DNA from: Sphingomonas sp. | GTDB lineage: Bacteria; Pseudomonadota; Alphaproteobacteria; Sphingomonadales; Sphingomonadaceae | Assembly (NCBI GenBank): GCA_017418975.1 | Contig: JAFOMG010000002.1 | Coordinates: 170,125-234,124, forward strand | Direction of reading: 5' to 3' | DNA: 64,000 nt | In this document: positions 1 to 64,000 of the stretch, one piece after another | Numbering within the stretch: position 1 is the stretch's first letter | How the letters are laid out: each line of letters starts with the position of its first letter | Translations under genes and position numbers: made by a program | The notes under the pieces: generated by a model | What the model was told of the DNA's origin: nothing | Databases searched by the model: none | What the model saw: only the letters and a program-made list of their open reading frames with translations

Positions 1-932
1 TCGGGATTGGCCGTGTCGCCGCTGGCATAGTCGAACAGCGCGGCCAGGCGCGGCGCCCAGCCGCCGCCGAAGGTCCAGCCCGCCTCGGCGTGCACGAAGC
101 CTGCGCGGACGCGAAGGTCATGAACATCCGTCACCGCGGCGGTGGCGCGGGCCAGGCCGCGCTGCAGGGCGGTTTCGACTTCATAGTCGAGCGCGTGCTG
201 CGCGGGCGCCCGGCGCAGGCGCATGCCGAACGTCACCAGGCGGCGATTGCGGGTCGGGTGCGTCGCCCGGTCATGCTCGATCAGGCGGAAGGCATAGGCT
301 TCGAGCGCGCTCTTGCCGAACAGGCTGGCGAGCGTGGCGTTGCCGCCGAAGAACTCGATATTCTCGGTCGCGCGGTCGAGCTGGACCTTGTTGTCATAGA
401 TGTCCGCCGGCGTGTCCGGCAGCGCGGTGAAGGGGCGCGTCCAGAACAGGAAAAGCTGGTTGCGGCGCGCATCCTGCATCTCGAGCTTGGCACCGAGATA
501 GGTGGGCACGCCGTTGGGGAAATCGGTGCGCCCGACGAGGCGGCTGGCGCCGATGTCCATCGCGAACTTGCCGGCGGTCAGCTGGATGCCCTTGGCGGGC
601 CGCCAGGCAAGATAGGCCTGGACCGGCTCGAGATCGTTGATCTCGTTGGTGCGCACCGAGCTCCGGTCGCTCTCGCCATAACCGCGCGCGTCGACCAGCT
701 CGCCGCCCAGCGTGAACCCGCCGATCTCGGCCTTCGCCGCCAGCACCGAGCGGAACGAGAGGAAGCTGTCATGCTCGGGCGTGTTCGGGCGAAACTGGCC
801 GCCGATCGTCTCGGCGCGGACGCGCAGGCTGCCGTTCGCGCTCAGCTTCACGCCATCCTGCGCGAATGCCGGCACGGCGGCGAGCGGCAGGATCGCCGCA
901 CAGGCGACGGGGGTGCGAACGGAACGGATCAA
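1..932 (-). CDS. Alginate-export family outer membrane protein (AlgE-like), C-terminal part cut by window edge
   Basis: The minus-strand reading frame is open from a TTG at 930-932 to the window start (310 codons). GGAG lies 7-8 bases before the TTG. The N-terminus has a signal peptide ending in VPAFAQDG. The mature part has alternating aromatic/polar strand-like segments and the stretch GELVDARGYGE...DLEPVQAYLAW, which is characteristic of the alginate-export (AlgE-type) beta-barrel family. The family forms outer membrane channels; many members have nothing to do with alginate, so the substrate is unknown. The gene diverges from the chemoreceptor cluster. A CCTATAAT box like those of the flagellar operons lies about 30 bases upstream. 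The family call is from recognisable sequence pattern; the flagellar-type promoter is an observation and its meaning is open. Confidence 0.75.
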   Translation of the reverse strand, partial: MIRSVRTPVACAAILPLAAVPAFAQDGVKLSANGSLRVRAETIGGQFRPNTPEHDSFLSFRSVLAAKAEIGGFTLGGELVDARGYGESDRSSVRTNEINDLEPVQAYLAWRPAKGIQLTAGKFAMDIGASRLVGRTDFPNGVPTYLGAKLEMQDARRNQLFLFWTRPFTALPDTPADIYDNKVQLDRATENIEFFGGNATLASLFGKSALEAYAFRLIEHDRATHPTRNRRLVTFGMRLRRAPAQHALDYEVETALQRGLARATAAVTDVHDLRVRAGFVHAEAGWTFGGGWAPRLAALFDYASGDTANP

Positions 933-961
933 GGGACACTCCGGAGATGGTTACCCGTTCA

Positions 962-969
962 ATTATAGG
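962..969 (-). promoter_or_regulatory. -10-like box CCTATAAT upstream of the AlgE-like gene
   Basis: Read on the minus strand the sequence is CATCCTATAATTG, matching the box found before the flagellar operons of this window. It sits 30 bases upstream of the TTG start. No TTGACA-like -35 is visible at 16-18 bp. Confidence 0.5.
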
Positions 970-1035
970 ATGATTCGCAAACTCCGGTTCACCCTTGCGG
1001 AAACTGCGCCGCCTCCGAGTGAATCCGGGAATAGC

Positions 1036-1043
1036 CCTATAAT
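1036..1043 (+). promoter_or_regulatory. -10-like box CCTATAAT facing the chemoreceptor genes
   Basis: AGCCCTATAATGATCC on the plus strand, about 90 bases upstream of the chemoreceptor remnant. It belongs to the shared CCTATAAT class. A second, weaker box (CCTACAAT) follows 52 bases later, so one or both may drive the receptor genes. Confidence 0.45.
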
Positions 1044-1087
1044 GATCCTAGTTTTCCGCGTGTCGGAACATCCCCTGAGCCGCGGCG

Positions 1088-1095
1088 CCTACAAT
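1088..1095 (+). promoter_or_regulatory. -10-like box CCTACAAT before the chemoreceptor remnant
   Basis: GCGCCTACAATGG lies 31 bases upstream of the ATG at 1127. The same TACAAT variant occurs before flgC and flgE. Confidence 0.4.
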
Positions 1096-1126
1096 GGAAA
1101 CGCCGGAAGGCAATGGAGGATCAGGA

Positions 1127-1270
1127 ATGCTCGACATGATCAACAGATGAATCCCGACGAAGAAGATGCTGGCGGCCCTCCCGTTTCCGGGCGCCCGGCT
1201 CCTCGACCAGGGGTTCAACGGCCACGTATTGAACAAGGCGCTCGGCGACGACGACTGGAGGTCGTCCTGA
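1127..1270 (+). pseudogene. Remnant of a third chemoreceptor gene (N- and C-terminal tips only)
   Basis: An ATG at 1127 with GGAGGATCAGGA before it opens MLDMINR, then a stop at 1148-1150. In the same frame follow IPTK and, near the end, GDDDWRSS with a stop at 1268-1270. The two intact receptors downstream begin ML-x4-IPTK and end DDWTAF or EEWAAF. The roughly 75 bases after this stop closely match the spacer after the first intact receptor. The simplest reading is a receptor gene whose body was deleted, leaving promoter, first dozen codons and tail. A chance short open frame cannot be excluded for the N-terminal part; the C-terminal and spacer similarity is clear. Confidence 0.5.
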
Positions 1271-1298
1271 TGCCGCCGCTTCCCATCGAATTTCAGTC

Positions 1299-1329
1299 GA
1301 GACCGGTTCTCGCCGAGAGCCCGTTTCTT
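1299..1329 (+). terminator. Degenerate terminator hairpin between the remnant and the first intact chemoreceptor
   Basis: GAGACCGG...CCCGTTTC is the mutated counterpart of the perfect GAGACGGGC/GCCCGTCTC hairpin found in the next intergenic spacer (3271-3303). Stem mismatches probably weaken it, which would allow read-through into the first receptor gene. Confidence 0.35.
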
Positions 1330-1346
1330 CGCAGGAGAAGCATGAG

Positions 1347-3242
1347 ATGCTTACGAAGTTGAAGATTCCTACCAAGATCCTCGCGCTCGTCGCCCTCATC
1401 GCCACCGTGGGGATGGGCGTCGCGCTGTTCGGATCGAACGCGCTCCTGCGCATCGACACGCGCTATTCGGAAGTGATCGAGAAGCAAATGCCGGTGGCGA
1501 TCGAACTGGCGCGTGCCAATCGCCGCGTGTCGGACATCGCCTATGCCGGCTATCGCGCCTTTGCCTATGACGGCTCTTCGAAGACCGCGCAGGATGCCGG
1601 CAGGATAGAGCAGGACAATTTCCAGGCGGCCAGCGAGCTGCTCGACAATGCCGAGGCGCTCCAGCCCGCGCTGAAGCCGCGGATCGACCAGTTCCGCGGC
1701 CAGATCGCCAGGGTGCATGCGCTCGCGTCGCAGGCGATCGCGCTCGGCCAGCGCAACGACGATGCCGGCGCCAAGGCGAAGCTCGCCGAGATGGATCCGC
1801 TGATCATCGATCTCTCCGCCCAGATGACGAAGTTCAACGACGATCAGGTCGCCAGCGGCAAGAGCCGATCGGTCGAACTCACCGAGAACAGCTATTCCAC
1901 TGTCTATACGATGCTGATCGTCAGTGTGGTCTCGATCCTGATCGCAATGGGCTTCAGCTTCTTCGTCTCGCGCACGGGGATCACCCTGCCGCTCGCGCGC
2001 CTGCAGGACACGATGCGCGCGCTGGCCGGCGGCAACAACCGCGTCGAGGTGCCGGGCACCGAGCGCGGCGACGAGCTGGGCGCGATGGCGAAGACCGTGC
2101 TGGTCTTCCGCGATGCCGCCCAGGCCCAGGAAACCGCCGCCGCGGCCAAGGCCGTCGCCGATGCCGAGCAGAAGATGGTGGTCGACACGCTCGGCGAGAA
2201 TCTCGGCGAAGTCGCCAAGGGCGACCTCACCGCCGAGATCGCCCGCGAGTTCCCGGCCGACTATGCCGCGCTCAAGGTCAATTTCAACGAAGCCGTGACC
2301 AGCCTGCGCACGCTGATCGGCTCGGTGATGGAATCGGCCGCGACGATCCAGACCGGTTCGAGCGAGATCGCCCAGGCCTCGGAAGACCTGGCCCGCCGTA
2401 CCGAAGCCAACGCCGCCAGCCTCGAGCAGACTTCCGCGGCGGTCACGCAGATGGACGAGCGGCTGAAGATCATGGCCGCCTCGGCCGGCCGCACTGTCGA
2501 ACGCGCCGATGGTGCGATCTCGACGGTATCGGGCGGCCGCGCGATCGCCGACGAAGCGGTGCAGGCAATGACCCGAGTTAGCGAGTCCGCCAAGGGCATC
2601 GACAGCGTGATCGAGGGGCTGGACAAGATCGCCTTCCAGACGCGCGTCCTCGCGATGAATGCCGCGGTGGAGGCCGGGCGTGCCGGCGAGGCCGGCCGCG
2701 GCTTCGCGGTGGTCGCCGATCTGGTCTCGGCCCTGGCAATGCGGGCGGAGGAAGAGGCCGGCCGCGCCCGCGACCAGCTGACCGCGACCCAGACCGACAT
2801 CGTCGCCGCGGTGGAGATGGTCGAGAAGGTCGACGGCGCGCTGGCCGATATCTCGAGCGACGTCGGCGAGGTCCACACGCTGCTCGCCGAGATGGCGACG
2901 GACAATGCCGCGCAGTCGACGGCGATCACCCAGATCAGCACCGCCATCGGCTCGATGGACCAGGCCACCCAGCAGAACGCCGCGATGGTCGAGGAAACCT
3001 CCGCCGCCGCGCGCAACCTGAACACCGAGGTCAGCGCCCTCTCCGACCAGGCCGGCCGCTTCACCGTGGGCAACGCCGCCGCCGTGCGCCCGGCCATGCG
3101 TTCCGCTTCGGCCCCGGTGCCCGCGCGCCCGGCCAAGCCCGCCGCAAAGAAGGCCGGGGCCTATGTTTCCCCGGTGAAGGCGCTGCCGCGCGCCAAGACC
3201 ACGCCGGACAGCGGCGGGAACGACGACTGGACGGCGTTCTGA
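1347..3242 (+). CDS. Methyl-accepting chemotaxis protein
   Basis: 631 residues. TM helix 1 at about 10-30, a periplasmic four-helix-bundle-like sensor at about 35-185, TM helix 2 at about 187-207, a HAMP domain at about 208-265, a second HAMP-like segment at about 285-325, and a cytoplasmic signalling coiled coil at about 330-580. The hairpin tip reads NAAVEAGRAGEAGRGFAVVADLV, the CheA/CheW-contacting region. The C-terminus ends DDWTAF, resembling the W-x-x-F pentapeptide that tethers CheR or CheB. AGGAG precedes the ATG. The gene is tandem with a near-copy, with a terminator-like hairpin between. From about codon 190 to the C-terminus the two are almost identical at DNA level, while the sensor halves differ more. 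The ligand cannot be predicted. Confidence 0.93.
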   Translation: MLTKLKIPTKILALVALIATVGMGVALFGSNALLRIDTRYSEVIEKQMPVAIELARANRRVSDIAYAGYRAFAYDGSSKTAQDAGRIEQDNFQAASELLDNAEALQPALKPRIDQFRGQIARVHALASQAIALGQRNDDAGAKAKLAEMDPLIIDLSAQMTKFNDDQVASGKSRSVELTENSYSTVYTMLIVSVVSILIAMGFSFFVSRTGITLPLARLQDTMRALAGGNNRVEVPGTERGDELGAMAKTVLVFRDAAQAQETAAAAKAVADAEQKMVVDTLGENLGEVAKGDLTAEIAREFPADYAALKVNFNEAVTSLRTLIGSVMESAATIQTGSSEIAQASEDLARRTEANAASLEQTSAAVTQMDERLKIMAASAGRTVERADGAISTVSGGRAIADEAVQAMTRVSESAKGIDSVIEGLDKIAFQTRVLAMNAAVEAGRAGEAGRGFAVVADLVSALAMRAEEEAGRARDQLTATQTDIVAAVEMVEKVDGALADISSDVGEVHTLLAEMATDNAAQSTAITQISTAIGSMDQATQQNAAMVEETSAAARNLNTEVSALSDQAGRFTVGNAAAVRPAMRSASAPVPARPAKPAAKKAGAYVSPVKALPRAKTTPDSGGNDDWTAF

Positions 3243-3270
3243 TGCCGCCGCTCCCCATAGAATTTTAGTC

Positions 3271-3303
3271 GAGACGGGCTCTCGCCGAGGGCCCGTCTCT
3301 TTT
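3271..3303 (+). terminator. Rho-independent terminator/attenuator between the two chemoreceptor genes
   Basis: GAGACGGGC pairs with GCCCGTCTC across an 11-base loop and is followed by TTTT. It lies only 17 bases before the second receptor start, so it may reduce the second receptor's expression relative to the first. Confidence 0.75.
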
Positions 3304-3319
3304 GCAGGAGAAGTATTAG

Positions 3320-5197
3320 ATGCTCGCAAAGTTGAAGATTCCAACCAAGATCCTGGCGCTCGTCGCCATCGTCGCCACCGTGGGTATGGGCGTCGCGCTG
3401 TTCGGATCGAACGCGCTCCAGCGCATCGACCGGAATTATTCGGACCTGGTCGTGAACCATATGCCGGTGGCGACCGAGCTGGCACGCGCCAATCGCCGCG
3501 CGTCGGACATCGCCTATGCCGGCTATCGCGCGCTTTCCTATGACGGTTCCTCGAAGATCGCGCAGGAAGCCGGCAAGGTGGAGGAGAATAATTTCCTGAC
3601 GGCCAACAAGCTGCTCGACAATGCCGAGGCGCTCCAGCCCGCGCTGAAGCCGCAGCTGGACCAGTTCCGCGGCCAGATCGCCAGGGTGCATGCGCTCGCG
3701 TCGCAGGCGATCGCGCTCGGCCAGCGCAACGACAATGACGGCGCCAAGGCGAAGCTCGCCGAGATGGATCCGCTGATCATCGACCTTTCGGCCCGGATGG
3801 CGAAGTTCAACGACGATCTGGTCGCCAATGGCAAGGCGCGATCGAGCGAGCTCGGCGCGAGCAGCAACCACACCATCTATACGATGCTGATCGTCAGCGT
3901 GGTCTCGATCCTGATCGCAATGGGCTTCAGCTTCTTCGTCTCGCGCACGGGGATCACCCTGCCGCTCGCGCGCCTGCAGGACACGATGCGCGCGCTGGCC
4001 GGCGGCAACAACCGCGTCGACGTGCCCGGCACCGAGCGCGGCGACGAGCTGGGCGCGATGGCGAAGACCGTGCTGGTCTTCCGCGATGCCGCCCAGGCCC
4101 AGGAAACCGCCGCCGCGGCCAAGGCCGTCGCCGATGCCGAGCAGAAGATGGTGGTCGACACGCTGGGCGAGAATCTCGGCGAAGTCGCCAAGGGCGACCT
4201 CACCGCCGAGATCGCCCGCGAGTTCCCGAGCGACTATGCCGCGCTGAAGACCAATTTCAACGCGGCGCTGACCAGCCTGCGCACGCTGATCGGCTCGGTG
4301 ATGGAATCGACCTCGACGATCCATACGGGCTCGAGCGAGATCGCCCAGGCCTCGGAAGACCTGGCCCGCCGCACCGAAGCCAATGCCGCCAGCCTGGAGG
4401 AGACTTCCGCGGCGGTCGCGCAGATGGACGAGCGGCTGAAAACGATGGCAGCCTCGGCCGGCCGCACCGTGGCGCGCGCCGATGGGGCGATCTCGACCGT
4501 GTCGGGCGGCCGCGCGATCGCCGACGAAGCGGTGCAGGCAATGACCCGAGTTAGCGAGTCCGCCAAGGGCATCGACAGCGTGATCGAGGGGCTGGACAAG
4601 ATCGCCTTCCAGACGCGCGTCCTCGCGATGAATGCCGCCGTGGAAGCGGGCCGCGCCGGCGAGGCGGGGCGCGGCTTCGCGGTGGTCGCCGATCTGGTCA
4701 GCGCCCTGGCGATGCGGGCGGAGGAAGAGGCCGGCCGCGCCCGCGACCAGCTGACCGCGACCCAGACCGACATCGTTGCCGCGGTGGAGATGGTCGAGAA
4801 GGTCGACGGCGCGCTGGCCGATATCTCCAGCGACGTCGGCGAGGTCCACACGCTGCTCGCCGAGATGGCGACGGACAATGCCGCGCAGTCGACGGCGATC
4901 ACCCAGATCAGCACCGCCATCGGCTCGATGGACCAGGCCACCCAGCAGAATGCCGCGATGGTCGAGGAAACCTCCGCCGCCGCGCGCAACCTGAACACCG
5001 AGGTCAGCGCCCTCTCCGACCAGGCCGGCCGCTTCACCGTGGGCAACGCCGCCGCCGTGCGCCCGGCCATGCGCCCGGCCCCGATGCCGGCCCACCGGGC
5101 GTCGAAACCGGCTGCGAGAAAAGCCTATGTCTCGCCGGTAAAGGCCCTGGCCACCGCCGCCGCGATGGAGGCCAGCGAGGAATGGGCCGCGTTCTGA
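3320..5197 (+). CDS. Methyl-accepting chemotaxis protein, tandem paralogue
   Basis: 625 residues with the same architecture as the preceding receptor: TM1, four-helix-bundle-like sensor, TM2, HAMP, signalling coiled coil and C-terminal SEEWAAF, again a W-x-x-F tether. The start ATG follows GCAGGAGAAG. The HAMP and signalling domains are nearly base-for-base identical to the upstream copy over more than 1 kb, including synonymous positions. The sensor carries clustered substitutions, for example around residues 35-50 and 165-185. This pattern fits recent tandem duplication or gene conversion with diversification of ligand binding. A strong terminator follows directly. Confidence 0.93.
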   Translation: MLAKLKIPTKILALVAIVATVGMGVALFGSNALQRIDRNYSDLVVNHMPVATELARANRRASDIAYAGYRALSYDGSSKIAQEAGKVEENNFLTANKLLDNAEALQPALKPQLDQFRGQIARVHALASQAIALGQRNDNDGAKAKLAEMDPLIIDLSARMAKFNDDLVANGKARSSELGASSNHTIYTMLIVSVVSILIAMGFSFFVSRTGITLPLARLQDTMRALAGGNNRVDVPGTERGDELGAMAKTVLVFRDAAQAQETAAAAKAVADAEQKMVVDTLGENLGEVAKGDLTAEIAREFPSDYAALKTNFNAALTSLRTLIGSVMESTSTIHTGSSEIAQASEDLARRTEANAASLEETSAAVAQMDERLKTMAASAGRTVARADGAISTVSGGRAIADEAVQAMTRVSESAKGIDSVIEGLDKIAFQTRVLAMNAAVEAGRAGEAGRGFAVVADLVSALAMRAEEEAGRARDQLTATQTDIVAAVEMVEKVDGALADISSDVGEVHTLLAEMATDNAAQSTAITQISTAIGSMDQATQQNAAMVEETSAAARNLNTEVSALSDQAGRFTVGNAAAVRPAMRPAPMPAHRASKPAARKAYVSPVKALATAAAMEASEEWAAF

Positions 5198-5220
5198 GGC
5201 CCGGCTTCGTGTGACGGAAT

Positions 5221-5257
5221 GGGGGCGCCCCGGCTTCGGCCAGGGCGCCCTTTCCTT
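5221..5257 (+). terminator. Terminator after the chemoreceptor genes
   Basis: GGGCGCCC, then a 12-base loop containing CTTCGG, then GGGCGCCC and TTTCC. It separates the plus-strand receptors from the convergent serine hydrolase gene and may serve both. Confidence 0.7.
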
Positions 5258-5269
5258 ATCTGCCCGGGC

Positions 5270-6433
5270 TCATTCGAGCATGCGCTTCCCGATCGCCGCG
5301 ACGAAATCATCGAGATCCGTGGTCCCGGCATTGCTCAGAAGGATCACCGTCAGGTCGCTGTCCAGGAACCGGTAGAGCTGGCTCTGCGTGCCCATGATAT
5401 GGCCCGGACGCTTCGCGACACGATGCGTCGCGCCGCCGGCCCTGGTATCGTACACCCAAAGACCGAGGCCGTAGCGGTCGAGCCCGGGCGTGGTCATCTG
5501 GTCGAGCATCGGCCGGCCGATCAGCCGGCCGCCGAACAGCGCGTTGGCAAAGCGCAGCAGGTCGCCCGCGCTCGAATAGAGCGCACCGGCCGCATACCAG
5601 TTCTCGGGATAGACCGGCATGTCGTGTTGCAGCGTGCGGCGATCGGCGGCGAGCGAATAGGCGTCGGCCAGGTTGGGAACGACTTGCTGGTGCCGCATCA
5701 TGCCGCTGTGGCGCATGTTCAGGGGAACCAGGATGCGCTCGCCGAGCACGGCGCCGAACGGCTTGCCATAGGCTCGTTCGATGATCTTCCCGAGGATGAT
5801 ATAGTCGGCGTTGTTATAGTCGAAGACCTTGCCCGGCGCGTTGACGAGCGGATCGCTGCAGAACTTCCGGAGCAGATCGTCGCTGCTATAGGGCGTCTGG
5901 TAGAGCGGAAGCCGGTCGTGCCGGACGGCATCCTCGACCTGGGCGCGAATGGCCTGCCGCTCGTCCTCGATATTGGGGATCGCGTCGATGTTCCGGAGCC
6001 CGGAAGTATGGTTGAGAAGCTGGCGGACCGTGACCCTGGCCGCCGCCTCGCCGCGATAATCGGGAAGATAGGTGCCGATCGTCCCGTCGAGATCCAGCCG
6101 GCGCTGCTCCGCGAGCTGGAGGACGAGCGTCGAGGTGAAGAGCTTGGTGATCGAGGCGGCCCAATAGACCGTGTGCCGCGTGTTCGGAACATTGTGCTCG
6201 CGATTGGCCAGGCCGAAGCTGCGTTCGAACACCGTCCGGCCGCCCTTCTGCACCAGGACGGTACCGCTGAAGCCATGTTCCTTCGCATAGCCGGCGATGA
6301 AATCCCCGGGCGATTGCCCGGCCGGTGCCCGGATGGCGGCCGGCATGGACGGAGCCGGTTGCACGCCGGCAGCCAGAACAGGGGCGGCGGCCAGGACGAT
6401 GGCCATCGCCAATGCGGGGAAGAACGGACGCAC
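5270..6433 (-). CDS. Serine hydrolase of the class C beta-lactamase / D-Ala-D-Ala peptidase fold
   Basis: 387 residues from a GTG preceded by AGGAGG at 5 bases; longer upstream starts lack such a site. A signal peptide (about residues 1-20, ending VLAA) predicts export. The S-x-x-K motif is SITK in the segment YWAASITKLF, and the second motif Y-x-N is YNN in FDYNNADY. A C-terminal HIMG probably replaces the usual KTG/HxG. The family includes class C beta-lactamases, D-aminopeptidases and esterases, so the substrate cannot be inferred. There is no flagellar-type promoter box, and the gene is probably unrelated to motility. Confidence 0.85.
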   Translation of the reverse strand: MRPFFPALAMAIVLAAAPVLAAGVQPAPSMPAAIRAPAGQSPGDFIAGYAKEHGFSGTVLVQKGGRTVFERSFGLANREHNVPNTRHTVYWAASITKLFTSTLVLQLAEQRRLDLDGTIGTYLPDYRGEAAARVTVRQLLNHTSGLRNIDAIPNIEDERQAIRAQVEDAVRHDRLPLYQTPYSSDDLLRKFCSDPLVNAPGKVFDYNNADYIILGKIIERAYGKPFGAVLGERILVPLNMRHSGMMRHQQVVPNLADAYSLAADRRTLQHDMPVYPENWYAAGALYSSAGDLLRFANALFGGRLIGRPMLDQMTTPGLDRYGLGLWVYDTRAGGATHRVAKRPGHIMGTQSQLYRFLDSDLTVILLSNAGTTDLDDFVAAIGKRMLE

Positions 6434-6542
6434 GCGAACCTCCTGCAGCGACCTCCCGCGATATCCCGTCGGCACGCGAGCGCATCGCCGGGCAGTTGCG
6501 GCGCAACATTGCGCCAGCATTGCGCCCGCCCCCCTTCCCCCT

Positions 6543-6845
6543 CTATGCCGGCAGCACGCCGCGCAGCAGCGCCGCGCTCGCCACTCCGACGAGGACGGTG
6601 GGCAGGAGCGGCAGCCTGGCGGCCGCGAGCGCCGTCACGGCAAGCGCAAGCAGATCCGCGGGACGCCCGCTCGCAAAGGCCGGGGCGATCACCGAGACGA
6701 GGACGCAACCGGGCGCCGCATCCATCACCGCCGTCATGCGCGCGGACAGCACGCGATCGCCGAGCAGAAGATATCCGCCGATGCGCGTGGCATAGGTCAC
6801 CATCGCCATCAGCAGGATGGCCCCCAGGGTGGCGGGATCGGGCAT
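6543..6845 (-). CDS. azlD: AzlD-type small subunit of branched-chain amino acid exporter
   Basis: 100 residues with four predicted membrane helices and the early motif TYATRIGGYLLL typical of AzlD. The start ATG overlaps the azlC stop (ATGA), showing translational coupling. AzlCD exports branched-chain amino acids and analogues such as azaleucine; here the pair lies opposite an Lrp-type regulator, the classical arrangement. Confidence 0.88.
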   Translation of the reverse strand: MPDPATLGAILLMAMVTYATRIGGYLLLGDRVLSARMTAVMDAAPGCVLVSVIAPAFASGRPADLLALAVTALAAARLPLLPTVLVGVASAALLRGVLPA

Positions 6846-7579
6846 CACGGCCGCACCCAGGCACAGGCGGCCAGGACGCCCGCAACGGCACCCGCCGGCA
6901 CATACCAGGCGCCGGGCAGCAACAGGCAGGCCGCAACGGCGGCGACAAGGCTCACCGCCCAGGGCATCGCCGCGCGCATGCCCTTCCACATGCCCCGCAG
7001 CAGGACGAGGAACACGGCCGGGAACGCCATGTCGAAGCCATAGCGGGTGATGTCGCCCAGCACCGGCCCCAGCAACGCGCCCAGCGCCGTAAAGACCACC
7101 CAGGTGGCGTAGAGCCCGATCGAGACGCCGATATAGTAAGCGAGGCTGAACGGCTGCGGCCGGCCGGCGTCCGCCCTCCGCCTGGCGTCGGCGAGCCCCA
7201 TCGCCCAGCTCTCGTCGCACATGAAGAACAGCGCCGGCAGCACCCGCCTGCGGGGCAGGTGACGCAGATAGGGCGCCAATGCCGCCCCCATCAGCAGGTG
7301 ACGGCAATTCACCAGCATCGTCACGCCAGCGATCAGGAGGAGATGGGGCGGCGAGGTCCACAGGCCGATCGCGGCGAACTCGGATCCGCCGCCGAAATTG
7401 AGCCCGGTGAGGATCGGCACCTCGATGGCGCCGAACCCCTTGGCCGATGCCTGCGCGCCCAGCACCAGCGCGAACGGCACGAACCCGATCATCACGGGCA
7501 GCGATGCCCGCAATCCCCGCCGCAGCTCGGCGCGGCTTCCCGTCCCCGGCAGCGATCCGCCCGGTTTCCCTTCCGTCAT
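6845..7579 (-). CDS. azlC: AzlC-type large subunit of branched-chain amino acid exporter
   Basis: 244 residues from the ATG at 7577-7579, which has AAGGGA 6 bases upstream; an in-frame ATG ten codons earlier (7609) is possible. The protein is largely hydrophobic and contains GFVPFALVLGAQA and a conserved VNCRHLLMGAAL segment typical of AzlC permeases. It is co-transcribed with azlD and divergent from an Lrp/AsnC-family gene. The transporter acts in the inner membrane, probably to relieve excess branched-chain amino acids. Confidence 0.9.
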   Translation of the reverse strand: MTEGKPGGSLPGTGSRAELRRGLRASLPVMIGFVPFALVLGAQASAKGFGAIEVPILTGLNFGGGSEFAAIGLWTSPPHLLLIAGVTMLVNCRHLLMGAALAPYLRHLPRRRVLPALFFMCDESWAMGLADARRRADAGRPQPFSLAYYIGVSIGLYATWVVFTALGALLGPVLGDITRYGFDMAFPAVFLVLLRGMWKGMRAAMPWAVSLVAAVAACLLLPGAWYVPAGAVAGVLAACAWVRP

Positions 7580-7700
7580 CGCTTCCCTTCGGATTCCGAC
7601 GTTGCTCATGGGCGGTCGTATATGCCGGATGGAAGCGCATTTGGTTGCGAACTTGCGAGTATGGCGCGACTATATCGGCATAGATGATCGCCTTCAGCAA

Positions 7701-7715
7701 AATATGTGGCATATT
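7701..7715. promoter_or_regulatory. Candidate operator of the Lrp-type regulator
   Basis: AATATG-TGG-CATATT is a perfect 6-bp inverted repeat, AT-rich in GC-rich surroundings. It lies in the spacer between azlC and the regulator gene, 6 bases before the regulator ATG. Lrp/AsnC proteins commonly bind such sites to control themselves and a divergent transporter. Confidence 0.45.
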
Positions 7716-7721
7716 GCGCCA

Positions 7722-8189
7722 ATGAAACTGGATCGCATCGACCGCCGGATCCTGATGGCCTTGCAGCGCAACGGGCGCCTGACCAACGTGGAGCTGGCGC
7801 AGGAAGTCGGATTGTCGCCATCGCCCTGCCTGCGGCGCGTGCGGCTGCTGGAGGAATCCGGCGTCATCGAACGCTATGTCGCGCTGCTCGATCCCGAGCG
7901 GATCGGCTTCGGCATGTCGCTGTTCGTCCGGGTCTGGCTCAAGAGCCAGGACGAGGAGACGGTGCAGCAGTTCATCGCCGGCATCCGGCCGCTCGGCGAA
8001 GTCGTCGAATGCCACCTGATGGCCGGCGACTGCGATTTTCTTCTGCGCGTCGTCGCCGCGGACCTGACGGCCTTTCGCCGATTCCAGGCGGAGCGGCTGG
8101 CGCGCATTCCCTGCGTGCTCAGCCTGAAGACGGACATTCCCATGCAGAAGGTGAAGCTCACCTCCGAGCTGCCGCTCGCGATGGACTAG
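7722..8189 (+). CDS. Lrp/AsnC-family transcriptional regulator
   Basis: 155 residues. The N-terminal helix-turn-helix begins LDRIDRRILMALQRNGR and includes VGLSPSPCLRRVRLLEESGVI, the classic Lrp signature. The C-terminal half is the RAM ligand-binding domain (EVVECHLMAGDCDFLLRVV). It probably senses an amino acid and controls the divergent azlCD. An in-frame ATG at 7704 would add six residues but overlaps the palindromic operator candidate. Neither start has a convincing ribosome binding site. Confidence 0.9.
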   Translation: MKLDRIDRRILMALQRNGRLTNVELAQEVGLSPSPCLRRVRLLEESGVIERYVALLDPERIGFGMSLFVRVWLKSQDEETVQQFIAGIRPLGEVVECHLMAGDCDFLLRVVAADLTAFRRFQAERLARIPCVLSLKTDIPMQKVKLTSELPLAMD

Positions 8190-8221
8190 GCTGAGAATCC
8201 AAACAAGTATTTGATTTTCTG

Positions 8222-8303
8222 CCGTCATCCCGGCCTGGAGCCGGGATCCCGCTTCTGCTTCCGCCGGTAAGGCAGCGGGACCCCGGCTCAAGGCCGGGGC
8301 CAC
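8222..8303. repeat. Interspersed palindromic repeat, family A copy 1
   Basis: CGTCATCCCGGCCTGGAGCC at the left is repeated inverted at the right as CCCCGGCTCAAGGCCGGGGC. Similar inverted ends are found at 21700, 24499, 44775 and 55659. No coding capacity is visible between the arms. It occupies the spacer between the Lrp-type gene and flaF. Confidence 0.7.
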
Positions 8304-8370
8304 GAAAGAAGAATGAGTCCCCAATCCAGGCGCGCGGCCTGGGGGCGACGGCTCCTCTCGTCCGCAACGG

Positions 8371-8405
8371 AAAGGGGCGCCACGGCTGTCGCCGGGCGCC
8401 CCTTT
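8371..8405. terminator. Terminator downstream of flaF
   Basis: AAAGGGGCGCC and GGCGCCCCTTT form a perfect 11-bp stem with a 13-base loop, flanked by T-rich sequence in the minus direction. It can work in both orientations. Confidence 0.75.
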
Positions 8406-8423
8406 CGTTGGCCATGCGCAGGT

Positions 8424-8786
8424 TCAGGCGGCGGCGCGTTGCGGCCCGCGCAGCCCTTCCATGATCATGCGGTTCACTTCGATCAGTTCGCGGATCCGCT
8501 CGCGGCCGGCGATCACGTCGCTGGTGAAGCGGTCCACCCACAGGGCCAGGGAGATGATCTGCGCGCGCAGCTCACGCGGCAGGCCATTGCCCGCAATGCC
8601 GCAATCGGTAGAGAAGGCGTCCCACATCTGGCGATTGCGATGCAGTGGCGGCATCAGCAGCGCGCCCTTCAGGCCGCGCTCCTCCGCTTCCATCATCTCG
8701 CCGGTGATCTCGCCCAACAGCCTGAGCTCTGCCGAGCGTGGCGTTTCAGCCCGGGCACGGGCCGCCTGATAGGCACTAAGGGTCAT
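8424..8786 (-). CDS. flaF: Flagellar biosynthesis regulator FlaF
   Basis: 120 residues starting at an ATG with GGAG six bases upstream; an upstream in-frame ATG lacks one. The N-terminus SAYQAARARAETPRSAELRLL and the middle NRQMWDAFSTDC...LPRELRAQIISLALWV match the FlaF family. FlaF acts with FlbT in alphaproteobacteria on flagellin production: in Caulobacter FlaF is needed for flagellin translation and FlbT opposes it. FlbT is encoded in this window at 60422. A CCTAGAAT box, a variant of the shared flagellar box, lies 26 bases upstream and faces away from the HAD-domain gene. Confidence 0.88.
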   Translation of the reverse strand: MTLSAYQAARARAETPRSAELRLLGEITGEMMEAEERGLKGALLMPPLHRNRQMWDAFSTDCGIAGNGLPRELRAQIISLALWVDRFTSDVIAGRERIRELIEVNRMIMEGLRGPQRAAA

Positions 8787-8811
8787 GCTCGCTCCATTTG
8801 CTTGACCCTTC

Positions 8812-8819
8812 ATTCTAGG
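8812..8819 (-). promoter_or_regulatory. -10-like box CCTAGAAT for flaF
   Basis: The minus strand reads CGTCCTAGAATGAAGG, one change from the CCTATAAT class. No ftr-like palindrome is nearby. Confidence 0.45.
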
Positions 8820-8848
8820 ACGATCGCAACCGTTCCGGGTGCGCGCAT

Positions 8849-8856
8849 CCTATAAG
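8849..8856 (+). promoter_or_regulatory. -10-like box CCTATAAG for the HAD/methyltransferase operon
   Basis: CATCCTATAAGATTAG on the plus strand, 47 bases before the preferred TTG start. It is divergent from the flaF box, with the two boxes 29 bases apart. Confidence 0.5.
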
Positions 8857-8902
8857 ATTAGTGCGCCCTACCGAATTGCGGGCGCGCATCCGGGGAAAAT
8901 CA

Positions 8903-11302
8903 TTGGCCAACGCAATCCTTCCGCACGCGCTGCCGTCGGCACTGGACGCCTATCCGGGCGTGACCCTGCTCTCGCTCGACTGTTTCGACACGCTGCTGTG
9001 GCGAGACGTGCACGCCCCGCACGACCTGTTCGGCGCGCTCGGCGGCGCCAATCTCCTCCAGCGCAGCTGGGCCGAGCAGACCGCGCGGAGCACCGCCGCG
9101 GTCCGCCACCGCCGCAACGAAGTCCATATCGACGAGATCTATGCCGAGCTGATGCCCAATGCGAGCGCCGCCGAGCGCGCAGCCGCGGTGCGGGACGAGC
9201 TCGACGCCGAGGCGCGCCACTGCTTTGCCTTCCGGCCGACGGTGGAGCTGATGCGCGCGGCCAAGGCCAGGGGCATCGAGACGATCATCGTCTCCGACAC
9301 CTATCTCGACGAGAAGCAGCTGCGCGGCCTGATCGCCGCCGCGGCGGGCGAGGACGTCGCCGGACTGATCGGCCGCATCTTCTGCTCGTCGCACTACGGC
9401 AAGTCGAAGGGCGAGGGCCTGTACGAGCCAGTGCTCAAGGCGCTGAAGATCGCCCCCGACAGGATCCTGCACATCGGCGACAACAAGAAGGCCGATGTCG
9501 ACGGCGTCGCGCCGTTCGGCGTGAATACGCTGCACCTCGCCCAGTTCACCGCGGACAGCGAGCAGCGCATCCGCCTGGAAAGCGCGATCAGCAACATCTT
9601 CCACCCGACCGAGGCCGGCGTGGCGATCACCCACCAGCCGCACCGCGCGACGATCGCCGCCATCGAGCCGCAGCTGGACGATGCCGCCGAAATGCTCGGC
9701 TTCACCACGCTGGGGCCCGTCTTGAACGGGTTCGATCGCTGGCTGGAGGACGAGGCCGCGGCGTTGCGGGCGAAGCATGGCGGCACGGTGCATGCCGTGT
9801 TCCTGATGCGCGACGGCTATCTGCCTCAGCGCGTCCACCAGGCGCGCGGCGGCACCGGCCATGCGGTGGAGATCAGCCGCTTCACCGCCACCGCCGCCTC
9901 GCTGGGCACCGCCGAGGCAGTCGAACGCCATCTGCAGCGCGATATCTGCAGCGACCTGAACGTGGTGGCGAAGCAGCTGCTGCTCCCCGCACCCGAAGCC
10001 GCCAAGCTGATCAGGGACCATCCCCGCCCCGGCGCCTTCCTCAAGGCGATCCGGGATCCGCAGCGCATGCGCCGCATCACCAATGCATCGCGCGGCCTTG
10101 CCGAGCGGCTGGCCGCGCATGTCCGCAAGATCGTGAACCCGGCCCGTGGCGACACGCTGATGCTGGTCGACCTGGGCTATAACGGCTCGGTCCAGAACGA
10201 TGTCGAGCCGCTCCTCGCCCGCGCGCTGGGCGTGCGGGTTGCCGGCCGCTACCTGCTGCTGCGCGAGCAGTCGCGCACCGGGTTGGACAAGAAGGGCTTC
10301 ATCGGCCACGACGATTATGACTGTGCCGCGCTCGAGGCGATGTGCACGAACGTCGCCGTGCTCGAGCAGCTCTGCACCGCCGCCCAGGGATCGGTGATCG
10401 ACTATGAGAAGGACGGCACCGCGATCCGTCGCGGCAGCTCGATCAAGTCGCGCCAGTCGGACGTGCGCGACCGGGTGCAGGCGGGCTGCCTGCGCTTCGT
10501 GCGCGACGAAGGCAGCGTCACGATCCGCGCCCGGCGGCCGGCGCACGAGGCGATCCTGTGGCGCCGCGGCGCGGCGGGCGTGCTCGGCCGGCTGATGTAC
10601 GTGCCGCTGGAAGCGGAACTCGCGGTGCTCGGCGCGTTCGAGCACGACATCAACCTGGGTGTCGACGACACCGTATCGCTGTTCGACCCGGCCATCGCCC
10701 GGCGCGGCCTGCGCCAGCGCGGCCTGTTCTACATGAAGGGCGCCGAGCGCATGTATCTGCCGGCGGAACTGCACGGCGAGGGACTGGCGCTCAAGCTCAG
10801 CCTGCTGGCCCAGCGCCGCTTCGCGATGCCGCTCAAATACCGGGACTTCGTCGACACCTCGATCGCGCTGCCGCTGATCGTCGCCGACGGCAACCAGGTC
10901 TCGACCGGCACCGTGACCGCCACGCCGACCCATGACGGCTATTACCTCGCCCCCATCCCGATCGGCGACAGTCGCTTCTCGGTGGGCGTGCAGTTCGGCC
11001 AGCTCTTCGACTATGTGCAGGTGGAGAGCGTGGCCTTCATGCCCGTCGACCGCTTCCTGAGCGACAAGCAGCATCCCGACGGCAATCAGGAAACCGACGC
11101 GCTGCCTTCGCTGGAGGGCATGGAGCAGGTCGCGCCCCATCTCTTCCGCTGCGAGAACGAGTTCGCCTTCATGATGGTCCCGCCGCCGCCGCGACAGGAG
11201 GGCCGGCAGATGATGCTCGCCCTGGCCTTCCGCCCGATCGCCGCACGCCAGCCGGCCGCGCCTGCGCCTTCCCACGCCACGCTCCAGGGAGCCATCGCAT
11301 GA
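8903..11302 (+). CDS. Large protein with N-terminal HAD-like domain, probable surface/flagellin modification factor
   Basis: 799 residues if started at the TTG at 8903, which has GGGGA seven bases before it; a GTG at 8861 in frame would sit at the transcription start of the -10 box. Residues ~20-210 carry HAD motifs: LDCFDTLLWR (nucleophile loop D-x-D-like), IIVSDTYL (motif II), a Lys in YGKSKGEG (motif III) and HIGDNKKADVDG (motif IV). The remaining ~550 residues have no domain I can name, though LMLVDLGYNGSVQ resembles central regions of HAD proteins from glycan clusters. It overlaps a methyltransferase gene by four bases and lies opposite flaF. I infer a role in modifying flagellin or envelope glycans; the activity is unproven. 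Confidence 0.7.
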   Translation: MANAILPHALPSALDAYPGVTLLSLDCFDTLLWRDVHAPHDLFGALGGANLLQRSWAEQTARSTAAVRHRRNEVHIDEIYAELMPNASAAERAAAVRDELDAEARHCFAFRPTVELMRAAKARGIETIIVSDTYLDEKQLRGLIAAAAGEDVAGLIGRIFCSSHYGKSKGEGLYEPVLKALKIAPDRILHIGDNKKADVDGVAPFGVNTLHLAQFTADSEQRIRLESAISNIFHPTEAGVAITHQPHRATIAAIEPQLDDAAEMLGFTTLGPVLNGFDRWLEDEAAALRAKHGGTVHAVFLMRDGYLPQRVHQARGGTGHAVEISRFTATAASLGTAEAVERHLQRDICSDLNVVAKQLLLPAPEAAKLIRDHPRPGAFLKAIRDPQRMRRITNASRGLAERLAAHVRKIVNPARGDTLMLVDLGYNGSVQNDVEPLLARALGVRVAGRYLLLREQSRTGLDKKGFIGHDDYDCAALEAMCTNVAVLEQLCTAAQGSVIDYEKDGTAIRRGSSIKSRQSDVRDRVQAGCLRFVRDEGSVTIRARRPAHEAILWRRGAAGVLGRLMYVPLEAELAVLGAFEHDINLGVDDTVSLFDPAIARRGLRQRGLFYMKGAERMYLPAELHGEGLALKLSLLAQRRFAMPLKYRDFVDTSIALPLIVADGNQVSTGTVTATPTHDGYYLAPIPIGDSRFSVGVQFGQLFDYVQVESVAFMPVDRFLSDKQHPDGNQETDALPSLEGMEQVAPHLFRCENEFAFMMVPPPPRQEGRQMMLALAFRPIAARQPAAPAPSHATLQGAIA

Positions 11303-12117
11303 GCCTGTTGATCCATTCCATGTCCGAATTCTCGGACATCATCCTCCACGGCCTCCAGATCGCGGGCGCCCGCAACATCGCCGAGGTGGGCGCCGAGTTC
11401 GGCGGCATGTCGCAGCAGCTCGCCGCCTATGCGCGCGTGGCGAGCGGCAGCCTGACCAGCATCGATCCCGCGCCCAAGGCCGAGTTCCTGGCCTGGGCCC
11501 GCGAGACGCCCGAGGTGCGCCATATCGCCGAGCCCAGCCATGACGCGATGCCGACGCTATCGGGCATCGATGCCTGGGTGATCGACGGCGACCATAATTA
11601 CTACACGGTGATCAACGAGCTGCGCATCGCCGACCAGCTCGCCAGGCGCGACGGCAAGCCGCTGCTGGCGATCCTGCACGACGTTTCCTGGCCGTGCGCG
11701 CGCCGCGATTTCTACTATGCGCCCGAGCGCATCCCCGAAGAGCATCGCCATGCGCACAGCCATGACGCGGGCGTGATCCTTGGCGATCCGGGCTGGCACG
11801 AGAATCGGGGCTTCCGCAGCGGCGGCCATTTCGCCTGGGCGCTGCACGAAGGTGGCCCGCGCAACGGCGTGCTGACCGCGGTGGAGGATTTCCGTGCCGA
11901 GGCGCAGACCGGGGAGCGTCCGCTCGCCTGGGCGCATGTGCCCGCGGTGTTCGGCCTGGGCGTGCTGTTCGACAGCTCGGCGCCCTGGGCCCCCGCCCTC
12001 GCGGAGATGATCGTGCCCTGGCACAACAACAAGCTCCTCGCCGCGCTCGAGCAGAACCGGCTGCGCAATTATCTGGCGGTCATCGACTGGCAGGATCGGG
12101 CCGCAGCGGCGGCCTGA
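11299..12117 (+). CDS. Class I SAM-dependent methyltransferase, probable modification enzyme
   Basis: 272 residues. IAEVGAEFGGMSQQLAAY is the SAM-binding motif I region and WVIDGDHNYYTVINEL is the acidic post-I motif typical of the Methyltransf_24-type family that methylates sugars. The start overlaps the stop of the HAD-domain gene (ATGA), so the two are translationally coupled. Its position between flaF and motA suggests methylation of a flagellin glycan or another surface sugar. That role is inference from context only. Confidence 0.75.
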   Translation: MSLLIHSMSEFSDIILHGLQIAGARNIAEVGAEFGGMSQQLAAYARVASGSLTSIDPAPKAEFLAWARETPEVRHIAEPSHDAMPTLSGIDAWVIDGDHNYYTVINELRIADQLARRDGKPLLAILHDVSWPCARRDFYYAPERIPEEHRHAHSHDAGVILGDPGWHENRGFRSGGHFAWALHEGGPRNGVLTAVEDFRAEAQTGERPLAWAHVPAVFGLGVLFDSSAPWAPALAEMIVPWHNNKLLAALEQNRLRNYLAVIDWQDRAAAAA

Positions 12118-12120
12118 GCA

Positions 12121-12164
12121 ATTTGCCGGCGCGGCAACGCCGGCCGGCAAATCCTTCCTATAAT
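12121..12164 (+). promoter_or_regulatory. motA-chemotaxis operon promoter region with inverted repeat
   Basis: TATAAT occupies 12159-12164 within CTTCCTATAATTC. Just upstream, ATTTGCCGGC (12121-12130) and GCCGGCAAAT (12143-12152) form a perfect 10-bp inverted repeat. The arms contain the CGGCA/TGCCG half sites of ftr-like elements in an outward arrangement. The repeat could be a regulator site or a hairpin ending the methyltransferase transcript; it has no T-run. Confidence 0.5.
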
Positions 12165-12197
12165 TCTGGAAACAACAGGGACATCGGGCGAACCGCC

Positions 12198-13088
12198 ATG
12201 CTCAACGGCATCGGATTCATCATCATTCTCGTCTGCGTGTTCGGCAGCTTCATCATGTCGGGCGGCAAGTTCGAAATCATCGCGCATGCGCTGCCGCACG
12301 AGATGATGGCCATCGCGGGCGCCGCGATCGGCGCGTTCATCGTCGCCAATTCCATGTCGACGGTGAAGAAGGCCGGCGCGGGCATCATGCGCTCGTTCAA
12401 GGGCGGCAAGTGGAAGGCGCAGGACTATAAGGACCTGCTCACGCTGATGTTCACCGTGCTCTCCACCTTCAAGAAGGGGGGCGCCACCGCGCTGGAGCCG
12501 CATCTGGACGCGCCGGAGGAGAGCAATCTCTTCACGCCCTATCCGCGCCTGCTCAAGGACCATCATCTGATCGAGTTCATCTGCGACTATCTGCGCATGA
12601 TGACGGTCAACTTCGAGGACCCGCATCAGATCGAGGCCGCGATGGACGCGGACATCGAGAAGCATCACCACGAAGAGGCCGGCCCGCAGCACGCGCTGCA
12701 GATCATGGCCGACGGCCTGCCCGCGCTGGGCATCGTCGCCGCGGTGCTGGGCGTGATCAAGACCATGGGCTCGATCGACCAGCCGACCGAGATCCTGGGC
12801 GCGATGATCGGCGGCGCGCTGGTCGGCACCTTCCTGGGCGTGCTGCTGAGCTACTGCGTGGTCGGCCCGCTCGCCGCCAAGCTGCTCGAGACGCTCGAGG
12901 CCGACAGCAAGCCCTATTCGATCGTGAAGACCGCGATCGTCGCCTATGCCCAGAACCAGCCGGTCCAGGTGGCGATCGAGATCGCCCGCCGCATGACCCC
13001 CTCGGCCTATGCGCCGAGCTTCCAGCAACTCGAAACCGCACTTGACGAGGCCAAGAATGGACCAGTCCCAGTCGCTGCCGCTGCCTGA
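12198..13088 (+). CDS. motA: Flagellar motor stator protein MotA
   Basis: 296 residues from the ATG at 12198. TM segments lie near residues 5-22 and 32-52, and a second pair near 170-225 includes the family-typical ALGIVAAVLGVIKTMGSID. MotA and MotB form the proton-driven stator; the large cytoplasmic loop between TM2 and TM3 contacts FliG. The length is normal for the family. motA opens the chemotaxis operon while motB closes it, ~6.5 kb downstream. The 3' end overlaps the STAS gene by 32 bases. Confidence 0.95.
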   Translation: MLNGIGFIIILVCVFGSFIMSGGKFEIIAHALPHEMMAIAGAAIGAFIVANSMSTVKKAGAGIMRSFKGGKWKAQDYKDLLTLMFTVLSTFKKGGATALEPHLDAPEESNLFTPYPRLLKDHHLIEFICDYLRMMTVNFEDPHQIEAAMDADIEKHHHEEAGPQHALQIMADGLPALGIVAAVLGVIKTMGSIDQPTEILGAMIGGALVGTFLGVLLSYCVVGPLAAKLLETLEADSKPYSIVKTAIVAYAQNQPVQVAIEIARRMTPSAYAPSFQQLETALDEAKNGPVPVAAAA

Positions 13089-13380
13089 CGCCGAGGAGCG
13101 CGCGCTGCGCCTCCCCGTCCACGGCACCACCGTCACGGCCGAAGACCTGCGCGTGCGCCTGGTGCTCGCGGCGGACCTGGACGACGCGATCGAGATCGAC
13201 GCGTCCGAGGTCGAGAGCGTCGGCCAGGCCGTGCTCCAGCTGCTCGTCGCCGCGCGCGCCGAAGCGGCCGCGGGCGGCCAGGAGTTCAGCATCGCCAATC
13301 CCAGCCCCGCATTCGTCGATCGCGTGCAGCGCTGCCACCTGGCCGCGACGATCGGCCTCGAGACCGGAGACGCCCAGTGA
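13057..13380 (+). CDS. STAS-domain protein of the chemotaxis operon
   Basis: 107 residues starting inside the 3' end of motA, with GAGGCCAAG before the ATG. A single STAS-like fold is suggested by LRVRLVLAADLDDAIEIDASEVESVGQAVLQLLVAA. The usual phospho-acceptor Ser is not obvious, though S71-S76-like positions exist. STAS genes preceding cheY-cheA are common in alphaproteobacterial chemotaxis operons. Its molecular role here, perhaps binding a response regulator or the kinase, is not known. Confidence 0.75.
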   Translation: MDQSQSLPLPDAEERALRLPVHGTTVTAEDLRVRLVLAADLDDAIEIDASEVESVGQAVLQLLVAARAEAAAGGQEFSIANPSPAFVDRVQRCHLAATIGLETGDAQ

Positions 13381-13742
13381 GCAAGTTGATCCTTACCGTC
13401 GACGATTCGGCGAGCATGCGCATGCTGCTCAAGACGTCGCTGACCGCACAGGGCTTCCGCATCGAGAGCGCCAATGACGGCGAGCACGGGCTGGAGCGCA
13501 TGCACGAAGTGAAGCCCGACCTGCTGATCACCGACATCAACATGCCGAAGATGGACGGGTTCGAGCTGATCGAGGCGGTGCGCGCAGTCTCCGATTTCCG
13601 CGGCACGCCGATCCTGGTGCTGTCGACCGAATTCTCGGACGAGAAGAAGGCCCGCGCCCGCTCGGCCGGCGCCACCGGCTGGATCACCAAGCCGTTCGAG
13701 GCCACCAAGCTGGGAGCGGCGATCCGCCGGGTGTGCCCGTGA
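13377..13742 (+). CDS. cheY: CheY-type response regulator, first copy
   Basis: 121 residues starting at a GTG that overlaps the previous stop (GTGA). It is a single receiver domain: the acidic pair is DD at residues 9-10, the phospho-acceptor Asp lies in LLITDINMPKMDG, the switch Ser/Thr in LVLSTEF and the Lys in ITKPFEA. No output domain is present. It probably shuttles phosphate from CheA to FliM or acts as a phosphate sink beside the second CheY. Confidence 0.92.
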   Translation: MSKLILTVDDSASMRMLLKTSLTAQGFRIESANDGEHGLERMHEVKPDLLITDINMPKMDGFELIEAVRAVSDFRGTPILVLSTEFSDEKKARARSAGATGWITKPFEATKLGAAIRRVCP

Positions 13743-15916
13743 GCGACGAATTCGACGATATCCAGGCGATCTTCTTCGAGGAATGCGCCGAAGGGCTGAC
13801 CACCGCCGAGCAGGGCCTGTCGGCCATGCAGGCGGGCGACGTCTCGGCCGAAGTGATCGCCGGCGTGTTCCGCGCGGTCCATTCGATCAAGGGCGGCGCC
13901 GGCGCGTTCGGCCATGCCGATCTCACCGCCTTCGCGCACAAGTTCGAGAATGTCCTCGACGAAGTGCGCGGCGGCAAGATCCCGCCGAGCCCCGGCGTGG
14001 TCAAGGTGATGCTGAGCGCCTTCGACATACTCAGCGACCATGTGGAATCGGCCAAGGGCCTGGCGCCCCGCCCCGCCGACCAGGCGGCGCTGGCCGCGCT
14101 CGAGCAGGTTCTCGCGAACAAGGGCGCCGATGACGGCACGCCCGCTGCGAGCCCCGCCCCGGCCCCGGCGGCAGAAGAGGCCCCGGCCGCGCCCGCCGGG
14201 GACGCGGACGAGTTCGGCTTCGTGCCGATGGCCGTGTCGCTCGACGATTTCGACGCGCCCGCCGAGGCTCCGGCCGCGGACACCGCCTGGATCGTCACCT
14301 TCAAGCCGTCGCGCGCCGCGCTCGCCAATGCCGGCGAGCCGCTGCTGATCATCCGCGAGCTCGAGGCGCTGGGCGGCGAGGTCGTCGCGGTCGACACCGC
14401 GGCGGTGCCGCCGCTGCGCGACCTCGATCCCGAGGACGCCTATCTCACCTGGACGCTGCGCGTGCCGGGCGACGTTGCCGAGGGCGACATCAACGACTGT
14501 TTCGACTTCGTCGCGCCGGATTCGGTCGTCGAGGTCCGCCGTGACCAGGCCCCCGCCCCGGTGGCCGAGGCCGAGGCCGCGCCAGCCGCGATCGCCGACG
14601 AGTTCGGCTTCGTGCCCGTGTCCGCCGGCATCGAGGACTTCGCCGCCGAGATGCAGCGGGTCGTCGAGACGATCGCAGCTGCCTCGCCCCCGATCAGCGG
14701 CATCGAGACGCCGGCCATCGCCCCCAAGGCGGGCGGCGAGGCGCAGCAGACGATCCGCGTCGACCTGGGCAAGCTCGACCTGCTGCTTAACCTGGTCGGC
14801 GAGCTGGTGATCCGCAACTCGATCCTGGCCGACCGGCTCTCGCCGGCCGATCGCCAGCGCGTCGAGCTGCCCGAGCTGGCGCGGCTGACGCGCCAGATCC
14901 AGGACAATGTGATGTCGCTGCGCGCGCAGCCGATCAAGCAGGCCTTCAGCCGCGTGCCGCGCATGCTGCGCGACCTTTCGGTGGAGACCGGCAAGCAGAT
15001 CCTGCTCGAGACCGTGGGCGAGACCACCGAAGTCGACAAGGGCGTGATCGAGAAGATCGGCGATCCGCTGACCCATATGATCCGCAACGCCGCCGACCAT
15101 GGGCTGGAAAGCGCCGAGGAGCGCATCGCCGCCGGCAAGAGCCCCGAGGGCACGATCAAGCTTTCGGCCGAGCAGCGCGGCGCCCGCATCTTCGTGCGGG
15201 TGCAGGACAATGGCCGCGGCATCAATCGCGAGAAGGTCCGCGCCAAGGCCGTCGAGAAGGGCATCATCGGCGCCGACGCGCAGCTGTCGAACGAAGAGAT
15301 CGACCAGCTGATCTGCGCGCCGGGCTTCTCGACCGCCGACACGATCTCGAACATCTCCGGCCGCGGCGTCGGCATGGACGTCGTCCGCTCGAACGTCGAG
15401 GCGCTGGGCGGCCGGGTGGAGATCCACTCGGTCCCGGGCGAAGGCACCACCTTCACGATGATCCTGCCGCTCACCCTGGCGATCCTGGACGGCATGATCG
15501 TCCGCCTCGCCGGCCAGCGCTTCGTGCTGCCGCTCGCACATGTGCTCGAAACGGTGCAGCCCGAGCCGGGCCAGGTGAAGCGCACCTCGCCCGACAGCGA
15601 AGTGATCGACATGCGCGGCGAATATGTCCCGGTGAAGCGCGCCACCGAGATCTTCGGCCTCAACGACGACCGCGCGATCGAGGACAGCCTGGTCGTGATC
15701 GTCGAGAACGAAGGCTCGGGCAAGGTCGGGCTGGTGGTCGACACGATCGACGACCGCCGCGAGGTGGTGATCAAGAGCCTCGACCAGAATCTCCATCCGA
15801 TCCGCGGCCTGGGCGGCGCCACCATCCTCGGCGACGGCTCGATCGCGCTCATCCTCGACATCGAGGCGCTCGTCGCCTCGACCAACCGCTTCACGCCGAA
15901 AGGACTGGCAGCATGA
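13739..15916 (+). CDS. cheA: Chemotaxis histidine kinase CheA
   Basis: 725 residues from the GTG at 13739, overlapping the CheY stop. The P1 HPt domain has VHSIKGGAGAFG with the phospho-accepting His near residue 48. An Ala/Pro-rich linker (~130-160) follows, then a region around 180-260 that may hold the response-regulator-binding P2 domain, dimerisation P3 beginning QTIRVDLGKLDLLLNLVGEL, and a GHKL ATPase (P4) with MIRNAADHGLE, VQDNGRGIN and SGRGVGMDVV. A CheW-like P5 domain ends the protein. The motif DEFGFVP occurs twice (~158 and ~288), marking a repeated linker element. It phosphorylates the CheY and CheB proteins encoded beside it. Confidence 0.96.
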   Translation: MSDEFDDIQAIFFEECAEGLTTAEQGLSAMQAGDVSAEVIAGVFRAVHSIKGGAGAFGHADLTAFAHKFENVLDEVRGGKIPPSPGVVKVMLSAFDILSDHVESAKGLAPRPADQAALAALEQVLANKGADDGTPAASPAPAPAAEEAPAAPAGDADEFGFVPMAVSLDDFDAPAEAPAADTAWIVTFKPSRAALANAGEPLLIIRELEALGGEVVAVDTAAVPPLRDLDPEDAYLTWTLRVPGDVAEGDINDCFDFVAPDSVVEVRRDQAPAPVAEAEAAPAAIADEFGFVPVSAGIEDFAAEMQRVVETIAAASPPISGIETPAIAPKAGGEAQQTIRVDLGKLDLLLNLVGELVIRNSILADRLSPADRQRVELPELARLTRQIQDNVMSLRAQPIKQAFSRVPRMLRDLSVETGKQILLETVGETTEVDKGVIEKIGDPLTHMIRNAADHGLESAEERIAAGKSPEGTIKLSAEQRGARIFVRVQDNGRGINREKVRAKAVEKGIIGADAQLSNEEIDQLICAPGFSTADTISNISGRGVGMDVVRSNVEALGGRVEIHSVPGEGTTFTMILPLTLAILDGMIVRLAGQRFVLPLAHVLETVQPEPGQVKRTSPDSEVIDMRGEYVPVKRATEIFGLNDDRAIEDSLVVIVENEGSGKVGLVVDTIDDRREVVIKSLDQNLHPIRGLGGATILGDGSIALILDIEALVASTNRFTPKGLAA

Positions 15917-16410
15917 CCACCACCAACGACAACGCCGGCACCGACCGCAAGATCGTCACCTTCTCGCTCGCCCAGCAGACCTTCGGGATCGACATGCGGG
16001 CGCTGATCGAGATCCGCGAATGGGACGAGCCCACCCCGCTCCCCAATGTCCCGGGCTTCATCAAGGGCGTGACCAACCTGCGCGGCAATGTGGTTCCCGT
16101 CGTCGGCCTCGCCGAGCGGCTGGGCTGGGAGCCGAGCGCGATCCATGCCCGCTCGTGCATCCTCGTCGTCCATATCGCGGGCAAGCAGGCCGGCTTCCTG
16201 GTCGATGAAGTCAACGACATCGTCGCGATCGGCGAGGCCGAGATCCAGCCGGCGCCCGAGGTCGAGACGATCGAGCCGAGCGTGATCGCCGGCCTGGTGC
16301 GCATCGCGACCCGCCAGAAGGACGGCACGCGGGACGAGAAGGGCACGATGGTGCTGCTGCTCGATCTCGACGCGCTGAGCCTGACCAAGCATCTGGACAT
16401 CGCAGCGTGA
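15913..16410 (+). CDS. cheW: Chemotaxis coupling protein CheW
   Basis: 165 residues, overlapping cheA by four bases. The CheW/SH3-like fold shows FSLAQQTFGIDMRALIEIREW, the conserved GVTNLRGNVVPVVGLAERLG and GFLVDEVNDIV. It bridges the receptors encoded at 1347-5197, among others, to CheA at the membrane array. Confidence 0.95.
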   Translation: MTTTNDNAGTDRKIVTFSLAQQTFGIDMRALIEIREWDEPTPLPNVPGFIKGVTNLRGNVVPVVGLAERLGWEPSAIHARSCILVVHIAGKQAGFLVDEVNDIVAIGEAEIQPAPEVETIEPSVIAGLVRIATRQKDGTRDEKGTMVLLLDLDALSLTKHLDIAA

Positions 16411-17285
16411 CCGCCGCCGGGGGCGCCCTGGCGCCTGCCGGCGTCGCCACGGCCATGACGGGCAGCAACGCGGAGCTCACGCCCCGCGACTTCGCCGCCA
16501 TCGCCGCGATCATGCACGAGGATGCGCGCATCGCGCTGAGCGCGGCGAAGACCACGCTCGTCCAGTCGCGCCTGGGGCGCCGGCTGCGCGAGCATGGCCT
16601 GGCCAGGTTCTCGGAATATGTCGCGCTGGTGCAGAGCGATCCGGCGGAACGCCATGCGATGGTGGTGGCGCTGACCACCAACCACACGCACTTCTTCCGC
16701 GAGCCGCATCATTTCGACCATTTCCGCGAGGCCGTGCTGCCGGCGCTCAAGCGCAAGCAGGGCCCGGTGCGGATCTGGTCGGCGGGCTGCTCGTCGGGCG
16801 AAGAAGTCTATACGATCGCCATGTGCCTGCTGGGCACGGACCGCACGTCCGCTTCCTGGCTGCGCAATGCCGATGTCCGCCTGCTGGCGACCGACATCGC
16901 CCCCCATGTGGTGGAATCGGTGAAGCGCGGCTTCTATGCCGACAGCACTGCCGAAGCGGTGCCCGAGCCCTGGCGCGGCCTGTGGATGAAGCCCGTCCAG
17001 GGCGGCTTCCAGATGGCGGACGAGGCGCGGGCGCTGGTGACGGCCCGGGTGCTCAACCTGTTCGAGCCCTGGCCGCTCCGCGCCGCCTATGACGTGATCT
17101 TCTGCCGCAACGTGATGATCTATTTCGGCGATCCCGCGAAGGAGGAGCTGGAGGCGGGTTTCGTCGACCAGCTCGCCGCCGGCGGCCATCTCTATATCGG
17201 TCATTCCGAGCGACTGATCGGCCCGGCGGCGCGCCAGATGCGCTCGTGCGGGCACACCATCTACCAGAAGCCGGAGGTGCACTGA
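16407..17285 (+). CDS. cheR: Chemoreceptor methyltransferase CheR
   Basis: 292 residues starting at a GTG overlapping the cheW stop. The N-terminal helical CheR domain (~25-85) contains TTNHTHFFREPHHF. The SAM-binding domain has IWSAGCSSGEEVYTIAM and DVIFCRNVMIYF. CheR methylates Glu residues of the receptors. The W-x-x-F tails of the two receptors in this window would suit tethering of CheR. Confidence 0.95.
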   Translation: MTAAGGALAPAGVATAMTGSNAELTPRDFAAIAAIMHEDARIALSAAKTTLVQSRLGRRLREHGLARFSEYVALVQSDPAERHAMVVALTTNHTHFFREPHHFDHFREAVLPALKRKQGPVRIWSAGCSSGEEVYTIAMCLLGTDRTSASWLRNADVRLLATDIAPHVVESVKRGFYADSTAEAVPEPWRGLWMKPVQGGFQMADEARALVTARVLNLFEPWPLRAAYDVIFCRNVMIYFGDPAKEELEAGFVDQLAAGGHLYIGHSERLIGPAARQMRSCGHTIYQKPEVH

Positions 17286-18322
17286 TGGCAGCGGTACGTA
17301 CCCTGATCGTCGACGACAGCGCCTCGATGCGCGCGACGCTCAACCGCATGCTTTCCGCCGACCCCGCGATCGAGGTCGTCGGCATGGCGCCCGAGCCCTT
17401 CGCGGCGCGGGAGATGATCAAGTCGCTCAACCCCGACGTGCTGACGCTCGACGTCGAGATGCCGGGGATGGACGGCCTGTCCTTTCTCGAGCGGATCATG
17501 CGCCTGCGGCCGATGCCGGTGGTGATGTGCTCGACGCTGACGGCGCGCGGGGCGGAAGTGACGATCGAGGCGCTCCGCCTGGGCGCGGTCGACTATGTCA
17601 CCAAGCCCAGCGGCACGCCCGAGGATATCGAGCGCGACGCGGTGCTGCTCTGCGAGAAGGTGAAGGCCGCCGCCCGTTCGGTCGCCCGCGCCGGCCCGCA
17701 GCGCCTGCCCGCCCAGCCGACGCTGGCCGCCGGCGCTGTCGGCGAGCGGATCATCGCGATGGGCTCCTCCACCGGCGGCGTCGAGGCGCTGTTCTCGCTG
17801 CTGCCGGCCCTGCCCGAGAATTGCCCGCCGGTGCTGGTCGTCCAGCACATGCCGGCCGCCTTCACGCATAATTTCGCGGAGCGGCTGAACGGCGAATGCC
17901 GGGTGCATGTGGTGGAAGCTACGGATGGCGCGCCGGTGCTGCCGGGAACCGTCTATATTGCTCCTGGGGGGCAGCGCCACATGGAGCTGCGCGGCGGCGT
18001 GCGCGGCCATGTCAAGCTGCGCGACGGCGATCCGGTCTCCGGCCATCGCCCGTCGGTGGACATGCTGTTCAACTCGGTGGCGCCGCTCGGCAAAGCCGCG
18101 GTCGGCGTGATCCTCACCGGCATGGGGGCCGACGGCGCCCAGGGCATGCTGGCGATGCGCCAGGCCGGGGCCCGCACGCTGGGCCAGAGCAGGGAGACCT
18201 GCGTGGTCTGGGGAATGCCGCGCTCGGCGAAGGAGCTGGGCGCGGTGGAACAGGAAGTTGGTTTGTCTGGCATGCCCGAGGCGATCCTCAAGGCATGCCG
18301 CGAGAAGATTGGGAGCGTCTGA
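17285..18322 (+). CDS. cheB: Chemotaxis methylesterase/deamidase CheB
   Basis: 345 residues; the ATG overlaps the cheR stop (ATGA). The receiver domain (1-120) has VDDSASMR, LTLDVEMPGMDG with the phospho-acceptor Asp, and YVTKPSG. The C-terminal esterase domain carries catalytic Ser in GSSTGGVEAL, His in VQHMPAAFT and Asp in TGMGADGAQGM. It removes receptor methyl groups after phosphorylation by CheA, giving adaptation. Confidence 0.95.
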   Translation: MAAVRTLIVDDSASMRATLNRMLSADPAIEVVGMAPEPFAAREMIKSLNPDVLTLDVEMPGMDGLSFLERIMRLRPMPVVMCSTLTARGAEVTIEALRLGAVDYVTKPSGTPEDIERDAVLLCEKVKAAARSVARAGPQRLPAQPTLAAGAVGERIIAMGSSTGGVEALFSLLPALPENCPPVLVVQHMPAAFTHNFAERLNGECRVHVVEATDGAPVLPGTVYIAPGGQRHMELRGGVRGHVKLRDGDPVSGHRPSVDMLFNSVAPLGKAAVGVILTGMGADGAQGMLAMRQAGARTLGQSRETCVVWGMPRSAKELGAVEQEVGLSGMPEAILKACREKIGSV

Positions 18323-18711
18323 TGCCTGCTGCTGCAGCGATCAAGGTGATGGTCGTCGATGACCAGACCAGCATGCGCGCGATGATCCGTCGCGCGCTGC
18401 AGGATCTCGGGTTCAAGGACGTGCGTGACAAGCCCAGTGCCCAGGAGGCGCTGGCGGCGGTCAAGAGCGACCGCGTGCATCTGATCATCTCCGACTACAA
18501 CATGCCGGAGATGGACGGCCTCCAGTTCCTGGAGGCGGTGCGCACCGATGCCGTGATCGGCAAGACGGTGTTCATCATGCTCACCGGCTCGTCCGACAAG
18601 GAGATCGTCCAGAAGGCCGCGGCGCTGGGCGTGAACAACTATGTCGTGAAGCCCTTCGCGCCGGCCGCGCTGAAGGAGAAGATCGAGCGCGTCTTCGGCG
18701 AGCTCACCTGA
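18322..18711 (+). CDS. cheY: CheY-type response regulator, second copy
   Basis: 129 residues, ATGA overlap with cheB. It is a complete single-domain receiver: VVDDQTSMR, phospho-acceptor Asp in LIISDYNMPEMDG, Thr in FIMLTGSS and Lys in YVVKPFA. This copy resembles classical motor-binding CheY proteins more than the first copy does, so it is the likelier FliM ligand. That assignment is inference. Confidence 0.93.
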   Translation: MPAAAAIKVMVVDDQTSMRAMIRRALQDLGFKDVRDKPSAQEALAAVKSDRVHLIISDYNMPEMDGLQFLEAVRTDAVIGKTVFIMLTGSSDKEIVQKAAALGVNNYVVKPFAPAALKEKIERVFGELT

Positions 18712-19235
18712 TGCGCCGGCTCGCCATCGTTCAGGGCGAGCATGCCGTGGTGGCCGAGCCCGGGGTGGTCGTCTCCACCCTGCTCGGCAGCTGCGTCGCC
18801 GCATGCCTGTTCGATCCGGTCGCCCGGGTCGGCGGCATGAACCATTTCCTGCTGGGCGAGCCCGGCGCGGACCAGCGCGTCGGCGCCTCGGAAATGGCGC
18901 GCTACGGCGTGCACGCGATGGAGCTGCTGATCAACGGGATGATGCAGAAGGGCGCGGTGCGCGGCCGGCTGATGGCGCATCTCTATGGCGGCGCCAACAT
19001 CGTCTCGGGACTGGGCTCGATCGGCTCCTCGAACGCCGCCTTCGCGCGCCGCTTCATGGCGACCGAGGGCATTGCCGTGGGGCACAGCGATCTGGGGGGC
19101 ACCAGCGCCCGCAAGATCGAGTTCCTTCCCCATGAGGGCCGCAGCCGCTGCGTCAAGGTTACGGACCGCGTGCCCGAGCGCCCGCCGGTCCCCGTTCACG
19201 CCCCGGTCTCCGGCGGCGATCTGGAGCTGTTCTGA
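18711..19235 (+). CDS. cheD: Chemoreceptor glutamine deamidase CheD
   Basis: 174 residues, ATGA overlap with the second cheY. The catalytic Cys lies in TLLGSCVAACLFD and the His in GGMNHFLLG; GGANIV and GHSDLGGTSARKIEF are further family motifs. CheD deamidates receptor glutamines and in other bacteria interacts with CheC. No cheC is present in this operon. Confidence 0.94.
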   Translation: MRRLAIVQGEHAVVAEPGVVVSTLLGSCVAACLFDPVARVGGMNHFLLGEPGADQRVGASEMARYGVHAMELLINGMMQKGAVRGRLMAHLYGGANIVSGLGSIGSSNAAFARRFMATEGIAVGHSDLGGTSARKIEFLPHEGRSRCVKVTDRVPERPPVPVHAPVSGGDLELF

Positions 19236-19570
19236 TGTCCTGCATGCCCGTTCCCTCGCAGCTTCCCACCGCACGGGCGATCTCCGGCTTCGATCCCTTC
19301 TCGGCGACGCTGCACAATGTGATCGCCGGCGAGATCCGCGAGATGCGCGCCAAGCTGGAGGCGCTTGCCGAGGTGCTCGTCGGCGACGCGCATTTCGCCA
19401 GCGCCTATCTCGAGCAGCTCCAGGACTTCGACTATCTCATCCAGCATGCCGACGAGTGCGTGAACCTGCTCGAGCGGATCGCGCGGGGCGAGGATTCGCT
19501 CTCGGCGATCGGCCATATCCGCCTGGGCGCGGTGCAGCAGCGCATGCGCGACGCGCTCGGGGGCGCCTGA
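19235..19570 (+). CDS. Unknown protein of the chemotaxis operon
   Basis: 111 residues starting ATG over the cheD stop (ATGA). It is predicted mainly alpha-helical, with a run IREMRAKLEALAEVLVGDAH and then YLEQLQDFDYLIQHADECVNLLERIARGE. It has no signal peptide and no membrane segment. It lies between cheD and motB and is therefore co-expressed with the chemotaxis genes. I do not recognise the family; an adaptor or phosphatase-like role at the motor or array is possible, but nothing in the sequence proves it. Confidence 0.7.
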   Translation: MSCMPVPSQLPTARAISGFDPFSATLHNVIAGEIREMRAKLEALAEVLVGDAHFASAYLEQLQDFDYLIQHADECVNLLERIARGEDSLSAIGHIRLGAVQQRMRDALGGA

Positions 19571-19572
19571 CC

Positions 19573-20427
19573 ATGCCCGTGCCCGGCGCCAATGATCGCC
19601 CGATCGTCATCAAGCGGGTCAAGAAAGTCGCGGGCGGCCATCATGGCGGCGCCTGGAAGGTCGCCTATGCCGACTTCGTGACCGCGATGATGGCCTTTTT
19701 CATGCTGCTCTGGCTGATCGCCAATCCCGACAAGCAGCGGCTGAAGGGCCTGGCCGCCTATTTCTCGCCGACCATTTCCGACACGTCGCCCTCGACGCCG
19801 GTGATGGGCACGTCCGAGGGCGCGGGCGGCCAGGCGCGCCGCTCGTCGAACGACAGCAGCCGCGCGAACGGCACGCCGACGACCGAGGCCGCCACCAACG
19901 GCGCGGCGCGCGGCGGCACCGCCGACGTGCCCGACACATCGATGCGCGTGCTCGCCAGCGAACTGCAGATCGCCCTCGACGCCGTGCCGCAGGACCAGGC
20001 GCGCAAGAACGTGGCGATCGAGCCGGAGCGCGCGGGCATGCGGATCACGCTGATGGACACCGACAAGCAATCGATGTTCCGCCCGGGCACCGCCGAGCTC
20101 AACCCCTTCGCCCGCGCGCTGCTCGCCAAGACCGCCGGCAAGCTCGCCCAGGCGGGCGGGCAGATCGCGATCGAGGGCCATACCGACGCGACCGGCGGCG
20201 GCCAGAGCGATGCGAACTGGCAGCTTTCGGGCGCGCGCGCGCTCGCCGCGCGCCAGGCGATGATCGCCGCGGGCATGACGCCGGACCGTTTCGCCGAGAT
20301 CGTCGCCATGGGCGGCACCCGGCCGGTCTTCCCGGACCAGCCCGACCGGGCGGAGAACCGCCGCATCACCATCGTCCTGAAGGCCGAGGCGCCCTCGCTT
20401 CCGACCGACAGCAGCTTCAAGTTCTGA
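19573..20427 (+). CDS. motB: Flagellar motor stator protein MotB
   Basis: 284 residues. A cytoplasmic start is followed by a single TM helix, KVAYADFVTAMMAFFMLLWL, containing the proton-binding Asp. A linker rich in Ser/Thr (~75-120) follows. The C-terminal OmpA-like peptidoglycan-binding domain has IEGHTDATGG and ENRRITIVL. It anchors MotA to the cell wall. The start is two bases after the preceding stop. Confidence 0.95.
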   Translation: MPVPGANDRPIVIKRVKKVAGGHHGGAWKVAYADFVTAMMAFFMLLWLIANPDKQRLKGLAAYFSPTISDTSPSTPVMGTSEGAGGQARRSSNDSSRANGTPTTEAATNGAARGGTADVPDTSMRVLASELQIALDAVPQDQARKNVAIEPERAGMRITLMDTDKQSMFRPGTAELNPFARALLAKTAGKLAQAGGQIAIEGHTDATGGGQSDANWQLSGARALAARQAMIAAGMTPDRFAEIVAMGGTRPVFPDQPDRAENRRITIVLKAEAPSLPTDSSFKF

Positions 20428-20438
20428 GTATCGCCGCC

Positions 20439-20888
20439 ATGAAGAAGATCCTGTTCCTGGCCATCGTGCTGCTCTCCGGACTCGGCCTGGGGGGCGCCGC
20501 CGCGTTCGGCACGCTGCTGGTGCTCGGCCCCCGCCCCGCGCACGCCGCCGCCGCGCCCGCCCCGGCGGACGTCGAGACCGCGTTCGTCCAGGTGGACAAG
20601 CTGCTCGCGCCGCTGGTCTCGCCCGATGACGGGCGGCTCACCGGCTATGTCCAGTTCCAGTTCAACCTCGAGGTGCCGAAGGACAAATCGTCCGAAGTGA
20701 CCAAGCGGCTGCCGCTGCTGCTGCACGCGATCAACATGCGCACCTTCAAGACGCCGATGGCCGCCGGCAAGGACGGGCTGCTGCCCAGCCTCGAGCAGTT
20801 CCGCAAGATCGTGGAAGCCGCCGCCCCGGAGGCGTTCGGCGCCGGCGTGGTGCGCAAGGTGGCGATCACCCAGGCGACTCCTGCGTAA
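20439..20888 (+). CDS. FliL-like flagellar membrane-anchored protein
   Basis: 149 residues: one N-terminal membrane helix (~5-30) and a periplasmic domain. That domain follows the FliL pattern (VQVDKLLAPL, then GYVQFQFNLEV, then helical segments). FliL supports stator function at the ring around MotAB, which fits its position 12 bases after motB. A clearer fliL is present at 50254, so this is probably a paralogue with a specialised role. Confidence in the exact family is moderate. Confidence 0.6.
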   Translation: MKKILFLAIVLLSGLGLGGAAAFGTLLVLGPRPAHAAAAPAPADVETAFVQVDKLLAPLVSPDDGRLTGYVQFQFNLEVPKDKSSEVTKRLPLLLHAINMRTFKTPMAAGKDGLLPSLEQFRKIVEAAAPEAFGAGVVRKVAITQATPA

Positions 20889-20903
20889 AATACGTATTTT
20901 ACG
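20884..20903. repeat. 20-bp perfect palindrome at the end of the chemotaxis operon
   Basis: CGTAAAATACGTATTTTACG is a perfect palindrome that includes the stop codon of the FliL-like gene. It is strikingly AT-rich for this genome. It could be a weak terminator hairpin or a regulator site for the PilZ gene, whose -10 box begins 30 bases downstream. Confidence 0.6.
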
Positions 20904-20933
20904 TCGAGACGGCCCGCACCCGCCGGCGATCCC

Positions 20934-20941
20934 CCTATAAA
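20934..20941 (+). promoter_or_regulatory. -10-like box CCTATAAA for the PilZ gene
   Basis: CCCCCTATAAAAAACAG lies 34 bases before the GTG start of the PilZ protein and belongs to the shared box class. Confidence 0.5.
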
Positions 20942-20974
20942 AAACAGAGGTCACGCAATTTCACCGAGGACATA

Positions 20975-21592
20975 GTGGAAGCAAACCCCGCCATCGCAAG
21001 CGAGAACCGCGACGAGTGGATCGAGCGCGCGCCGCGGGCAGTGGCCACGCTCCTCGTCGGCAAGCTGCGCCATGAAGGCAATCCCGGCCAGCTGTGCCGG
21101 GTGCGCAACCTCTCCGAACGCGGCATGCAGATCGACACGATCGCCTCGCTGCTGCCCGACATGCGGATCACCGTGGAGCTGCGCGGCGGCGCGCTGTTGG
21201 ACGGCGCGATCGCCTGGACCAAGGGCGGCCGTGCCGGCGTGCGGTTCGATACCCCGGCCGATGTGAACGCCATTCTCGGCAAGCCGCAGGCCGAGGCGGC
21301 CGCGGCGCGCCCGCGCTCGCCGCGCTTCGCCGCCGACATCCCCGCGCGGATCAGCGCGCTCGGCCGCCCGATCGACGTGGTCGTCGTCGACTTGTCGCAG
21401 GGCGGCGCCTGCCTGCGCATGCAGCGTCCGCTGCGCCCCGATACCGAGGTGATCCTGATGATCCCGGGCCTGCCTTCGCGCCGCTGCACCACGCGCTGGA
21501 GCAACGAGGAGCTCACCGGCGTCGCCTTTCACGACCCCATTTCCTATGCCGAGCTCTCGGCCTGGCTGGACAGCCCCGCCGCCCGCGGCTGA
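20975..21592 (+). CDS. Two-domain PilZ protein, probable c-di-GMP receptor controlling motility
   Basis: 205 residues from a GTG with GAGGA seven bases upstream. There are two PilZ-like domains: the first with VRNLSERGMQID (~45-57) and the second with RSPRF...VVDLSQGGACLR (~115-155). The R-x-x-x-R part is less clear in the first domain, so only the second may bind c-di-GMP. YcgR-type proteins of this kind slow or bias the motor when c-di-GMP rises. Its place directly after motB and its flagellar-type promoter support such a role. Confidence 0.8.
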   Translation: MEANPAIASENRDEWIERAPRAVATLLVGKLRHEGNPGQLCRVRNLSERGMQIDTIASLLPDMRITVELRGGALLDGAIAWTKGGRAGVRFDTPADVNAILGKPQAEAAAARPRSPRFAADIPARISALGRPIDVVVVDLSQGGACLRMQRPLRPDTEVILMIPGLPSRRCTTRWSNEELTGVAFHDPISYAELSAWLDSPAARG

Positions 21593-21617
21593 TCCTTTCC
21601 CGTCCCGGCGCGATCGA

Positions 21618-21646
21618 GGCGTCCGTGCGGTGGCACGGGCGCCTTT
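21618..21646 (+). terminator. Terminator after the PilZ gene
   Basis: GGCGTCCGTG and CACGGGCGCC pair (one G-T wobble) across a six-base loop and are followed by TTTGCCTTT. Confidence 0.7.
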
Positions 21647-21699
21647 GCCTTTGGCGACCGCATCGGTTCCGGACCCGGAGACGCGCATCCAATTTCGAC

Positions 21700-21796
21700 C
21701 GTCACCTCGGACTTGCTCCAGGGTTCATTGTGCCGCATCGACGAAACAGGAGCCTCTTGTCTCCCCCGTGGCCCCCGAAGCCAGTCCGGGGTGACG
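21700..21796. repeat. Interspersed palindromic repeat, family A copy 2 (degenerate)
   Basis: The left end CGTCACCTCGGACTTG matches the right end CCAGTCCGGGGTGACG in inverted orientation with two or three changes. The interior is non-coding. The long spacer between the PilZ gene and fliP (541 bases) is made of this repeat, a family D repeat and terminators; I see no gene in it. Confidence 0.55.
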
Positions 21797-21896
21797 ATAG
21801 AGGTACGGCAAGCGCCACCGTCATTGGTGGCTGGGTTTGCGGTCGCCCTTTCGTCTGGAACGGAGATCCTACATCGCCCGGGGCCTATCACGGCGG

Positions 21897-22061
21897 AAGG
21901 TCACAAAGGCCATGACATGGGCGGCGCAGGCACCGGGCATGCCGCATCCTTGTTGCGCGGACACCCACCCAGGCCGCTCCTATATTTCCCACAGAGGCAA
22001 AGAGCGCCGAACCTGCACCGGAGCGTGGACAGCCCAGCAGGCGAAACCCTACATTGCAAGG
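21897..22061 (+). repeat. Family D interspersed repeat, copy 1
   Basis: The last 32 bases (22030-22061, containing GCGAAACCCTACATTGCAAG) are identical to 55593-55624. The preceding ~130 bases match in pieces, such as AAGGTC-CAAAGGCC, TTGCGCG, TCCTAT-TTTCC and AAAGAGCG. The function is unknown. Confidence 0.6.
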
Positions 22062-22079
22062 TGCACGCCCCGCACGAAC

Positions 22080-22110
22080 AAAAAGGGCGGACGCCCCCCG
22101 GCATCCGCCC
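22080..22110 (-). terminator. Terminator of fliN-fliO-fliP
   Basis: On the minus strand GGGCGGATGCC pairs with GGCGTCCGCCC (one wobble) and is followed by TTTTT. Confidence 0.85.
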
Positions 22111-22134
22111 CTTTCCCGGCCGCCTGCGGCCTCG

Positions 22135-22869
22135 CTACTGGGCGAAGCTCTTGACCAGCGATCCGGCGACCAGCGCCCAGCCATCCACGAGCACGAAGAA
22201 GATGATCTTCATCGGCAGCGATATCGTTGGCGGCGGCAGCATCATCATGCCCATCGCCATCAGCACCGCCGACACCGCCAGGTCGATCACCAGGAACGGC
22301 AGCAGCAGCAGGAAACCGATCTCGAAGGCGCGGCGCAGCTCCGAGATCATGAAAGCCGGCGCCAGCGTGGTCAGCGGCGTCTCGGCGCGGTTCTGGATCT
22401 TCTTGCCCCCCAGATCGGCGAACAGCTTGAGATCGCTGTCGCGCACCTGGCCGAGCATGAACTTGCGAAACGGCTCGGCCGTCCGCTCAAAGGCCTGGCT
22501 CTCGGTGATCCTGCCCTTGGTATAGGGATCGACGCCCTGGCTCCATGCCTTCTCGAAGGTGGGCGCCATCACGAAGAAGCTGAGGAACAGCGCCAGGCTG
22601 ATGATCACCGGGTTGGGCGGCACGCCCTGCGCGCCGATGCCGGTGCGCAGCAGCGAGAGCGCCACCACCATGCGGGTGAAGCTGGTGACGGTCATCAGCA
22701 GCCCCGGGGCCAGGCTGAGCACCGTCAGCATCAGCACCAGCTGGATCGCCTTGGCCGAGAGCGCGCCGTCCGGGCCGCCGATGTTGATCGTCGTGCCCTT
22801 GGCCTGGGCATAGGCCTCGGCCGGCATGAGGATCAGGGCGGCCAGGGCCGCCGCGAGGAGCCTATGCAT
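22135..22869 (-). CDS. fliP: Flagellar export gate protein FliP
   Basis: 244 residues from the ATG at 22867-22869, overlapping the fliO stop by eight bases. A cleavable signal peptide (ending AEAYA) is followed by membrane helices. SLAPGLLMTVTSFTRMVVALSLLR and the C-terminal FLVIDLAVSAVLMAMGMMMLPP are strongly conserved FliP segments. FliP, FliQ and FliR form the export channel core. fliQ and fliR are in the divergent operon. Confidence 0.95.
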   Translation of the reverse strand: MHRLLAAALAALILMPAEAYAQAKGTTINIGGPDGALSAKAIQLVLMLTVLSLAPGLLMTVTSFTRMVVALSLLRTGIGAQGVPPNPVIISLALFLSFFVMAPTFEKAWSQGVDPYTKGRITESQAFERTAEPFRKFMLGQVRDSDLKLFADLGGKKIQNRAETPLTTLAPAFMISELRRAFEIGFLLLLPFLVIDLAVSAVLMAMGMMMLPPPTISLPMKIIFFVLVDGWALVAGSLVKSFAQ

Positions 22870-23389
22870 CGAGCGCGGCCCGCACCGCGGCGCGGTTCCA
22901 CCGCGTGGTGTTGCGCTGCTCGCGGACGCGCTTGGGCGCGCGCGGCGGATGGGCATTGCGGGTTGCGGCGACGGTCGCGGCCCGGGCGGCGACTGCCCTG
23001 GGCAGCTCGGCCAGCCTGGGAAGATCGACCAGCCGGGCGAAATTGGCCCCGAGCGCGGCGATGTCCTCGGCGAGATTGGCCGCCGGCACGGGCTCCGCGG
23101 CGGGCTCGGGCGCAGTCAGCTCGGGCGCGACGATGCCGCTCTCGATGGTCGCCTGCCCCTCGGGACCGAACATCACCAGATGCTCCATCCCGTCGCGGCG
23201 GATCAGCGCCACCGAGCGCTTGCCATCGACCGACAGGCGCTCGACGATCTCGATCCGCTTGCGGCGCGTGCTGGTCACGCGGCCGGGCAGCTTCACGTCA
23301 TAGCGCTTCACGAACCAGAGCGCGCCGGCGAGCATGCCGAGCACCATCCCGAGCGCACCCACGGTGCGCAGCATCGACAGGATGTCCAT
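22862..23389 (-). CDS. fliO: Flagellar assembly protein FliO
   Basis: 175 residues: one N-terminal TM helix (TVGALGMVLGMLAGALWFV), then a small domain RIEIVERLSVDGKRSVALIRRDGMEHLVMFG typical of FliO, and a long basic, Ala/Arg-rich tail. FliO helps assemble the FliP ring. The ATG overlaps the fliN stop region. Confidence 0.85.
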   Translation of the reverse strand: MDILSMLRTVGALGMVLGMLAGALWFVKRYDVKLPGRVTSTRRKRIEIVERLSVDGKRSVALIRRDGMEHLVMFGPEGQATIESGIVAPELTAPEPAAEPVPAANLAEDIAALGANFARLVDLPRLAELPRAVAARAATVAATRNAHPPRAPKRVREQRNTTRWNRAAVRAALDA

Positions 23390-23625
23390 CAGTTGCGCTG
23401 CTTCTTCACGAGTTCGGTGATCTCGAGCGACATCACTTCGCCGTCGACCAGGACCACGCCCTTCGCGACGAGTTCGTCGTTCACATATACGAGCGAGGGA
23501 TCGTCCTGGCTGCTTTCCAGCGGGATCATCGCGCCGCGGCTCATCTGCAGGACCTGGCGGATCGGCACATTGGCCGAGCCCAGCACGATCGACATATCGA
23601 CCATAATTCCGTCGAGCACTGACAT
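23389..23625 (-). CDS. fliN: Flagellar C-ring protein FliN, short paralogue
   Basis: 78 residues, essentially one SpoA/FliN domain: VDMSIVLGSANVPIRQVLQMSRGAMIPL and LVYVNDELVAKGVVLVDGEVMSLEITELV. A second, longer FliN (116 residues) is encoded at 38609. FliN forms the lower C-ring and binds FliH-FliI. This one heads the fliN-fliO-fliP operon, so it may serve the switch or the export apparatus; which copy dominates cannot be told. Confidence 0.9.
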   Translation of the reverse strand: MSVLDGIMVDMSIVLGSANVPIRQVLQMSRGAMIPLESSQDDPSLVYVNDELVAKGVVLVDGEVMSLEITELVKKQRN

Positions 23626-23645
23626 GCGTGTTCCTTTCAGGAGGA

Positions 23646-23653
23646 CTTATAGG
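23646..23653 (-). promoter_or_regulatory. -10-like box CCTATAAG of fliN-fliO-fliP
   Basis: GTTCCTATAAGTCCTCC on the minus strand, 21 bases before the fliN ATG. The ftr-like palindrome at 23684-23696 is centred 41.5 bp upstream of the hexamer centre. Confidence 0.55.
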
Positions 23654-23683
23654 AACCTTTTTTCCGCGCCCGGCGCCCGGCCC

Positions 23684-23696
23684 GGCAATTTTTGCC
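23684..23696. promoter_or_regulatory. ftr-like palindrome between fliN and flgC
   Basis: GGCAATTTTTGCC, an inverted GGCAA/TTGCC repeat like the Caulobacter FlbD-binding ftr element. It lies between two divergent boxes, directly abutting the flgC box and 41.5 bp from the fliN box, so one protein could affect both. Confidence 0.6.
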
Positions 23697-23702
23697 TACA
23701 AT
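23695..23702 (+). promoter_or_regulatory. -10-like box CCTACAAT of flgC-flhB
   Basis: TTGCCTACAATGG on the plus strand, overlapping the right arm of the ftr-like palindrome and 40 bases before the flgC start. Confidence 0.5.
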
Positions 23703-23741
23703 GGAGGAAACGGCCCGTCGGGCCTGCGTGGAAGGACGATC

Positions 23742-24149
23742 ATGGACCTCAAGACCTCGCTCGGCATCTCCGCCTCGGGCCTGCGCGCGCAATCGCTGCG
23801 CATGCGGGTGATCGCGGAAAATCTGGCGAACCAGGACTCGGTGGCGGACACGCCGGGCGGCAATCCCTATCGCCGCCGCGTCGCCAGCTTCCAGTCCGAG
23901 GTCGACCGCTCGACCGGCGGCCTGGGCGTCAAGGTCAAGGCCATCGAGAACGACAAGTCGGACTTCGTGAAGGTCTATCAGCCCGGCCATCCGGCCGCGG
24001 ACAAGGACGGCTATGTCATGAAGCCCAACGTCAACGGCCTGATCGAGACGGCCGACATGAAGGCGGCGCAGCGCAGCTACGAAGCCAATCTCAATGCCAT
24101 CGAGGCCGCCAAGAGCCTGACGATGCGCACCATCGACCTCCTCAAGTAA
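23742..24149 (+). CDS. flgC: Flagellar proximal rod protein FlgC
   Basis: 135 residues; AAGGA precedes the ATG. The N-terminal ISASGLRAQSLRMRVIAENLANQDS and the C-terminal NLNAIEAAKSLTMRTIDLLK are the typical rod-protein ends. Normally flgB precedes flgC; here flgB is 8 kb away on the other strand and flgC heads flgC-fliE-fliQ-fliR-flhB. Confidence 0.95.
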   Translation: MDLKTSLGISASGLRAQSLRMRVIAENLANQDSVADTPGGNPYRRRVASFQSEVDRSTGGLGVKVKAIENDKSDFVKVYQPGHPAADKDGYVMKPNVNGLIETADMKAAQRSYEANLNAIEAAKSLTMRTIDLLK

Positions 24150-24161
24150 AGGATACACAGA

Positions 24162-24476
24162 ATGTCCATCGGAGCACTTGATGCGATGTCGGCCTATGGC
24201 CGCGTCGCCGGCCTTGGCGGCAACAGCAAGACGGACCCGATCAAGACCGGCGGCAGCGCCGGCGGCTTCGGCGCGATGGTCGAGGACATGGTCACCGGCA
24301 CCGCCGACCAGCTGCGCACGGCCGAGAAGGCCTCGGCCCAGCAGGTCGCCGGCAAGGGCGACCTGATCGACGTCGTCACCGCGATCGGCGCGGCCGAGAC
24401 CGCGCTCGACACCATGGTGGCGGTGCGCGATCGGGTGGTGAACGCCTATTCCGACATCATGCGGATGCAGATCTGA
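24162..24476 (+). CDS. fliE: Flagellar basal body protein FliE
   Basis: 104 residues, 12 bases after flgC. The C-terminal helix AIGAAETALDTMVAVRDRVVNAYSDIMRMQI is the FliE hallmark. FliE joins the MS ring or export gate to the rod. The following spacer contains a palindromic repeat. Confidence 0.93.
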   Translation: MSIGALDAMSAYGRVAGLGGNSKTDPIKTGGSAGGFGAMVEDMVTGTADQLRTAEKASAQQVAGKGDLIDVVTAIGAAETALDTMVAVRDRVVNAYSDIMRMQI

Positions 24477-24498
24477 TCCGCATCCTTGCACCTTTGCG

Positions 24499-24592
24499 CC
24501 CCGGCGAAGGCCGGGGCCCAGTATCGAGTTGGTGGGATAGGGAAATGCCCCTCTCAAAGGACATTGCAGCTGGGCCCCGGCCTTCGCCGGGG
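24499..24592. repeat. Interspersed palindromic repeat, family A copy 3, inside the flgC-flhB operon
   Basis: CCCCGGCGAAGGCCGGGGCC (to CAG at 24521) recurs inverted at 24570-24592, giving 23-bp arms and a 48-base interior. Placed between fliE and fliQ, it can form a strong RNA hairpin and may reduce or stabilise downstream mRNA. Confidence 0.75.
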
Positions 24593-24635
24593 AACGGCTC
24601 CTTCCTCTCTCCGAACCGTTTTCGGGGCTGAGCGC

Positions 24636-24902
24636 ATGCTGCCGTCGCAGGTCCTCGCACTGGCGCAGAGCGCGCTGATGCTGGTGCTCACCATCGCGGG
24701 TCCGCTGCTGCTGACCTCGCTGATCGTGGGCACCATCATCGGCCTGCTCCAGGCGCTGACGCAGATCCAGGAAACCACGCTCACCTTCGTCCCCAAGCTG
24801 CTCGCCATGGGGCTGGTGCTGCTGCTGATGCTGCCCACGATCGGACAGGCGCTGAACGATTTCATGACGCGGATCGGCAGCCTGATCGTGACCGCCGGAT
24901 GA
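24636..24902 (+). CDS. fliQ: Flagellar export gate protein FliQ
   Basis: 88 residues with two membrane helices (ALMLVLTIAGPLLLTSLIVG and LLAMGLVLLLMLP) and QALTQIQETTLTFVPK, the conserved FliQ loop. It is coupled to fliR by a four-base overlap. Confidence 0.95.
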   Translation: MLPSQVLALAQSALMLVLTIAGPLLLTSLIVGTIIGLLQALTQIQETTLTFVPKLLAMGLVLLLMLPTIGQALNDFMTRIGSLIVTAG

Positions 24903-25657
24903 CGCTGCCCCCCGACCTGGCGCTGCAGGCATCGGCCTTCTTCATCGTCTTCGCCCGGGTGGGCGCGGTGCTGATGCTGCTGCCCGTGTTCGGCGACGAC
25001 GCGATCCCCGGCCGCATCCGGCTGATGATCGCCTTCGCGCTGTCGGCGGCGATGTACGGCCTGGTCGGCGCCCCGGCCCGCGTGGCGGTGGAAGCCGGGG
25101 CGGCACTGCCCGCAGTGCTCGTCGCCGAGCTGATGACGGGCCTGGCCATGGGCATGATCGTCAAGATCCTGTTCTTCGCGGTCGCCATGGCGGGCTCGGT
25201 GATCTCGACCCAGATCGGCCTCTCCTCCGCGGTGATCTTCGACCCCGCGCAGAGCAGCGCGGCGCCGCAGCTCTCCAAGTTCGTCGCCATGGCCGCCGCG
25301 CTGGTGTGCATGGGCATGCAGGTCCATCACCTGTGGCTGGGCGCGATCGTGCACAGCTATCAGAGCTTCCCGGTCGGCGGGCTGCCGCCGGCGCATGATT
25401 TCGCCATGCTCGCGGTCGAGGCGATCGGCCGCTCGATGACGCTGGGGCTGAGCCTGGCCGCGCCCCTGCTCATCTACGGCATCGTCTTCAACGTCGCGCT
25501 CGGCCTGGCCGCGCGCGTCGCCCCGGCGATCCAGGTCTTCTTCATCGCCCAGCCGCTCAACCTGCTGCTCGGCATCAGCCTCACCGCCGCCACGCTCGGC
25601 ACCATGCTCACCTTCTTCGCCCGCGCCATGGGCGACGCGATGCAGGGAGGCTGGTGA
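24899..25657 (+). CDS. fliR: Flagellar export gate protein FliR
   Basis: 252 residues, several membrane helices. The N-terminal FFIVFARVGAVLMLLPVFGD and the middle SVISTQIGLSSAVIFDP are FliR motifs. It completes the FliPQR channel. The stop overlaps the flhB start. Confidence 0.95.
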   Translation: MTLPPDLALQASAFFIVFARVGAVLMLLPVFGDDAIPGRIRLMIAFALSAAMYGLVGAPARVAVEAGAALPAVLVAELMTGLAMGMIVKILFFAVAMAGSVISTQIGLSSAVIFDPAQSSAAPQLSKFVAMAAALVCMGMQVHHLWLGAIVHSYQSFPVGGLPPAHDFAMLAVEAIGRSMTLGLSLAAPLLIYGIVFNVALGLAARVAPAIQVFFIAQPLNLLLGISLTAATLGTMLTFFARAMGDAMQGGW

Positions 25658-26727
25658 TGTCGGGCGATACCGACCAGGACGACAAGACTCACGATCCGAC
25701 GGACAAGAAGCTCGAGGACGCGCGCGCCAAGGGCGATGTGCCGATGGCGCCCGAGATGCGCCACGCCGCGATCTTCGTCGGCATGCTCGTGGTGATGGGC
25801 GGCCTGGGCACCTATACGCTGCAGCTGATGGGCACGCTGTTCGTGCGCCTGTGGGGCAGCGCCGACGATTTCCGGATGGAGCCGCAGGGCGCCGAGAGCT
25901 TCGTGACCGGCGTGATGCGCGCCAGCGCCTTCGCGCTGCTACCGATCCTAGGCACGCTGTTCGGCATCGCGCTGCTGGGCGGCATCCTCCAGGGCCGGCC
26001 GATGCTCAGCTGGAGCCGAGTGAAGCCCAAATGGTCGAAGCTCAATCCCGCGAGCGGCGCCAAGCGCATGTTCGGCAAGCAGGCGATGATGGAGTTCGCC
26101 AAGACGCTGGCCAAGCTCTGCCTGGTCGGCGGCGTGGCGGCGTATCTGGCCTGGCCCCATGCCGCCACGATCGATGCGATGGTGGGCGCGGACCTGCAGC
26201 AGGTGGGCAGCGCCACGCACGGCATCGTCTATTCGATGCTCCGCCCGATCGCGATGCTGGTGGGTGCGCTCGCCCTGTTCGACTTCGTCTGGCAGCGCCG
26301 CACGTTCCTGCAGCGGATGCGCATGAGCCTCCAGGAGATCAAGGACGAGCACAAGCAGAGCGAGGGCGATCCCCACATCAAGGCGAAGGTCCGCCAGATC
26401 CAGATGCAGCGCTCGCGCGGCCGCATGATGCAGAACGTGCCCAAGGCCAGCGTGGTGATCACCAACCCGACCCATTATGCCGTGGCGCTGCACTATGACC
26501 ATGGCCAGATGGCGGCGCCGGTGGTGGTCGCCAAGGGCGTCGACGGGATCGCGCTCAAGATTCGCGAGATCGCGGGCGAGCACGGCATCCCGCTGGTCGA
26601 GAACCGCCCCCTCGCCCGCGCGCTCTATGCCAGCGCCGAGATCGATCGCCCGATCCCGGTGGAACATTATGCCGCGGTCGCCGAAGTGATCAGCTATGTG
26701 CTGAGGATCGCGAAGAAGCGGCGTTGA
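25657..26727 (+). CDS. flhB: Flagellar export switch protein FlhB
   Basis: 356 residues from the ATG at 25657; a GTG one codon earlier is possible. Four membrane helices are followed by the cytoplasmic domain with the autocleavage motif NPTH in VVITNPTHYAVAL and DQ-like substrate-switch sequences after it. FlhB changes export specificity from hook to filament with FliK (encoded at 42625). The charged N-terminus EDDKTHDPTDKKLEDAR-like region is family-typical. Confidence 0.96.
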   Translation: MSGDTDQDDKTHDPTDKKLEDARAKGDVPMAPEMRHAAIFVGMLVVMGGLGTYTLQLMGTLFVRLWGSADDFRMEPQGAESFVTGVMRASAFALLPILGTLFGIALLGGILQGRPMLSWSRVKPKWSKLNPASGAKRMFGKQAMMEFAKTLAKLCLVGGVAAYLAWPHAATIDAMVGADLQQVGSATHGIVYSMLRPIAMLVGALALFDFVWQRRTFLQRMRMSLQEIKDEHKQSEGDPHIKAKVRQIQMQRSRGRMMQNVPKASVVITNPTHYAVALHYDHGQMAAPVVVAKGVDGIALKIREIAGEHGIPLVENRPLARALYASAEIDRPIPVEHYAAVAEVISYVLRIAKKRR

Positions 26728-26758
26728 GCGCCCCTTCCCCGCGATACTTCGGACTTCC

Positions 26759-28060
26759 TCAGAACTTCAGCCGCGCCCCCGCCGAGAGCACGATGGCATG
26801 GGCGTCGCGCAGCTCGCCATCGGTGAGGATCGGCGTCTGCGCGGCGGTGCCGGCATAGGCGGCGGTCACGCGGTCGATCGGCGCGTCGGCGAAGGTGACA
26901 TAATTGGCGGCCAGGTCGAACGAGAGCTTCTTGTTCGCCGCGAGGCTGCCGCCCACGCCGAAGTTCCAGCGGTTCGAATCCGGCACCCGGGCATCGCGCT
27001 CGCCGTCCTGGGTCGGCGTGATCGCGCGCTGGACGCCGGCGCGCAGCGTCACCTTGGGCGACAGGGCATAGTCGACGCCGCCGGCATAGCTCCAGCTGGT
27101 GCGGTAGTTCTCGGGGATCGCCTGGTTGACCGGCGCGCCCAGGCGGATCGCGTCGAACTTGTCCCAGCCATAGCGGATCACCTGCGCGTTCAGGGTCAGC
27201 TTGTCGGTGGCGGCGAAGCGGGCGCCGACGATCGCCTGGGACGGGGTGTAGAACTTCGCCTGGACGCCCGAGAGCTGCATGTTCGACGTGGCGAGCGGGC
27301 CGACCAGGCCCGAGACGGTGAGGTCGCCCTTCAGCGTGTGCTCGATCGCCGACTTGTAGCTGAGGCCCAGGGTGAAGCGGCGCGAGTGCAGCTGCACGCC
27401 CGCGGTCCAGCCGAGATCCCAGCCGTCGCCCTTAAGCTCCTGATGCCCGTCGGGCAGCACCGCCGCCAGATTCGGCAGCGCATTGCTGAGGCTGGCATCG
27501 GTATATTCGATGTTCAGCCCGGCGCCGACGCGCAGCCAGTCGGTCACCGCCACGCCGATGCTGGGCTGGATGTCGATCGTGCGCAGCTTCGTCCGGTCGG
27601 CGCTGTAGCGTGCCCAGCTGTCCGCCGGATAGTCGGTGGTGAAGCTGTAGGGCGAGGTGATCGACACGCCGAGCGCGATGCGATCGTTCAGCGGCACGGC
27701 GATCGCGCCCGAGGGGAGCACGCCGTTGTTGATCGGATTGCGGGTGACCCCGTTGCCGCCCACCGGCGCGGGCGGCTGGCCCGGGCGGACGATCAGCGTG
27801 CCGCTGTCGGCAACCTCGCCGCGCGGCAGGATGACCGAGGCGGAGATCGTCGCGTCGCCACTATCGATGCCGCCGATCGCGGCGGGGTTCCACCAGAGCG
27901 ACGCGGCGCCGGTATCGGCGGCCTCGCCCGAAAAGGCACGGCCGGCCGCGCGGGCCGATTGTTCCTGGAGATAGAAGGCCTGGGCCTGGGCAGCCTGGGA
28001 GAAGCCGAGCAGCGCGGTCAGCGCGCTGCCGGCGGCCAGCGAATATTTGAAGGGGGACAT
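26759..28060 (-). CDS. FadL/OmpP1-type outer membrane transporter for hydrophobic compounds
   Basis: 433 residues with a signal peptide (cleavage near AAQAQA) and the family start AFYLQEQSARAAGRAFSG...ASLWWNPAAIG, then FTTDYPADSWARY and a beta-barrel ending ALVLSAGARLKF-like, F last. FadL-type channels pass long-chain fatty acids or aromatic hydrocarbons. The gene lies between flhB and fliX without a flagellar-type box; it is probably transcribed with the DUF2147 gene or from a promoter near the GTACGCGTAC palindrome at 28074-28083. Confidence 0.9.
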   Translation of the reverse strand: MSPFKYSLAAGSALTALLGFSQAAQAQAFYLQEQSARAAGRAFSGEAADTGAASLWWNPAAIGGIDSGDATISASVILPRGEVADSGTLIVRPGQPPAPVGGNGVTRNPINNGVLPSGAIAVPLNDRIALGVSITSPYSFTTDYPADSWARYSADRTKLRTIDIQPSIGVAVTDWLRVGAGLNIEYTDASLSNALPNLAAVLPDGHQELKGDGWDLGWTAGVQLHSRRFTLGLSYKSAIEHTLKGDLTVSGLVGPLATSNMQLSGVQAKFYTPSQAIVGARFAATDKLTLNAQVIRYGWDKFDAIRLGAPVNQAIPENYRTSWSYAGGVDYALSPKVTLRAGVQRAITPTQDGERDARVPDSNRWNFGVGGSLAANKKLSFDLAANYVTFADAPIDRVTAAYAGTAAQTPILTDGELRDAHAIVLSAGARLKF

Positions 28061-28109
28061 CGGGGTAATCCTTGTACGCGTACGGATACTGAGAACTCGG
28101 AAACGCGCG

Positions 28110-28529
28110 TCAGCGCACGCGGGTCCAGGTCTGGGTGCGGCAGAAGGGCTTGAACACGCAGCCGCGCAGATTGAGCTGGTCGTTGCCGGTCATGGTGATC
28201 TCGGCGCTATAGGTCTTGCCGTCCTCGGCATTGTAGATCTTGCCGCCATACCAGCCGCCATTCTGCGCGCTGAAGCCGGACAGGATCTGCAGCCCCATCA
28301 GCTTGCGCGTGCGCAGCGCCGCGGTGCCGTTGTTGCTGTCGGGCAGGTTCGGATTGGTGCGCAACTTGTCCGACCCGACGATCTTGCCGCAGATCGACGC
28401 GCCGCACCGGGTGATCTCGACTATACCGTTGTGAACGGGGGTCTTCCAGCGGCCGACCACGGCATCGGCGGGCTGGAGCGCGGGGGCCGCCGCGACGGCA
28501 AGCCCCATCAGCAAAGCCAACATAGGCAT
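28110..28529 (-). CDS. DUF2147 family periplasmic protein
   Basis: 138 residues from the ATG with GAGGAG before it. A signal peptide (to about residue 20) is followed by VGRWKTPVHNGIVEITRCGASICGKIVGSD and GGWYGGKIYNAEDGKTYSAEITM, the DUF2147 pattern, with Cys pairs including CVFKPFC. The function of the family is unknown; it is thought to be a lipocalin-like fold. It is 49 bases upstream of the FadL-type gene in the same direction. Confidence 0.85.
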   Translation of the reverse strand: MPMLALLMGLAVAAAPALQPADAVVGRWKTPVHNGIVEITRCGASICGKIVGSDKLRTNPNLPDSNNGTAALRTRKLMGLQILSGFSAQNGGWYGGKIYNAEDGKTYSAEITMTGNDQLNLRGCVFKPFCRTQTWTRVR

Positions 28530-28706
28530 ACTCTCCTCGAGGGAACTCCATGCCGCGCTCTGCCGGCCGGTCATGGAAGGAACGGCATCGCGCTTTCGAA
28601 CGCGAAACCGGTGGCGCCTCCCTAGGTTCCAAAAATCCGGTATGCAATTGCGTTCGGATTTGAAACTGAAAAGCCGAGGATGCCGTAGCGGAATGAAGGG
28701 GGCGGA

Positions 28707-29135
28707 TCAGGCCTTGAGATCGAGCTTGGCCAGTTCGACTCGGACGCGCAGCTCGATATCGGAGAGGATCGCGGCGAGCGCGGGATCGTCGGTGCGCTCG
28801 AAAGTCTCGGACCATTCGACGATCGCCTGGAGCCGCGCCGGGCTGACCACCCCGGCGACCAGCTCGCGATGGAGCTGGTCGAGCATGTCGATGCCGCGCT
28901 GGGCATCGACCGCCTGCTTGCGGCGGCGCTCGATCATCGGATCGGCGGCGGCGAGCGTGACGAGCATCGCGACCGAGGGGTTGAGCGCCTGGGTGGTTCC
29001 CGCGCCGGCTCCCGGGGGCAGGGGCGCCGGTGCAGCCGGGGCTTCCCCCTCCCCCACCGAGAAGCCGGACGCGACCTTGGGCAGCGCCGCCATCAGGCTG
29101 TGCAGCAAGGGTGCCTGCAGGTTCTCGATCCGCAC
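28707..29135 (-). CDS. fliX: Flagellar assembly regulator FliX
   Basis: 142 residues from a GTG with GGAGG ten bases upstream. The C-terminal half RRRKQAVDAQRGIDMLDQLHRELVAGVVSPARL... ending ELRVRVELAKLDLKA follows the FliX pattern. In Caulobacter FliX couples basal-body assembly to the activity of FlbD. A FlbD homologue is encoded at 38962, so both halves of that checkpoint are present, although the FlbD here looks unable to work with sigma-54. fliX is divergent from flgI. Confidence 0.85.
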   Translation of the reverse strand: MRIENLQAPLLHSLMAALPKVASGFSVGEGEAPAAPAPLPPGAGAGTTQALNPSVAMLVTLAAADPMIERRRKQAVDAQRGIDMLDQLHRELVAGVVSPARLQAIVEWSETFERTDDPALAAILSDIELRVRVELAKLDLKA

Positions 29136-29174
29136 GAAAACTCGTCCTCCGGGCCCGCATGGCCCTTCTTCTAT

Positions 29175-29202
29175 CCTATAAGAGAATTATCGGAAATTTT
29201 CC
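29175..29202. promoter_or_regulatory. Divergent fliX/flgI promoter region with ftr-like palindrome
   Basis: Plus-strand box CCTATAAG (29175-29182) faces flgI. Minus-strand GATAAT (29186-29191) faces fliX. Immediately beside it lies GGAAATTTTCC (29192-29202), an 11-bp palindrome of ftr-like shape. For flgI this site would fall just after the transcription start, a position suited to repression. Confidence 0.5.
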
Positions 29203-29217
29203 ACTTCCAGGGGTTAT

Positions 29218-30321
29218 ATGCCGCGCTTCGCCGCTTCCATGATCGCCCTACTGCTGAGCCTGGGCCTCGCACCGGCCGCCATGGCCCAGACGCGGATCAA
29301 GGACGTCGTCAACGTCGAGAACGTCCGCGACAACCAGCTAGTCGGCTATGGCCTGGTCGTCGGCCTGGCCGGCACGGGCGATCGCCTGCGCAACACGCCG
29401 TTCACCGAGGAATCGATGCAGGCCATGCTCGAGCGCATGGGCGTGAACATCCGCGGGACCGAGATGAAGACGCAGAACGTCGCCGCCGTCTCGATCACCG
29501 CGACGATGCCGCCCTTCGCCCGCTCGGGCTCGCGGATCGACGTCCAGGTCTCGGCGCTGGGCGACGCGACCAGCCTGCAGGGCGGGACGCTGATCGTCTC
29601 GTCGCTGCGCGGCCTCGATGGCGAGATCTATGCGGTGGCGCAGGGCAATGTCGCGGTCTCCGGCTTCAAGGGCCAGGGTGCCGCCGCCAGCGTGAGCCGG
29701 GGCGTGACCACTTCCGCCCGCATCGCCGGCGGCGCGATTATCGAGCGCGAGGTGCCCTATTCGCTCCTCTCGGCCAATGGCCTGAAGCTGGCGCTCAAGA
29801 ACCCCGACTTCGCCACCGCCGATCGCATCGCCGGCGCGATCAACGCCAAATATCCGGGCAGCGCCGCGGTGCTGGACCCGGCGACCGTGCAGCTCACGGC
29901 GGGTTCGAACTTCGTCGGCAACGTGATCGACCTGGTCACCCGCATCGGCGAACTGTCGGTCAAGGTCGACCAGCCGGCGCGCGTGGTGATCAACGAAGCC
30001 TCGGGCACGGTGGTGATGAACGCCGATGTGCGGATCACGCCGGTGGCGATCGCCCAGGGCGGCCTGACCATCACCGTCACCGAAAGCCCGCAGGTCTCGC
30101 AGCCGGCACCGTTCTCGAACGGCCAGACCACGGTGGTGCCGCGCACCAACGTGCAGGTGAACGACGGCAACGGCGCCAGCCTGGCGATGATCGACGGCGC
30201 CAGCCTGCAGACGCTGGTGAGCGGGCTCAACACGCTGGGCGTCTCCCCGCGCGACCTGATCACCATCCTTCAGGCGATCAAGAGCGCCGGCGCCCTCCAG
30301 GCCGATATCGAGGTGCAGTGA
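29218..30321 (+). CDS. flgI: Flagellar P-ring protein FlgI
   Basis: 367 residues with a signal peptide ending MAQT. RIKDVVNVENVRDNQLVGYGLVVGLAGTGD and NVAAVSITATMPPFARSGSRIDV are diagnostic for FlgI. It forms the periplasmic P ring around the rod. It overlaps flgJ by one base. Confidence 0.97.
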   Translation: MPRFAASMIALLLSLGLAPAAMAQTRIKDVVNVENVRDNQLVGYGLVVGLAGTGDRLRNTPFTEESMQAMLERMGVNIRGTEMKTQNVAAVSITATMPPFARSGSRIDVQVSALGDATSLQGGTLIVSSLRGLDGEIYAVAQGNVAVSGFKGQGAAASVSRGVTTSARIAGGAIIEREVPYSLLSANGLKLALKNPDFATADRIAGAINAKYPGSAAVLDPATVQLTAGSNFVGNVIDLVTRIGELSVKVDQPARVVINEASGTVVMNADVRITPVAIAQGGLTITVTESPQVSQPAPFSNGQTTVVPRTNVQVNDGNGASLAMIDGASLQTLVSGLNTLGVSPRDLITILQAIKSAGALQADIEVQ

Positions 30322-30623
30322 TGCGCGACGTGACTTCCGCCACCGGGCCGCAGATCCCGGCCGCGACGAACAATCCGAAGCTCGACGCCAAGAACCGCGA
30401 GACCGCGAAGAATTTCGAGGCGGTGTTCCTCGGCCAGATGACCCAGCTCATGCTCGAGAGCGTGCAGCAGGGCGACGGGGCATTCTCCGGCGGGCATGGC
30501 GAGGAAATGTTCCGCGGCATCATGGCCGAGAAGCTGGGCAACGCGATCGCCGATCGCGGCGGCATCGGCCTGGCGCCGGTGGTGCTCGACCAGATCATCA
30601 AGCTCCAACAGGGTAACAAGTAA
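30321..30623 (+). CDS. flgJ: Rod-binding protein FlgJ, N-terminal domain only
   Basis: 100 residues. AKNFEAVFLGQMTQLMLESV and GGHGEEMFRGIMAEKLGNAIADRGGIGLA match the rod-capping domain of FlgJ. The C-terminal muramidase found in enterobacterial FlgJ is absent, as is usual in alphaproteobacteria. A separate transglycosylase gene at 62581 could supply that activity. Confidence 0.92.
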   Translation: MRDVTSATGPQIPAATNNPKLDAKNRETAKNFEAVFLGQMTQLMLESVQQGDGAFSGGHGEEMFRGIMAEKLGNAIADRGGIGLAPVVLDQIIKLQQGNK

Positions 30624-31049
30624 ATGACCGAGCAGCTCATCGACGCGATGGTGTCCCTCACCCAGATCATGGAGGAGGAGAGCGATCGGCTGGGCCGGGG
30701 CCCCTATTTCCCCGAGCTGCCCGAGATCGCCCAGGCCAAGCTGCGCCTCACCGGCCGGATCGAGGCCGAAGTGGCGCGAATGAAGCGCGAGGCGCCCGAC
30801 GACTGGGCCGAACGCCTCGACCCCGAAGCGCGCGCGACGCTGGCCGAGGCCAGCCGCGGCCTGCGTGAGGCCTCGGCCGTCAATGCCCGGATCCTCGCGC
30901 GCCAGATCGAGCTCTCGGTCGAGATGATGGGCGCGATCGCCGCCGAGGCGCAGCGCCTGACCGGCAGCCGCAGCATGACCTATGGCGCCTGTGGCGGCCT
31001 GGGCGGGATGGACGCTCCGGCGCCGATCTCGATCAACGCGCGGCTCTGA
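30624..31049 (+). CDS. flgN: FlgN-type chaperone for hook-filament junction proteins
   Basis: 141 residues, starting directly after the flgJ stop. A long amphipathic helical protein with MVSLTQIMEEESDRLGRGPYFPELPEIAQAK-like beginning and a second helix near residues 70-105, the FlgN pattern. FlgN escorts FlgK and FlgL, both encoded in this window, to the export gate. Confidence 0.8.
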   Translation: MTEQLIDAMVSLTQIMEEESDRLGRGPYFPELPEIAQAKLRLTGRIEAEVARMKREAPDDWAERLDPEARATLAEASRGLREASAVNARILARQIELSVEMMGAIAAEAQRLTGSRSMTYGACGGLGGMDAPAPISINARL

Positions 31050-31106
31050 TCCTCCTGCGCCGGGCCGCGCTTCCAGGGCGCGGAAGTTTCCGAAGTTTGC
31101 ACCATC

Positions 31107-31148
31107 GGGGCGTGTGCGGCGGCGGGAAACCGGCGCCGCACACGCCCC
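31107..31148 (+). terminator. Hairpin terminator after flgI-flgJ-flgN
   Basis: GGGGCGTGTGCGGCG and CGCCGCACACGCCCC form a perfect 15-bp stem with a 12-base loop. There is no T-run, so it may act as an mRNA 3' end stabiliser. Confidence 0.6.
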
Positions 31149-31204
31149 TCGATCCCCCGGTAGAAGGGCGGGCCGGCGGCCGGACCGCATTGCAGGAGCT
31201 CAAT

Positions 31205-31246
31205 AGCCCTCTCCCGCTTGCGGGAGAGGGTTGGGTGAGGGTGCGA
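31205..31246. repeat. Left inverted repeat of the DUF559 cassette (family C)
   Basis: A 42-base element holding the palindrome CCCTCTCCCGC/GCGGGAGAGGG plus a GGGTGAGGGT tail. It recurs in inverted orientation at 31613-31659. Confidence 0.8.
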
Positions 31247-31265
31247 CCTGGGTTATCCTGCTCAA

Positions 31266-31661
31266 GTGCCCGCGATCAGACCCACCAATCCGCATGCTCG
31301 GCGCCTTCGGAGAGAGGCAACCGATGTCGAACGGAAACTATGGTCGGCACTCCGCAACCGCCAGATCGACAATCATAAATTCCGATTTCAGGCAACGATC
31401 GGTCCGTTCGTCGTCGATTTCCTGTCCGCGGAGAAGCGGCTCGTGGTGGAGTTGGACGGCAGCCAGCACGGCGCCGAAGTCGATCGCAGGCGCACCGCAT
31501 ATCTAGAGCATTCGGGCTACACGCTGATCCGATTCTGGAACAGCGACGTCATCGATAACTTCGATGGGGTTCTGGAAGCGATCCGACTGAAATTGGACTC
31601 ATTGCCCGCTGCTCGCACCTCACCCTCACCCAACCCTCTGCCGCAAGCGGGAGAGGGCTAA
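31266..31661 (+). CDS. DUF559 endonuclease-domain protein
   Basis: 131 residues from a GTG. The core ATDVERKLWSALRNRQ...FRFQATIGPFVVDFLSAEKRLVVELDGSQH...YTLIRFWNSDV matches the DUF559/Vsr-like nuclease fold, with the candidate catalytic D and E-x-D residues in VVDF and VVELDG. The C-terminal residues SPSPNPLPQAGEG are encoded by the inverted repeat itself. The gene plus its flanking repeats form a compact cassette between two flagellar operons and look like a mobile insert. No activity has been established for the family that I can cite here. Confidence 0.8.
   Translation: MPAIRPTNPHARRLRREATDVERKLWSALRNRQIDNHKFRFQATIGPFVVDFLSAEKRLVVELDGSQHGAEVDRRRTAYLEHSGYTLIRFWNSDVIDNFDGVLEAIRLKLDSLPAARTSPSPNPLPQAGEG
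31613..31659. repeat. Right inverted repeat of the DUF559 cassette (family C)
   Basis: Nearly the reverse complement of 31205-31246, with a five-base insertion near its outer part and one substitution. It overlaps the last codons of the DUF559 gene. Confidence 0.8.
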
Positions 31662-31662
31662 G

Positions 31663-31692
31663 AAAAAGGGCCCGCGATCGCCTCGCGGGCCC
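31663..31692 (-). terminator. Terminator of the flgB operon
   Basis: On the minus strand GGGCCCGCGA pairs with TCGCGGGCCC and is followed by TTTTT. Confidence 0.85.
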
Positions 31693-31717
31693 CATGTTCT
31701 TCGGTTCGAGGAGAAAC

Positions 31718-32134
31718 CTACCCGCCCTTCCCCACGGCCGTCTTCAGCATGCTCAGCTGCTTGCGGTAGAGGTTGGTCATCGCGGAGAAATCCGCCTGGA
31801 CCTGGCCGAGCTTGAGCAGCTGGTCTTCCAGCGTGACGTTGTTGCCGTCGGGCTTGGTCTCGCTGATGTCCTTGTCGAGCACGATGCCGGCGCCGGCCGG
31901 CTGGATCGCGCCCAGCCCCTTCATGCCGGCGGTCAGCTCGACGCGCGGCTTGGCGACGCGGATGCCGCCGGTGCCGGAATTACCCAGCAGGTCGGAGAAA
32001 TCGGCATCCTCCACCATGCGCGCCTTGAAGCCCGGAGTCTCGCTGTTGGCGATGTTCTGGGCGATCACGCGCTGGCGATCGGAGAGCGTCTCCATCTGGC
32101 GGCGGATGCCGGAGAGGATCGGGGGCATGTCCAT
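31718..32134 (-). CDS. flgB: Flagellar proximal rod protein FlgB
   Basis: 138 residues. RQRVIAQNIANSETPGFKARMVEDADF is the FlgB/rod N-terminal motif. It begins two bases after the stop of the large propeller-like protein gene and ends this minus-strand operon. Its separation from flgC is unusual. Confidence 0.92.
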   Translation of the reverse strand: MDMPPILSGIRRQMETLSDRQRVIAQNIANSETPGFKARMVEDADFSDLLGNSGTGGIRVAKPRVELTAGMKGLGAIQPAGAGIVLDKDISETKPDGNNVTLEDQLLKLGQVQADFSAMTNLYRKQLSMLKTAVGKGG

Positions 32135-32136
32135 GA

Positions 32137-34920
32137 TCAGAATCCGTAGGTGGAGGGCGTGGAGCTGTTGAGACGGGCGAGCGCCGCCTGATAATTTGCC
32201 AGCTGGGCGTTCACGATCGCCGTGCTTTCCTTGCCGGTCGCGGCGTTCTTCTTGCTGCCGTCGATCATCTTCGCCTTGGTGTCGTCCCAGTAGAGCGAGC
32301 GATAGGCGGTCTGCGACATCGAGATCGCGTCCTTGATCTTGCCGAGCGCGGTCTTGGCCATGTCCGCCGTGGACAGGCTGAGCCCCTCGCCCAGATCCAG
32401 GCCGAAGCTGCCGCCCGGGCGCACCTTGGGCGCGTTGCTCGATACCGGCGCCTGGGTCGCGATGCGCTGCGGCTCCATGCCGAGCTTGGCGAGCGCGTCG
32501 CTGTCGCCGGTGCCGGCGAGCAGCTGCAACTGATGCCCCGACTTCATGGTGATGCGCAGCTGCTGGACGCCGTCGACCGCGGTGGCGGTGACGGTCGCCT
32601 TGGATGCGCCGAGCATGCCCTGCATGCGCGTGGCGATCGACTGGAGCGTGTCGTCGGCCAGGATGGTGAGCTTGCGGACCGCGCCGTCATCGGCCTTGAA
32701 CGAGAAATAGTCGCCCGCCTTGAGCGCGGTCTGCGTCGTCACCTTGCTCGAGGCAACGGCGTTGATCGTGCCGCGCCCATAGCCGAGCGCCGAGACCGCG
32801 CTGGCGCCGCCCGTGTCGGCGGCGATGCGGACCGGCTCGGTGCGCAGCAGCGCCTGGCCGAACTGGGTGGTATTCTGCACCGCGCCGGTCGCGGCATCGA
32901 TCCGCGCGACGAAGCCGTCGGTCGGGCCGCGGCGAGTGGCCGCCAGGTCGCCGGTGGTGCGGCCGCCGGCATAGAGCTCGCCGTTCATGAAGGCGATGCT
33001 GTCGACCTGATCGTCAGCCGAGGAGCCGAGATAGGTGGTGCTGGCGTTGGTCAGGCCGGCATCGATCCGCGTGACGAAGCCGTCACGATTGCCGCTGAGG
33101 CCGTTGACCTGGCTGCCCGAGAGCGCGGCCGAGGTCGCGCCGCCCACCGCGATCGAGCCGTCATCGGCCACCGCGATCACGCGGGCATCGGCGGTGCCGA
33201 GCGCGAGGCTGCCCAGGTCGGTGGCCAGCGAGCTGCCCTGGAGCTTGCGGAGCTCCGCATTGCCGTCATGCGAGACGAGCGCGAGGACATTGCCGTCGCC
33301 GTCGATCGCGAGCGCGTTGACGCTGTCGCTGCCCGGCCCGGTGAGGGTACGGCGTTCGGCGATCTTGCCGCTAGCGTCGATGCGCGCGACGAAGCCGTCA
33401 TTGCCGGCGGCGATGCGCCCGCCGACATAGACCGAGCCGTCGGCGCCGACCGCGACCGCCTTGGCGACGTCGGTGCCGGCCGAGCGGACCACGGTGGAGA
33501 ATTTCTCGTCGCCGTTCGCGGCATATTTGGCGACGACCATGTCGCCATCGGTGGAGGCGCCGCCGAAGCTGCCGGTGACCGTGCCGGCGACGACAATGCT
33601 GCCGTCGGGGCCCAGGCTCACCGCGGCGCCGGTCGACGAGCCGGTGGCGCCGAGGCTGCGCTGCCACACGACATTGCCGGCGCCGTCCACCTTGGTGAGG
33701 AACAGGTTGTTGTCGCCGTCCGACAGGTTGGCGCCGAGATCGCCCTTGGTGGTGCCGACGATATAGCTGTTGCCCTGCGCATCGGTGACCACCGCGGCGG
33801 CATCGGTATTGGCGTAGACGTTGCTGGTCGACGTCTTGACGGTCTTCACCTTGCCGTCGAGATCGGTCGTAGTCGTGGTGATCGTCGTCGTCTTGCCGGC
33901 GGCCACGTTCTGCGCGGTCGCCTGGCGATCGAGCGCCTGGATCGTGCCCATCGCCACGCGCGTGTTGTCGCCCGCGGGATCGTCGAAGCGGAAGAGCTGG
34001 GTGGAGCTCGGCGCGTCGAGCGCGGTCTGGCCGGTGGCGACCACCAGCGCGTCCTTGGCATTGGTCTGGTCGAGCGTGACCTGCTCGATGCCAGTGGGGT
34101 TCGAAAGGGTGAAGCCCCATTTCCCGCCCTCGTTGGTCACCTTGAAGGTCGACTTCCAGCGCGGCACGGCATTGCCGTTGGCGTCGAGCTGGGGCGCGCC
34201 ATTGGTGTCGAGATTGGGGATCGCGGCGATCGCGGCGTTGAATTGCGCCGCGACGGAATCGAGCGTGGGCGGCTGCGCGCCCTGCGACAGGTCGACGGTC
34301 ACCGTCTGCGCCGCGACGCCGGGCTTGCTCAGCGTGATCGCGAATTGCTCGGTGCCGGTGAGGCCGGGGATCGCGTCGCTGCGCGCCTTGACCAGAGGCT
34401 TGCCCTCGGTCTCGTAGACGCTGGTCGCGGCCAGCTTGTTCGAAGTGACGCTGGACGCCGGCTTGCCATAGGCGAGCTTCACCAGGTCCGACGGGGCGGT
34501 GCTGAGATAGGATTGGAGATCGTCCAATCCCTTGAGGAAGGTCTTCTGCAGCTGGGCGCGCTGCGCGTCGGACGTGGTCTTGGCGCTCGCGGTCTCGGCG
34601 AGCACGCGCAGCTTGTCGAGCGCCTGATAGGCAGTGAAGCTGGTCTGCACGTCCTTGGGCAGGAAGGTGCCGTTGCCGTCGGTGGTGGCGGGCGTGATGA
34701 TCGAGCGCAGCGCGGTGATCGCGGCGACCTGGCTGGAGTTGACCGGCAGCGCGTCGCCGCTCTTCCACGGCGCGACGGTGGCCGCGGTGGTGAACTGCGC
34801 CTTGGCCGTGCGCACCGCCTTGCTCTCATAGGCGATCGGCGAGACCGCCGAGGTCATGGTGGAGCTCGACCCCGTCAGGATGCTCAAGCCGATCAGGTTT
34901 CCAGATAAATTAACCGTCAT
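32137..34920 (-). CDS. Large flagellar protein with beta-propeller-like repeats (FlaEY-like)
   Basis: 927 residues from the ATG at 34918-34920. The N-terminal ~330 residues have no clear domain. About residues 370-700 contain repeated blades such as NLFLTKVDGAGNVVWQRSLG, GSIVVAGTVTGSF and DGFVARIDA, the SBBP/delta-60 type of beta-propeller repeat. The C-terminal 60 residues are helical, with AISMSQTAYRSLYWDDTKA. There is no signal peptide, so secretion would be through the flagellar gate. From memory it resembles the large regulatory protein FlaEY of Caulobacter flagellar clusters; this is unverified. It precedes flgB and lies opposite fliG, with a bidirectional -10 box between. Confidence 0.7.
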   Translation of the reverse strand: MTVNLSGNLIGLSILTGSSSTMTSAVSPIAYESKAVRTAKAQFTTAATVAPWKSGDALPVNSSQVAAITALRSIITPATTDGNGTFLPKDVQTSFTAYQALDKLRVLAETASAKTTSDAQRAQLQKTFLKGLDDLQSYLSTAPSDLVKLAYGKPASSVTSNKLAATSVYETEGKPLVKARSDAIPGLTGTEQFAITLSKPGVAAQTVTVDLSQGAQPPTLDSVAAQFNAAIAAIPNLDTNGAPQLDANGNAVPRWKSTFKVTNEGGKWGFTLSNPTGIEQVTLDQTNAKDALVVATGQTALDAPSSTQLFRFDDPAGDNTRVAMGTIQALDRQATAQNVAAGKTTTITTTTTDLDGKVKTVKTSTSNVYANTDAAAVVTDAQGNSYIVGTTKGDLGANLSDGDNNLFLTKVDGAGNVVWQRSLGATGSSTGAAVSLGPDGSIVVAGTVTGSFGGASTDGDMVVAKYAANGDEKFSTVVRSAGTDVAKAVAVGADGSVYVGGRIAAGNDGFVARIDASGKIAERRTLTGPGSDSVNALAIDGDGNVLALVSHDGNAELRKLQGSSLATDLGSLALGTADARVIAVADDGSIAVGGATSAALSGSQVNGLSGNRDGFVTRIDAGLTNASTTYLGSSADDQVDSIAFMNGELYAGGRTTGDLAATRRGPTDGFVARIDAATGAVQNTTQFGQALLRTEPVRIAADTGGASAVSALGYGRGTINAVASSKVTTQTALKAGDYFSFKADDGAVRKLTILADDTLQSIATRMQGMLGASKATVTATAVDGVQQLRITMKSGHQLQLLAGTGDSDALAKLGMEPQRIATQAPVSSNAPKVRPGGSFGLDLGEGLSLSTADMAKTALGKIKDAISMSQTAYRSLYWDDTKAKMIDGSKKNAATGKESTAIVNAQLANYQAALARLNSSTPSTYGF

Positions 34921-34945
34921 CGCGATCCGCCCTGTCTCCCTTGCT

Positions 34946-34955
34946 CCTATAATAG
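34946..34955. promoter_or_regulatory. Shared quasi-symmetric -10 box between fliG and the propeller-protein/flgB operon
   Basis: CCTATAATAG reads TATAAT (34948-34953) toward fliG and, on the other strand, CTCTATTAT toward the propeller gene. The two hexamers overlap by five bases, so a single site can serve both directions. Confidence 0.55.
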
Positions 34956-34986
34956 AGGGAAAGCGGCCTCCGCCCGTGTGCGCGGC

Positions 34987-35001
34987 CGCAATTTTTTCGC
35001 G
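34987..35001. promoter_or_regulatory. Weak ftr-like element upstream of the propeller/flgB promoter
   Basis: CGCAATTTTTTCGCG keeps the CGCAA...CG outline of the ftr-like sites but with imperfect symmetry. Its centre is about 42.5 bp from the minus-strand hexamer, the same spacing as at fliN, flbT and the 46087 gene. Confidence 0.35.
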
Positions 35002-35017
35002 AGGGAAACGAAAAAGC

Positions 35018-36052
35018 ATGTCCGTGATGGCGCCGATCGCAGAACCGCCCGAACTGAAGCGCTTCAGCGGCGCACAGCGCGCCGCCGCCCTGATGCTGGC
35101 GCTGGGCAAGGATCACGGCGCGCCGATCTGGGAACAGCTCTCCACCGACGAGGTGAAGGAACTGTCGTCGACCATCGCCGGCCTGGGCCGCATCCCGGCC
35201 CAGGTGGTGGAGCATCTGCTCGTCCAGTTCACCAGCGAAGTCGCCTCGATGGCGACGCTGCACGGCAGCTACGAGACCACCGAGCGCCTGCTCACCGGCA
35301 TCCTGCCGGGCGACAAGGTGAAGGAGATCATGGAGGACATCCGCGGGCCTTCCGGCCGCACGATGTGGGACAAGCTCTCCAATGTCAGCGAGTCCGTGCT
35401 CGCCGGCGCGCTGAAGCACGAATATCCGCAGACCGTGGCGGTGATCCTTTCCAAGCTGCGCCCCGACCATGCCGCGCGCGTGCTCTCCGAGCTGCCGCGC
35501 GACTTCTCGGTCGACGTGATCATGCGCATGCTGCGCATGGAGACGGTGCAGAAGGACGTGATCAACCAGGTCGAGCAGACGCTGAAGACCGAGTTCATGA
35601 CCAACCTCTCGCGGTCGCAGAAGCGCGATCCGCACGAGGCGATGGCCGAGCTGTTCAACTCGCTCGACCGCTCGACCGAGGAAGCGATGCTCACCGCGCT
35701 CGACAACCGCGCGCCGGAAAGCGCCGAGCGGATCCGCGCGCTGATGTTCACCTTCGAGGACCTGGGCAACCTGCTGCCGCCGGCGATCTCGTCGATCGTC
35801 CGCAATGCCGACAAGCGCCAGATGGCGCTGGCGCTGAAGGGCGCGCCGGACAGCCTGAAGCAGCTGTTCTTCGGCGCGATGACCGAGCGCGCCTCGAAGC
35901 TGCTGCGCGAGGACATGGCGGGCATGGGCCCGGTGCGCGCCCGCGATTGCGAGGAGGCCCAGTCGGCGCTGGTGCGCCTGGCCAAGGACCTGGCGGACCG
36001 CGGCGAGATCCTGCTCGTCGATCCGAAGTCCGACGACGCGATGATCATCTAG
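35018..36052 (+). CDS. fliG: Flagellar switch protein FliG
   Basis: 344 residues. The N-terminal domain has FSGAQRAAALMLALGKDHG, the middle domain EYPQTVAVILSKLRPDHAARVLSELP with the EHPQ-like motif, and the C-terminal torque helix MFTFEDLGNLLPPAISSIVRNADKRQMALALKG with charged residues that contact MotA. GAGGGA lies 13 bases before the ATG, a rather long spacing. fliG is first in a fliG-fliH unit instead of following fliF. Confidence 0.95.
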   Translation: MSVMAPIAEPPELKRFSGAQRAAALMLALGKDHGAPIWEQLSTDEVKELSSTIAGLGRIPAQVVEHLLVQFTSEVASMATLHGSYETTERLLTGILPGDKVKEIMEDIRGPSGRTMWDKLSNVSESVLAGALKHEYPQTVAVILSKLRPDHAARVLSELPRDFSVDVIMRMLRMETVQKDVINQVEQTLKTEFMTNLSRSQKRDPHEAMAELFNSLDRSTEEAMLTALDNRAPESAERIRALMFTFEDLGNLLPPAISSIVRNADKRQMALALKGAPDSLKQLFFGAMTERASKLLREDMAGMGPVRARDCEEAQSALVRLAKDLADRGEILLVDPKSDDAMII

Positions 36053-36064
36053 GGAATATTGCCG

Positions 36065-36727
36065 ATGAGCATGCACGCCCATGTCCATGTCGAGCGCTTC
36101 GGCTTCGACCGCATCTTCGCCGTGCCGCCTGGCCGGAGCGGGCCGATCGGCCCCGATGCCGCGCTCGAGGTGGCGACGCTGCGCGCCGAGCTGGCACTGC
36201 TCAGGTCCGAGCAGGAATCCGCCCTCGCCCTCGCCCGCGCCCAGGGCTATGAGGCCGGGCTGGCCCAGGCGCGCGCCGAGCGCGAGGTCGCGCTGCTGAG
36301 CGCGGTCGACGCGCTGCAGGCCGGCATCGAAGTGATCGACGCGCAATTCACCGAAGTCTCCGAACGGGTGACCGGCGAGGCGGCCGAGATCGCGCTCGCC
36401 GCCGCCGACATGATCGCGGGCCGCGCCCTCGAAACGGCGCCGGGCGCCGCGATCGACGAAGCGATCGGCCGGGCGCTGGGCCAGGTCGCGCGCGGCACCG
36501 AGCTGCTGGTGCGCGTCCACCCGGACCTGCTGGAAGACATAGAGGGCCGCATCGCCGACCGCCAGTCGCGCGACCGCCGCAAGCTCAACCTGATCGTGGT
36601 TCCCGATGCCGACATCCCGGTGGGCGACGCCCGTATCGGCTGGGAGGAAGGCGGCCTGGCGCTCGATGCCACGGCACGCCGCGAAGCGGTGCTGGCCGAG
36701 CTCGAGACGCTGCTCAAGGCGGCTTGA
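36065..36727 (+). CDS. fliH: Flagellar export stator protein FliH
   Basis: 220 residues from the ATG with AGGGA 10 bases before it. A central coiled-coil region (LRAELALLRSEQESALALARAQGYEAGLAQA) is followed by a C-terminal FliH/HrpE-like domain (VHPDLLEDIEGRI, NLIVVPDADIPVGDARIGWEEGGLALD). FliH binds FliI and FliN. Confidence 0.85.
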   Translation: MSMHAHVHVERFGFDRIFAVPPGRSGPIGPDAALEVATLRAELALLRSEQESALALARAQGYEAGLAQARAEREVALLSAVDALQAGIEVIDAQFTEVSERVTGEAAEIALAAADMIAGRALETAPGAAIDEAIGRALGQVARGTELLVRVHPDLLEDIEGRIADRQSRDRRKLNLIVVPDADIPVGDARIGWEEGGLALDATARREAVLAELETLLKAA

Positions 36728-36731
36728 TAGA

Positions 36732-36852
36732 TCTCCCCTCCCTGATGATGGGTCGGGGGTCGGTCGCGACCAGGCTTTACGGCATTCTTATGCAATGCCG
36801 TGGCCGTATCGCGTACATCCACCCACCCCTGCCCCTCCCTTTCAGGGAGGGG
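36732..36852. repeat. Family B repeat, copy 1, between fliH and fliF
   Basis: CTCCCCTCCC at the left and CAGGGAGGGG at the right. The right half (CGCGTACATCCACCCACCCC) is shared with 40321-40446 in the same orientation. It has no coding content. Confidence 0.75.
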
Positions 36853-36892
36853 TTCTTGATTCTGGGGAAAGCGCGGGTTTCTCAAACCACTA

Positions 36893-36922
36893 GGCAAAAA
36901 TTTCCCCCGGCAAAAACTGCCG
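36893..36922. promoter_or_regulatory. Tandem ftr-like sites upstream of fliF
   Basis: GGCAAAAATTTCC (36893-36905, imperfect) and CGGCAAAAACTGCCG (36908-36922, near perfect) lie side by side. The second is very close to the Caulobacter ftr consensus as I remember it. Its centre is 25.5 bp upstream of the fliF -10 centre, overlapping the -35 position. FlbD represses fliF from a comparable site in Caulobacter. Confidence 0.65.
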
Positions 36923-36935
36923 CCTCCCCCGTCCC

Positions 36936-36943
36936 TCTATAAT
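36936..36943 (+). promoter_or_regulatory. -10-like box TCTATAAT of fliF-fliN-flbD
   Basis: CCCTCTATAATGATCG, 47 bases before the fliF TTG start. There is no TTGACA at -35; the tandem ftr-like sites occupy that position. Confidence 0.55.
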
Positions 36944-36990
36944 GATCGCAAGGGGCATCCGCCCCGCCAGTTCCATCGAACGGGGCGACA

Positions 36991-38598
36991 TTGGAAGCGA
37001 TCAAGAACCTGGTGGGCCAGATCGGCCCCAAGCGGCTGTTGCTGATGGGGGGAGTGGCGTTCGCGCTGCTCGCCGCCCTCGCCTTCGTCGCCACGCGCGG
37101 CTCGAACCAGAGCATGGGTTTCCTCTATACCGACCTTGATCCATCGGCCGCCTCGGCGATCTCCGAGAAGCTCAAGGCGCAGAACGTCGCCTTCCAGCTT
37201 TCGGCCGACGGCACTTCGATCATGGCGCCGCAGGACAAGCTCGCCGAGCTCCGCATGAGCCTGGCCGGCGAGAAGCTGGGCGGCAAGATCGGCTATGAGG
37301 TGCTCGACCAGGAGCAGCCCTTCGGCGTCTCCGCCAGCCGTGCCAAGATGAACGAGACGCGCGCGATCGAGGGCGAGCTGGCCAAGTCGATCCAGACCAT
37401 CCAGAACGTCACCGGCGCGCGGGTCCACATCGTGATGCCCGAGCGCGCCATGTTCGCCGAGGAGAGCCGCAAGGCGACGGCGGCCGTCACCGTTAAGACG
37501 CGCGGCCGCATCCCGAGCGAGACGGTCGCCTCGATCCGCTACCTCGTCTCCTCCTCGGTGCCCGAGCTGTCGCCCGACGCCGTCTCGGTCGTCGACCAGA
37601 CCGGCGCGCTGCTCGCCCGGGCCGGCGACCCCAGCACGGCCAGCGCCGGCGATGCCGACCAGCGCCAGCAGGCCGTGGAAGGCAAGCTGCGCGACGAGAT
37701 CGAATCGCTGCTCGAGCCGATCGTCGGCCAGGGCAAGGTCCGCGCCGAAGTCTCCGCCCAGATCGACCGCGACCAGTCGCGCGAGGAATCGCACGTCTTC
37801 GATCCCGACAAGCAGGTGATCGCCCGCCAGGTGAGCGTGGAGACCGGCGAGCAGAACCGCGAGACCGATGTCGGCGCGCAGACCGCCTCGGTCGGCAACC
37901 AGCTGCCCGCCGCGCAGACCGCCGCGGCCAACACGCCGGGCGCTTCGCGCCAGTCGGGCAGCAACCAGAATTCGGAAGACACGACCTACGACAACAGCTC
38001 GACCAGGACCGTCACCGTCCGCACGCCGGGCAAGGTGACGCGCCTGAGCGTCGCGGTGATGGTCGATGGCGGCGACAAGGGCCTGCCCCAGCCGCAGATC
38101 GACCGGCTGCAGCGCCTGGTCGAGAATGCCGTGGGCGCCGACACCCAGCGCGGCGACAGCGTCGTCGTCGAGAGCATGAAGTTCAACACCGGCGACGCTC
38201 CCGCCGACGCCACGGCCAGCTTCCTCTCGTCGCTGCCGATGGACCGGATCTGGGGCCTGCTCCAGCTGGTGGTGATCGGCGCGGTCGGCCTGCTCGCGCT
38301 GCGCATGCTGAAGCCCAAGCCGGCGCCGCTCGTCGCGGCCGAGGAAGTTCCCGCCATGCTGCCCACCCATTCGCCCGAGATGCTCGCGCTCGCCGAGCGC
38401 GCCGCCGACGGCGATGTGGAGGCGATGGCCCAGCTCGAAGCCATGACGCCGTCCGACGTGCCGCAGCTCGATCAGGAGATCGCGCTCGCCCAGGTCGACG
38501 GCCGCATCAAACTCTCCGCGCTCAAGCGCATCGGGGACGCGATCGCCGCCAGCCCGCCCGAGGCGGCCTCGGTGATCCGTCAGTGGATGAACGCATAG
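36991..38598 (+). CDS. fliF: Flagellar MS-ring protein FliF
   Basis: 535 residues from a TTG with GGGG upstream. TM1 lies at ~15-37 and TM2 at ~423-441 (MDRIWGLLQLVVIGAVGLLALRM). Between them, FLYTDLDPSAASAI and the ring-building motif EGELAKSIQTIQNVTGARVHIVMPE are conserved. A Gln/Ser/Asn-rich segment (~295-345) is the usual variable loop. The FliG-binding C-terminal tail ends SVIRQWMNA. It is the base of the flagellum. Confidence 0.96.
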   Translation: MEAIKNLVGQIGPKRLLLMGGVAFALLAALAFVATRGSNQSMGFLYTDLDPSAASAISEKLKAQNVAFQLSADGTSIMAPQDKLAELRMSLAGEKLGGKIGYEVLDQEQPFGVSASRAKMNETRAIEGELAKSIQTIQNVTGARVHIVMPERAMFAEESRKATAAVTVKTRGRIPSETVASIRYLVSSSVPELSPDAVSVVDQTGALLARAGDPSTASAGDADQRQQAVEGKLRDEIESLLEPIVGQGKVRAEVSAQIDRDQSREESHVFDPDKQVIARQVSVETGEQNRETDVGAQTASVGNQLPAAQTAAANTPGASRQSGSNQNSEDTTYDNSSTRTVTVRTPGKVTRLSVAVMVDGGDKGLPQPQIDRLQRLVENAVGADTQRGDSVVVESMKFNTGDAPADATASFLSSLPMDRIWGLLQLVVIGAVGLLALRMLKPKPAPLVAAEEVPAMLPTHSPEMLALAERAADGDVEAMAQLEAMTPSDVPQLDQEIALAQVDGRIKLSALKRIGDAIAASPPEAASVIRQWMNA

Positions 38599-38608
38599 GA
38601 TCAGACCC

Positions 38609-38959
38609 ATGGATACCGAACCCCATAACATCATTCCCACCGATCCCGCGATCGACCAGCCCGCGCCCGTGCTCGAGGATTTCGACAACCAGGGCGGCGC
38701 CGAGCCCCATCATGGCGGCGAAGGCCTGGAAGCCGTCCATGACGTTCCGGTGCGGGTGCAGGCCGTGCTGGGCCGCGCCCGCATGCCGATCGGCGAGCTG
38801 CTGCACCTGGGTGCCGGCACCGTGGTCGAGCTCGACCGGCGCGTCGGCGAGCCGGTGGACATCTTCGTCAACGACCGGCTGATCGCCCGCGGCGAAGTCG
38901 TGCTGATCGACAATGCCCTCGGCGTGACTCTCACCGAGATCGTCCGGGCCGAGCCTTGA
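38609..38959 (+). CDS. fliN: Flagellar C-ring protein FliN, longer paralogue
   Basis: 116 residues; an acidic His/Pro-rich N-terminal extension (~1-42) precedes the SpoA domain DVPVRVQAVLGRARMPIGELLHLGAGTVVELDRRVGEPVDIFVND. It lies between fliF and flbD, the classical alphaproteobacterial place of fliN, so it is probably the main C-ring FliN. The shorter copy is at 23389. Confidence 0.93.
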   Translation: MDTEPHNIIPTDPAIDQPAPVLEDFDNQGGAEPHHGGEGLEAVHDVPVRVQAVLGRARMPIGELLHLGAGTVVELDRRVGEPVDIFVNDRLIARGEVVLIDNALGVTLTEIVRAEP

Positions 38960-38961
38960 CG

Positions 38962-40299
38962 ATGGGACCGATCCGGATGTTGCTGATCGGCGCGCCGGGC
39001 AGCGAGTTCCGCCGCGCGGCGGAGCTGGCGCAGGGCGCCGGCGCGGAGGTCAGCATGGCCGACGCCCCTGCCCTCGCGCTGGAGGCGCTGCGCGAGCAGG
39101 GCGCCGATCTCGTGATGATCGACGTGCTGGAGGACGCGGTGGGCTTTCTGGACGATCTGCGCCGCGAGCGCTTCGTCGTGCCCGTGCTGGCCTGCGGAAT
39201 CTCCGCCCCCGCCGAGCGCGCGGTGGCGGCGATCCGTGCCGGCGCCCGCGACTATGTGCCCCTCCCCCCGCAGCGCGAGCTGATCGCGGCGGCCATCGCC
39301 TCGGTGGTGGAGCGCCAGGCGCAGGTGCCCATTGGCGGCCATCCGGTGCTCGATCGCGCCATGGCGCTCGCCGCCGCCGTCGCGCCGAGCGGCGCCCCCG
39401 TGCTCGTCCTGGGCGGCAAGGGCAGCGGCAAGGAGATGATGGCGCGCGAGATTCACCGGCTCTCCGGCCGGCCCGATCCGATCGTCTCGGTCGAATGCGC
39501 CGGCGTTGCCGCCGATGTCCTCGAATCCGAGCTGTTCGGGCATGAGGCGGGTGCCTTTCCGGGCGCCGCGGCGCGCCGGGTCGGCCGGCTCGAGAGCGTC
39601 CGGGGCGGCACGATCTTCCTGCGCGAAGTGGGCGCGCTCGCTCCCGCCACCCAGGCCCGGCTGCTCGCCGCGCTGATCGAGAAGCGCTTCGGCCGCCTGG
39701 GCGGCCAGGCGGAGATACCCTTCGCCGCGCGGCTGATCGCCTCGACCAGCATGGACCTGGAGGCCGCCGTGGCCGCCGGCAGCTTCCGCGAGGACCTGCT
39801 GGTGCGCTTGAGCCTGGCGCGTATCGAGGTGCCGCCGCTCGCCGAGCATGACGACGACATCGCCGCGCTGGCGGGGCATTTCATCGCGCAGTTCGCCCGG
39901 GGCGACGGGCTCTCCCCGCGCCCGCTCTCGGAAGACGCGATCGCAGTGCTGCGCGCCTATGGCTGGCCGGGCAACATCCGCGAGCTGAAGGAATGCATCC
40001 ACCGCGCCGCGCTGCTGGCCCATGGCCCGCTGATCGAGGCCGAGGACCTGACCCGCGCCGACGGGTCGCCGCTCGCGGCGCTGGTCTCGCTGCCGAGCGC
40101 CGACGGGCGGATCGAAGTCGACGGCCTGATCGGGCGCACGGTGGAGGAAGTGGAGCGCGAGCTGATCCTGGGCACGCTCGAGCGCTGCCACGGCAACCGC
40201 ACCTCCGCCTCGAACATCCTCGGCATCTCGGTGCGCACGATGCGCAACAAGCTGCGCACCTTCATCGAGGGCGGCATCGCCGTGCCGCCCGCGGCGTGA
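38962..40299 (+). CDS. flbD: FlbD-type flagellar regulator with degenerate sigma-54-activator motifs
   Basis: 445 residues from the ATG at 38962; a TTG overlapping the fliN stop (38956) is possible. The receiver-like domain (1-125) lacks the usual acidic triad, as in Caulobacter FlbD. The AAA+ domain (~135-365) has Walker A GGKGSGKE (151-158), Walker B IFLREV where the Asp is Arg221, and the sigma-54-contact loop GAFPGA (197-202) instead of GAFTGA. The arginine-finger region FREDLLVRL is kept. A Fis-type helix-turn-helix (NRTSASNILGISVRTMRNKL) ends the protein and would bind ftr sites. Loss of the Walker B Asp and the GAFTGA Thr suggests it does not activate sigma-54. I infer it works at the CCTATAAT promoters as a DNA-binding activator or repressor. 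Confidence 0.85.
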   Translation: MGPIRMLLIGAPGSEFRRAAELAQGAGAEVSMADAPALALEALREQGADLVMIDVLEDAVGFLDDLRRERFVVPVLACGISAPAERAVAAIRAGARDYVPLPPQRELIAAAIASVVERQAQVPIGGHPVLDRAMALAAAVAPSGAPVLVLGGKGSGKEMMAREIHRLSGRPDPIVSVECAGVAADVLESELFGHEAGAFPGAAARRVGRLESVRGGTIFLREVGALAPATQARLLAALIEKRFGRLGGQAEIPFAARLIASTSMDLEAAVAAGSFREDLLVRLSLARIEVPPLAEHDDDIAALAGHFIAQFARGDGLSPRPLSEDAIAVLRAYGWPGNIRELKECIHRAALLAHGPLIEAEDLTRADGSPLAALVSLPSADGRIEVDGLIGRTVEEVERELILGTLERCHGNRTSASNILGISVRTMRNKLRTFIEGGIAVPPAA

Positions 40300-40320
40300 T
40301 GCACGAGGCGGCTTGCACTG

Positions 40321-40446
40321 CTCCCCTCCCCGGAAGGGAGGGGCCGCGAGTGGGTCGCGGCCGGGCGTTACGGCCTGCCCACATGACCAGATTGCCGTAC
40401 CGCGTACATCCACCCACCCCCAGCCCCTCCCTTCCCGGGAGGGGAG
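40321..40446. repeat. Family B repeat, copy 2, between flbD and flhA
   Basis: Shares the CTCCCCTCCC left end, the TTACGGC...GCCGTA core and the CGCGTACATCCACCCACCCC right half with 36732-36852, in the same orientation. With copy 1 it flanks exactly fliF-fliN-flbD. Confidence 0.75.
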
Positions 40447-40468
40447 TTATGTCCCCCGAGGCCCGCTG

Positions 40469-42550
40469 ATGCCCCCCGCGATCCTGAACTTCCTGAACAA
40501 GCTCGGCCTCAATCGCGACATCGCGCTCGCGGGCGGTGTGGTCGCGATCATCGCGATGCTGATCCTGCCGATCCCCGGCTGGCTGCTCGACCTGGGCCTG
40601 GCGCTGTCGATCACCGTATCGGTGATGATCCTGATGACCGCGCTGTTCATCGAGAAGCCGCTGGAGCTCAGCGCCTTTCCGACGATCCTGCTGGTGGCGA
40701 CGATGCTGCGCCTGGGCCTCAACCTCGCCTCCACGCGGCTGATCCTCACCCATGGGCATGAGGGGCATGACGCGGCGGGCGGCGTGATCGGGGCGTTCGG
40801 CGAATTCCTGATGGGCGGCGAGGTGATCATCGGCCTCACCATCTTCATCATCCTGATCGTCATCAACTTCGTCGTCATCACCAAGGGCGCCGGGCGCATC
40901 GCCGAAGTCGCGGCGCGCTTCAGCCTCGATTCGATGCCCGGCAAGCAGATGGCGATCGACGCCGACTTGTCCGCCGGCATGATCAACGAGGACCAGGCCA
41001 AGGCCCGCCGCGCCGAAGTGGAGGCCGAGAGCGGCTTCTACGGCGCGATGGACGGCGCCTCGAAATTCGTGAAGGGCGACGCGATCGCCGGCCTGCTGAT
41101 CACCGCGGTGAACATCATCGTCGGCCTGACCATCGGCGTCGTCTCGCACGGCGTGCCGATCGGCGAGGCCTTCCACACCTATACCGTGCTCACCGCCGGC
41201 GACGGCCTGGTCAGCCAGATCCCGGCGCTGATCATCTCGATCGCCGCGGGCCTGCTCGTCTCCAAGGGTGGCGTGAAGGGCAAGACCGGCTCGGCGCTGG
41301 GCGACCAGCTGGGCCGCTATCCCAAGGCCTTCGGCATGGTCTCGGTACTGATGGGGGCGCTGGCGATCATGCCGGGCATGCCCTTCCTGCCCTTCGCCAT
41401 CTTCTCGGCCGCCTCGGGCTTCGCCGCCTGGCGGATGAGCAAGAACGCCGCCGCCAAGGCCGCGCTGGAAAAGGCCGTTGCCGCGCAGGAACAGGCCCAG
41501 GCCGCCGTGGTCGAGCAGCCGATCTCGCAGACGCTGGCGATCGACGCGGTGCGCATCGAAATCGGCTATGCCCTGCTGCCGATGATCAACGACGAGCAGC
41601 GCGAGCCGCGCCTCGACGATCAGGTGCGTGCGCTGCGCCGCCAGATGGCGACCGATTTCGGCTTCGTGCTCCCCTCGGTCCGCATCATCGACAATATGGG
41701 CCTGAAGCCCAACGAGTATGTCATCACGATCAAGGAGACCGAGGCGGCGCGCGGCGAGATCCGCGTCGACAAGCTCCTCATGATCAATCCGGGCGGCGGC
41801 CCGGCCGGCCTGCCCGGCGAGCCGACCACCGAGCCGGTGTTCGGCCTGCCCGCCCTCTGGATCGATCGCGAGCTGCGCGACGAGGCCGGCTTCCGCGGGC
41901 TCACCGTGGTCGAGTGCGGCACGATCATCACCACGCACCTGACCGAGCTGGTGAAGGAGAATATCGCCGACCTGCTTTCCTATGCGGAGACGCAGAAGCT
42001 GCTGACCGAAGTCCACAAGGATTCGGAGAAGCTGGTCGCCGACATCATCCCGGCCAAGGTCTCGATCTCGAGCGTGCAGCGCATCCTGCAGAACCTGCTG
42101 GGCGAAGGCATCTCGATCCGCGACGTGCCGACGATCCTGGAAGGCATCGCGGAGGCGGCGCCGCTGACCAGCAACCTGACCCAGATGACCGAGCATGTCC
42201 GCTCGCGCCTGGCCCGGCAGATCAGCGCGTCGCAGGTGCGCGGCGAGGCGATCCCGGTGGTGACGCTGTCGCCCGAATGGGACCAGGAATTCGCGGAGAG
42301 CATCCTGGGCCAGGGCGACGAGCGCCAGCTGGCGATGGCACCGTCCTCGCTCCACCGGTTCATCGCGCATGTCCGCGAGACCTATGACCGGCTGGCGCAG
42401 GACGGCGAGATCCCGTGCATGCTTACCAGCCCGGCGATCCGCCCGTTCGTCCGCTCGATCATCGAGCGGGTGCGGCCGGCCACGGTGGTGCTCTCGCAGA
42501 ACGAGATCCACGCCCGTGCCCGCATCCGCGCGCTCGGCACGATCGGCTGA
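40469..42550 (+). CDS. flhA: Flagellar export gate protein FlhA
   Basis: 693 residues. The N-terminal ~320 residues hold eight or so membrane helices with LEKPLELSAFPTILLVATMLRLGLNLASTR-like and FVVITKGAGRIAEVAARFSLDSMPGKQMAIDADL, the FHIPEP signature. The cytoplasmic domain (~370-693) binds chaperones and substrates. It is the proton-driven core of the export machine. No box of its own is seen, so it depends on the fliF promoter or on one in the family B repeat. Confidence 0.97.
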   Translation: MPPAILNFLNKLGLNRDIALAGGVVAIIAMLILPIPGWLLDLGLALSITVSVMILMTALFIEKPLELSAFPTILLVATMLRLGLNLASTRLILTHGHEGHDAAGGVIGAFGEFLMGGEVIIGLTIFIILIVINFVVITKGAGRIAEVAARFSLDSMPGKQMAIDADLSAGMINEDQAKARRAEVEAESGFYGAMDGASKFVKGDAIAGLLITAVNIIVGLTIGVVSHGVPIGEAFHTYTVLTAGDGLVSQIPALIISIAAGLLVSKGGVKGKTGSALGDQLGRYPKAFGMVSVLMGALAIMPGMPFLPFAIFSAASGFAAWRMSKNAAAKAALEKAVAAQEQAQAAVVEQPISQTLAIDAVRIEIGYALLPMINDEQREPRLDDQVRALRRQMATDFGFVLPSVRIIDNMGLKPNEYVITIKETEAARGEIRVDKLLMINPGGGPAGLPGEPTTEPVFGLPALWIDRELRDEAGFRGLTVVECGTIITTHLTELVKENIADLLSYAETQKLLTEVHKDSEKLVADIIPAKVSISSVQRILQNLLGEGISIRDVPTILEGIAEAAPLTSNLTQMTEHVRSRLARQISASQVRGEAIPVVTLSPEWDQEFAESILGQGDERQLAMAPSSLHRFIAHVRETYDRLAQDGEIPCMLTSPAIRPFVRSIIERVRPATVVLSQNEIHARARIRALGTIG

Positions 42551-42576
42551 GCGCGGACCGTTTCACCGGCGAACAT

Positions 42577-42584
42577 CCTATAAT
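42577..42584 (+). promoter_or_regulatory. -10-like box CCTATAAT of fliK-flgD
   Basis: CATCCTATAATGAAG, 41 bases before the fliK ATG. No ftr-like palindrome is visible upstream. Confidence 0.5.
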
Positions 42585-42624
42585 GAAGAATGCGGGCCCC
42601 GATGCCCGCCCATGAGGCGCGTGC

Positions 42625-44034
42625 ATGCAGATAAACACTATCGGATTTCCCGCGGGTCTCCTCGGCGCAGGGAGCGCCGACCCCGCCGCCGGCATCGGCT
42701 TCGCGCAGATGCTCGGCGCGCCGGGCAATCCCGCCGGCACCGGCCTCGCGCCGCCGCCGGCCGCCAATGACCTGCTCGCGCCCGCCGCGCCGCTGAGCAT
42801 GGCGCAGCTGCTCACCACCGCCGCGCCGGCGGCAGCCGCGGAAGCTCCGCCGGTCGAGGTTACATTGCCGCAGCCCGCCGCGCCGGCGGAAGCGCAGCCC
42901 GCCATGGGCGCGCAGCCCCTGGCGAGCGCGCCACCGGCGAGCACGCTGCCGGCGATGACGGAAGATACCGGCGCCCCAGCCGGCAAGCCGCCGCTGCCGG
43001 GCACGGAGGCCAAGCCGGCCAAACCGGCGGCAAACGCCCCGCCCGCTCCCGCACCCGCCGAACCCGCGATCGACACGCCTGCCACTCCCGCCGCCCAGGC
43101 GAGCGAACAGGTCCAGGCCGTGGCGCCGGAAGAGCCCAAGGCCCCGGTCAAGCGCGGCCCGCCCGTGGCGAACACCGAGGACGAACCGCGGGCCGCCGAT
43201 CCCGCGGCCGTCGCGGGCAATGCGCAAGCCGCCGATATGGTCGCGGCCGCCATCGTCCAGGTCCCCCCGCGCCCCGAGCTCGCGGCCAGGCCGCAGCCCG
43301 CGCCGAACCGGCAGATCGGCGAGAGCGCCTCCCCCATGCGCAAGGCCGATGCCGTGCGCGGGGGCCAGGGCGCTGCGCAGGCCCCCGAGCCCGCAGCCGG
43401 CAGCGACAAGACCCAGGCCGCGACACCAGCGCTCGCCGGCAAGCCGGGCGCCGGGAAGGACAATGCGCAGGGCGACGATCGCGGCCAGGCACCGGCCTTC
43501 ACGCTGCGTCACGACGCGCCCCCCGCGCCGACGGCGCCGCATGCCGCCACCGACACGCCCCGCACCCAGGCGGCTCCCGCGATGGCCGCGGCCGAGCCGG
43601 TGGTCGCGGCGCGCCCCGGCCATCTCGGCCAGGCGCTCGGCGTCGAGATCGCGCGCAAGGTGGAGGCCGGCGACGACATGCTGCGCGTCCGGCTGAGCCC
43701 GGACAATCTCGGCAAGGTCGAAGTGACGCTGTCGTTCGACGATGCCGGCACGCTGCGCGCCACGGTGCGCGCGGACAGCGCCCATGCGCTCGACTTGCTC
43801 CGCCAGGACGCCCCTGATCTCGGCCGCGCGCTCGACCAGGCAGGCATCCGCGCCGACGCGCAGAGCTTCCGCTTCGAGAGCCGCACCGGCGACGGCAACG
43901 CGCAGGCACAGCAGCAGCAACAGCAAAACCAGAATTCCGCTACCGGCCAGCACGCCGGCGGTGACGAACCCGATACGACCGACATCGCCTATCGCGGCAT
44001 TCGCGGCGACGGGCAGGTCGATCTCCTCGCCTAG
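42625..44034 (+). CDS. fliK: Flagellar hook-length control protein FliK
   Basis: 469 residues. About 1-310 is a very Ala/Pro-rich, low-complexity secreted ruler region. The C-terminal Flg_hook domain (~325-420) has GVEIARKVEAGDDMLRVRLSPDNLGKVEVTLSFDD and ends with a Gln/Asn-rich tail. FliK measures hook length and triggers FlhB switching. It precedes the hook-cap gene flgD by 11 bases. Confidence 0.88.
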   Translation: MQINTIGFPAGLLGAGSADPAAGIGFAQMLGAPGNPAGTGLAPPPAANDLLAPAAPLSMAQLLTTAAPAAAAEAPPVEVTLPQPAAPAEAQPAMGAQPLASAPPASTLPAMTEDTGAPAGKPPLPGTEAKPAKPAANAPPAPAPAEPAIDTPATPAAQASEQVQAVAPEEPKAPVKRGPPVANTEDEPRAADPAAVAGNAQAADMVAAAIVQVPPRPELAARPQPAPNRQIGESASPMRKADAVRGGQGAAQAPEPAAGSDKTQAATPALAGKPGAGKDNAQGDDRGQAPAFTLRHDAPPAPTAPHAATDTPRTQAAPAMAAAEPVVAARPGHLGQALGVEIARKVEAGDDMLRVRLSPDNLGKVEVTLSFDDAGTLRATVRADSAHALDLLRQDAPDLGRALDQAGIRADAQSFRFESRTGDGNAQAQQQQQQNQNSATGQHAGGDEPDTTDIAYRGIRGDGQVDLLA

Positions 44035-44045
44035 GAGCAACCACC

Positions 44046-44762
44046 ATGACCACCGTCAACACCACCACCAATACGCCGGCGACGAACGGCACCGCCAATG
44101 CATCGAGCACCGGCCTCAACGGCGACTTCACGATGTTCCTGAAGCTGCTGACCACCCAGATGCAGAACCAGGACCCGCTGAGCCCGATGGACACGGCCCA
44201 GTACACGCAGCAGCTGGTGCAATATTCGCAGGTCGAGCAGTCGATGGCGCAGACCAACACGCTCAAGTCGATCCTGTCGGCGCTGGGCACCCAGAACCTC
44301 ACCCAGGCCTCGTCGCTGATCGGCCGCGCGGTGGAAGTGGATTCGCCCGTCGCCGGGCTCACCGCGACGCAGGCGGCGCAGTGGAGCTGGAGCACGCCGC
44401 GCGATGCCGCCTCGGTGGTCGCCACGATCAGCGACGCTTCGGGCAAGGTCGTCGATACCCGCACCGTGCAGGTGACCGGCAGCAGCGGCACGCTCGCCTG
44501 GGACGGCCTGACCTCGAACGGCCGCGAGATGCCGGCCGGCAAATATTCGCTCTCGCTCAAGGCGCTCGACAGTTCGGGCAACCAGTTGACCAGCACGGTC
44601 CACAACATCGGCACGGTCAGCGACGTGCAGCTCAGCAGCGGCGCGGTGCTGGTGACCGTGAACGGCAACCAGGTCGAGGCGGGCAAGCTCATCCGCATCG
44701 GCGGGGCGAATGCCGGAACCGGCACGGGCACGGGCACGGGCAGCAGCGAGAGCGGCACTTAG
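44046..44762 (+). CDS. flgD: Hook-capping protein FlgD
   Basis: 238 residues. The N-terminal FTMFLKLLTTQMQNQDPLSPMDTAQYTQQLVQYSQVEQ is the FlgD signature (shown in parts). A Tudor/Fn-like capping domain follows, and a short Gly/Thr-Gly repeat ends the protein. It caps the growing hook made of FlgE. Confidence 0.95.
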   Translation: MTTVNTTTNTPATNGTANASSTGLNGDFTMFLKLLTTQMQNQDPLSPMDTAQYTQQLVQYSQVEQSMAQTNTLKSILSALGTQNLTQASSLIGRAVEVDSPVAGLTATQAAQWSWSTPRDAASVVATISDASGKVVDTRTVQVTGSSGTLAWDGLTSNGREMPAGKYSLSLKALDSSGNQLTSTVHNIGTVSDVQLSSGAVLVTVNGNQVEAGKLIRIGGANAGTGTGTGTGSSESGT

Positions 44763-44774
44763 TTATTCTTCCTT

Positions 44775-44856
44775 CGTCACCCCGGCCTTGCGCCGGGGTC
44801 CCGCTGTTTCACCGTCGGCAGAAGAAACGGGGCCCCGGCGCAAGGCCGGGGTGACG
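44775..44856. repeat. Interspersed palindromic repeat, family A copy 4
   Basis: CGTCACCCCGGCCTTGCGCC at the left recurs inverted at 44833-44856, giving 24-bp perfect arms. It stands just after flgD and may end its transcript. Confidence 0.75.
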
Positions 44857-44944
44857 GGTGGATGGGGCCATCACGGCTCCCATTCTGAATGTCGAGCCTC
44901 CCCAGGCCCGATCGATCCCCGGGGTTTTCCTGAGGCCCGGGCGT

Positions 44945-44973
44945 TTGGGGCACCCCTTCCCCGCCTCTATAAT
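44945..44973 (+). promoter_or_regulatory. Promoter of the small RNA candidate
   Basis: TATAAT (44968-44973) in GCCTCTATAATGG belongs to the shared box class. TTGGGG (44945-44950) stands 17 bp upstream, one of the few cases with a plausible -35. Confidence 0.55.
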
Positions 44974-44979
44974 GGAATC

Positions 44980-45098
44980 AGAGAGGCGGGCGGACGTATC
45001 GATCCCCTCGCGATCCGCCCGTCTCTCGGTGGCGCTCCGGCGCCTTGTTTTCCTTCGCTTAACCGAGCGGGCCGGATCCTCCACCGGCCCGCTTTTTC
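44980..45098 (+). ncRNA. Candidate small RNA with flagellar-type promoter and intrinsic terminator
   Basis: Predicted start is ~7 bases after the TATAAT. Stem 1: GAGAGGCGGGCGGA (44981-44994) with TCCGCCCGTCTCTC (45014-45027), 14 bp with one wobble and a 19-base loop. Stem 2: GGCGC/GCGCC around 45031-45043. A single-stranded pyrimidine-rich stretch TTGTTTTCCTTCGCTT follows. Terminator: AGCGGGCCGG (45066-45075) with CCGGCCCGCT (45084-45093), then TTTTT. No convincing open reading frame lies inside. The remaining spacer to 45255 contains only a further hairpin. A trans-acting regulator of flagellar mRNAs is possible; the target is unknown. Confidence 0.55.
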
Positions 45099-45205
45099 AT
45101 GCGTCCGGAGCATGCCGGAGCGGATGGAGCCGGAGATGGAGCCCGCCTTCACGGCTTGACGGCGATCGAGGCCCCCCTTGCCCCAAGGAAGGCACGCCAA
45201 AGCAG

Positions 45206-45229
45206 AACGGGGCCCCGCAAGGCCCCGTT
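45206..45229 (-). terminator. Hairpin downstream of the unknown gene at 45256
   Basis: ACGGGGCC and GGCCCCGT pair with a six-base loop. There is no clear T-run on the minus strand. Confidence 0.45.
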
Positions 45230-45255
45230 CGCGATACTCGAAATGGATCCGTGGA

Positions 45256-45588
45256 TCAGGCGTGCGCGGCACGCAGGATCGGCTGCGTGGGCAGCTTGAT
45301 GATCTGCATCGGCGGCAGCTCGTCTCCGGCCTCGGCGACCTCATAAGCCTCCAGCGCGCAGCCCGGCAATGCGGCGGGCGCGGTAAGCATCGCAATGCAA
45401 TCGGCGATCGACGGATCCTCGCGCGGGCCGATCGTGTCGAGCACGTCGGCCAGCGTCGCGCCCGGCGCCGCCAGGCCGCGATCGGCGGCGGCGGCCCAGA
45501 GCGCCCGGGCATCCTCGACCGTTAGCGTTAACGACACCAAGTAGCTGGTCGACGCTTCCGAACCCTGCCTCATTTCACCAACGCCCAT
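45256..45588 (-). CDS. Unknown small protein near flagellin
   Basis: 110 residues from the ATG at 45586-45588 with GGGGGCAGA upstream; an ATG five codons later is possible. It has a helical and acidic middle (TVEDARALWAAAADRG, ADVLDTIGPREDPSIADCIAML) and no signal peptide or membrane segment. It follows the unknown gene at 46087 after a ~97-base gap in the same direction and may share its promoter. I do not recognise the family. Confidence 0.65.
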   Translation of the reverse strand: MGVGEMRQGSEASTSYLVSLTLTVEDARALWAAAADRGLAAPGATLADVLDTIGPREDPSIADCIAMLTAPAALPGCALEAYEVAEAGDELPPMQIIKLPTQPILRAAHA

Positions 45589-45685
45589 TTGTCTGCCCCC
45601 GACCTGTTCGTGTGAATTTTGTATTAAATGCCTCAAAGCCGGCTTGCGGCGTAGTACGGGCAAGCCCGTATGTGGTTTTGCGGAA

Positions 45686-46087
45686 TCAATGGACCCGCGC
45701 TTCCGCCCGCCGGCCGAGCTCGCGGGCATGCGCCGCGACCAGGCACAGCTCGGCATAGAGCCGATCCCAGAAAGGCGCGGGAATATCGAGTGCCGGGCCG
45801 TCCGACTGATCGAGCGCGAGCGCGGCGCAGGGATCCAGCCCGAGGCGAAAGCGCGTGGCGAACACGCCGTCGATATGCTCGTCCGGCAGGTCGTGCGGCA
45901 CGGCGAGGCGCGCCGACATGATGTAGCCCGACAGGATGTCGACGCCATAGCCGTCGAGCATCACGCGCGGCCGCCCGGCCATGTCCGGCCGCTCGAGCAC
46001 GACGAGCGCGCCCGAGGGATGCTCCTCGACGCTCACCTGAAGGCGGCCGCCGAACGCATCGGTGATTTCTCTGATCCTGGGAAACAA
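45686..46087 (-). CDS. Unknown protein with flagellar-type promoter, downstream of flagellin
   Basis: 133 residues from a TTG with GAGGAGA upstream. It appears to be a small mixed alpha/beta protein (GGRLQVSVEEHPSGALVVLERP, then VMLDGYGVDILSGYIMSARLA). It has no signal peptide. Upstream are a CTCTATAAT box and an ftr-like palindrome centred 40.5 bp further, the same arrangement as at fliN and flbT. This marks it as a likely member of the flagellar regulon. The family is not recognised; a cytoplasmic chaperone or flagellin-related factor is possible. Confidence 0.7.
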   Translation of the reverse strand: MFPRIREITDAFGGRLQVSVEEHPSGALVVLERPDMAGRPRVMLDGYGVDILSGYIMSARLAVPHDLPDEHIDGVFATRFRLGLDPCAALALDQSDGPALDIPAPFWDRLYAELCLVAAHARELGRRAEARVH

Positions 46088-46110
46088 GGCTCTATTCTCC
46101 TCTTGGGATC

Positions 46111-46119
46111 ATTATAGAG
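46111..46119 (-). promoter_or_regulatory. -10-like box CTCTATAAT of the unknown gene at 46087
   Basis: GCCTCTATAATGATCC on the minus strand, 24 bases upstream of the TTG start. Confidence 0.55.
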
Positions 46120-46146
46120 GCGTCAACCAATTGGCGGGGCGGCGCG

Positions 46147-46161
46147 CGCAAGAAAATTGCG
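46147..46161. promoter_or_regulatory. ftr-like palindrome upstream of the unknown gene at 46087
   Basis: CGCAAGAAAATTGCG, arms CGCAA/TTGCG, centred 40.5 bp from the minus-strand -10 centre. It also lies 7 bases from the fliC terminator. Confidence 0.5.
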
Positions 46162-46167
46162 GGCACG

Positions 46168-46201
46168 AAAAAAGGAGGCCGGGGCTTGCGTCCCGGCCTC
46201 C
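46168..46201 (-). terminator. Terminator of fliC
   Basis: On the minus strand GGAGGCCGGG pairs with CCCGGCCTCC and is followed by TTTTTT. Confidence 0.88.
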
Positions 46202-46237
46202 TCGTCAGGGCCATAGACTCCAGGGAAAAGTCCGGCC

Positions 46238-47092
46238 TTAACGGAACAGCGAGGTGATGGTCGACGGCGCCTGGTTGGCGATCGACAGAGCCTGCACACC
46301 GAGCTGCTGCTTGACCTGCAGCGCCTGCAGCTTCGCCGATTCCTTGGCGAGATCGGCGTCGACAAGGTTGCCGATGCCGCCCTCGATCACGTCGGAGAGC
46401 TTGCTGGTGAAGGTCGACTGAGCATCGATCTTGCGCGAAGCCGCGCCGAGGGTGCTCAGGCTGGTCTTCAGGTTCGCCTGGGTCGTGGTGATCGTGTCGA
46501 TCATCGCCTGCGCCGAAGCCTGGGTGCTGATGTTGCCGCCCGAAGCGATCGTGACGACCGAGCCGCCAAGGTCGAGACCCTGGTTGGCGACGCTCAGCGA
46601 GTCCGGATCCCAGGTGGTCGAGCTGGTGTTCGAGTCCTGCAGCGACTGCAGGGCCGTCACGGTGCCGCCCGAAGCCTTCAGCAGGTTCGTGCCGTTGAAG
46701 TCAGACGAGTTCACGATCGTGGTGATCTGGTCACGCAGAGCAACGAAGTCCGCGTTGAGCGCGTCACGGGTCGACGTGTCGATGCCGGCGTCGGCGGCCT
46801 GATAGGCCTTCGCCTTCATCTGGTTCACGACGTCCGAGATCTGCTCGGCGCCAGCCACCGCCACGTCGGTCACGCTCTTGGCGCGGCTCAGCGACGAAGA
46901 CACGGCAGCGAGGCCGCCCATGTCGCCACGCAGGCCCTGAGCGATCGTGTACGAAGCCGAGTCGTCCTTGGTCGACGCAACCTTCAGGCCGGTGTTGATG
47001 CGGCTCTGAACCTGCGACAGGCCCCGGTTGGTCTCGTTGAGGCTCTGGAGAGCCGCCATCGCACCGACGTTGGTGTTAACCGAAAATGCCAT
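46238..47092 (-). CDS. fliC: Flagellin
   Basis: 284 residues. The N-terminal D0/D1 MAFSVNTNVGAMAALQSLNETN...RINTGLKVASTKDDSA and the C-terminal ALQVKQQLGVQALSIANQAPSTITSLFR are conserved flagellin ends. The central variable part is very short, as in many alphaproteobacteria. AAGAAGGA precedes the ATG. It is the only flagellin in the window. FlaF and FlbT, encoded at 8424 and 60422, probably control its translation. Codon choice is more uniform than in neighbours, consistent with high expression. Confidence 0.97.
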   Translation of the reverse strand: MAFSVNTNVGAMAALQSLNETNRGLSQVQSRINTGLKVASTKDDSASYTIAQGLRGDMGGLAAVSSSLSRAKSVTDVAVAGAEQISDVVNQMKAKAYQAADAGIDTSTRDALNADFVALRDQITTIVNSSDFNGTNLLKASGGTVTALQSLQDSNTSSTTWDPDSLSVANQGLDLGGSVVTIASGGNISTQASAQAMIDTITTTQANLKTSLSTLGAASRKIDAQSTFTSKLSDVIEGGIGNLVDADLAKESAKLQALQVKQQLGVQALSIANQAPSTITSLFR

Positions 47093-47196
47093 TTCACTAT
47101 CCTTCTTGGATCAAGGGCTGCTTCTGCGGCCCGAACCGGAGACGCCGGTTCGCGACGGAACGTGATCGGTACGCCCGCATGATCATTGTGGGAAAA

Positions 47197-47204
47197 ATTA
47201 TAGG
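47197..47204 (-). promoter_or_regulatory. -10-like box CCTATAAT of fliC
   Basis: CATCCTATAATTTTTCCC on the minus strand, giving a leader of about 95 bases. A CAAAATT/AATTTTG inverted repeat (47210-47231) sits directly upstream in place of an ftr-like site. No FliA-type sequence is seen. Confidence 0.6.
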
Positions 47205-47234
47205 ATGACCAAAATTACGGCGCGAATTTTGATG

Positions 47235-47250
47235 GTTACCGCAAGGTTAA
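47235..47250 (-). promoter_or_regulatory. Candidate CtrA-binding site upstream of fliC
   Basis: On the minus strand TTAAC-CTTGCG-GTAAC matches the CtrA consensus TTAAC-N6-TTAAC at nine of ten positions. It is centred 43 bp upstream of the -10 centre. Confidence 0.45.
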
Positions 47251-47281
47251 TGTCAACGCATCGACGGCGGAGGCCATGGAT

Positions 47282-47322
47282 CTCCCTCTCCCCTGCCTTC
47301 TCCCGCGAGCGGGAAGAGGGAG
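47282..47322. repeat. Palindromic repeat related to family C
   Basis: TCCCTCTCCC and the inner TTCTCCCGC/GCGGGAA arms resemble the ends of the DUF559 cassette. It is a solitary copy in the fliC-flgH spacer. Confidence 0.45.
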
Positions 47323-47360
47323 AAAGGAAAATCGCCCCGCAGCACGGGCTGCGAGGCGAT
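47323..47360 (-). terminator. Terminator of flgF-flgG-flgA-flgH
   Basis: On the minus strand ATCGCCTCGCAGC pairs with GCTGCGGGGCGAT across a four-base loop and is followed by TTTCCTTT. Confidence 0.8.
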
Positions 47361-47384
47361 CCTCTCCAAATCCTGGCGGCGTCT

Positions 47385-48152
47385 TCAGAACGGGAAGAGC
47401 GCGTCGTAGATCTGTTGGCCCCAACGCGCCTGCTGCGCGTCGGTCAGCTGGCCCTTGCCGCCATAGATCACGCGCGCCTCGGCGATCTGCGAGTGGCGGA
47501 TCGAATTGTCGCGGGCGATATCTTCCGGACGGATGAGGCCGGTGATGATCAGCTCGCGCATCTCGAAGTTCACGCGAACCTCCTGGCGGCCCTTGATCAT
47601 CAGATTGCCGTTGGGGAGCACCTGGGTGACGATGGCGGCCATCGTCATGTTGATCGTTTCCGACCGGGCGGTGGTGCCGCCGCCGGCATATTTGGAGCCC
47701 GAATTGGTCTCGAGCGCCGCATTGGCATCGGCGCCGAGCAGCTTCTTCACCGGGCCGATGCCGAGCAGGCCGCCCAGGCCGCCGCTCTCGCTGCCGCCAC
47801 GGGTGCGCGAGGTGTTGTTGCCCAGGTCGGCCTTGTCGGCGATGTTGATCTTGATCGTCAGGATGTCGCCGATCTTGTTCGCGCGCTGATCGCGGAACAG
47901 CGCGCCGGCGCCGGTGCGGAACAGCGAGGCGCTGTTCCCCTGCTGGGGCTGCTGGCGCATCGCCACGGTGCCGTTGGTGGTCGCGCCGCGAACGCGCTCC
48001 GACGGCATCGCCAGCGACGGCTCGATCTCGGGCGCCTCGACCGGCTGGATCTCGGAAAGCTTGGGGGCCTTGCCCACCTGCTTCAGGCGCCCGACGGCGC
48101 CGCAACCCGAAAGCGTGGCGCAGATGGCCGCGGCGAGAATGATCTTGCGCAT
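47385..48152 (-). CDS. flgH: Flagellar L-ring lipoprotein FlgH
   Basis: 255 residues; GAGGGA precedes the ATG at 48150-48152. Signal peptide with lipobox LSGC. SLFRTGAGALFRDQRANKIGDILTIKI and the C-terminal VIYGGKGQLTDAQQARWGQQIYDALFPF are FlgH motifs. It forms the outer membrane L ring. Confidence 0.96.
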   Translation of the reverse strand: MRKIILAAAICATLSGCGAVGRLKQVGKAPKLSEIQPVEAPEIEPSLAMPSERVRGATTNGTVAMRQQPQQGNSASLFRTGAGALFRDQRANKIGDILTIKINIADKADLGNNTSRTRGGSESGGLGGLLGIGPVKKLLGADANAALETNSGSKYAGGGTTARSETINMTMAAIVTQVLPNGNLMIKGRQEVRVNFEMRELIITGLIRPEDIARDNSIRHSQIAEARVIYGGKGQLTDAQQARWGQQIYDALFPF

Positions 48153-48162
48153 GATAGTTCCC

Positions 48163-48591
48163 TCAAGGCGTGACGATGCGCACGGCGCCCGTGGCCTCGA
48201 CGACCCCGTCCAGCGTGCGATTGGTTGCATTGGCGACGACCCGGACGGCCTCGCCCTTGGAACCGCCGCCGAGCGCGCGGCCCGCGGCGGTGATGATCAG
48301 CGGGCCGCTGACGATGCGAATGGTCACCGGCTCCCCGCGCCGCACCATCTGCGGGCGCATCAGGTCGGCCTGGCGCACCACCGTGCCCGCGGGCAGGTTG
48401 CGTGCGGCTTCCATGCCCGCGGCCTGGTCGATGGTGAGCGCGCCGCGCGCCGTGGCGGCGGGGCGCTGCTCGACCGCGAAGTCGCCGGCTTCGATCCGGT
48501 CGCCCTTCTGCACGGCATGGCCGAGCACGGCGACCGGCACCTCTTCGGGCGCGGCGAGCGCGAGCAGCGCAAGGCCGAGAACGCCCAGCAT
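48163..48591 (-). CDS. flgA: P-ring assembly chaperone FlgA
   Basis: 142 residues, shorter than enterobacterial FlgA, with a signal-like hydrophobic N-terminus. The SAF-type domain includes VQKGDRIEAGDFAVEQRP, AARNLPAGTVVRQADLMRP and VRVVANATNRTLDGVVEATGAVRI. FlgA helps FlgI polymerise in the periplasm. It begins at the flgG stop (1-base overlap). Confidence 0.9.
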   Translation of the reverse strand: MLGVLGLALLALAAPEEVPVAVLGHAVQKGDRIEAGDFAVEQRPAATARGALTIDQAAGMEAARNLPAGTVVRQADLMRPQMVRRGEPVTIRIVSGPLIITAAGRALGGGSKGEAVRVVANATNRTLDGVVEATGAVRIVTP

Positions 48592-49373
48592 CAGCGCAGC
48601 TGGCTGGTCGTCGCCAGCATCTCGTCCGCGGTCTTCACCACGCGGCTGTTCATCTCATAGGCGCGCTGCGCGGTGATCAGCGCGGTGATCTCGGCCACCG
48701 GATTGACGTTCGAGGATTCGACGAAGCCCTGCAGCAGCGTGCCGAAGCCCGGATCGCCCGGGGCGCCGGCGATCGGCGCGCCCGACGCCGCGGTCTCGAG
48801 GAACAGGTTGCCGCCCTTGGCCTCCAGGCCGCCTTCGTTGACGAAGGTGGCGAGCTGGAGCTGGCCGAGCGTCTGCGGCGTCGGGTTGCCCGAAAGCACG
48901 ACATCGACCTGCCCGGTCTTCGAGACGGTCACGCTCACCGCGTTCTGCGGCACGGTGATGCCCGGCTGGACCGGGAAGCCGTCCGAGTTCACCAGCTCGC
49001 CCTGGTCCGACACGCCGAACGAGCCGTCGCGGGTATAGCCCGTCGTGCCGTCGGGCAGCGTGATCTGGAAATAGCCATGGCCCTGGATCGCCAGGTCATA
49101 TTGGTTGTCGGTCTGCTGGGTCGCGCCCTGCTCGTTGATCCGGTAGATCGCGCCGGTCTTCACGCCCGAGCCGATCTGGATGCCGGTCGGGCTCATCGTC
49201 TGCGCGCTGGTCGCCGAGCCGGGGCGCACGACCTGCTCGTAGAGAAGGTCCTGGAACTCGGCGCGCTGGCGCTTGAAGCCCGTGGTGTTCATGTTGGCGA
49301 TGTTGTTCGAGATCACATCGACATTGGTCTGCTGCGCGAGCATGCCCGTCGCGGCGATGGAAAGCGTACGCAT
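48591..49373 (-). CDS. flgG: Distal rod protein FlgG
   Basis: 260 residues. MRTLSIAATGMLAQQTNVDVISNNIANMNTTGFKRQ (N-terminal signature, shown in part) and EITALITAQRAYEMNSRVVKTADEM. Typical length of 260-262. Confidence 0.96.
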   Translation of the reverse strand: MRTLSIAATGMLAQQTNVDVISNNIANMNTTGFKRQRAEFQDLLYEQVVRPGSATSAQTMSPTGIQIGSGVKTGAIYRINEQGATQQTDNQYDLAIQGHGYFQITLPDGTTGYTRDGSFGVSDQGELVNSDGFPVQPGITVPQNAVSVTVSKTGQVDVVLSGNPTPQTLGQLQLATFVNEGGLEAKGGNLFLETAASGAPIAGAPGDPGFGTLLQGFVESSNVNPVAEITALITAQRAYEMNSRVVKTADEMLATTSQLR

Positions 49374-49402
49374 GAGCTAGTTCCTTATGCTCGTAATGGG
49401 GG

Positions 49403-50140
49403 TCAGCCGACCTTGCTCAGCCGGTCGATCGCCGACTTGCGCATGTCGTTCATGCTCTGGGAAAGGTTCTGGCTGGTCTGATAGGCGCGCAGGATCTCCA
49501 CCATGTCGGTGGTCTCCTGGATCGCGTTGACGTTGGAGCCTTCGAGGCCGCCGCTCACCAGATGCGTCTGCTCCGACGGCAGCTCGCGGCCGCCGGTGCC
49601 ACTGAACAGACCGTCGCCGCGCGGATCCACTCCGGCCTCGTCGAACTGCGTCACGGTGACCCGGCCGAACGGGCCGCCGGGCCCGTTGACCGTGCCGTCC
49701 TTGCCGATCGAGACCTGGTTGGCCGCTTCCTGCGGGATGGTGATCGGCTTGCCGCCCTCGCCCAGCACCTTGTTGCCGCTGGAGGTGGCGAGCTCGCCCG
49801 TCGGCAGCATCTTGAGCTGGCCGGCGCGCGTATAGGCGGTGCTGCCGTCGGACGCCTGGACCGAGAAATAGCCCTGCCCCTCGATCATCAGGTCGAGCGG
49901 GTTGCCGGTGGCCTGGAAGCCGCCCTGGCTGAAATCATGGACCGCGCCGTAATCGAGCACGAACGAGGTCTGCTTCGCCGGCTTCACCGCGCTGTCGGTC
50001 TTCTCGACATATTCGCGGAAGACCGGCTGCTCGCGCTTGAAGCCGACCGTGTTCATGTTGGCGAGATTGTTCGCCGCCACGTCCATGCGACGGCGCAGCG
50101 CCGTTTCCTGGCTCAGCAGCACATAGGAAGAAATGTCCAC
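49403..50140 (-). CDS. flgF: Proximal rod protein FlgF
   Basis: 245 residues from a GTG preceded by GAGGGA; a longer start is possible but lacks such a site. RRRMDVAANNLANMNTVGFKRE is the rod-protein motif, and MVEILRAYQTSQNLSQSM ends it. It heads flgF-flgG-flgA-flgH, divergent from fliL-fliM. Confidence 0.93.
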   Translation of the reverse strand: MDISSYVLLSQETALRRRMDVAANNLANMNTVGFKREQPVFREYVEKTDSAVKPAKQTSFVLDYGAVHDFSQGGFQATGNPLDLMIEGQGYFSVQASDGSTAYTRAGQLKMLPTGELATSSGNKVLGEGGKPITIPQEAANQVSIGKDGTVNGPGGPFGRVTVTQFDEAGVDPRGDGLFSGTGGRELPSEQTHLVSGGLEGSNVNAIQETTDMVEILRAYQTSQNLSQSMNDMRKSAIDRLSKVG

Positions 50141-50166
50141 CGGACGTCCCTCAAAAATTCGCACTA

Positions 50167-50179
50167 GGCAACAATTGCC
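50167..50179. promoter_or_regulatory. ftr-like palindrome between flgF and fliL
   Basis: GGCAACAATTGCC, arms GGCAA/TTGCC. Its centre is 21.5 bp upstream of the fliL -10 and just downstream of the flgF start point if flgF uses the shared box. Confidence 0.6.
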
Positions 50180-50189
50180 GGGCGCTGAT

Positions 50190-50199
50190 CCTATAATAG
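50190..50199. promoter_or_regulatory. Shared quasi-symmetric -10 box between flgF and fliL operons
   Basis: CCTATAATAG within TCCTATAATAGGA, a 13-bp sequence that is its own reverse complement except at the middle base. TATAAT (50192-50197) faces fliL; TATTAT on the other strand faces flgF. Confidence 0.6.
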
Positions 50200-50253
50200 G
50201 AGAAAATGCACCGACGCGGTGTCGGCGCGCAGATTTCGGAAGGTCACCAGGGA

Positions 50254-50805
50254 ATGTCGTCTCCGGAAATCATCGAGGAGGGTGCGGAAGCCGCGAAGGC
50301 TCCCCCGCCCAAATCGAGGAAGAAGCTGATCCTCATCGGTGCCGCGGCGGGCGTGCTGCTGCTTGGCGGCGGTGGCGGCGCGGCCTTCATGCTCTCCGGC
50401 TCCAGCGCCAAGGCGGAAGACGCCAAGGACGCGCATGGCGGCGCGAAGGATGCCGCGGCGAGCGGCGGCCATGGCGAGGCAGCGGCGGGCGATGCGGGCA
50501 AGGACGCCTTTGTCGACGTCCCCGCGATGCTGGTGAACCTGCGCTCGCCCGACGGCCAGGCGCGCTTCCTCAAGATCCACTTCATGATCGTGCCGGGCGA
50601 CGGCGTCGCCCCGGACGGGCTGAAGGACAAGCTGCCGCTGCTGCTCGACAGCTTCCAGCCCTTCCTGCGCGAGCTGCGCCCGGAGGACCTGTCCGGATCC
50701 GCCGCGGTCTTCCGCATCAAGGAAGAGATGATGGTGCGCGCCACCGCCACGCTCGGCGCGGGCCAGGTGAAGGACATCCTCATCCAGGACCTGGTGCAGC
50801 AATGA
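50254..50805 (+). CDS. fliL: Flagellar basal body-associated protein FliL
   Basis: 183 residues from the ATG at 50254 with GGAAGG upstream. One TM helix (~27-50), an Ala/Gly/Asp-rich linker, then the FliL domain FVDVPAMLVNLRSPDGQARFLKIHFMIV and the C-terminal QVKDILIQDLVQQ. It is immediately followed by fliM, the classical order. Two further FliL-like proteins are encoded at 20439 and 52868. Confidence 0.9.
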   Translation: MSSPEIIEEGAEAAKAPPPKSRKKLILIGAAAGVLLLGGGGGAAFMLSGSSAKAEDAKDAHGGAKDAAASGGHGEAAAGDAGKDAFVDVPAMLVNLRSPDGQARFLKIHFMIVPGDGVAPDGLKDKLPLLLDSFQPFLRELRPEDLSGSAAVFRIKEEMMVRATATLGAGQVKDILIQDLVQQ

Positions 50806-51821
50806 TCGACCTCGAGGATTTCGATCTTCCCGATCCTCCCGCCCCTCCCGGCGACATGGGCAGCGGCGTGTTCGACCAGGCCGATATCGATGCCCTGTTC
50901 GGCGATGTGGGCCCGATCGCCCGCAAGTCCGGCCTGCGCGCCGTCATCGAATCCAAGGTCATCAGCCACGAGCGCCTGCCGATGCTCGAAGTGGTGTGCG
51001 ACCGGGTGGTCCGTTCCTTCGCGAGCTCGATGCGCAACCTGACCTCGGACGGCGTCGACGTCAGCCTGGAGGAAGTGACTTCCACCCGCTTCGGCGAGTT
51101 CATGAACCGCGTCGCGCTGCCCGCGATGGTGGGCGTGTTCAAGATCGAGGAATGGGAGAGCTACGGCCTCGTCACCGTCGATTCGAACCTGATCTACTCG
51201 GTGGTGGACGCGCTGCTCGGCGGCCGCGGCGGCGGCTCGCCGATGGTGATCGACGGCCGCGCCTTCACCACGATCGAGACCGGCCTGGTCTCGCGCATGC
51301 TGACGCTGGCGTTGAACGACTTCTCGGAGGCCTTCGCCCCGATCGAGCCGGTGAACATGAATCTCGAGCGCATCGAGACCAATCCGCGCTTCGCCGCGAT
51401 CGCCGGCGTGTCCAACATCTGCGCCACCGCGACCTTCCGGGTCGACATGGACGGGCGCGGCGGGCGGTTCACCCTGGTGTTCCCCTATGCCACCCTGGAG
51501 CCGGTGCGCGACAAGCTGCTCCAGCGCTTCATGGGCGAGAAGAGCGGCCGCGACAGCATCTGGGAGGCGCACATGGCCGCCGAGGTGCGCAAGACCAATG
51601 TCTCGATGAGCGTGCTGCTGGGCGAGAAGGCGATGTCGATCGCCGACCTGCGCAACCTCGAGATCGGCCAGACCATCGCGCTCCACAAGAGCCCGGACGA
51701 CGCGCTCGACGTCGCGTGCGGCGGCGTGAAGCTCGCCCAGGGCCAGATCGGCCAGCGCAACGGCCAGGTCGCCGTGCGTCTGATCAACGACGTTTCCTCC
51801 GACAAGAAGGTGAAGCAATGA
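50802..51821 (+). CDS. fliM: Flagellar switch protein FliM
   Basis: 339 residues, ATGA overlap with fliL. The N-terminal GVFDQADIDALFGD is the FliM start that binds CheY-P in other bacteria; here the leading region is Asp/Pro-rich. VDSNLIYSVVDALLGGRGGG is the GGXG motif of the middle domain and a SpoA domain ends the protein. It forms the C-ring with FliG and FliN. Confidence 0.95.
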   Translation: MIDLEDFDLPDPPAPPGDMGSGVFDQADIDALFGDVGPIARKSGLRAVIESKVISHERLPMLEVVCDRVVRSFASSMRNLTSDGVDVSLEEVTSTRFGEFMNRVALPAMVGVFKIEEWESYGLVTVDSNLIYSVVDALLGGRGGGSPMVIDGRAFTTIETGLVSRMLTLALNDFSEAFAPIEPVNMNLERIETNPRFAAIAGVSNICATATFRVDMDGRGGRFTLVFPYATLEPVRDKLLQRFMGEKSGRDSIWEAHMAAEVRKTNVSMSVLLGEKAMSIADLRNLEIGQTIALHKSPDDALDVACGGVKLAQGQIGQRNGQVAVRLINDVSSDKKVKQ

Positions 51822-52207
51822 GCATCGCGCTACTCGCCAATGTGCTGACGATCATCCTGTGCATGGCCGTGCTCGTGCAGAGCGTGCGGATGATGAAGAG
51901 CCTGCGCACCGTGAAGGACGGCGCGCTCACCCAGGTGGTCGAGGCGCTGCAGGTCGCCACCGTCCAGGCCCGCGCCGTGCTGTCGGACATGAAGCACACG
52001 CTGGGCACCGATTGCGCCCGCCACGCGCAACTGGTCGAACGCGCCCGCGAGCTGCGCGACGAGCTGAGCCTGATGACCGGCATCGCCGACGCCGCCGCCG
52101 AGCGGATCGTCAACGCGGTGAGCATGGCCAATGCCCAGCGCGACGAGGAAGCGGGCGAACCGGCGGCCGCGGCCGAGGGCGACGCCCCGCTGGCGGAAGC
52201 CGCGTGA
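51818..52207 (+). CDS. DUF6468-type protein linked to fliM
   Basis: 129 residues, ATGA overlap with fliM. One N-terminal TM helix (IALLANVLTIILCMAVLVQSV) is followed by a long cytoplasmic helical/coiled-coil region (LRTVKDGALTQVVEALQVATVQARAVL) and an acidic Ala-rich tail. Proteins of this shape follow fliM in many alphaproteobacteria and are assigned to DUF6468 (from memory). The function is unknown. Confidence 0.65.
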   Translation: MSIALLANVLTIILCMAVLVQSVRMMKSLRTVKDGALTQVVEALQVATVQARAVLSDMKHTLGTDCARHAQLVERARELRDELSLMTGIADAAAERIVNAVSMANAQRDEEAGEPAAAAEGDAPLAEAA

Positions 52208-52788
52208 TGGCCCGCCCCTCGCTGCTCCTGCTCACCGCCGGCGTGACCGGGCTCGCGGTGGTCGCCAATGCGGCGACGATCGCGACCGGCCAGCAGGACA
52301 CCGGCCAGACCCGGCTCGGCAACGCGATCACCCAGGACATGAGCGACCGCGATGTCGCCGCCGCCCGCCGCAAGCGCGGGCTCGACCTGCGCGAGCAGGC
52401 GGCCAAGGCCGCCTCCGCTCGCCTGGCCGCCGATGTGGAGGCCCGCCGGAAGCAGGACGAGGCGCAGTTGCAGGCCGGCACGGCCCCCGGCGCCGCGCCC
52501 TCCCCGGCGGACTCGCAGTTCGACGAGCTGGCCCGAATCTACCAGGCGATGAAGCCCAAGGCCGCCGCCATGGTCTTCGAGCAGCTCGACATGGAAGTGC
52601 AGATGAAGGTCGCGCAGCGGATGCGCGAGCGCTCCACCGCGATGATCATGGCGGCGATGACGCCCAAGGGAGCGGCCGCGCTCAGCATGGCGATGGCGCG
52701 CCGCAACGCCGCCCATCCGCCGGCGCCGGCGGCGATCCGCCCCCAGCCCGGCCAGGCCATGGGCCCGGCCGCCACCGCACGCCGCTGA
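52207..52788 (+). CDS. MotE-like protein with MgtE N-terminal-type domain
   Basis: 193 residues, one-base overlap with the previous gene. A signal or TM segment at ~5-25, a charged coiled coil (~50-90) and the domain IYQAMKPKAAAMVFEQLDMEVQMKVAQRMRERSTAMIMAAM, which matches the MgtE_N fold of MotE. In rhizobia MotE is a periplasmic chaperone for the motor protein MotC; no motC is seen here. A terminator follows. Confidence 0.75.
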   Translation: MARPSLLLLTAGVTGLAVVANAATIATGQQDTGQTRLGNAITQDMSDRDVAAARRKRGLDLREQAAKAASARLAADVEARRKQDEAQLQAGTAPGAAPSPADSQFDELARIYQAMKPKAAAMVFEQLDMEVQMKVAQRMRERSTAMIMAAMTPKGAAALSMAMARRNAAHPPAPAAIRPQPGQAMGPAATARR

Positions 52789-52803
52789 CGCCGGCATCGA
52801 CAG

Positions 52804-52844
52804 GAAAGCGCCGCCCCGGGACGATGCCGGGGCGGCGCTTTCTT
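52804..52844. terminator. Bidirectional terminator between motE-like and FliL-like genes
   Basis: AAAGCGCCGCCCCGG and CCGGGGCGGCGCTTT form a perfect 15-bp stem with a seven-base loop, flanked by T-rich sequence. It serves two convergent genes. Confidence 0.85.
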
Positions 52845-52867
52845 GTATTCGGGTGCCGGAGACCCGT

Positions 52868-53275
52868 TCAGCCGGTGCGGGCGTCGACTTCGACGATCAG
52901 CACGCGGACCAGGCCGGGCTCGGCGGCCCGCAGCGCGGCGGTAAGGTCATGGTCGAGCCGCTGCGCATCGACCGCCCGAAGCGCCGAGGCATTGAGCCGG
53001 GCGAACTCCAGTCCCGCCGCCAGCGTCGCCGCGCGCAGCATCGGCATTTCGCCGCCCAGCTTCGAGGCGGCCTCGGCGGAACCCGCGTCGATCACCAGCT
53101 TGAAGCGCAGGGCGCCGTTGACGCGATCCGCGTCCACGATCGGCACGGTGATCTCTTCCATGGGCACGAGATACAGGCCCTCGCCCGCGGCGGCGCCGCC
53201 GCCCGATGCCTGTGCGCCACCGCCCGGCAGCGGCAATGCCGCCAGCCCCAGCGCCACCAGCGTTTCGCGTCGCAA
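52868..53275 (-). CDS. FliL-like exported protein
   Basis: 135 residues from a TTG with GGAGGA upstream. A short signal sequence (ending GGGAQA) precedes a domain ITVPIVDADRVNGALRFKLVIDAGSAEAASKL...LEFARLNASALRAVDAQRLDHDL that follows the FliL secondary-structure pattern. It is divergent from the small membrane protein at 53363, with a shared symmetric -10 box. The assignment to FliL is by pattern only. Confidence 0.55.
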   Translation of the reverse strand: MRRETLVALGLAALPLPGGGAQASGGGAAAGEGLYLVPMEEITVPIVDADRVNGALRFKLVIDAGSAEAASKLGGEMPMLRAATLAAGLEFARLNASALRAVDAQRLDHDLTAALRAAEPGLVRVLIVEVDARTG

Positions 53276-53326
53276 GATCCTGTCCTCCGATATCGATGCC
53301 CGGCGCCCGCATCGGGCACCCATCCC

Positions 53327-53336
53327 TCTATAATAG
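53327..53336. promoter_or_regulatory. Shared quasi-symmetric -10 box of the FliL-like and TPR operons
   Basis: TCTATAATAG: TATAAT (53329-53334) faces the 53363 gene, and CTATTATAG on the other strand faces the 52868-53275 gene. No ftr-like palindrome is near. Confidence 0.55.
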
Positions 53337-53362
53337 AATGGAATCAGCGAGCAGGTGACGAG

Positions 53363-53587
53363 TTGAGCCACGATCAGCGCCCGAGAAAGATGCGTGTCGT
53401 CGATAATGGAAGGCATCCCAATGTGCGGATGACCATCGAGGACACGGCCGAGATCGTCCGCCCGCCGGCTCCCGCCCCCGCTCCGGGCAGGGCGCCGCTG
53501 CCGATGCTGCACGCCATCCTCTTCCTGCTCGCCTGTATCGGCGGCGGCATCGCCGTCGTCGCGATCCGGCCGTTCGGGCTCGGCTGA
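53363..53587 (+). CDS. Small membrane protein preceding the TPR protein
   Basis: 74 residues from a TTG with AGGTGA upstream. A basic, polar N-terminus is followed by a Pro-rich stretch (VRPPAPAPAPGRAPLP) and one C-terminal TM helix (HAILFLLACIGGGIAVVAI). It overlaps the TPR gene by one base. It is probably a tail-anchored partner of the TPR protein; no family recognised. Confidence 0.65.
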   Translation: MSHDQRPRKMRVVDNGRHPNVRMTIEDTAEIVRPPAPAPAPGRAPLPMLHAILFLLACIGGGIAVVAIRPFGLG

Positions 53588-55386
53588 TGCGCAGCCTGTT
53601 CCTGGCCCTCGCCGCCGGCGCCACCACCGCGCCCGCCGTCACCGCGCCGGCTCCGCACGGCTCCCCCGCGCCGGCCGCCACCCCCGCCCCCACGGCCACG
53701 CCGGCCGCCGTGATCCCCAGCACCGCGCTGCCCCGCTTCGCGGCCACGCTGGCGCAACTGCCGATGATCACCGGCGCGGACAGCTGGACCGGCGTCACCG
53801 GCACCGAGGCGTGGCACCAGCTCGCCACCGCGACGCCCGACACGCGCCAATCGGTGCGCTGGAGCTTCGCCAAGGGCCTGATCCGCCAGGATCGTGCCGC
53901 CGAGGCGCTGGGCGTGCTCGAGGCGATGCGCCTGGCCGATCCCGACCTGGCGCTCGTCGCCCCCTATCAGCTCGCGCGCGGCGCGGCGCTCACGCTGCTC
54001 GGCCGCGACGCCGAAGCGGTGGAATCGCTGAGCACCGCCGAGCTCGCCGGCAATGCGGAGGCATGCGCCTGGCGGATGCGCGCGCTCGCCCATTCCGGCG
54101 CCGCGCCCGAGGCGATGGGCCAGATCGGCTGCGCCCGCGACGCGATCAACGCCCGCACCCCGCGCGACCGCGCGCCCTTCATGCTCGCCGCGGCCGGCGC
54201 CGCGATCGATGCCGGCCAGCCGCAGCCCGCGCTGCAATGGCTCCAGCTGTTCGACGACCGGAACGGCGACGCCAACCTGCTGCGCGGCCGCGCGCTGCTG
54301 GCGCAGAAGGATCTGGCCGGCGCCCGGCTGCGCTTCGAGCGCGCGGCGCTCACCGGCGCCCCGGAGGCGAAGGCCGGCGCCCGGCTCGGCGCGATCGAAG
54401 TGTCGATCGCCGGCCATGCGATCGCGCCGCCCGAGGCGATCCGGCAGCTCGACGCGATGCGCTTCGGCTGGCGCGGCGGCCCGGTCGAGCGGCGGGCGCT
54501 GACCATCGAATATGGCCTGGCCAAGGAGCAGCAGGACCTGCGCGCCGAGCTGAAGAGCGGCGCCACGCTGCTGCGCTACTTCAAGCTGGGCACCCAGGCC
54601 GGACCGATGCTCGCCGAGCTGCAGCAATCGCTGAGCGCGGTGCTGGCGCCGGAGAGCGGCGTGCCGCTCGCCCAGGCCGCCGGCCTCTATTGGGACTATC
54701 GCGAGCTGGCGCCCTCGGGCGGCGATGGCGACCTGCTCGCCAACCGCCTGGCCGACCGGCTCCAGGCCGCCGGCCTCTATGCCCGCGCCGCCGAGCTGCT
54801 GTCCTATCAGCTGACCCGGCGCGCGCAGGACGTCGCCCAGGGTCCGCTCTCCGTGCGCGTGGCGATGCTCCAGATCCTCGCCGGCCGGCCCGACCTGGCG
54901 CTCAAGGCGCTGCAGGCCACCGAGCAGCCGAGCTATACCGCCCAGATGCGCTGGGACCGCAAGCGGATGGAAGCCGTGGCGTTCCATCGGCTGGGCAAGG
55001 ACGATGCCGCCGCGGCCGCGCTGGACGGCGTGCCGGACGGCGCGGCGGTGCGCGCCGAGATCCACTGGCGCACCCAGGACTGGGGCTCCTTCGTGACGGA
55101 AAGCGAAAAGGGCCTGCCCTCCGGCAGGGGCCTGGGCGCGCCGCAACAGGCGGCGGTGCTGCGCTATGCCGTGGCGCTGGCGATGCTGGGCCGCGAGGAC
55201 CGGCTGCGCGCGCTGCACGGCCGCTATGCCCCGGCGTTCAAGGGCCTGCCCACCGCCAGCGCATTCGACATGCTGACCGCCAGCCTCGATCGGATCGACC
55301 CGGCCAGGCTCGATGCCGCGATCGGCGCCATCCCCGAGGCGAGCCCGGCGGGCGCGATCGGCGACCTGCTCGACGCCGGGGGCTGA
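53587..55386 (+). CDS. Exported TPR-repeat protein of the flagellar island
   Basis: 599 residues with a signal-like N-terminus (ALAAGATTAPA) and a Pro/Ala-rich linker (~20-45). The rest is predicted all-helical with TPR-like pairs, for example AAEALGVLEAMRLADPDLAL, AGNAEACAWRMRALAHSG and PDLALKALQATEQPSYTAQ. It is coupled to a small membrane protein and sits under a flagellar-type box. It may be a periplasmic scaffold or part of stator/ring assembly. Similar TPR proteins occur in alphaproteobacterial flagellar clusters, but I cannot name a family. Confidence 0.7.
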   Translation: MRSLFLALAAGATTAPAVTAPAPHGSPAPAATPAPTATPAAVIPSTALPRFAATLAQLPMITGADSWTGVTGTEAWHQLATATPDTRQSVRWSFAKGLIRQDRAAEALGVLEAMRLADPDLALVAPYQLARGAALTLLGRDAEAVESLSTAELAGNAEACAWRMRALAHSGAAPEAMGQIGCARDAINARTPRDRAPFMLAAAGAAIDAGQPQPALQWLQLFDDRNGDANLLRGRALLAQKDLAGARLRFERAALTGAPEAKAGARLGAIEVSIAGHAIAPPEAIRQLDAMRFGWRGGPVERRALTIEYGLAKEQQDLRAELKSGATLLRYFKLGTQAGPMLAELQQSLSAVLAPESGVPLAQAAGLYWDYRELAPSGGDGDLLANRLADRLQAAGLYARAAELLSYQLTRRAQDVAQGPLSVRVAMLQILAGRPDLALKALQATEQPSYTAQMRWDRKRMEAVAFHRLGKDDAAAAALDGVPDGAAVRAEIHWRTQDWGSFVTESEKGLPSGRGLGAPQQAAVLRYAVALAMLGREDRLRALHGRYAPAFKGLPTASAFDMLTASLDRIDPARLDAAIGAIPEASPAGAIGDLLDAGG

Positions 55387-55438
55387 GCCGCCGGGGCGAG
55401 CGGACAGTTCCAACATCGCGGCTCGTCCCGGTGCTCGA

Positions 55439-55624
55439 AAGGTCGCAAAGGCCGCAACCCGTGCGAGCCTCGCGAGACCCAAATTTCCCTAATTTCACGG
55501 GAACCCAGCACATCGCGCAACTTCCTTGCGCGAATGCGATCCTATTTTTCCAACGCGGCGAAAGAGCGGCCGGCAACGCGCACCGGCTGCGCCAGCCCAG
55601 CAGGCGAAACCCTACATTGCAAGG
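55439..55624 (+). repeat. Family D interspersed repeat, copy 2
   Basis: The last 32 bases equal 22030-22061, and earlier parts match 21897 onward in pieces. Together with the next palindromic repeat it fills the 455-base spacer between the TPR gene and flgL; no gene is visible there. Confidence 0.6.
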
Positions 55625-55658
55625 AGGCCAACAACCCAGTTGAGGACTCACCGTCCTT

Positions 55659-55793
55659 CGTCATCCCCGCGCAGGCGGGGATCCAGGGCCGGGCGCGGAA
55701 CCCGCGCGGCAGGCCCTGCTCCTTTCGGAGGCTGTTCGCGCAACGGCAGCGATACCCGCTCTACCCTGGATCCCCGCCTGCGCGGGGATGACG
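55659..55793. repeat. Interspersed palindromic repeat, family A copy 5
   Basis: CGTCATCCCCGCGCAGGCGG with following bases to 55688 recurs inverted at 55764-55793, giving 30-bp arms. The 75-base interior is non-coding. It lies at the 3' end of flgE-flgK-flgL. Confidence 0.8.
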
Positions 55794-55842
55794 GGATTCG
55801 CTGATCAAGCGTCAGCTCAACCCCGGAAGACCAGAACGCCCC

Positions 55843-56751
55843 CTATTTCAGATAGGCGGTCAGGTTCAGCCCGGACAGCTGGGCGAACACCGAATAGCTG
55901 GCCTCGAGCACGGTCTTCTGCTGGGCGAGGTCGATCGCGACCTGGCCGAGATCGGCATCCTCATTGTCCTGGATCACCCCCTGCAGCACCAGGCCGCGGG
56001 CTTCGCCGCGCGCGGTCAGCGTGTCGACCTGGTTCTGCTTGCGGCCGTTGTCGGCGTTGATCGCCCGCACGTCGCCAAGGCCGGTATTGAGCTGCGCCAC
56101 CGCCTGCTTGATCGCATCCATCTGCGCGTCGGTGGGCTTGGTGCCGATGTCGCCGGCCTGGCCGAGCGTGCGGAACGCCTCGTAGAGATTGGCGCCGATC
56201 TCGCTCGCGCCGACGCCGTAGCTGATGTCCACGCCGTCGGCCACCCGCGCATTGGCGCGCACGGTGTCGTTGTGGAAGGCATTGGCGGCGGGGGTCGTCG
56301 CCGCCTGGGCGAGCGTGTCCACCGAGAAGGGCGCCTGATCGATCTGGCTGCCGCCGAACAGCGGCGTGCCGCCTTCCGAGGCGTTGAGCGAGGTGCGGAA
56401 CTGATCGAAGGCAGTCTGGATCGCTTCCTGCAGGCCGGCGGAATCGCCGGTGCCGACTGCCTTCATCAGGCTGGTGCGCAGATCCGAGGTGGCGTCGTCG
56501 ATGCCCTCCAGATTGGCCTGGTAGAGCGAGAGGGTGGTGCCGACGCGCTTCGACACGGTCGCCTGCGCGTCCTGGCGGGCGAGCAGCGAGTGCGCGGAGA
56601 GATTGCGCACCGCCTCGGTGCCGAGATCGGCGAAGGTCGCGGCCTTCTTGCGGGTCGAAAGCTGCCGCTGGGTGTCGGCCAGCTGCTCCTGCGCGCGCGA
56701 GATCGCCCCCGCCATGGTGCGCTGGAGCGGAATGGTGGCAACGCGGGTCAT
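55843..56751 (-). CDS. flgL: Hook-filament junction protein FlgL
   Basis: 302 residues. The flagellin-like N-terminus ATIPLQRTMAGAISRAQEQLADTQRQLSTRKK and a C-terminal ending in ASYSVFAQLSGLNLTAYLK are typical. It links FlgK to flagellin and is last in flgE-flgK-flgL. Confidence 0.9.
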   Translation of the reverse strand: MTRVATIPLQRTMAGAISRAQEQLADTQRQLSTRKKAATFADLGTEAVRNLSAHSLLARQDAQATVSKRVGTTLSLYQANLEGIDDATSDLRTSLMKAVGTGDSAGLQEAIQTAFDQFRTSLNASEGGTPLFGGSQIDQAPFSVDTLAQAATTPAANAFHNDTVRANARVADGVDISYGVGASEIGANLYEAFRTLGQAGDIGTKPTDAQMDAIKQAVAQLNTGLGDVRAINADNGRKQNQVDTLTARGEARGLVLQGVIQDNEDADLGQVAIDLAQQKTVLEASYSVFAQLSGLNLTAYLK

Positions 56752-56775
56752 GGGTCTTCCCTTCTTCTTCCGGCC

Positions 56776-58857
56776 CTATCGGACCATGCCGAGGAGCGTG
56801 TCGTACATGTCGTTCGCGGTGGAGATCACGCGCGCGGCCGCCGAATAGCTGTTCTGCAGCACCACCATCTGCGAGAGTTCCTCGTCGATGTTGACGCCCG
56901 CGAAACTGTCGCGGCGATTGATCGCGTCGTCGCGGCGCGCCGTGGCATCCGCCAGCTGGCCCTTGGCCTGGTTCGCATCCAGGCCGATGCGGCCCATCAG
57001 GTTGCTGGCAAAGGCATCGACGGTCGACTTGCCGTCCTTGCCGAGATCGATCGCGCTGCCGAGCTTGTTGACGAAGGCGGTCGCGCCGCGCGTGTCGCCG
57101 GAGCCGAGCGCCTTGGCGCCCACCGCGACGTCCTGCAGCCGGGCGAGGCCGAGCTTGGACGCGTTCGCGAGGATGTCGGGCCGGACCTGCGCGCTGCCGA
57201 GCCCGCTCGACGCGCCGGTGAGGTTCATCATCTGCCCGAAGGAGCGCCCGGTGCCGAGCCGATTGGTCGAATCCGCCGGGATCGAGAGGGTAGCGCCGGC
57301 GACGCTCGCCGCCGGCGCGAAGCGCAGGCGCCCGCTATCGTCCAGCGAGAAGGTGCCGAAATTGGAAAGCGGGCTGCCGTTCAGATCGTTGACGAGATCG
57401 CCGAACGTGCCGCCGGTGGTGGGCGTCAGCGTATAGCTGGTCAGCGCCCGGCCGGAACTGTCCCGCAGCACGATCTGCGTGGTCTCGCCCGTGGCGAAGC
57501 CATGCGGATCGCCGGCCGCGAAACCCGAAGGCACCAGCGAGGAATCGTCGCTGCGGACGAGATCGTTGAGCCCGAAGAATTGCGAGACGCCCTGCCCGGC
57601 GCGCGCGCTGGGCTTGGTCGCATCCTGGCCGATCGCCACGCCATTGCCGGCGCCGTTGGCGACGATGCTGAACTTGCCATTGGCGAAGCTCGCCGTGCCG
57701 GCGCCGCCCAGGCCGGTATTGATCGCGGTGACCATGTCGTCGATCGTCGCGTTCGGGCCGAGCGCGTCGAAATCGATCTTGGTGCTGGCGACCAGCGTGC
57801 CGTCCGCCTTGGTGACCGCGAAGGTCGCGGCGCCGGTGAAGCCCAGGCGATCGCTGCCCGCCATGCCGCTGTTGCGGCCGTTGAGCGCGGCCGGAGGCGG
57901 CACGGTGCTGCCCGCGTTCGACACCGAGTTCAGCGCCTGGGACAGGCCGGTGAACAGCGTGCCGAGCTGCTCGGAAAATGCCGGCAGCGCGCGATCGCGC
58001 AGATCGAGCAATCCGCCCAGCTTGCCGCCGATCGCGGCGGAATCGATCTTGTCGCCGGTGGCCGCGTCGGGTTGGGCGAAGCGGATCTCGATCGGCGGAT
58101 AGGTGGGCTGCGAAGCCCCGCCCGCGCTGGGATAGGAGAGCTGCCGCAGGCGCTTGTCGAGCAGCATCTGGCCATTGGCCGTCTCGATGGTGACGCGGCC
58201 GTCCGCCTGGTCGCGGACGGTGACCTGCATCAGCCCGCTCAGCTCCTCGATCGCGCTCATCCGCTGATCGGCGGCGCCGCCGGCGCTGCGGCCGAGGCCG
58301 GTGGCCTGCGCCACCGTGCCGTTCAGGTCGTAGATGCGCTTGAGCAGCGTGTTGATCTTGTCGACCGAATAGCCGACCTCCGATTCCACGTCGGAGCGCA
58401 GCTGGGACACGTCATTGTCCATCTGCTGCATCGAGCTGATCGCATCCTGCACGTCGTTGGTGAACTGGGCCACCGTCTGCGTGGAGCCCAGCGAGCCCGT
58501 CATCGCCACGGCCGAGGCTGATACCGCGTCGAGGCGCGCCGAGAGGCCGGAAGAGGCCCCGGGCTGCCCGAGCAGCGCCTGCAGGCGGTCGAGATAGTTG
58601 GCGGTCACTTCCGTGCGGCCGTAATCGCCCGCCCGGTTATAGACCGTCGCTTCGAGGAACCGGTCGGCGACGCGGGTGGGCTCGCCCACCACCACGCCGC
58701 TGACCTGGCCCGCGACCACCCCCGTGGTGAGGTTGACGCGCTCGCGCGCATAGCCGGCCACCCCGACATTCGCGATGTTGTTGGAAACCGCGCGGAGGCC
58801 GGCCTGGGCTGCCGCCAGGCCGGACACCGCGGTGCCGAGAATGTCGTTGAGCGCCAT
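56776..58857 (-). CDS. flgK: Hook-filament junction protein FlgK
   Basis: 693 residues. The N-terminal ILGTAVSGLAAAQAGLRAVSNNIANVGVAGYARERV and C-terminal INIDEELSQMVVLQNSYSAAARVISTANDMYDTLLG-like ends (GVNIDEELSQMVVLQ) are the FlgK signature. It is longer than enterobacterial FlgK (about 550 residues), with extra middle domains at ~300-560. It starts 22 bases after flgE. Confidence 0.94.
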   Translation of the reverse strand: MALNDILGTAVSGLAAAQAGLRAVSNNIANVGVAGYARERVNLTTGVVAGQVSGVVVGEPTRVADRFLEATVYNRAGDYGRTEVTANYLDRLQALLGQPGASSGLSARLDAVSASAVAMTGSLGSTQTVAQFTNDVQDAISSMQQMDNDVSQLRSDVESEVGYSVDKINTLLKRIYDLNGTVAQATGLGRSAGGAADQRMSAIEELSGLMQVTVRDQADGRVTIETANGQMLLDKRLRQLSYPSAGGASQPTYPPIEIRFAQPDAATGDKIDSAAIGGKLGGLLDLRDRALPAFSEQLGTLFTGLSQALNSVSNAGSTVPPPAALNGRNSGMAGSDRLGFTGAATFAVTKADGTLVASTKIDFDALGPNATIDDMVTAINTGLGGAGTASFANGKFSIVANGAGNGVAIGQDATKPSARAGQGVSQFFGLNDLVRSDDSSLVPSGFAAGDPHGFATGETTQIVLRDSSGRALTSYTLTPTTGGTFGDLVNDLNGSPLSNFGTFSLDDSGRLRFAPAASVAGATLSIPADSTNRLGTGRSFGQMMNLTGASSGLGSAQVRPDILANASKLGLARLQDVAVGAKALGSGDTRGATAFVNKLGSAIDLGKDGKSTVDAFASNLMGRIGLDANQAKGQLADATARRDDAINRRDSFAGVNIDEELSQMVVLQNSYSAAARVISTANDMYDTLLGMVR

Positions 58858-58879
58858 GTTCCCCTACGTTCTTCTGGCG

Positions 58880-60238
58880 TTAGCGCTTGAGGTCGCTGAC
58901 TTCGCGCAGCATGTCGTCCACCGTCGTGATGATCTTCGACGACGCGCTGTACGCGCGCTGGAAGCGGATCATGTTGGTGAACTCGCCCGCCAGGTCGACC
59001 GTCGAGGCCTCGAGCGAGTTCGCCGCGATGGCACCCGCGCCCAGCTCGCCCGGCTCGTTCAGCGTGAAGCCGCCCGAGAGACGGCTGGCGGTATAGGCGT
59101 TGCCGGACACGCGGGTGAGGCCGTCCGGGTTCTGGAAGGTCGCCAGCGGAAGCTGGAACACCGCGCGGGTGGTGCCGTCGTCGAACACCGCGTTGACGAC
59201 GCCTTCCTTGGTGATCTCGATCTGCGACAGATTGCCCAGCGTGCCGCCATCGGTGTTGCCCGAGATCAGCGAGCTCGGCTGGCCGAACTGGGTGAGGCCG
59301 TCGATCTTGCCGTCGCTGCCCAGCTCCAGCTTGATCGGCACCGAGGCCGCCTGGTTGGAATAGGTGATGTTCAGCGCGCTGTTCAGCCAGCTGCCCGACG
59401 GAAGGTCGAGGCTGCCGTCCGGCTTGAACTTGACGTCGCCGCCCGCGATGAAGCCGCTGGTGCTCTTCACCGCCGGCGTCACGCTGGTGTCCATGATGTC
59501 GCCCGCCGGGCTCGAATAGACTTCGGCCTTCCACGCGTTCGGCCCGGTCTTGATGAAGGCCATGTTCAGCGTGTGCGAACCGCCCTGCTGGTCATAGACG
59601 GTGAACGAGCGCTGGAACTGGTTCTCGGTCTTCGGCGTGAACGTATTGTCCGCGGCGTACTTCGCCAGGTCGCCCTGGGTGTAGCCGGCGGCGGCCGGCG
59701 AGACGTCGGTCGCGGTGTTGAGGTTGATGCGCGCCTGGATGCGCGACGTCGCCGCCGCGGTGCCGGTCAGGTCGCTGACGCGGATCGCCTCCAGGTCGTC
59801 GAGATTGCCGGTGTTGACATATTTGCCCTCGGCATCGAGGCGATAGCCATAGAGGTACAGGCCCGTCGCCGGGTTCTTCAGATAGCCTTCCTCGTCGGCG
59901 CGGAACGAACCGGCGCGGGTGAAGGCGACCTCGCCCTGGCCGCCGGCGGCGGTGCGGGTGACGAAGAAGCCCTTGCCGTCGATGGCGATGTCGGTGCTGT
60001 TGCTCGACGCCTGCATCATGCCCTGCTTCGAGATCATCGCGATCGGCGCGGCGACGACGCCGCCCGCCGAATAGCTCGAACGCGCGCGGCCATCCGTCAC
60101 CATCGTCTTGAACTGGGCTTCGACGCCCTTGTAGCCGATGGTGTTGATGTTGGTGATGTTGTCGGCGACCGCCGCCATCGCGCTCGACTGCGCGTTGAGG
60201 CCCGAGACGCCGGCATAGAGAGCGGAATAGAGGCTCAA
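58880..60238 (-). CDS. flgE: Flagellar hook protein FlgE
   Basis: 452 residues from a TTG with GGGAG upstream. SLYSALYAGVSGLNAQSSAM...NINTIGYKGVEAQFKTMV and the C-terminal FTNMIRFQRAYSASSKIITTVDDMLREV are the hook-protein ends. It heads flgE-flgK-flgL, divergent from flbT. Confidence 0.96.
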   Translation of the reverse strand: MSLYSALYAGVSGLNAQSSAMAAVADNITNINTIGYKGVEAQFKTMVTDGRARSSYSAGGVVAAPIAMISKQGMMQASSNSTDIAIDGKGFFVTRTAAGGQGEVAFTRAGSFRADEEGYLKNPATGLYLYGYRLDAEGKYVNTGNLDDLEAIRVSDLTGTAAATSRIQARINLNTATDVSPAAAGYTQGDLAKYAADNTFTPKTENQFQRSFTVYDQQGGSHTLNMAFIKTGPNAWKAEVYSSPAGDIMDTSVTPAVKSTSGFIAGGDVKFKPDGSLDLPSGSWLNSALNITYSNQAASVPIKLELGSDGKIDGLTQFGQPSSLISGNTDGGTLGNLSQIEITKEGVVNAVFDDGTTRAVFQLPLATFQNPDGLTRVSGNAYTASRLSGGFTLNEPGELGAGAIAANSLEASTVDLAGEFTNMIRFQRAYSASSKIITTVDDMLREVSDLKR

Positions 60239-60287
60239 GACGTTAACTCCCGTCGATGCCCACGGAACGCGCGCGGGCCACGCCTCA

Positions 60288-60295
60288 ATTGTAGG
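60288..60295 (-). promoter_or_regulatory. -10-like box CCTACAAT of flgE-flgK-flgL
   Basis: CATCCTACAATTGAGG on the minus strand, 50 bases before the flgE start. The ftr-like site at 60342-60354 is about 57 bp further upstream. Confidence 0.55.
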
Positions 60296-60341
60296 ATGAG
60301 CGAAGCGAAGACCCAAAGCGGGGCGCAATAAGATGATGCTG

Positions 60342-60354
60342 GGCAAAAATTGCC
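60342..60354. promoter_or_regulatory. ftr-like palindrome between flgE and flbT
   Basis: GGCAAAAATTGCC, perfect GGCAA/TTGCC arms. Its centre is 40.5 bp upstream of the flbT -10 centre. Confidence 0.65.
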
Positions 60355-60383
60355 GGGTGCGGCGCCGGCGATGCGAAAGGCAT

Positions 60384-60391
60384 CCTATAAT
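60384..60391 (+). promoter_or_regulatory. -10-like box CCTATAAT of flbT-fliI-fliJ
   Basis: CATCCTATAATGCAGCC, 31 bases before the flbT ATG. Confidence 0.6.
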
Positions 60392-60421
60392 GCAGCCAGA
60401 CGAACGAAAGGCTGTTCCCCA

Positions 60422-60814
60422 ATGCTCCGCATCACCCTTCGCGACGGCGAGAAGGCGATCGTCAACGGCGCGGTGATCCGCGCGGTCGGCCGCACCCAGA
60501 TCGCCGTGGAGAATCAGGTGTCGATCCTGCGCGGGCGCGAGATCATGCGCCCCGAGGAAGCGACCACGCCGGCACGCCAGCTCTATTTCGCCGCGATGCT
60601 CGCCTATATCGATCCGGCGAACCGCGACGGCCACCACGACATCGTGGTCGGGCTGGTCGGCGCGCTGGTCGTCGCGCTCGCGGCACCGGAAGCCAAGTCG
60701 GCCTGTATCCGCTTCGCCGGCGAGATCGCCCAGGGCGAATATTACAAGGCACTGGCCAGCGCGCGCGAAGTGATCGCGTTCGAGGACGCCCTCGCCGCCC
60801 CGCAGGCGGCCTGA
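60422..60814 (+). CDS. flbT: Flagellin synthesis repressor FlbT
   Basis: 130 residues. LRITLRDGEKAIVNGAVIRAVGRTQIAVENQ and ILRGREIMRPEEATTPARQLYFAAMLAYI are diagnostic of FlbT. In Caulobacter FlbT binds the 5' leader of flagellin mRNA and represses translation until the hook is complete; the ~95-base leader of fliC here would offer a target. Its partner flaF is at 8424. It starts the flbT-fliI-fliJ-transglycosylase operon. Confidence 0.93.
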   Translation: MLRITLRDGEKAIVNGAVIRAVGRTQIAVENQVSILRGREIMRPEEATTPARQLYFAAMLAYIDPANRDGHHDIVVGLVGALVVALAAPEAKSACIRFAGEIAQGEYYKALASAREVIAFEDALAAPQAA

Positions 60815-60824
60815 GGGCCACAAG

Positions 60825-62162
60825 GTGCAGACGCTCGCCAGCGCAGCGCGCGCGATCCGGGACATGACGCCCGATCGCCGCTTCGGCCGCGTCGTCGCGG
60901 TGCGCGGCGCGCTGATCGAAGTGGAAGGGCTCGCCGGCGCCGCGCAGATCGGCAGCCGCATCGAGATCGCCGCGCCGGGCGGCATCGTCCAGGCGGAAGT
61001 GACCGCGCTCGACCGCGAAGTCGCGCTGTGCCTGCCCTTTGTCGATCCGCAGGGCGTGGGCCTGGGCGCGCGCGCCGAGCTCGGCGCCGGCCAGTTCAGC
61101 GTCCGCCCCTCCCAGGCCTGGCTCGGCCGGATGGTCGACGGGCTCGGCCGCCCGGTCGACGGGCTCGGCCCGCTTCCCAACGGCGCCGATCCGCAGCCGA
61201 TCAAGGCGCCGCCCCCCGCCGCCGCCAACCGCGCCCGGGTGGGCGAGCGGATCGAGACCGGGGTGCGGACGCTCGACCTGTTCGTGCCGCTGTGCCGCGG
61301 CCAGCGGCTCGGCCTGTTCGCGGGCTCGGGCGTTGGCAAGTCGGTGCTGCTCTCGATGCTGGCGCGCTGGACCCAGTGCGACGTTGCCGTCATCGGCCTG
61401 ATCGGCGAGCGCGGCCGCGAAGTGCAGGAATTCATCGAGGACGATCTGGGTCCCGAGGGCATGGCCCGCTCGGTCGTCGTCGTCGCCACCTCGGACGAGC
61501 CCGCGCTGATGCGCCGCCAGGCCGCCTGGACCACCCTCGCCGTCGCCGAGCATTTCCGCGACCAGGGGCTCAACGTGCTGTGCCTGATGGACTCGGTCAC
61601 CCGCTTCGCCATGGCGCAGCGCGAGATCGGCCTGGCCAGCGGCGAGCCGCCGGCGACCAAGGGCTATACCCCCACCGTCTTCGCCGAGCTGCCCCGCCTG
61701 CTCGAGCGCGCCGGCCCCGGCGCGCCGGGCAAGGGCATGATCACCGGGCTGTTCACCGTGCTGGTCGATGGCGACGACCATAACGAGCCGGTCGCCGACG
61801 CGGTGCGCGGCATCCTCGACGGCCATGTGGTGATGCGCCGCACGATCGCCGAGCGCGGCCGCTATCCGGCGATCGACATCCTCAAATCGGTCTCGCGCAC
61901 CCTGCCCCATTGCATGGACGACGCGCAGAACGACATCCGGGTCGGCGCGCGCAAGCTGCTGTCCACCTATTCCGACATGGAGGAGATGGTACGGCTCGGC
62001 GCGTACAAGGCGGGCTCCTCGCCCGAGGTGGACCGCGCGGTGGCGCTCGCCCCGCAGATCGAGGCGATGCTCAACCAGGGCAAGAACGACCAGGGCAATG
62101 CCGATGCCGCCTTCGCCGCGCTCGGCGAGATCGTCGCGCTCAGCATGGAGATGGACGAGTGA
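60825..62162 (+). CDS. fliI: Flagellar export ATPase FliI
   Basis: 445 residues from a GTG. Walker A AGSGVGKSVLL, VIGLIGERGREVQEFIED, LCLMDSVTRFAMAQREIGLASGEPP (Walker B region) and GLFTVLVDGDDHNEPVAD are FliI/F1-type motifs. It energises unfolding of export substrates with FliH and FliJ. Confidence 0.96.
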   Translation: MQTLASAARAIRDMTPDRRFGRVVAVRGALIEVEGLAGAAQIGSRIEIAAPGGIVQAEVTALDREVALCLPFVDPQGVGLGARAELGAGQFSVRPSQAWLGRMVDGLGRPVDGLGPLPNGADPQPIKAPPPAAANRARVGERIETGVRTLDLFVPLCRGQRLGLFAGSGVGKSVLLSMLARWTQCDVAVIGLIGERGREVQEFIEDDLGPEGMARSVVVVATSDEPALMRRQAAWTTLAVAEHFRDQGLNVLCLMDSVTRFAMAQREIGLASGEPPATKGYTPTVFAELPRLLERAGPGAPGKGMITGLFTVLVDGDDHNEPVADAVRGILDGHVVMRRTIAERGRYPAIDILKSVSRTLPHCMDDAQNDIRVGARKLLSTYSDMEEMVRLGAYKAGSSPEVDRAVALAPQIEAMLNQGKNDQGNADAAFAALGEIVALSMEMDE

Positions 62163-62584
62163 CCCCGTTCGACACCGCCCTGCGCGTCCAGCGCCGCGAG
62201 GTCGACACGGTGAAGGTGTCGATCAGCGTCGAGATCGAGACGATCGCCGCGCTCAACCATCAGGCGCATGCGCATGATGCCCGGATGCGCGAGGAGCGCG
62301 CGCTCGCCGCCAGCGTGCCCGTTGCCAGCGACGCCTGGCGGCTGCGGATGAAGGTGGAGCGCGCGCGGCTCGACCAGCAGGCGCAGCTGGCCACCATGCG
62401 GCTGACCCATCTGCGTGCCCAGGCCGTGGAAGCCTATGGCACGATGCGCGCCATCGAAGGCGCGGCCGATCGTTTCAAGGACGAAGCCGAGCGCGCCGCC
62501 GCCGGGGCCGAGCAGGCGATGATCGACGATATCGCCGCCGCGAAGCTGGTCGTCGCGCGCCGCAACGCGGAGCGCAGCGCATGA
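62159..62584 (+). CDS. fliJ: FliJ-like export stalk protein
   Basis: 141 residues from a GTG overlapping the fliI stop (GTGA). It is two long coiled-coil helices, e.g. VEIETIAALNHQAHAHDARMREERA and LRMKVERARLDQQAQLATMRLTHLRAQ, as in FliJ. Sequence conservation in this family is weak; the position after fliI supports the call. Confidence 0.75.
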   Translation: MTPFDTALRVQRREVDTVKVSISVEIETIAALNHQAHAHDARMREERALAASVPVASDAWRLRMKVERARLDQQAQLATMRLTHLRAQAVEAYGTMRAIEGAADRFKDEAERAAAGAEQAMIDDIAAAKLVVARRNAERSA

Positions 62585-63633
62585 TCCCGCGCGCCGACCT
62601 CTCCCAGCTCAGCCCCGCCAACCGCGCCAAGGTGATCTACACCGAAGCGCAGACCGAGCTCGCCAGCCGCTTGTGGCGCGCCGCGCTCGGCGACGGCGAA
62701 CGCGACGACCGCAAGGGCAACGGCATCGGCCAGAACGGCCTGAGCGGCGATTCGCTGCTCGACCTGCTCGGCGGCCGGATCGGCGGCCAGGCGAACGGCG
62801 TGCAGGGCTGCAATTGCGGTTGCGCCTGTGCCTGCCACCGCAAGGCCGCCGCCAAGGACTTTGCCGACAATTGCATCGAGGATCTGCGCGGCGCGATCGG
62901 CGACACCGCCGAACAACGCAGCCGCGCCATGGCCGCGGCGATGGGCACCGAGGCTACCGTCTCCGTCGCCAGCGGAGCAGTGGCATCGGGCCTCGCGCTC
63001 GGCGCCAATACCCGCTTCGCGCCCGCCTTCGCCATGGCCGAGGCGCGCACCGGCATTCCGGCGACCGCGCTCGCCGCGATCGTCGACGCCGAGGCCGCCA
63101 AGGGGCATGACGGCAGCTGGAACACCATGTCGCGCAATCCCCGTTCGAGCGCGGCCGGGCTCGGGCAGTTCCTGAGCGGCACCTGGGAGCATCTCGCCGA
63201 GATTTCGGGCACCTGGCTCAACCAGTTCGCCGCCGAGCGCGGCTGGCTCGACGGGCGCGGCCAGGTGCTGCCCGGCGCGCGCAGCGAGCTGCTGGCGCTG
63301 CGCTATGACGGCCAGGCCTCGATCCTGGGCATCGCCGATCTCGCCAAGGTCAATCTTTCGCGGCTCGAGCAATCGGGCATCCGCGTGCACACCGACGCGG
63401 AGACCCTGGCGAAGTCGGCCTATCTCACCCATCATCTGGGGCTCGGCGACGCGAAGAAGTTCCTTGCGGGCGGCATCGATCCGGGCCGCGCTCGCATGCT
63501 GCTGGCCGCCCAGATCGGCGGCGGCGCGGCCGATCAGCGAATCGCCGCGGCCGGCAACGCCACCCAGGCGCACCGCCAATGGCTGCTCGGATTCATCGAT
63601 CGTCGAATCCGTCCGGAACAATTCGCCGGCTAA
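62581..63633 (+). CDS. Flagellar lytic transglycosylase-like protein with Cys cluster
   Basis: 350 residues, four-base overlap with fliJ. About residues 150-220 form a lysozyme-like/SLT domain: AEARTGIPATALAAIVDAEAA with a candidate catalytic Glu, then RNPRSSAAGLGQFLSGTWEHLAE. Residues 77-86 read CNCGCACACH, five Cys at alternate positions plus a His, unusual for a cell-wall enzyme. No signal peptide is visible, so export may be through the flagellar gate. It probably clears peptidoglycan for the rod, replacing the missing muramidase domain of FlgJ. Confidence 0.75.
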   Translation: MIPRADLSQLSPANRAKVIYTEAQTELASRLWRAALGDGERDDRKGNGIGQNGLSGDSLLDLLGGRIGGQANGVQGCNCGCACACHRKAAAKDFADNCIEDLRGAIGDTAEQRSRAMAAAMGTEATVSVASGAVASGLALGANTRFAPAFAMAEARTGIPATALAAIVDAEAAKGHDGSWNTMSRNPRSSAAGLGQFLSGTWEHLAEISGTWLNQFAAERGWLDGRGQVLPGARSELLALRYDGQASILGIADLAKVNLSRLEQSGIRVHTDAETLAKSAYLTHHLGLGDAKKFLAGGIDPGRARMLLAAQIGGGAADQRIAAAGNATQAHRQWLLGFIDRRIRPEQFAG

Positions 63634-63643
63634 ATTATTTTAT

Positions 63644-63651
63644 CCTATAAT
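63644..63651 (+). promoter_or_regulatory. -10-like box CCTATAAT upstream of the last gene
   Basis: TATCCTATAATGATGG, directly after the transglycosylase gene and ~210 bases before the final start codon. The spacer between is AT-rich and otherwise empty; it holds TTAAGGGTTCTGTTAA, a near miss of a CtrA site (N8 rather than N7). Confidence 0.45.
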
Positions 63652-63859
63652 GATGGGATCGGCGGCCTTTCAGGCGCCGAATTCCATAAATATCACACCA
63701 TTTCCGTATTTTATGCGGATAATCGCGCTGCGCCGAAAAATCGACACTGGTAGGACTACATATAGGATTTTAAGGGTTCTGTTAAAGGATTAGAAGCCAT
63801 GTTGCCCCTGTGAACGGCAGCCGAGACCCGGCGGGCCCGGACGAAACAGGGGATACGCA

Positions 63860-64000
63860 ATGTCGAAGATCACGATCGCGCTGGAAGCAGCGGTGGCCAC
63901 CGTCATCGAGAATACGCCGAAGGACGGCGCCGCTCGCACCAACCGCCAGCGCGTCTATGTCGACCGCGCCTTTGCCCAGATCCTCAAGCTGATCGCCCCG
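63860..64000 (+). CDS. Unidentified protein, N-terminal 47 residues only
   Basis: The ATG at 63860 follows GGGGATACGC, and the frame stays open to the window end. The segment includes RTNRQRVYVDRAFAQILKLIAP, basic and helical. From memory this resembles the N-terminus of small sigma-70-like proteins of sphingomonads, but 47 residues are too few to decide. If so, it would be a candidate for the factor reading the shared boxes. It has its own flagellar-type box upstream. Confidence 0.45.
   Translation, partial: MSKITIALEAAVATVIENTPKDGAARTNRQRVYVDRAFAQILKLIAP

Follow-up and report, generated by a model that had tools for sequence, protein, structure and literature searches.

A sphingomonad-clade FlbD without sigma-54 activation motifs and a putative change of flagellar promoter type

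Across a sphingomonad clade, the flagellar regulator FlbD has lost both the GAFTGA loop and the Walker B Asp, and the flagellar genes of the same clade appear to lack recognizable sigma-54 promoters, which would have been lost alongside the sigma-54-driving parts of the protein. Because the two have disappeared together, sphingomonad FlbD probably controls another promoter type by a different mechanism. The reading that we favor, at a probability of roughly 0.55, is that the clade's FlbD would be a FliX-partnered, hydrolysis-dead and sigma-54-independent regulator that acts at the -35 region, and is likelier to be an activator than a repressor.

An altered FlbD in a flagellar gene cluster

The window (64,000 nucleotides of a Sphingomonas sp. 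contig, JAFOMG010000002.1) holds a flagellar and chemotaxis cluster, as identified with Pfam: fliP, flgC, fliE, fliQ, fliR, flhB, fliX, flgI, flgB, a FlaEY-like gene, fliG, fliH, fliF, fliN and flbD are followed by flhA, fliK, flgD, flagellin, flgH, flgG, flgF, fliL, fliM, flgL, flgK, flgE and fliI (fliH, flgL and FlaEY being named from sub-cut-off matches or from position, and flgB and flgC from a general rod-protein model). As in the 14 other clusters built from genomes with an altered FlbD, flbD is located between fliN and flhA. Genes for a TodX/FadL-type outer membrane protein and a DUF2147 protein also lie within the cluster, between flhB and fliX (26759-28574).

The flbD reading frame spans 38956-40299 if read from a TTG (447 residues), or 38962-40299 from the ATG adopted in a preliminary description of this DNA (445 residues). 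Its product matches Sigma54_activat (residues 128-290), AAA_lid_14 (297-367) and HTH_8 (395-434), all above the Pfam cut-off, and has the AAA+ fold of sigma-54 activators; the Response_reg match is below cut-off (25.8 against 30.2 bits), the receiver-like domain being seen in the predicted structure as five alternating strands and helices, which completes the receiver-AAA+-HTH_8 architecture of FlbD orthologs. The positions that we take, from the NtrC family, to be those of the Walker motifs, Arg finger and sensors were placed by alignment. Of the features expected of a sigma-54-activating enhancer-binding protein (bEBP), neither the GAFTGA loop nor the Walker B Asp-Glu pair is present, GAFPGA and Arg-Glu standing in their places (Table 1). 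As the preliminary description had stated, both substitutions can be read directly from the sequence, and Walker A, the arginine-finger region and the Fis-type DNA-binding end are retained; so are the sensor II Arg (R342) and E224, next to the Walker B Arg. The protein therefore displays the combination that characterizes sigma-70-acting NtrC-like regulators, a lost GAFTGA and a kept DNA-binding domain.

Table 1. Positions of flbD, its motifs and the associated sites within the window
Feature	Position	Strand	Sequence or basis
TCCTATAAT element	962..970	-	
TCCTATAAT element at start of motA ORF	12156..12164	+	
FlbD palindrome between fliN-like/fliP and flgC operons	23684..23696	+	GGCAATTTTTGCC
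fliX, known FlbD partner, divergent from flgI	28707..29135	-	Pfam FliX 66.4 bits, cut-off 25
TCCTATAAT element, fliG/FlaEY-like divergent promoter	34945..34953	+	
FlbD palindrome (ftr-like) upstream of fliF, center about -35	36909..36921	+	GGCAAAAACTGCC
fliF TATAAT (-10 type)	36938..36943	+	counted from sequence
flbD, altered FlbD (REC-AAA+-HTH_8)	38962..40299	+	ORF and Pfam
Receiver-like domain with Asp56	38974..39312	+	alignment and structure model
Walker A GGKGSGKE, Lys present	39412..39435	+	
GAFPGA replacing GAFTGA, sigma-54 contact loop	39550..39567	+	codons GGT GCC TTT CCG GGC GCC
Arg223 codon (CGC) replacing Walker B Asp	39622..39624	+	GGTIFLREV
Arg-finger region R278-R284, both Arg positions present	39787..39807	+	
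Fis-type HTH (HTH_8)	40138..40257	+	Pfam E 4.6e-13
TCCTATAAT element upstream of fliK	42576..42584	+	
TCCTATAAT element upstream of flagellin	47197..47205	-	
FlbD palindrome between flgF and fliL-fliM	50167..50179	+	GGCAACAATTGCC; center about -31 of fliL promoter, by arithmetic
TCCTATAAT element, fliL/flgF divergent promoter	50189..50197	+	
FlbD palindrome between flgE and fliI side	60342..60354	+	GGCAAAAATTGCC
TCCTATAAT element, fliI side of flgE	60383..60391	+	
TCCTATAAT element	63643..63651	+	

Distribution and origin of the altered form

GAFTGA occurs in none of 87 FlbD loci of the sphingomonad clade, as against all 24 FlbDs outside it, and the Walker B Asp is replaced by Arg in 85 of the 87, against 24/24 with Asp-Glu and 0/24 with Arg outside; the 87 include one locus with an apparent frameshift at Walker B (L113) and one with Ala there (L118); a further locus, L137, is truncated by a contig end. 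An alignment of this kind had been proposed as a way of seeing whether Pro and Arg are fixed among sphingomonads: the Arg is nearly so and the Pro is not, the fourth position of the loop being P in 65 loci, A in 7, E in 5, a gap in 5, D in 3 and V in 2. Elsewhere in the protein, the Walker A Lys is kept in 81/87 loci (Arg in the other 6), Asp56 of the receiver-like domain in 83, R278 in 77 and R284 in 81; the sensor II Arg is absent from 26, and the helix-turn-helix stretch GNRTSASxILGISVRTMRNKL is nearly invariant.

In a tree of 41 chosen altered and 28 intact rows (L113, L116 and L137 excluded; two long-branch warnings stand), a single change explains the altered form (SH-aLRT 100). Confinement of the substitutions to one strain, which the preliminary description had named as evidence against its reading, is therefore not what is seen: they are clade-wide. 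Among named genomes, the best-scoring 79 of 376 relatives found comprise 50 loci with a changed and 29 with an intact FlbD, the nearest, among the matches listed, being Sphingomonas sp. CBMAI 2297, whose FlbD is 100% identical to that of the window. Presence counts are lower bounds, since the family search scored four candidates per genome and the genus search five; weaker family-search rows were excluded from the FlbD counts, and 16 that were inspected (L057-L072) carry another HTH and are presumably NtrX-like. Two genomes, G481 (L120, L128) and G554 (L124, L127), each carry two different altered FlbD copies.

Sigma-54 sites in flagellar clusters

Cluster stretches were built for 10 genomes with an intact and 15 with an altered FlbD, chosen for long contigs and to take in the four genomes with a single FlhA. 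In the intact clusters, a strict sigma-54 pattern gives 26 matches, compared with 4, 5, 6, 12, 15 and 17 at wrong spacings, and in 9 of the 10 a consensus site precedes the hook operon (fliK-flgD-flgE), its distance to the mapped gene being 155-2062 bp. In the altered clusters, the same pattern does not rise above control (11 versus 4, 5, 9, 9, 11 and 31); seven of the 11 matches fall within flagellar genes, and the other four lie at least 2 kb before a same-strand mapped flagellar gene or have none after them. The window itself contains one match, inside fliP (0, 0, 0, 0, 1 and 4 at wrong spacings), and so lacks the consensus sigma-54 promoters expected in the target cluster of a bEBP, as far as consensus sites go, departed ones escaping the pattern. 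A second flagellar system of the host, on contig C30, served as a positive control and has three strict sites against 0, 0, 0, 0, 0 and 1.

The two sets are less clearly told apart by a looser pattern (intact, 56 versus 34-53; altered, 45 versus 38-102). A start-anchored matrix scan, weak because fliK starts are misplaced, found sites in 4/61 intact regions and 1/249 altered ones (before flhA of G633). A loose matrix scan around flbD was discarded as too permissive, its wrong-spacing matches being nearly as common, and the strict pattern with spacing controls was used instead.

A conserved palindrome and TATAAT-type promoters

When gapped words were counted de novo in the 227 upstream regions from altered genomes, with both sides of divergent pairs included, the palindrome GGCA-N5-TGCC and a CCTATAAT/CTATTATAG word emerged. 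At spacing 5 the palindrome is present in 46/227 altered regions (0-5 at other spacings) and in 17/56 intact ones (0-2), an enrichment in both sets which implies that altered and intact FlbDs share a site; by analogy with FlbD biology, as given in the available part of PMC3930126, this would be the ftr site, and the conserved palindrome is consistent with the binding to ftr sites that marks an FlbD. It stands out only upstream of flagellar genes, and the four window copies adjoin flagellar operons: over the window as a whole spacing 5 is not commoner than the others (4 versus 0-8), nor is CGGCA-N5-TGCC enriched in the whole host genome (123 versus 105 for the reversed control).

The palindrome is found in the fliF region of 13 of the 15 altered genomes, its center lying at -32 to -35 in 11 of the 12 that are measurable, with positions relative to a transcription start assumed from TATAAT. 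Within the named set, which overlaps the 15 genomes in species, the fliF stretch carries it in 47 of the 50 altered loci (0, 2, 0 and 2 at spacings 3, 4, 6 and 7); a TATAA word follows in 42, and 41 of 43 site pairs are at -32 to -35, the others at -50 and -51. At fliN-fliP the palindrome is at about -50 (-50/-51), and at flgE it has no fixed distance (-47, -67, -78, -99 and -112 in five genomes). A copy overlaps the flgC -10 in a single genome, G614, and at flgF the palindrome is found downstream of where transcription is presumed to start.

In 9 of 10 intact genomes, the fliF palindrome is followed by a TTAAC-type, CtrA-like box (read by eye), so that the site is probably ancestral. No altered row of the named set has TTAAC between palindrome and TATAA, and a few have it after TATAA. 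Neither a strict CtrA pattern, TTAA-N7-TTAA (0/227 altered and 1/56 intact regions), nor TTAAC alone is informative, the latter not exceeding its reversed control (23 versus 54 altered, 25 versus 23 intact).

A further element, TCCTATAAT, has 10 copies in the 4.69 Mb host genome, 8 of them inside the window. It is concentrated in the flagellar regulon of altered genomes: 60 of its 94 copies in the 15 genomes lie in cluster stretches, where the reversed control occurs once, and 34 lie outside, against 44 for the control; no copy occurs in the clusters of three of these genomes (G695, G216 and G158). Cluster stretches account for 4 of the 104 copies in the 10 intact genomes. Where flagellar operons diverge, at the fliG/FlaEY-like and fliL/flgF promoters and at homologous places, there are self-complementary TCCTATTATAGGA-like words that may act as bidirectional promoters. 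No conserved -35 was found among 103 pooled promoters of altered clusters; the pooled CCTATAAT promoters share a weak A-tract at about -51.

Candidate mode of action

The proposal of the preliminary description, a rewired FlbD that works without sigma-54, is supported by the clade-wide changes, by sigma-54 sites that do not rise above control, by the kept palindrome and by promoters of the CCTATAAT type. Judged from their sequence, the TATAAT-type promoters are at most suggestive of regulation with sigma-70 RNA polymerase. We propose that the altered FlbD would be unable to hydrolyze ATP productively or to remodel the sigma-54 holoenzyme, is predicted to bind GGCA-N5-TGCC as its ancestors did, and would have RNA polymerase as its direct target at promoters of the TATAAT type, working from the -35 region at fliF and fliL-fliM and from about -50 at fliN-fliP, its activity still being gated by FliX and flagellar assembly. 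With the Walker A Lys and its own Glu224 kept, the protein may still bind ATP or have residual activity.

Such an FlbD would most likely activate, replacing the missing -35 hexamer and the CtrA-like box of the intact relatives' fliF: activation is suggested by a -10 that has, where its -35 would be, a regulator site held at a nearly constant distance. Caulobacter points toward repression instead, since its FlbD represses fliF through ftr4 (available text of PMC3930126) and a site over the -35 may thus mean the same here; moreover, the fixed spacing could be conserved by descent. Activation is accordingly placed ahead of repression, not decisively.

A tentative extension of the activator reading is that the whole flagellar regulon of the clade may have left sigma-54 (and, at fliF, also CtrA) for a regulon-specific promoter class with TCCTATAAT, no -35 and a dedicated factor, the ATPase-dead FlbD being a FliX-gated activator that stands in for the -35. 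If so, the fixed Arg223 would lock the AAA+ domain into a single state and make it a structural switch rather than a motor. No dedicated sigma factor was seen among the window ORFs scanned with Pfam, a subset of which several match no family, and the list of cluster genes common to altered genomes is clouded by antisense ORFs.

A less likely alternative to activation is that FlbD has lost its activator job and retains only its ancestral one, shutting off the early genes (fliF, fliL-fliM, fliP) by covering the -35, while another factor, which reads TCCTATAAT, turns on the late genes. Repression of fliF by Caulobacter FlbD (PMC3930126 and PMC3096577, in the parts available), the probable ancestry of the fliF site, its overlap with the -35 there and the positions at flgC and flgF would agree with this. 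These promoters, however, have no recognizable -35 to block, the fliF spacing stays within 3 bp in 11 of 12 genomes, and the sites of fliN-fliP and flgE lie upstream, as is usual for activators.

Relation to known regulators

FlbD of Caulobacter crescentus resembles the sphingomonad protein in domain order, flagellar role, FliX partner and action at ftr sites that precede fliF and late genes (PMC3930126, PMC3096577); it differs, according to the accessible portions of PMC10274813 and PMC3930126, in having GAFTGA and activating sigma-54 promoters, whereas the sphingomonad protein has neither that loop nor the Walker B Asp, and consensus sites in its cluster do not exceed control. NtrC of Caulobacter and Rhodobacter capsulatus offers another alphaproteobacterial parallel, a member of the NtrC family without GAFTGA that is reported at sigma-70 promoters, although with L1 deletions and another regulon (PMC10274813, in part); Caulobacter NtrC depends on its Walker A Lys and on its Walker B Asp, a position occupied by Arg in the window FlbD. 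VpsR of Vibrio cholerae, HupR, TyrR and DhaR are members of the NtrC family for which loss, or probable loss, of the sigma-54 interaction is listed; they belong to other lineages with other targets, and the available sections of PMC3162934 describe no accompanying loss of sigma-54 sites across a clade. VpsR is among the sequence and fold matches of the window FlbD. The same sections give T to P at position 4 as the preferred GAFTGA deviation among about 110 homologs, which may already include sphingomonad FlbDs.

Within the open-licence PMC literature, a sphingomonad FlbD without GAFTGA was not found in print, the listed texts on FlbD and GAFTGA concerning Caulobacter NtrC. PMC8921679, in the passages available, calls the FlbD of Sphingomonas sp. 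WG an activator of sigma-54 and gives strain S2M10 as similar to WG in organization. The S2M10 protein (L301) is of the altered form, which would put the label of the WG protein in doubt. The clade would offer a natural case of an AAA+ sigma-54 activator and its promoters changing together while the DNA-binding code stayed unchanged, and its intact relatives, altered relatives and single-system genomes make a switch from sigma-54 to another mode of initiation testable.

Sigma-54, FliA and additional flagellar systems

rpoN was found in all 27 altered-FlbD genomes searched and in 54 of 55 genomes overall, the exception (G082) being 67% complete, and the host carries other enhancer-binding proteins with GAFTGA. 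Both observations would suit an FlbD that still activates sigma-54, through an unusual loop, at off-consensus promoters or as part of hexamers mixed with a different enhancer-binding protein, a reading that we consider very improbable given the Arg at the Mg2+-binding Asp, the absence of the sensor II Arg from 26 of 87 loci and consensus sites that are not above control in 15 altered clusters. Two published cases nevertheless weigh against the favored reading: in the accessible text of the respective papers, some sigma-54 transcripts go up in HTH mutants of Caulobacter NtrC, a protein without GAFTGA (PMC12421884), and remodeling by PspF E108Q is described despite its lack of hydrolysis (PMC4132715).

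FliA is strongly matched in 21 of the 27 altered genomes (17 above cut-off, 4 at 175-180 bits), in 4/4 flbD-less ones and in 0/24 intact ones. As a replacement sigma factor it was rejected as a general explanation, because in the host it accompanies the second system, which has FliA, FlhA and a GAFTGA regulator on contig C30, and because it is missing from the four single-FlhA genomes and G023 and split in G026. Those four altered-FlbD genomes (G002, G190, G633 and G158) have just one FlhA each, so that a second system cannot account for control of their flagellum. The host itself has three FlhA genes, in the window, at G000:C30:30207-36520 (L232, beside FliA and the GAFTGA regulator) and at G000:C21:3253-5181 (L234, at the start of that contig), and so probably holds three flagellar systems.

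Selection and the FliX partner

Omega is at most 0.22 in every domain of six altered subclades, which places all of them under purifying selection; for the L1/Walker B segment it is 0.017-0.19 in altered subclades and 0.009-0.013 in two intact ones, the third being saturated. That FlbD is an unimportant remnant drifting toward loss, as its long branches in the tree, an AAA+ domain whose rate of evolution, for most altered subclades, equals or exceeds that of the receiver and the 219 of 295 genus genomes without a match at E 1e-80 (five candidates scored per genome) might suggest, is highly unlikely in view of these omega values, the near-invariant HTH and Arg223, the near-fixed fliF palindromes and the company of FliX.

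FliX is present in 25 of 27 altered genomes (46-79 bits; missing from G216 and G158), in 22 of 24 intact ones (84-134 bits; missing from G116 and G048) and in none of four flbD-less members of the genus, all of which have FlhA. This distribution, together with the lower scores in altered genomes, indicates that FliX and FlbD have remained a pair and that FliX has itself diverged. The Pfam match of FliX begins at position 24 or later in 22 of the 25 altered genomes, and at position 1 or 2 in 21 of the 22 intact ones; as aligned, the N-terminal part of FliX appears to be missing or diverged in altered genomes.
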